Origin: Caldilineaceae bacterium | GTDB lineage: Bacteria > Chloroflexota > Anaerolineae > Caldilineales > Caldilineaceae | Assembly (NCBI GenBank): GCA_015494005.1 | Contig: WGCB01000740.1 | Coordinates: forward strand, 1-16,573 | Length of the DNA: 16,573 nt | Direction: 5' to 3' | Shown here: positions 1 to 16,573 of the stretch, piece after piece | Layout: every line of letters begins with the position of its first letter | Numbering within the stretch: the first letter of the stretch is position 1 | Made by a program: the position numbers and the translations under genes | Notes under the pieces: model-generated | The model's input: only the letters and a program-made list of their open reading frames with translations | The model's database searches: none | What the model was told of the DNA's origin: nothing

Positions 1-413
1 GGGGTGTAGAGGCACTGGGGCCGACACTGGGAACATTCACCGAAGACCTGGCAGTACTCGTTGTCCGGCTCCTTGGGCACGAAGCAGCCTGAGGAGACCT
101 CGTTGTAGGCCTCATCGAACTCATCCGGCTCGTCCAGGAGCAGAGTGGGGTAGCAGCCATCCATGCCTGTGCCATCCCCGAAGGCGGTGTAGAGCTCGTC
201 GTTGTCCGCCCAAGTCACCGGCCACAGGTCGCCCACGTAGGGGATGGCGGTGTACTCCGTCGCCACCTCCACAGAGTCGATGACGCAGGTGGGGCAGTCC
301 GGGACCGTGCTCTGGGAGACAGTCTGGATGGTGGCCTCCTCCTCGCCGCAGCCGGCCAGGAGAAAAGGGACGAGGAAGAGGGTCAGGAGCAGGGCGAGAA
401 ATTTGGGTTTCAT
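1..413 (-). CDS. Cys-rich lipoprotein, N-terminal part (runs off left edge)
   Basis: The ATG is the complement of 411-413 and the frame stays open to the left edge, giving 137 residues of an incomplete protein. The N-terminus is a lipoprotein signal: MKPK, a hydrophobic run of Leu/Phe, then the lipobox LAGC with Cys at about residue 22. The mature part begins with acidic residues and is Cys-rich, with CPTC, a CSQC pair and several single Cys. A stretch reading PYVGDLWPVTWADNDELYTAFGDG resembles the start of a beta-propeller of the DUF4185/glycosidase-like type, where WADND and GDG mark blades; this is a by-eye resemblance only. A GGAGG ribosome site lies about 8 bases upstream. It is divergent from the vapB gene. 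It is expected to be anchored on the outer face of the membrane, with unknown function. Confidence 0.75.
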   Translation of the reverse strand, partial: MKPKFLALLLTLFLVPFLLAGCGEEEATIQTVSQSTVPDCPTCVIDSVEVATEYTAIPYVGDLWPVTWADNDELYTAFGDGTGMDGCYPTLLLDEPDEFDEAYNEVSSGCFVPKEPDNEYCQVFGECSQCRPQCLYT

Positions 414-480
414 CAGTGAAATGCCTCCATGTTATAATTCGGTGGGGGAAGTCCGGTAGTTCACGAATCCATCCAGGAGT

Positions 481-498
481 CGGCATGCTCAAATGCCG
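481..498. promoter_or_regulatory. Short inverted repeat upstream of vapBC (possible operator)
   Basis: CGGCAT (481-486) and ATGCCG (493-498) form a perfect 6-bp inverted repeat with a 6-base spacer, in the divergent region between the lipoprotein and the toxin-antitoxin pair. VapB-family antitoxins usually bind palindromes in their own promoter, so this is a candidate autoregulatory site. A TATAAT hexamer lies upstream at 433-438 with no convincing -35. A repeat of this length can arise by chance. Confidence 0.25.
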
Positions 499-592
499 GT
501 TCGCGCTGGTTTTGGCAGTGCGTGGCGAGCGCTTCCAGGGTGCGGACAGAATGGACACACAGCGCAAAAAACGATCCTTTGGAGCAAAAGAA

Positions 593-850
593 ATGGACAC
601 TTTCCTGGACCATCCTGAAGTGCAAAAGCTCATTCGGGAGCTGGTCGCCTGTACCGGCGAGAGTGCGCCGGAGGCCGTGGCGCGGGCCCTCCAGGAGCGG
701 CTGGAGCGGGAACGGAAAAAGGAGGTGCAAGCCGCCTCTTTGGCCGAACAGATTCTCGCCATCGGTAGAGAATGCGCCAGCCTGCCGGTGCTGGACAGCC
801 GAACTCCCGAGGAAATTCTGGGCTACAACGAACAGGGAATCCCGGACTGA
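593..850 (+). CDS. vapB: VapB-type antitoxin (PSK_trans_fac / Rv0623-like family)
   Basis: Predicted 85-residue antitoxin that neutralises the adjacent VapC ribonuclease. The N-terminal half (LIRELVACTGESAPEAVARAL) is the short DNA-binding segment typical of the family. The middle is a charged helix rich in Arg/Lys/Glu, and the end has the family's tail, with IGRECASLPVLD followed by EEILGYNEQGIPD, which contacts the toxin. I chose the ATG at 593 because GGAG at 581-584 sits 8 bases ahead and the family start pattern is matched there. An in-frame ATG at 551 would add 14 residues. The stop overlaps the vapC start by one base, as expected for a translationally coupled pair. Autoregulation from the divergent upstream region is inferred. 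Confidence 0.88.
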   Translation: MDTFLDHPEVQKLIRELVACTGESAPEAVARALQERLERERKKEVQAASLAEQILAIGRECASLPVLDSRTPEEILGYNEQGIPD

Positions 851-1239
851 TGGTCATTGACTCATCGGCGCTGATTGCCATCCTGAGCAACGAACAGGAT
901 GCTGTTCGCTTCGCCCAAGCCATCGCGGACGCCTCTGTCCGCTTGATGTCGGCAGCCTCCTGGCTGGAGACTGCCATCGTAATCGAGGCACGATACGGGT
1001 TGCCCGGAGGCGAAAAGCTAGACCAATTGCTTCAAACTGCCCAGATCCACGTAGAACCTGTCACAGTGGAACAAGCGTCGGTCGCTCGAACGGCCTATCG
1101 GCAATACGGCAAAGGGCGAGGCCATCCTGCCGGGTTGAACTTCGGTGACTGCTTCGCCTACGCACTGGCCAAAGTGACGGGCGAACCTCTGCTTTTCAAG
1201 GGCCACGACTTCAGCCACACCGATATCACCCCTGCCTGA
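850..1239 (+). CDS. vapC: VapC-type PIN-domain toxin ribonuclease
   Basis: This 129-residue PIN-domain protein is a Mg-dependent endoribonuclease toxin. The catalytic acidic residues are visible: D4 in the opening MVIDSSALIAIL motif, E40 in SWLETAIVIEAR, D100 in the GDCFAYALA motif and an acidic residue near D120 in FKGHDFSH. Length is normal for VapC. The gene starts within the TGATG junction with vapB, so the toxin is probably translated only by coupling to its antitoxin. Nothing indicates inactivation. RNA target unknown; VapC proteins commonly cut tRNA or rRNA. About 60 bases of non-coding DNA follow before the convergent small membrane gene. Confidence 0.92.
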   Translation: MVIDSSALIAILSNEQDAVRFAQAIADASVRLMSAASWLETAIVIEARYGLPGGEKLDQLLQTAQIHVEPVTVEQASVARTAYRQYGKGRGHPAGLNFGDCFAYALAKVTGEPLLFKGHDFSHTDITPA

Positions 1240-1300
1240 GCTATCCTTCTCCAGTTCGCCAGTTCTTCCAATCTTCTCCCCGCTATCCCTGGTCTTCTCA

Positions 1301-1498
1301 TCAAGCAGAACCGGCCGATCCTGACAGACTGACCGATTCAGCTCGGCTTGTTTTGCCGCGTCGCGCCACCTGCACCAGGCTGAGGAGGAAGAGCAGCGCG
1401 CCGGCCAGGATGGTGACGATGTACACCGCGTACTGGAAGGCGGGCGTCACAGGCAGGAGCTGGGCCAGGACGAAGGCCAGCATGGCGGCCGGGGCCAT
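1301..1498 (-). CDS. Small membrane protein, two hydrophobic segments; start uncertain
   Basis: From the ATG at 1498 this is a 65-residue protein with two hydrophobic stretches, AMLAFVLAQLLPV and YAVYIVTILAGALLFLLSLVQV, then a basic and Ser-rich tail. The same frame remains open upstream to a TGA at about 1569-1571, and the extra codons (WIEAVHPGPVPLDNLLGLLL) look protein-like and complete the first membrane helix. A strong AGGAGG lies just before that TGA, but the GTG codons at good distance from it are in another frame. One base too many near 1550 would explain this. I recognise no family. It is convergent with vapC and lies downstream of the terminator of the kinase operon, so it is probably transcribed on its own. 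Confidence 0.5.
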   Translation of the reverse strand: MAPAAMLAFVLAQLLPVTPAFQYAVYIVTILAGALLFLLSLVQVARRGKTSRAESVSLSGSAGSA

Positions 1499-1591
1499 GA
1501 GCAGGAGCCCCAGCAGGTTGTCCAGGGGGACGGGCCCGGGATGGACCGCCTCGATCCACGCCGGGTCTCACCTCCTATACCATGCGAAAAT

Positions 1592-1617
1592 GGGAAAGGT
1601 TACAGCGCGCCTTTCCC
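1592..1617. repeat. 8-bp inverted repeat upstream of small membrane gene
   Basis: GGGAAAGG (1592-1599) and CCTTTCCC (1610-1617) are a perfect inverted repeat with a 10-base loop. Read on the minus strand the hairpin is followed by ATTTTC, so it could be a second weak terminator behind the kinase operon. It could also be an operator or leader hairpin for the gene starting near 1498. The 1499-1676 stretch holds no other gene that I can support. Confidence 0.4.
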
Positions 1618-1676
1618 GGGGATCCCGTACTTTTGGGCCAGCGTTCACCCTGCCGCCTGCATGCACCGCAGGGAAC

Positions 1677-1712
1677 GAAAAGGAGCCGGACCTTTGGAGA
1701 GGTCCGGCTCCT
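1677..1712 (-). terminator. Rho-independent terminator of the sensor operon
   Basis: A perfect 13-bp stem (AGGAGCCGGACCT at 1681-1693 with its complement at 1700-1712, 6-base loop) lies 39 bases beyond the stop of the histidine kinase. On the minus strand it is followed by TTTTC. Stem strength and position fit an intrinsic terminator for the binding-protein/kinase operon. Confidence 0.8.
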
Positions 1713-1751
1713 GGATCGGGACTGTTTTTCAGCGCAGGTCAGGGAAGAAAA

Positions 1752-4682
1752 CTAGAGGTGCTCCTGGATCAGGGCCAGGATATCCTTCTCCCGGAAGGCC
1801 TGGGCCAGCTCCCGGAGGCGCTGGGCGAAGGGCCCGTAGGCGGGATCCAGGGCAGCCAGGCGATCCGCATGCTCCCGGATGGGGCGCATCATGCCCCGCT
1901 GGGCCAGCTCCAACAGGACAGCGAGCTCGTCGGCCGGAGGGATGACCAGGGTCGGCGCCTCTGGGGAGGGGACGCGAGCGCCGTTGCGGCGACCTGGGCC
2001 AGGATCAGGCGGATCCTCCGCCTGGTCCGCGTCGATCCACTGGATGCCCAGATGGCGCTCCAGGAGGGCGAAGAGCTCGGCCATCTGCACCGGCTTGGCC
2101 AGGAACCCGTCACAGCCGGCGGCGCGGCTGGCTTCCCGGTCCCGCTCGAAGGCGCTGGCCGAGGCGGCGATGATCACGATGTCCGCCTGGGAGCCATCTC
2201 CGGTGGAGCCTCTCCCTCGGGCCGCCTGCTCCCGGATGGCCCGGGTGGCCTCCAGACCGTTCATCCCCTCCATGCGCAGGTCCATGAAGACCAGATCGGG
2301 CCGGTGTCTCTTGGCCAAGCGGATGGCCTCTTCCCCAGTGGCCGCCTCCAGGGTGCGGAAGCCCAGGGGCGCCAGCAGGTCCACGATGAGACTGCGGTTG
2401 TGCAGGTTGTCGTCCACAGTGAGGATGGTGCGCCGTCGGCCCTGGTAGCCCACGATGGCCCGGCGGCGGCGAGGCGGCTTCCGCCGGGGCGCCTGGAGCT
2501 CCATGGGCAGGGTGAGGTCAAACCAGAAGATGCTGCCCTCCCCTGGGCGGCTCTTCACCTGGATCTCGCTGCCCATGATGCGGGCCAGGTTCTGGCTGAT
2601 GGCCAGGCCCAGGCCAGTCCCTTTGTTGCGCTGCCGGGGCTCGCCCAGCTGCTCGAAGGGGCGGAAGATGTCCCGGATGGCCTTGGGGCTCAGCCCCACG
2701 CCCGTGTCCTGCACCGCGAAGCGCAGGGTCACCGTGGGGGCCTGGCCGGGCTGGTAGAGGGTGGCTGCCTCTCCCACAGGGACTAGGTCCTGGCGGGTGA
2801 CCCGGAAAGTGACTGTGCCTTGCTCCGTGTAGCGGATGGCGTTGCTGAGCAGGTTGATGAGGATCTGGCGCAGTCGCTTCTCGTCCACTCGGACGGTGTA
2901 GGGTAGCTCCGGGGAGACCTGGTAGACGAAGTCCAGTCGGTTCTGGTTGGCTCGGAAGCGGAAAGTATTGGCCAGATTCTCCAGGAAGTCGGGCAGGTCC
3001 ACCGGGGTGGGGTAGAGCTCCATCTTCTGAGCTTCGATCTTGGTCATGTCCAGGATATCGTTGATCAGAGTGAGCAGGTGCTCGCCACTCTGCTGGATGA
3101 TGGTCAGGCCGTTGACCTGCTGTGGCGTCAGGTCCCCGCTCTTGCCCAGGATCTGGGTGTAGCCCAGGATGCCGTTCAGGGGAGTGCGCAGTTCGTGGCT
3201 CATGTAGGAGAGGAACTCGCTCTTGGCCCGGTTCGCCGCCTCTGCCTTCTCTCGGGCGATCTGGGCGGCCCGGTTGGCCCGGATCAGCTCCTGGGTGCGC
3301 TCATCCACCCGCTGCTCCAGAGAACCGATGAGCCCTCGCAGCTGCTCGGCCATGCTGTTGAAGGCGATGCCCAACTGCCCCACCTCGTCCTGGGAGCTGA
3401 CCGAGACCACGTGGTTCAGATCGCCCCGGGAGACCCGCTCCACCCCGTCCATCAGGGCGCGCAGGGGCCGATTGAGCAGGTAGGAGAGGATGAGGTAGAT
3501 GAGCAGCCCGGCCAAGAGCACCATGAACACGGCCAGCTGGATGATCTGGCGGCGCAGGGCATTGGTGGGTCCGGCCAGCTCGGAGACCGGGCTGAGGACC
3601 ACGGCCTGGAGGCCTGTCTCCTGCCCACCAAAGGCGATCTCTTTCCAGGCATAGTTGAAGGCGCTGGAACCGATGGCCACCGTCTCTTCCTGGCCAATGC
3701 GCTGCACCTCCTGGCCGCGGCCCGGGCTGGGTAGGCTCGTCACCAGAAGCTGGCCATCCTGGGCCAGGGCCACATCCAGGCCCAGCTGGCTCGAGAGGGC
3801 GCCCACCGCCGGGCCGTCCAGGTACTGCTTGATCTGGACGATCCCCACAGGCACCAAGGCCTCCTCCCAGGTCTCGGGATGAGCCATGGCCGCGTGGACG
3901 GGGTACCAGGTGCGGATCACCGGCGTGCCCCCCTCCAGGATCAGCTCCGAGACGGGCCGCTCCACCTCCCGCCACTCCCCGGGGAAGTCAGCCACCACTC
4001 CCGGCTCGTCGGCCAGGACGAAGTGGTTCTCCCGGTAGAAATCCTCGGGCGGAAAGGCGTAGGCCGAGCTGATGTCGAAGTAGTCCGGGGCGGGGGGACG
4101 GAACTCCTGGGTGGCGATGGTGTAGAAGCGGGGCTGGCTGGCGTCCCCTTTGCGCTGAAACTGGCTGAGGACGATGCGGTCCCGCTCCAGGAGGAAGGCG
4201 GGAACCGGCGGCGCGTCGGGCACGATGTCGAAGGGGGAGAGGTGGTAGAAAGCGATGGTGGAGAAGTTGTTCAGCTGCTGCATGGGGAGCAGGAGCTGGA
4301 GCAGCTTCAGCTGGGATTGGAAGACGTAGATCTTGTCCGCGTCCTCGATCTCGCCGCCCAGGCCCTGGAAGTCCGCGGGGAAGTAGGAGCCCGGGTCCGC
4401 GTAGTAGGGCCCCCGGTCGGTGAGGAGCTGAAGCTCAGCCACGATGGGCTCGCTACCGTCGAAGCGCAGGGCGGCCAGGGCCGCGTTCCGCTCCATCTGG
4501 GCGATTTGGCTCACCAGGATCTGGGAGGTGCGGTTGAGCTCCGCCTGCTTGACCTGGGTCAGGTTGTCGAAGCTGGTGGCGCCGATGAGGGCGGCCAGCC
4601 CAGCGGTGAAGAGGATGAAGACCACACCCACGATGAGCAGGATCTTGGTGCCGATGCCGATGCGCATGAGGTTCAGGTTCAT
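1752..4682 (-). CDS. Membrane-bound hybrid sensor histidine kinase
   Basis: This 976-residue protein has a membrane helix at about 12-35, a roughly 340-residue extracytoplasmic sensor region (Cache/CHASE-like in size; exact family not assigned) and a second helix at about 380-402. Then follow HAMP (about 403-455), a coiled coil, HisKA with phospho-accepting H496 in SHELRTPLNG, and HATPase with N614 (LLSNAIRYT), D659 (DTGVGL) and GTGLGLAI. A receiver domain has D757/D758, phospho-acceptor D801 and K863. A helical tail of about 100 residues contains no visible Hpt histidine. The ATG at 4682 is two bases after the stop of the upstream binding protein and has a GGGAGG site. Longer upstream starts would overlap that gene. 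The tight coupling suggests that the binding protein presents ligand to this kinase. Its receiver likely passes phosphate to, or tunes, the divergent regulators. Confidence 0.93.
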   Translation of the reverse strand: MNLNLMRIGIGTKILLIVGVVFILFTAGLAALIGATSFDNLTQVKQAELNRTSQILVSQIAQMERNAALAALRFDGSEPIVAELQLLTDRGPYYADPGSYFPADFQGLGGEIEDADKIYVFQSQLKLLQLLLPMQQLNNFSTIAFYHLSPFDIVPDAPPVPAFLLERDRIVLSQFQRKGDASQPRFYTIATQEFRPPAPDYFDISSAYAFPPEDFYRENHFVLADEPGVVADFPGEWREVERPVSELILEGGTPVIRTWYPVHAAMAHPETWEEALVPVGIVQIKQYLDGPAVGALSSQLGLDVALAQDGQLLVTSLPSPGRGQEVQRIGQEETVAIGSSAFNYAWKEIAFGGQETGLQAVVLSPVSELAGPTNALRRQIIQLAVFMVLLAGLLIYLILSYLLNRPLRALMDGVERVSRGDLNHVVSVSSQDEVGQLGIAFNSMAEQLRGLIGSLEQRVDERTQELIRANRAAQIAREKAEAANRAKSEFLSYMSHELRTPLNGILGYTQILGKSGDLTPQQVNGLTIIQQSGEHLLTLINDILDMTKIEAQKMELYPTPVDLPDFLENLANTFRFRANQNRLDFVYQVSPELPYTVRVDEKRLRQILINLLSNAIRYTEQGTVTFRVTRQDLVPVGEAATLYQPGQAPTVTLRFAVQDTGVGLSPKAIRDIFRPFEQLGEPRQRNKGTGLGLAISQNLARIMGSEIQVKSRPGEGSIFWFDLTLPMELQAPRRKPPRRRRAIVGYQGRRRTILTVDDNLHNRSLIVDLLAPLGFRTLEAATGEEAIRLAKRHRPDLVFMDLRMEGMNGLEATRAIREQAARGRGSTGDGSQADIVIIAASASAFERDREASRAAGCDGFLAKPVQMAELFALLERHLGIQWIDADQAEDPPDPGPGRRNGARVPSPEAPTLVIPPADELAVLLELAQRGMMRPIREHADRLAALDPAYGPFAQRLRELAQAFREKDILALIQEHL

Positions 4683-4684
4683 AC

Positions 4685-6490
4685 TCACTCTCCCTCCCCG
4701 GGGCGGGCCGGGGCCACCCAGCGAGCCAGCAGCTCGTCGTAGGGAATGGTCTCGGGCTGAGGACGAGGGCGGGGCGGCTTGGGCGCGCCAGGCTGGGCCA
4801 GCCAGTAGGAGGCTCCCCGGGCCGGGGCCAGGCGAGGGGAATAGCGGGCCATGCGCATGGCGAACATGGCGTCGTCCATGGCCTGGGCGATGGCGTCCAT
4901 GGCCTGCTGGGGCGTCACCTCCCCGTCGATGGCCCGGGCGATGTTGGGCCACCAGAGGGCGGAAAGGGCCGGGTAGTCGGGCACGTTGGGCCCAGTGTCG
5001 GTCCACTCCTTGCGGCTCTCCGAGCGGTAGAACTCGATGAGGCCGCCCCACCGCTGCCGGTGCTCCGTCACATAGTCCGCGAAGACCGTGGACTTGCGCA
5101 CCGGCGTGCCCCCCACCAGGAACTTCTCCAGGGAGACGGTCTTGGAGACCGCGAACTGGGCCCAGAGCCAGGCCATGGCCCGCCGCTGCCCCCGCACGTT
5201 CCGAGGGATGGTCCAACTGCCTGCGTCCTGGTAGCCCACCTTCATGCCCGGGTCCCAGTAGCGGCCGTGGGGCGTGGGCGCCACCCGCCACCGGGGATTG
5301 CCCTCCTCGTCCACCACCGGGCTACCGGGCTGGTGGAAGGCGTCATCCGAGAGCCAGGTGACGTACTGGAAGATGCGCTGGGCGATGTCTCCCCGGGCCG
5401 CCTGAGGGCCAGCATCCACCCAGCGCCAGCTCTTGGCCTCGGGCGGGGCATAGCGGTTGAGCCACTCCACGTACTTGGTCAGCGCGTAGACCGCGGCGGG
5501 GCCGTTCACCGCACCGCCCCGCTGGATGGAAGCCCCCACCGGAATGTTCGCCTCCACCCGGATGCCCCACTCATCCACCGGTTCGCCGTTGGGCAGCCCC
5601 ACATCCCCCACCCCAGCGATGGAGAGCCAGGCGTCGGTGAAGCGCCAGCCCAGAGAGGGAGATTTCTTGCCGTAGTCCAGGTGACCGTAGACAGTCTGGC
5701 CGTCGATCTCCCGGCCGGTGAAGAAGGCCGCGATGTCCTCGTAGGCGGCCCAGTTCAGGGGCACGCCCAGCTCGTAGCCGTACTCCGCCCGGAAGGCCTC
5801 CTGGATGGCCGGGTCCGTGAACCAGTCGTAGCGGAACCAGTAGAGGTTCACGAACTGCTGATCCGGCAACTGGAGCTGGTTGCCCTCGTAGTCCTGGCCG
5901 AACTCCAGGTTGAGGAAATCGTCCAGGTCCAGTCCGGGGTTGGTGAAGGGGCGGCCTGGCCCGTCCATGTAGGCGGAGAGGTTGACCACCCCCTGGCTGC
6001 GCAGATGAGTGCCCACCATATCCGCGTCGTTGACATAGATGTCGTAGAGGATGCGGCCTGTGCGCTGCTGTTCCACCATGCGCTCCACCACCGAGCCTTC
6101 GCCGATCACCTCGTGCTCCACCTGGATGCCGGTGATCTCCTGGAAGGCCTGGGTCAACACATCCCGCTCCCAGTAGTGGGTCTTGATGTCCTCGGCCACG
6201 GAGCGGATGCGCCGTCCTCGGAAAGGGGCGGCGGCCTGGGCAAACCAGCGCAGCTCCGCGATGCGCTCCTCCTCGTTGAGGACGGAGCGATCGAAGTAGC
6301 GGGCCCACTTGCGGATGGCCGCTTCCGTGGCCGGGTCCAGCGAGGGCTCGGAAGTGGCCTCCGCGCTGGGATCGGTGGGTTCGTCCTGGGGTGGGAGAGC
6401 CGCCCAGGCCTGTCCGCCAGGCAGATTGAACCAGACCAGGCACCAGGCCAGGAAAATTGTCAACAGGTTGGTCCAAGGCTTGGAAAGCAT
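4685..6490 (-). CDS. Secreted solute-binding protein homologue, probable sensor partner of the kinase
   Basis: This 601-residue protein is a GlpV-like extracellular solute-binding protein and an evident paralogue of the transport binding protein at 13284-15119. Shared blocks include VNLYWFRYDWFTDP (from about residue 213), YGYELGVP, SLGWRFTDAWLS, PVDEWGIR and GYQDAGSWT. The signal peptide is non-lipoprotein: MLSKPW, a hydrophobic core, then AWA with cleavage near residue 30; no lipobox Cys is seen. The C-terminal half is more diverged and ends in a Pro/Arg-rich stretch. It is in an operon with the histidine kinase rather than with permeases, so I infer a sensing role like ChvE-VirA or TorT-TorS. 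No clear Shine-Dalgarno precedes ATG 6490, so the transcript may be short-leadered. A transport role cannot be excluded. Confidence 0.9.
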   Translation of the reverse strand: MLSKPWTNLLTIFLAWCLVWFNLPGGQAWAALPPQDEPTDPSAEATSEPSLDPATEAAIRKWARYFDRSVLNEEERIAELRWFAQAAAPFRGRRIRSVAEDIKTHYWERDVLTQAFQEITGIQVEHEVIGEGSVVERMVEQQRTGRILYDIYVNDADMVGTHLRSQGVVNLSAYMDGPGRPFTNPGLDLDDFLNLEFGQDYEGNQLQLPDQQFVNLYWFRYDWFTDPAIQEAFRAEYGYELGVPLNWAAYEDIAAFFTGREIDGQTVYGHLDYGKKSPSLGWRFTDAWLSIAGVGDVGLPNGEPVDEWGIRVEANIPVGASIQRGGAVNGPAAVYALTKYVEWLNRYAPPEAKSWRWVDAGPQAARGDIAQRIFQYVTWLSDDAFHQPGSPVVDEEGNPRWRVAPTPHGRYWDPGMKVGYQDAGSWTIPRNVRGQRRAMAWLWAQFAVSKTVSLEKFLVGGTPVRKSTVFADYVTEHRQRWGGLIEFYRSESRKEWTDTGPNVPDYPALSALWWPNIARAIDGEVTPQQAMDAIAQAMDDAMFAMRMARYSPRLAPARGASYWLAQPGAPKPPRPRPQPETIPYDELLARWVAPARPGEGE

Positions 6491-6493
6491 GGT

Positions 6494-6523
6494 ATAGTAC
6501 TAGCCCATGTGTGTGCAGCTCAA
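6494..6523 (-). promoter_or_regulatory. Possible promoter for the sensor operon
   Basis: On the minus strand TTGAGC (6523-6518) is followed after 18 bases by TACTAT (6499-6494). The start site predicted from this box would fall at or just inside ATG 6490, so either transcription is leaderless or the true -10 is shifted upstream. This is a weak assignment by eye. Confidence 0.25.
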
Positions 6524-6651
6524 TGCGGTGGAAGAAAAGTGGGGGAGCAGCCTCTCGGCCGACAGAGGGCGAGTCCAGGGATGCTATCCGAAAGCGGCGT
6601 GGGGGAGGCACAGGCCATGCCGCCGGCCTTCTCGATAGCGGGGAGCGATTC

Positions 6652-6695
6652 CCTTGTCCACCGAAATATAATTCAAATGCGTCTCCTTGTCCACC
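6652..6695 (+). promoter_or_regulatory. Promoter -10 flanked by an 11-bp direct repeat
   Basis: CCTTGTCCACC occurs at 6652-6662 and again at 6685-6695, a 33-base period (about three helical turns). A perfect TATAAT lies between them at 6667-6672. No good -35 is visible at 17 bases, as is common for activator-dependent promoters. The second copy lies downstream of the predicted start point and overlaps a possible TTG start codon. The arrangement fits a regulator binding both sides of the promoter of the receiver-kinase gene. The rest of the divergent region 6491-6716 shows no gene. Confidence 0.45.
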
Positions 6696-6716
6696 AGCCG
6701 CGAACAGCCAACCGCC

Positions 6717-7919
6717 ATGAACCGAGAAAACCAGCAGCTCAACTATCAGGACCACACCATCCTCATCGTGGACGACTCGCCGGCCAACCTGGGCGTCGTC
6801 TTTGATTTCCTGGACGGCCTGGGCTTCACCATCATGGTGGCCCAGGACGGGGAGAGCAGCCTGGAGAAGGTCCAGTTCGCCTTGCCGGACATCATCCTCC
6901 TGGATGCGCTCATGCCCGGGCTGGATGGCTTCCAGGTCTGCCGCCGTCTGAAGGAGGACCCGACTACTCGGGACATCCCCGTCATCTTCATGACCGGCCT
7001 GAGCAGCATCGAGGACAAGATCCGGGGCTTCGAGGCCGGCGCCGTGGACTACGTGACCAAGCCGGTCCAGGAGGAGGAGCTGCTGGCCCGGGTGGTCACC
7101 CACCTGCGTCTGCGCAAGCTGACCCAGAACCTGCAGCGGACCAACGAACGGCTCCAGCAGGAGATCCAGGCTCGCATGCGCTCCGAGGCAGCCCTGGCCG
7201 AATACCGGGACCAGCTGGAGGCCCAGGTGCAGCGCCGCACCGCGGAGCTCTTCCAGGCCAACCGGCGGCTCCAAGAGCTGACCGCCCGGGTCACGGAGAT
7301 CGAGGAGACGGAGCGCCGTCGCTTGGGCCGGGAGCTCCACGACCGGGTGGGTCAGGACCTGGGCCTCCTGAACATCAACCTGAACATCGTCCAGAACGGG
7401 CTGCCGCCCCAGGTGGATCCAGCCCTACGCACCCGGCTGGAGGACTCTCTGGCCCTCATCGAACAGGTGGCCGCCCAAGTCTACGATGTGATGGCCGAGC
7501 TGCGCTCCCCGGTGCTGGACGACTACGGCCTGGTGGCGGCCTTGAAATGGTACGGCGCCCACTTCTCCACCCGCACGGGCATCCCGGTGCGGGTGCGGGG
7601 CGTGGAGGATGGCCCCCGCTTCTCCCTGGCCACAGAGAGCGCCCTCTTCCGCATCGCCCAGGAGGCCTTGACCAACGTGGCCAAGCACGCCCAGGCCAGC
7701 CAGGTGACCGTGACCGTGGAGCAGGAAGCCGGCCGGGTGCGCCTCTGCATTGTGGACGACGGCGTGGGCTTCGATCCGTCCGCCCCGGCCCTGCCCCAGA
7801 ACGGCCAAGGCTGGGGGCTCATCTCCATGACCGAGCGGGCTGAGGCCATCGGCGGCCGCTGCACCATCCAGACCGGGGCCAACCGAGGCACCCAGGTGAC
7901 AGTGGAGGCGCCGGCATGA
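6717..7919 (+). CDS. Soluble receiver domain-histidine kinase (NarL-type)
   Basis: This 400-residue cytoplasmic protein has no membrane segment. Residues 12-130 are a CheY-like receiver with D19/D20, phospho-acceptor D63 (LLDALMPGLDGF) and K115. A coiled coil runs from about 132 to 195. HisKA_3 follows with H208 in the RRRLGRELHDRVGQ motif, then a HATPase with EALTNVAKHA, DDGVGFDP and a Gly-rich lid (GWGLISMTERAEAIGG). A receiver in front of a kinase means phosphate or a docking signal from another kinase can control it; the hybrid kinase encoded divergently is the obvious candidate. I prefer ATG 6717 because the in-frame TTG at 6687 lies inside a repeated DNA element; neither start has a good ribosome site. 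The stop overlaps the next gene by 4 bases (ATGA). Confidence 0.92.
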   Translation: MNRENQQLNYQDHTILIVDDSPANLGVVFDFLDGLGFTIMVAQDGESSLEKVQFALPDIILLDALMPGLDGFQVCRRLKEDPTTRDIPVIFMTGLSSIEDKIRGFEAGAVDYVTKPVQEEELLARVVTHLRLRKLTQNLQRTNERLQQEIQARMRSEAALAEYRDQLEAQVQRRTAELFQANRRLQELTARVTEIEETERRRLGRELHDRVGQDLGLLNINLNIVQNGLPPQVDPALRTRLEDSLALIEQVAAQVYDVMAELRSPVLDDYGLVAALKWYGAHFSTRTGIPVRVRGVEDGPRFSLATESALFRIAQEALTNVAKHAQASQVTVTVEQEAGRVRLCIVDDGVGFDPSAPALPQNGQGWGLISMTERAEAIGGRCTIQTGANRGTQVTVEAPA

Positions 7920-8566
7920 TCCGGGTGCTCCTGGCCGACGACCACGCGGTCCTGCGGGATGGGGTGCGCCTGCTCCTGGAGATGGACCCGGCCATCCAGG
8001 TGGTGGGAGATGCGGCGGACGGCCGAGAGGCCGTGCAGAAAACCCGGGAGCTGCAGCCGGACGTGGCCATCCTGGACATCCTCATGGCCGAGCTCAACGG
8101 CATCGAGGCGGCCCGGCAGATCGTGGCGGAAAATCCCGCCACCCGGGTGATCATCCTCTCCATGAACGCCAACTCCGAATACATCTTCCGGGCCCTGCAG
8201 GCCGGGGTGAGCGGCTATCTGCTCAAGGCCTCGGCTGGCTCCGAGGTGGTGCAGGCCGTGCATGCGGTCCACGCCGGAGGACGTTACCTGAGCCAGGCCA
8301 TCTCCGACACGGTGATCACCGAGTACATCGCCCAGCGAGAGGCCACGGAGAAGGACAACCGGCTCCTGCGCCTGACCGCCCGGGAGCGAGAGGTCCTGCA
8401 GCTGGTGGTGGAAGGCCGCTCCAACGTGGAGATCGCCCAGCGGCTGACCATCGCTCCGGGCTCGGTGAAGACCTACCGCAAGCGCATCATGCAGAAGCTG
8501 GACATCCACGACCTGCCCGGCCTGGTCAAGTTCGCCATCCGCCACGGCATCACCCCGCTGGAATAG
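7916..8566 (+). CDS. NarL/FixJ-family response regulator
   Basis: This 216-residue DNA-binding regulator has an N-terminal receiver with D8/D9, phospho-acceptor D54 (AILDILM) and a Lys in YLLKAS. After a linker at about 130-148 comes a LuxR-type helix-turn-helix: LTAREREVLQLVVEGRSN, then EIAQRLTIAPGSVKTYRKRIMQKL. Family members dimerise and bind DNA when phosphorylated, usually activating transcription. It overlaps the receiver-kinase gene by 4 bases, so that kinase is its likely phosphodonor. The importer genes begin 180 bases downstream on the same strand and are the natural target; repeats in that gap are candidate binding sites. The target assignment is inference. Confidence 0.94.
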   Translation: MIRVLLADDHAVLRDGVRLLLEMDPAIQVVGDAADGREAVQKTRELQPDVAILDILMAELNGIEAARQIVAENPATRVIILSMNANSEYIFRALQAGVSGYLLKASAGSEVVQAVHAVHAGGRYLSQAISDTVITEYIAQREATEKDNRLLRLTAREREVLQLVVEGRSNVEIAQRLTIAPGSVKTYRKRIMQKLDIHDLPGLVKFAIRHGITPLE

Positions 8567-8577
8567 TCCCCACGTTT

Positions 8578-8605
8578 CTCCCTCCGTGCGACTCCCTCCA
8601 TGCGA
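8578..8605. repeat. 14-bp tandem repeat upstream of the importer
   Basis: CTCCCTCCGTGCGA (8578-8591) is followed directly by CTCCCTCCATGCGA (8592-8605), with one mismatch. It lies just after the response regulator stop and before the first ATPase gene. Possible regulator-binding array; no function shown. Confidence 0.5.
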
Positions 8606-8616
8606 CCCTGGGATTT

Positions 8617-8656
8617 TGTCCCCGGATTTCCCGCGCCATGTCCTCCATCGGGGACA
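8617..8656. promoter_or_regulatory. 8-bp inverted repeat, possible operator for the importer operon
   Basis: TGTCCCCG (8617-8624) and CGGGGACA (8649-8656) are perfect complements separated by 24 bases, with centres 32 bases apart. A TG-N-TAGACT extended -10-like element follows at 8676-8684 (TGC then TAGACT) without a clear -35. This fits a site for a dimeric activator or repressor ahead of the ATPase gene at 8747. The hairpin is too open to be a good terminator. Confidence 0.35.
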
Positions 8657-8746
8657 GACGCGGCCCCTTCGCCTCTGCTAGACTGAACCTACCCCCAGAA
8701 TGGCATCCTCCCATCCCGTGGTACACCTTCTCTCCTCAGGCAGACA

Positions 8747-9858
8747 ATGGAGCTACAGCTCGAATCCATCCGCAAGGTTGTGGGCGGCCAGGTCTATCTC
8801 TACGAGATGAGCCTGGCCCTGAAACCAGGGCTGAACGTGCTCCTGGGCCCCACCACCGCGGGCAAGACCACCCTGATGCGGCTCATGGCTGGGCTGGAGC
8901 AGCCCACGTCTGGGCGCATCCTCCTGGACGGCCAGGACGTGACCCGGCTGCCGGTGAAGAAGCGCAACGTGGCCTTCGTCTACCAACAGTTCATCAACTA
9001 CCCCAACCTGACCGTCTTCGAGAACATCGCCTCCCCCCTGCGCATCCGGGGCGGCCTCTCCAAGACGGCCCTGCGGGAACGGGTGGAGGCCACGGCCCGG
9101 ATGATGCGCATCCACGACCTGCTGGATCGGCTGCCCGCGGCCCTCTCCGGCGGGCAGCAGCAGCGGACAGCCATCGCCCGAGCGCTGGTCAAGGAGACGG
9201 GACTGCTGCTCATGGACGAGCCCCTGGTCAACCTGGACTACAAGCTGCGGGAGGAGCTGCGCATCGAGATGCAGAACATCTTCGACAGCCGGGACGCCAT
9301 CGTGGTCTACTCCACCACGGAGCCGGTGGAAGCCCTCATGCTGGGGGGCACGGTCTTCGTCCTGGACCAGGGGCGGCTGCTCCAGAGCGGCCCGGTGCTG
9401 GAGGTCTACCACCATCCTGACACCCAGCGAGTGGGGGAGATCTTCAGCGACCCGCCCATGAACCTGCTGGACGCCCGGCTGGAGGAAGGTCAGCTCCGTC
9501 TGGCGGACGGCCAGCGTTTCCCCGCGACCAGCCACATGGCCGGGCTGCTTCCCGGCGCCTACCGCATCGGCGTCCGCCCCAACCATGTGACCACCGCCCC
9601 CACCGGCCCGTCCAGCGTGGCCGTCCCCGGCGTGGTGGAGCTGGCGGAGATCAGCGGCTCCGAGACCTTTCTCCACACCGCGACCGCCCCCGGCCCAGAT
9701 GGCAGCCCGGGCAAGCTGGTGGCCCAGCTGGAGGGGGTGCACCGCTTCGAGCTGGGGCAGCCGACCACCCTGTACATGGACCCGGACCAGCTCTACCTCT
9801 TCGACATGGAGGGCAAGCTGGCCGCGGCGCCGGAACGCATCTGGGAGGAGGCGGTCTG

Positions 9859-9859
<1 letters not shown>
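8747..9859 (+). CDS. glpS: ABC importer ATPase 1, GlpS-like, with atypical Walker A and switch residues
   Basis: This 370-residue nucleotide-binding subunit is of the CUT1/MalK-like class. The Walker A motif is GPTTAGKT (34-41), where T37 replaces the usual Gly. The ABC signature LSGGQ (133-137) is intact. Walker B has D157 and E158. The switch position reads YSTTEPVEA, so T191 stands where His is expected. A C-terminal regulatory OB-like region follows (about 240-370). These oddities are, to my knowledge, typical of GlpS of the rhizobial glycerol importer GlpSTPQV. It is the first gene of the importer, and its TGA overlaps the next ATG by one base. It is expected to pair with the second ATPase below the two permeases. 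The ribosome site is weak (CAGG). The symbol rests on motif and gene-order resemblance; substrate not proven. Confidence 0.88.
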
Positions 9860-10938
<1,079 letters not shown>

Positions 10939-10941
10939 CTC

Positions 10942-11813
<872 letters not shown>

Positions 11814-11817
<4 letters not shown>

Positions 11818-12626
11818 CGGACAGGCGCCGCTGGACCAACGCACTGATCATGGTGCTCTACTTCATCCTGTTGATGCTGCCCATCTACTGGATGCTCAAC
11901 ATGTCCTTCAAGACCAACGAGGAGATCCTGGGGACCTTCTCCCTCTGGCCCCGGAACCCCACCCTGGCCAACTACCGCACCATCTTCACCGATCCGGCCT
12001 GGTACTCGGGGTACATCAACTCCATCACCTACACCAGCATGAACACGGTGATGTCTGTGGCCATCGCCCTGCCTGCGGCCTACGCCTTCTCCCGCTACAA
12101 CTTCCTGGGGGACAACCATCTCTTCTTCTGGCTGCTGACCAACCGCATGGCCCCTGCAGCGGTCTTCCTGCTGCCCTTCTTCCAGCTCTACCAGAACATC
12201 GGCCTCTACGACACCCACCTGGCGGTGGCTCTGGCCCACCTGCTCTTCAACGTGCCCCTCTCCGTCTGGATCCTGGAGGGGTTCATGTCCGGCGTGCCCA
12301 AGGAGATCGACGAGACCGCAGCCATCGACGGCTACAGTTTCCCCCGCTTTTTCTTCCGCATTTTCATCCCGCTCATCCGCAGCGGCATCGGTGTCACAGC
12401 CTTCTTTGCCTTCATGTTCAGCTGGGTGGAGCTGCTCCTGGCCCGCACCCTGACCAGCGTGAACGCCAAACCCATCGCCGCCACCATGACACGCACGGTC
12501 AGCGCCTCGGGCATGGACTGGGGCCTCCTGGCCGCGGCCGGCGTGTTGACCATCATCCCCGGCGCGCTGGTCATCTACTTCGTGCGCAACTACATCGCCA
12601 AGGGATTCGCTCTGGGCCGGGTCTAA
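11814..12626 (+). CDS. glpQ: ABC importer permease 2 (MalG-like), GlpQ-like
   Basis: This 270-residue second permease has about six membrane helices (first near 8-29). Its coupling loop reads DETAAIDGYSFPRFFFRIFIP, close to the EAA consensus with the conserved Asp-Gly pair. A GAGGAG site precedes the ATG. The 4-base overlap with the first permease indicates heterodimer production in step. The C-terminus (YFVRNYIAKGFALGRV) is typical of MalG-like subunits, which end near the ATPase interface. A gap of 176 bases follows before the next gene, the first break in an otherwise overlapping series. Confidence 0.93.
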
Positions 12627-12681
12627 ACTGCGGTCAATTTGAAAGCCGAAGTTGTCCCGGCTCTCGCCGGATGCGCCATTC

Positions 12682-12700
12682 GGCGGGTCACGGACCCGCC
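12682..12700. repeat. Compact hairpin between permease 2 and DUF2160 gene
   Basis: GGCGGGTC (12682-12689) and GACCCGCC (12693-12700) make a perfect 8-bp stem with a 3-base loop. No T-run follows, so it is not a standard terminator. It may protect the upstream mRNA from 3' decay or attenuate readthrough. The rest of 12627-12802 holds no gene I can support. Confidence 0.45.
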
Positions 12701-12802
12701 TAGCGCCTACCAAACTGTCGGTTCCAGTTAGACTTGAGTTTAGTCGTCTGGAGCGCCCTGCTGGTTCCGAATTCCCCCAACACCAGAGAGTCGAGAGCCG
12801 TC

Positions 12803-13084
12803 ATGTCGCCACTGGAATGGATGGCGTGGACCACGCCAACGGCCATCTTCTTTGCTGCCGTCGCCGCCATGCTCGTCACCATGACCCTCATCAGTCTACG
12901 CTGGCCCTCCTTGCCCCGGAAGGGCGTGCTGCCCATGCCCACCACCCGGGGAGAGCGGCTCTACATCGGCCTGCTGGGGATCGCCTTCATCTTCCTCATC
13001 TGGATGGGGCTCACGGACGCCACCCTGGCCGGTGCGGCAGGCATCAGCCTGCTCTGGTTGATCTCGGTTCTGCGCTGGGGGTGA
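12803..13084 (+). CDS. glpU: DUF2160-family small membrane protein, GlpU-like
   Basis: This 93-residue protein has three hydrophobic segments: about 11-32 (TPTAIFFAAVAAMLVTMTLI), 52-68 (YIGLLGIAFIFLIWMGL) and 73-90 near the C-terminus. Diagnostic features are the opening EWMAWTTPTAIFF, the central LPMPTTRGERLYIGLLG and the ending VLRWG, which match the small membrane protein found in GlpSTPQUV-type operons (DUF2160) as I remember it. Role is unknown; constant association with this importer suggests an accessory subunit or assembly factor. The ribosome site is poor (GAGAG). Intergenic spaces on both sides contain strong hairpins, so its expression may differ from that of its neighbours. Confidence 0.82.
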   Translation: MSPLEWMAWTTPTAIFFAAVAAMLVTMTLISLRWPSLPRKGVLPMPTTRGERLYIGLLGIAFIFLIWMGLTDATLAGAAGISLLWLISVLRWG

Positions 13085-13096
13085 CCTCAGCTGAAC

Positions 13097-13129
13097 TGCG
13101 CCGGGGTGATGGACCCGTTGCCCGGCGCA
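13097..13129. repeat. 9-bp stem hairpin after DUF2160 gene
   Basis: TGCGCCGGG (13097-13105) and CCCGGCGCA (13121-13129) are perfect complements around a 15-base loop. An alternative small stem GGGT/ACCC can form inside. No T-run follows. It lies 12 bases beyond the DUF2160 stop and could limit readthrough or stabilise the upstream mRNA. Confidence 0.45.
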
Positions 13130-13183
13130 CCTACAGCCATGGCCCAGGAATGCCCCTCCCTGTCCTGGAATCCATGCAAAAAA

Positions 13184-13233
13184 GCCGCTCCATTGGCCAG
13201 AAAGCGGCGAAACTGGCTGACCAACGGAGCGGC
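13184..13233. promoter_or_regulatory. Leader hairpin with two competing right arms, upstream of binding-protein gene
   Basis: GCCGCTCC (13184-13191) pairs with GGAGCGGC (13226-13233), extended by TTGG/CCAA and CCAG/CTGG across an imperfect stem. The same left arm can instead pair GCCGCT with AGCGGC at 13203-13208, so the two folds exclude one another. Six As precede the stem (13178-13183), so on the minus strand it would look like a terminator, although no minus gene needs one. It ends 50 bases before the binding-protein ATG, which suggests a leader element that sets its expression. Confidence 0.4.
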
Positions 13234-13283
13234 GTCAAGCAAACTACGCCAGGGAGGATAGCATATTTCATGGAGGAGATCCA

Positions 13284-15119
13284 ATGAAACGTTCGAAATT
13301 TGTGCGGTTGAGGTTTGTCACGCTGAGCCTCCTGATCGTCTTCAGCTTGGTGCTGGCCGCCTGTGGTGGATCCCCGGCCCAGCCCAGCGGCGAAGGCGCG
13401 GCAGAGAGTGGCGGCGCGGAGAGCAGCGCACCGGCGCCAGCGGCCTCCGACTTCGACGAGGCCGCGGCCATGGCCGCCGCGGAGCGCTGGATCGACGAGG
13501 AATTCCAGCCCAGCACCCTGAGCCGGGAGGAACAGCTGGCGGAGATGGAGTGGTTCATCAAGGCCGCGGCCCCCTACCGGGGCATGGACATCAACGTGGT
13601 CTCCGAGACCATCACCACCCACCAGTACGAGTCCCAGGTGATGGCCAAAGCCTTCAGCGAGATCACGGGCATCAACGTCACCCACGACCTGATCCAGGAA
13701 GGGGACGTCATCGAGAAGCTCCAGACCCAGTTCCAGTCGGGCCAGAACATCTACGACGCCTACGTCAACGACTCGGACCTGATCGGCACCCACTTCCGCT
13801 ACGGCTTCGTGGTGCCCCTCTCCGACTACATGGCCGGGGAAGGCAAGGACGTGACCCTACCCACCCTGGACGTAGACGACTTCATCGGCAAGAGCTTCAC
13901 CACCGCGCCGGACGGCAAGATGTACCAGCTGCCGGACCAACAGTTCGCCAACCTCTACTGGTTCCGCTACGACTGGTTCACGGACCCGGACATCAAGGCC
14001 CAGTTCAAGGAGATCTACGGCTACGAGCTGGGTGTGCCCGTGAACTGGAGCGCCTACGAGGACATCGCCAACTTCTTCACCAACGAAGTGAACGGTGACG
14101 GCACCATCGACGGCGTGAAGGTCTACGGCCACATGGACTACGGCAAGAAGGATCCCTCCCTGGGCTGGCGCTTCACCGACGCCTGGCTCTCCATGGCCGG
14201 CACCGGCGACGAGGGCATCCCCAACGGCGTGCCCGTGGACGAGTGGGGCATCCGCGCGGAGAACTGCGTGCCCGTGGGCTCCTCGGTGACCCGGGGCGGC
14301 GCCACCAACGCTCCCTCCGCAGTCTACGCGCTGGACAAGTACATCGAGTGGCTGAAGCAGTACGCCCCCGCGGACGCGGCCGGCATGACCTTCTCCGAAG
14401 CGGGGCCGGTTCCGGCCCAGGGCGCCATCGCCCAGCAGATCTTCTGGTACACCGCCTTCACCGCGGACATGACCAAGCCTGGCCTGCCCGTGGTCAACGA
14501 GGACGGCACGCCCAAGTGGCGCATGGCCCCTAGCCCCCACGGCGCCTACTGGCGGGAAGGCATGAAGCTGGGCTACCAGGACGCCGGTTCCTGGACCCTG
14601 CTCAAGAGCACCCCCGCGGACCGGCGAGCCGCGGCCTGGCTCTACGCCCAGTTCACCGTGGCCAAGAGCACATCTCTGAAGAAGTCCATCGTGGGTCTGA
14701 CGTTCATCCGGGATTCGGACATCCGCCATGATTATTTCACGGAGAACGCGGCCAAGTACGGTGGCCTGGTGGAGTTCTACCGCTCCCCGGCTCGCGTCCA
14801 GTGGACCCCCACGGGCGTGAACGTGCCCGACTACCCCAAGCTGGCTCAGCTCTGGTGGCAGAACGTGGCCCCGGCCATCACCGGCGAGGTGACCTCCCAG
14901 CAGGCCATGGACAACCTGGCCGCGGCCCAGGATGAGGTGCTGAGCCGCCTGGAGCGCATCGGCCTCAACGAGTGCTCGCCCAAGCTGAACGAGGAGCGGG
15001 ATGCCCAGTACTGGTTCGACCAGCCGGGCGCGCCCTTCCCCAAGCTGGCGGACGAGCGGGGTACGCCGGAGACCATCGACTACGATACCCTGCTGCAAAC
15101 CTGGCAGGACAGCCAGTAG
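13284..15119 (+). CDS. glpV: ABC importer solute-binding lipoprotein, GlpV-like
   Basis: This 611-residue extracellular binding protein has a lipoprotein signal: basic MKRSK-R-R, a hydrophobic core, lipobox LAAC with lipidated C27, then a Gly/Ser/Ala/Pro linker to about residue 55. The mature domain begins AAAERWIDEEFQPSTLSREEQ and carries family blocks ASDFDE, YVNDSDLIGTH, LPDQQFANLYWF (from residue 216), HMDYGKKDPSLGWRF, PSPHGAYW and GYQDAGSWTL. Similar proteins of this length accompany rhizobial GlpSTPQ. A GGAGGAG site 7 bases before ATG 13284 is the strongest in the importer. This is the transport receptor, anchored outside the membrane. Substrate is probably a polyol or sugar, by family only. 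The paralogue at 4685-6490 serves the sensor kinase. Confidence 0.93.
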   Translation: MKRSKFVRLRFVTLSLLIVFSLVLAACGGSPAQPSGEGAAESGGAESSAPAPAASDFDEAAAMAAAERWIDEEFQPSTLSREEQLAEMEWFIKAAAPYRGMDINVVSETITTHQYESQVMAKAFSEITGINVTHDLIQEGDVIEKLQTQFQSGQNIYDAYVNDSDLIGTHFRYGFVVPLSDYMAGEGKDVTLPTLDVDDFIGKSFTTAPDGKMYQLPDQQFANLYWFRYDWFTDPDIKAQFKEIYGYELGVPVNWSAYEDIANFFTNEVNGDGTIDGVKVYGHMDYGKKDPSLGWRFTDAWLSMAGTGDEGIPNGVPVDEWGIRAENCVPVGSSVTRGGATNAPSAVYALDKYIEWLKQYAPADAAGMTFSEAGPVPAQGAIAQQIFWYTAFTADMTKPGLPVVNEDGTPKWRMAPSPHGAYWREGMKLGYQDAGSWTLLKSTPADRRAAAWLYAQFTVAKSTSLKKSIVGLTFIRDSDIRHDYFTENAAKYGGLVEFYRSPARVQWTPTGVNVPDYPKLAQLWWQNVAPAITGEVTSQQAMDNLAAAQDEVLSRLERIGLNECSPKLNEERDAQYWFDQPGAPFPKLADERGTPETIDYDTLLQTWQDSQ

Positions 15120-15210
15120 CCCACAGGGGATCCAAGGGCGCAGCGGGTCTCGCGTCCTGGAAACCGACGCGAACATGAGTCATCCCGGAGTCTGTGGATG
15201 ATTCGAAAAG

Positions 15211-15266
15211 AGAAGCCTCCTGTAGTCGACTGAGGTGTCACCCGAGTCGAAAAACAGGAGGCTTCT
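15211..15266. terminator. Large inverted repeat between importer and integron cassette
   Basis: AGAAGCCTCCTGT (15211-15223) and its exact complement (15254-15266) form a 13-bp outer stem. TCGACT (15226-15231) and AGTCGA (15245-15250) add an inner stem. On the minus strand it is followed by CTCTTTTC, so it can stop leftward transcripts from the cassette; on the plus strand no T-run follows. It may also stop or protect the importer mRNA, whose stop codon lies 91 bases upstream. A remnant of a mobile element end is an alternative. Confidence 0.5.
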
Positions 15267-15330
15267 GCTATTGAGTGAACTGGGTGGGTGCATCACCACA
15301 CCGGCCCAGGCGCCTGCGGGGACCAAGCGG

Positions 15331-15350
15331 TTGAGCAACAGGTTGCTCAA
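15331..15350. repeat. 9-bp palindrome at the cassette junction
   Basis: TTGAGCAAC (15331-15339) and GTTGCTCAA (15342-15350) are complementary with only two bases between them. The right half overlaps the R' box of the attC site (GTTGAGC on the minus strand, 15351-15345). It lies exactly where the cassette joins the resident sequence. Confidence 0.6.
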
Positions 15351-15471
15351 CGACCTCGAGTTAAGCTGCGCCGGATGCAGCGGCGGGCCGCCGCGCACCC
15401 AAACCGTGGCCGACCAAAGTTACCCCAGCACGCGCCGAGCGGTAGGCGTCAGCTTGAATGAGTGGTTAGGC
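15345..15471 (-). other. attC: Integron attC recombination site (attC1)
   Basis: On the minus strand the site starts with R'' GCCTAAC (15471-15465) and ends with R' GTTGAGC (15351-15345), matching RYYYAAC and GTTRRRY. The inner boxes pair as AAGCTG-A-CGCC with GGCG-CAGCTT, leaving one unpaired A in L'', as in the aadA1 attC. The L'' side (TTCAAGCTGACGCC, next to R'') closely resembles the conserved stretch used for cassette-amplifying primers. About 127 bp long, within the normal attC range. Orientation puts the cassette gene at 15526-16167 directly upstream of its own site. Confidence 0.85.
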
Positions 15472-16224
15472 CGACTAGGCCTTTGGACAGGCGCCACCGC
15501 TCCGCATTGTACCACCGCACCCCTTTCACAAACCGGCAACCAATTCTACAAACGGTATAAGGTTCCCTCTGAATTTGACGTATTGAGGTGAGATGTAAAC
15601 GTATCTTCGGTCTTGGTTTTCGAGAAACATAAGAAACTCGACGGCGTTTTTCAATACAATTCTGGCATCCTCACGGCAAATCCTTGTTGGAAACAAGTTG
15701 ATGCCAAGTTGGCGTGTCTTTCGCTTCGCTTGGTCAAGCACCCTCCTAAATTTTCTGTCTCCGTAACCCTCCTCTAGCGCAGCAGAAATCAATTTCATTC
15801 CAACTTTCTCATCCCACGAAAACTTCGCCTCCCAGACATGATTGTGAGCAATTGCATCTCGCACAACGAATAGCTCTTCAATCTTGTCCTCAAAACCGGA
15901 ATTTGGGTAAATTGCACGCACAAAGTCCAGAGGCCTTTTCAGTGGCGTTTCGCCCCGAATATACTGTGTTCTGGCGACAGCTGACTCGACGAGTAACACC
16001 GTGAGGATAATGATTGCGGCAGAGTAGCCATTTTCCACAACCGAGGCCTGCACCTCATTTGGTCCCTTTGAGTCAAGAGACTCTAACGGTTCAAGCAGGC
16101 TGGCAATCGGACGCAAGTAATTGAATCCAATAATTGATACGTATTCTTGGGGTTCCTGCTCAACCATGCTCGGCTTCCGTGTTGCAAATGTAGGACACCA
16201 AGTGTCTCGCTGAAGGCGGCCCAA
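15351..16224 (-). mobile_element. Integron gene cassette carrying a HEPN-like gene
   Basis: The cassette spans between the recombination points of attC2 and attC1 (cut after the G of GTTRRRY), 874 bp: a 57-bp leader, one gene, 54 bp, then attC1. When circularised, its own TTGGGC would complete attC1 as GTTGGGC, which pairs better with R'' GCCTAAC than the present GTTGAGC does. This supports the boundaries. Base composition is clearly more AT-rich than that of the flanking genes. No integrase gene is in the window; given the orientation, attI would lie to the right. Confidence 0.75.
15526..16167 (-). CDS. Cassette-borne HEPN-like protein of unknown function
   Basis: This 213-residue protein starts at ATG 16167 with GGAAG 9 bases upstream; longer frames would run through attC2 and are implausible. 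It is helical in appearance, with a hydrophobic segment at about 49-65 (SAAIIILTVLLVESAVA), perhaps a buried helix rather than a membrane span. Residues 101-110 (VVRDAIAHNH) contain R103-x4-H108, the R-x4-6-H signature of HEPN domains, which are often RNases in toxin and defence systems. The C-terminal half is basic, then has LKNAVEFLMFLENQ and a Tyr-rich end. I cannot name its family. Being a cassette gene, it is likely mobile and expressed from its own or an upstream promoter. The HEPN call rests on one motif. Confidence 0.75.
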   Translation of the reverse strand: MVEQEPQEYVSIIGFNYLRPIASLLEPLESLDSKGPNEVQASVVENGYSAAIIILTVLLVESAVARTQYIRGETPLKRPLDFVRAIYPNSGFEDKIEELFVVRDAIAHNHVWEAKFSWDEKVGMKLISAALEEGYGDRKFRRVLDQAKRKTRQLGINLFPTRICREDARIVLKNAVEFLMFLENQDRRYVYISPQYVKFRGNLIPFVELVAGL

Positions 16225-16303
16225 CGGCGCTGTGGATGAGCCACGCCAGTGGAGCGGGGCGCACCTCGGCGCAACCGGCGACGGCTCCATCCACTGGTTG
16301 GGA
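16219..16303 (-). other. attC: Second integron attC recombination site (attC2)
   Basis: On the minus strand R'' is TCCCAAC (16303-16297; first base off consensus) and R' is GTTGGGC (16225-16219). The inner boxes pair as GTGGAT-G-GAGCC with GGCTC-ATCCAC, leaving one unpaired G in L'', the same side as in attC1. About 85 bp. It closes the upstream side of the HEPN-like cassette, so a preceding cassette or attI should lie to its right. No convincing gene for that cassette is visible before the window ends. Confidence 0.75.
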
Positions 16304-16524
16304 CCGCCGGCGCCGTTCCGAATGGATGCCGATCTCAGCGCCCGGCATACCCAGTACTATACTCCTATGCGCCAACTATAGCACGGTCGCAATGTGTCCG
16401 CAAGGGGCGGGAAAACGGGACGCATGGTGCGTTTGTTTCGTCGCGCCGTCACCCCGCCACCGCGTCACCGTCCCCCCACGCGCCGAGGCGACGCCTCCTC
16501 TCAGAAGCGCCGCCCCGCCGATGC
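16304..16524. other. Non-coding stretch upstream of attC2
   Basis: I see no supportable gene here. The left part contains TATAGT-like boxes on the minus strand (16355-16380 area) that could drive the cassette. ACGCA-TGG-TGCGT (16420-16432) is a small hairpin followed by TTGTTTC, and GAGGCG-A-CGCCTC (16485-16497) is a perfect palindrome. The remainder is C-rich. Confidence 0.4.
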
Positions 16525-16556
16525 CTGTCATCCTGTCATCTTGCCATCCTGTCATT
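16525..16556. repeat. Octamer tandem repeat CTGTCATC at right edge
   Basis: Four copies of an 8-base unit CTGTCATC (third copy TTGCCATC, fourth ending in T) run from 16525 to 16556. Related ATCATCC-like sequence continues to the window end, so the array may extend further. Such short tandem arrays occur between genes in some Chloroflexota genomes, from memory. Confidence 0.6.
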
Positions 16557-16573
16557 TTTTCATCGTATCATCC

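Follow-up and report, generated by a model that had tools for sequence, protein, structure and literature searches.

The Chloroflexi were named among the bearers of integrons in 2008 (PMC2426708) and in later papers (PMC8618304, PMC9668308), and a Chloroflexota bacterium figures among the carriers of an integron-linked sul4 module (PMC12772301). Among titles and the opening lines of abstracts, we found no account of such an integron in the Caldilineaceae. Clusters of attC sites without an integrase are termed CALINs (PMC8618304, PMC9668308, PMC9024848), and the report on IntegronFinder 2.0 points out that incomplete assemblies give spurious ones (PMC9024848). As for the proteins that such elements carry, one integron cassette family of HEPN proteins (PDB 3jrt) is listed from the Gammaproteobacteria, and a part in stress dormancy has been proposed for it; the RNase motif of HEPN proteins reads Rx4-6H, with a polar residue after the arginine (Anantharaman et al. 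2013, PMC3710099).

Here, we examine a 16,573-base stretch of DNA (the window), which is the complete contig C740 of a draft genome (4.17 Mb, 820 contigs, 87.86% complete). Towards its right end we observe two attC sites in the same orientation that enclose one complete single-gene cassette. This is a genuine integron-type mobile gene cassette with two recombination sites, cut off by the contig end, and we put at about 0.93 the probability that the element forms the distal end of a cassette array of a chromosomal integron, in a bacterium of the Chloroflexota and perhaps of the Caldilineaceae. The original prediction had read the locus as an integron cassette in a Chloroflexota chromosome with an attC on each side, and this core reading is supported both by a covariance model and by the lack of conservation of the segment among relatives. 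Its surprise at finding an integron in this phylum was misplaced, since such integrons are already in print (PMC2426708, PMC8618304) and IntI integrases occur in 12 of the 41 genomes that we searched.

Materials and Methods

The attC covariance model, R1, was built from 14 attC sites, all outside the window, which were aligned with their loops masked by N and given a structure of 19 pairs. Their sources were genomes of the host's family and class as well as loci coding for relatives of the cassette's protein product (the cargo); the training sites include those at L012 3283, L013 5833 and L014 6958, 7775 and 10413, and the sites at L012 745 (42.5 bits), 2198, 4043 and 4743 and at L014 5229 stayed outside the training set. 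As the training sites were picked by the same consensus scanner, R1 is independent of the window and not of the consensus, and its E-values are rough, coming from a short calibration. The relaxed scanner looks for R'' boxes of the form NYYYAAC and R' boxes of the form GTTRRRN with paired L arms. The 41 genomes searched for IntI comprise the window's own genome, 24 from its family and 16 from elsewhere in the class. The cargo alignment has 119 rows, namely the window protein and its 118 matches, one of which is identical to it.

Results

The features on which the argument turns are collected in Table 1.

Table 1. Positions of the cassette, its recombination sites and the neighbouring importer gene in the window.
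Feature	Position	Strand	Basis or remark
Substrate-binding protein of an ABC importer (glycerol type by names of relatives)	13284-15119	plus	PF01547
attC1, the cassette's own attC	15345-15471	minus	R1 38.8 bits, E 1.1e-10
attC1 boxes	R'' 15471-15465, L'' 15458-15445, L' 15372-15361, R' 15351-15345	minus	box location
Complete cassette, 874 bases	15351-16224	minus	box coordinates; first bases TT of R' (attC2), last base G of R' (attC1)
Cassette gene, 213 aa + stop	15526-16167	minus	family without a Pfam name; HEPN-like R[ND]xxxH motif (R103, H108); 118 database relatives
attC2, 3' end of the preceding cassette	16219-16303	minus	R1 30.8 bits, E 3.3e-8
attC2 boxes	R'' 16303-16297, L'' 16294-16277, L' 16247-16232, R' 16225-16219	minus	box location
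Tail upstream of attC2, 270 bases to the contig end	16304-16573	minus	no minus-strand ORF of at least 60 aa wholly inside

Recombination sites

Up to an E-value of 10, R1 finds exactly two matches in the window, attC1 and attC2, both on the minus strand. The original prediction had placed two equally oriented attC sites with R'', L'', L' and R' boxes between 15345 and 16303 and had proposed a covariance model of attC as the check on the contig; both sites do score, and the coordinates were correct. The structure behind R1 is itself well founded: two-sided changes occur in 11 of its 19 pairs across the 14 sites, and 93.8% of the cells of the alignment are paired as against 22.4-38.6% when the partners are slid by 1-3 columns.

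The relaxed scanner recovers the intervals of attC1 and attC2 given in Table 1 and no further sites in the window. A site turned up in 4 of 200 block-shuffled windows, with a mean of 0.04 entries each (each counted on both strands). With scores of 15.2 for attC1 and 16.6 for attC2, against 15.8 for the best shuffled site (1 of the 200 shuffles above attC1, none above attC2), the scanner alone is suggestive rather than decisive, because that best shuffle outscores attC1. The strict consensus recovers attC1 alone in the window, with no site in 100 shuffles; attC2 is missed because its R'' begins with T. When folded as free DNA, attC2 does better than 194 of 200 shuffles (z -2.22) and attC1 no better than shuffles (z -0.81; 42 of 200 as good). 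One might accordingly see in both sites nothing but chance inverted repeats resembling attC, given that the boxes are short, that one shuffled window in 200 exceeds attC1 on the simple scanner and that attC1 folds in an ordinary way; against R1 E-values of 1.1e-10 and 3.3e-8, and against a pair in one orientation around a low-GC gene whose relatives sit in arrays elsewhere, we consider the chance of this to be very small.

The anatomy of the sites agrees with their reading as attC. The inner arm of attC1 reads TT[C]AAGCTG[A]CGCC vs TTAAGCTGCGCC, with two extrahelical bases in L'', and that of attC2 reads GTGGAT[G]GAGCC[G]TCGCC vs GTGGATGAGCCACGCC, likewise with two extrahelical bases in L'' and with one mismatch; the single extrahelical base that had been claimed for each L'' was thus wrong. 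This architecture of the inner arms, read on the minus strand, is also present in the arrays of relatives. In attC1, two more bases are unpaired in the outer part of L', which balances the scanner's count of unpaired bases, so that the orientation of this site rests on its inner arm and on R1. The features that define an attC and an integron gene cassette are all present: the core boxes with paired arms, the extrahelical bases in L'' and a tandem of equally oriented sites with one gene between them. Both sites would be predicted to be recombined by IntI.

Searches outside the window gave little that resembles the two sites. Two strict attC patterns, in a search that would miss looser sites (attC2 itself lies outside the pattern), hit attC1 and five other places in the own genome, about as many as backward-read controls; we rejected these five as attC, as R1 gives each of them at most 6.9 bits. 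The next-best candidates that R1 scored in the own genome reached 11.8 and 11.5 bits, in a search without the power to exclude further attC sites, because 150 of the 3604 first-look candidates were scored and attC1 itself was missed. Compared by BLASTN with the own genome, attC1 finds itself and three short matches at E 0.09-0.17; compared with plasmids, it matches 107 records at E up to 10, none of them covering 80% of the query, and the most suggestive (its first 27 bases, 92.6% identical to a stretch at aac(6')-IIa, E 0.4) is a hint at most. Rfam gave three matches in the window, all below their gathering scores and none within the region of the attC sites and the cassette. The sites attC1 and attC2 are unlike each other, and no match of more than 9 bases is shared between them or with the sites of relatives, at the limits of a comparison that tested relatives only.

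The cassette

An integron integrase cuts its attC between the G and the TT of R', and between the two cut points lies the complete cassette of Table 1, with 57 bases before the start codon of its gene and 54 between the stop and attC1. Its single gene had been described as AT-richer, as indeed it is: its GC content is 46.3% vs 64.6% for the window, and its GC3 is 49% vs 89-92% in three host genes. Circularisation of the cassette had been expected to improve the pairing of R'' with R' in attC1; an improvement exists and is small, with 6 of 7 positions paired instead of the present 5. The database protein that is identical to the cassette product has 2,920 bases as its longest contig, a different contig from the window, and a second assembly of the cassette therefore seems to exist.

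Beyond attC2, the tail has a host-like GC content of 63%, and a promoter scan listed nothing in it. At the contig end (16510-16573) are short repeats, to which at least four further contigs of the own genome have weak matches at E below 0.01 (the best is 81% over 53 bases, on C466); these repeats may be the cause of the stop of the assembly at 16573.

The host locus

The cassette lies next to an importer locus, with attC1 lying 225 bases after the stop of the substrate-binding protein gene. The closest named relatives of this protein are from Caldilineaceae and Chloroflexi bacteria (78-86%), followed by Actinobacteria (Nonomuraea, about 79% over 93% of the length), and from the names of these relatives the host would be, by this indirect route, a member of the Chloroflexota, perhaps of the Caldilineaceae. 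In G012, a genome of another genus of the same family, the orthologue is 90% identical and uvrC follows 372 bases downstream. Between G012 and the window, the DNA is similar as far as the end of the importer gene and not beyond it, and the importer contig of G012 has no attC match. We considered this importer-uvrC junction as a clean empty site and rejected it, because the similarity ends with the importer gene and because, in the own genome, the uvrC match that ranks best, at 68% identity, is on contig C617, after tuf and apparent tRNA genes (by eye).

The rest of the contig contains a second substrate-binding-protein gene (4718-6373, minus strand), 56% identical over most of its length to the one beside the cassette, and G012 likewise has two such genes. 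Between the two importer loci are a hybrid sensor kinase (1755-5291, minus strand) and, on the plus strand, a response regulator-HisKA_3 kinase fusion (6687-7919) and a LuxR-type regulator (7916-8566). At 416-1239, also on the plus strand, an antitoxin-type regulator (PF07704, Rv0623-like) overlaps a PIN-domain gene, likely as a VapBC-type pair.

Relatives of the cargo gene

At an E-value of 0.01 or better, 118 proteins match the cargo; many come from contigs a few kb in length, and some from longer ones, the longest 1.4 Mb. Four of the loci are in named genomes, and attC sites adjoin the cargo relative in three of the four. L012 (Anaerolineales) is an array of 4.9 kb with five attC matches, one of which starts 20 bases after the cargo relative, and whose attC sites look alike (by eye). 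In the Chthoniobacterales, attC sites stand before (26.6 bits) and after (57.4 bits) the relative in L014, and before it (52.1 bits), with a weak one after it (17.4 bits, E 0.0072), in L013. R1 finds no attC up to E 1 in L015 (Zixiibacteriota).

A comparison with related genomes had been suggested for the segment, and it is not conserved among them: in two overlapping samples, of 298 genomes from the class and 400 from the phylum, the cargo gene was found in the own genome and in no other. At the limits used, neither plasmids nor phages yielded a match to the cargo, and the 36 stretches on viral contigs that fitted the pattern encode no relative of it.

That the cargo gene is in no other searched genome of the phylum, and that the array stands at the very end of a short draft contig, would also suit a chimeric or misbinned contig bearing the array end of another organism. 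Set against this are the host-like 63% GC of the tail beyond attC2, the short repeats that the tail shares with four contigs of the own genome at E below 0.01 (simple repeats, which may be common elsewhere) and the frequency of IntI in the family. We regard an artefact of this kind as improbable.

Integrase and assembly

The absence of an integrase from view, as first described, holds for the contig and for the whole draft genome, where no place reaches the curated cut-off of TIGR02249 (the best has 64.5 of 265 bits) and where the translated candidates resemble other tyrosine recombinases (by eye). Nor did we see an attI on the contig. The search for intI that had been proposed to the right of 16573 has no sequence to cover, the window being the whole contig. 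Among the 41 genomes, IntI exceeds the cut-off in 5 of 24 from the family and 7 of 16 from the rest of the class. Two of the matches over the cut-off, G025:C44:138-1079 and G004:C245:2-709, each have an internal stop (TAG and TGA, respectively). L028 (positions 2317-7903, in the same-family genome G014) has five strong and one weak attC matches on a contig that bears intI.

The element is either an integron truncated by the assembly or a small CALIN. A true CALIN, that is, a cluster of attC sites with no integrase in the cell, which arose when cassettes inserted off-site next to the importer gene or when intI was lost, is the main rival to the assembly-cut integron. Such an origin would accord with the draft genome having no place above the IntI cut-off and no further R1-supported site from the strict patterns, and the dissimilarity of attC1 and attC2, within its limits as a comparison of relatives only, suits cassettes of mixed origin. 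Against it, 270 bases separate attC2 from the contig end, the genome is 87.9% complete and broken into 820 contigs, and 8 of the 14 places with IntI over the cut-off in relatives are within 1 kb of a contig end. The assembly break is thus a plain explanation for the missing integrase, and we rate a true CALIN at somewhat below an even chance; it leaves the reading of the cassette unchanged and differs in the platform alone.

Predicted function of the cargo

Pfam, NCBIfam and PADLOC assign no family to the window protein. The motif R[NDH]xxxH is found in 118 of the 119 aligned sequences; E98, H108 and W112 are invariant in all 119, and H110 is present in 118. The family thus has the HEPN motif, Rx4-6H with a polar residue after the arginine. 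The assignment is made at the level of the motif, because the motif is present, yet there is no match to solved protein chains beyond two weak unrelated ones (E 0.6 and 0.81) and the profile match is weak, 1 of 30 family members matching PF09659, the Csm6 HEPN model, at E 0.046. On this footing, the cargo is probably a HEPN-type endoribonuclease, and as such it could perhaps act as a growth-slowing or phage-blocking stress factor. More tentatively, it would represent an undescribed family of integron-borne HEPN RNases that crosses phyla (Chloroflexota and Verrucomicrobiota at least), carried as a stand-alone single-gene cassette with no visible antitoxin and serving as a switch in stress or phage defence.

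Discussion

If the element behaved as known integrons do, the cassette would have been taken up in circular form by an IntI integrase, which would have worked on the folded bottom strand of attC, cut between the G and the TT in R' and inserted the circle at an attI or attC site. Since the cassettes read from right to left, the place of the integrase and of attI would be past the right end of the contig, unless they have been lost. Several observations count against the array reading: the draft genome has no integrase, no attI was seen, attC1 folds in an ordinary way, L015 is without attC and the tail shows no gene of a preceding cassette.

The locus is a well-supported further example of integrons in the Chloroflexota. 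IntI occurs in 12 of the 41 genomes from this part of the phylum, and for this reason the Proteobacteria-centred picture of integrons may owe much to sampling. Since integrases in these drafts are often at contig ends, caution is needed before a cassette that lacks an integrase is called a CALIN. With integrons already known in the phylum, what looks mildly new is the cargo, an unnamed and HEPN-type RNase-like protein family, which is borne by cassettes, is shared between phyla and has a specific, testable RNase motif.

Like the integron cassette HEPN family (PDB 3jrt), the cargo is borne by a cassette and has an Rx4H motif with a polar residue after the arginine; unlike that family, to which it has no sequence match, it comes from outside the Gammaproteobacteria that the paper lists (PMC3710099). 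If it is HEPN at all, the cargo family would so be a separate one. The window resembles described CALINs in having two attC sites within 4 kb and no integrase in sight, and differs from them in that the missing integrase may here stem from the contig end (PMC9024848). It differs from the chromosomal arrays L012 (Anaerolineales) and L028 (G014) in having one complete cassette and neither integrase nor attI on its contig, and from L012 also in that its two attC sites are dissimilar, those of L012 being similar by eye. With both of these arrays it shares the attC boxes, the extrahelical bases of the inner arms, the single orientation of the sites and the single-gene cassettes.
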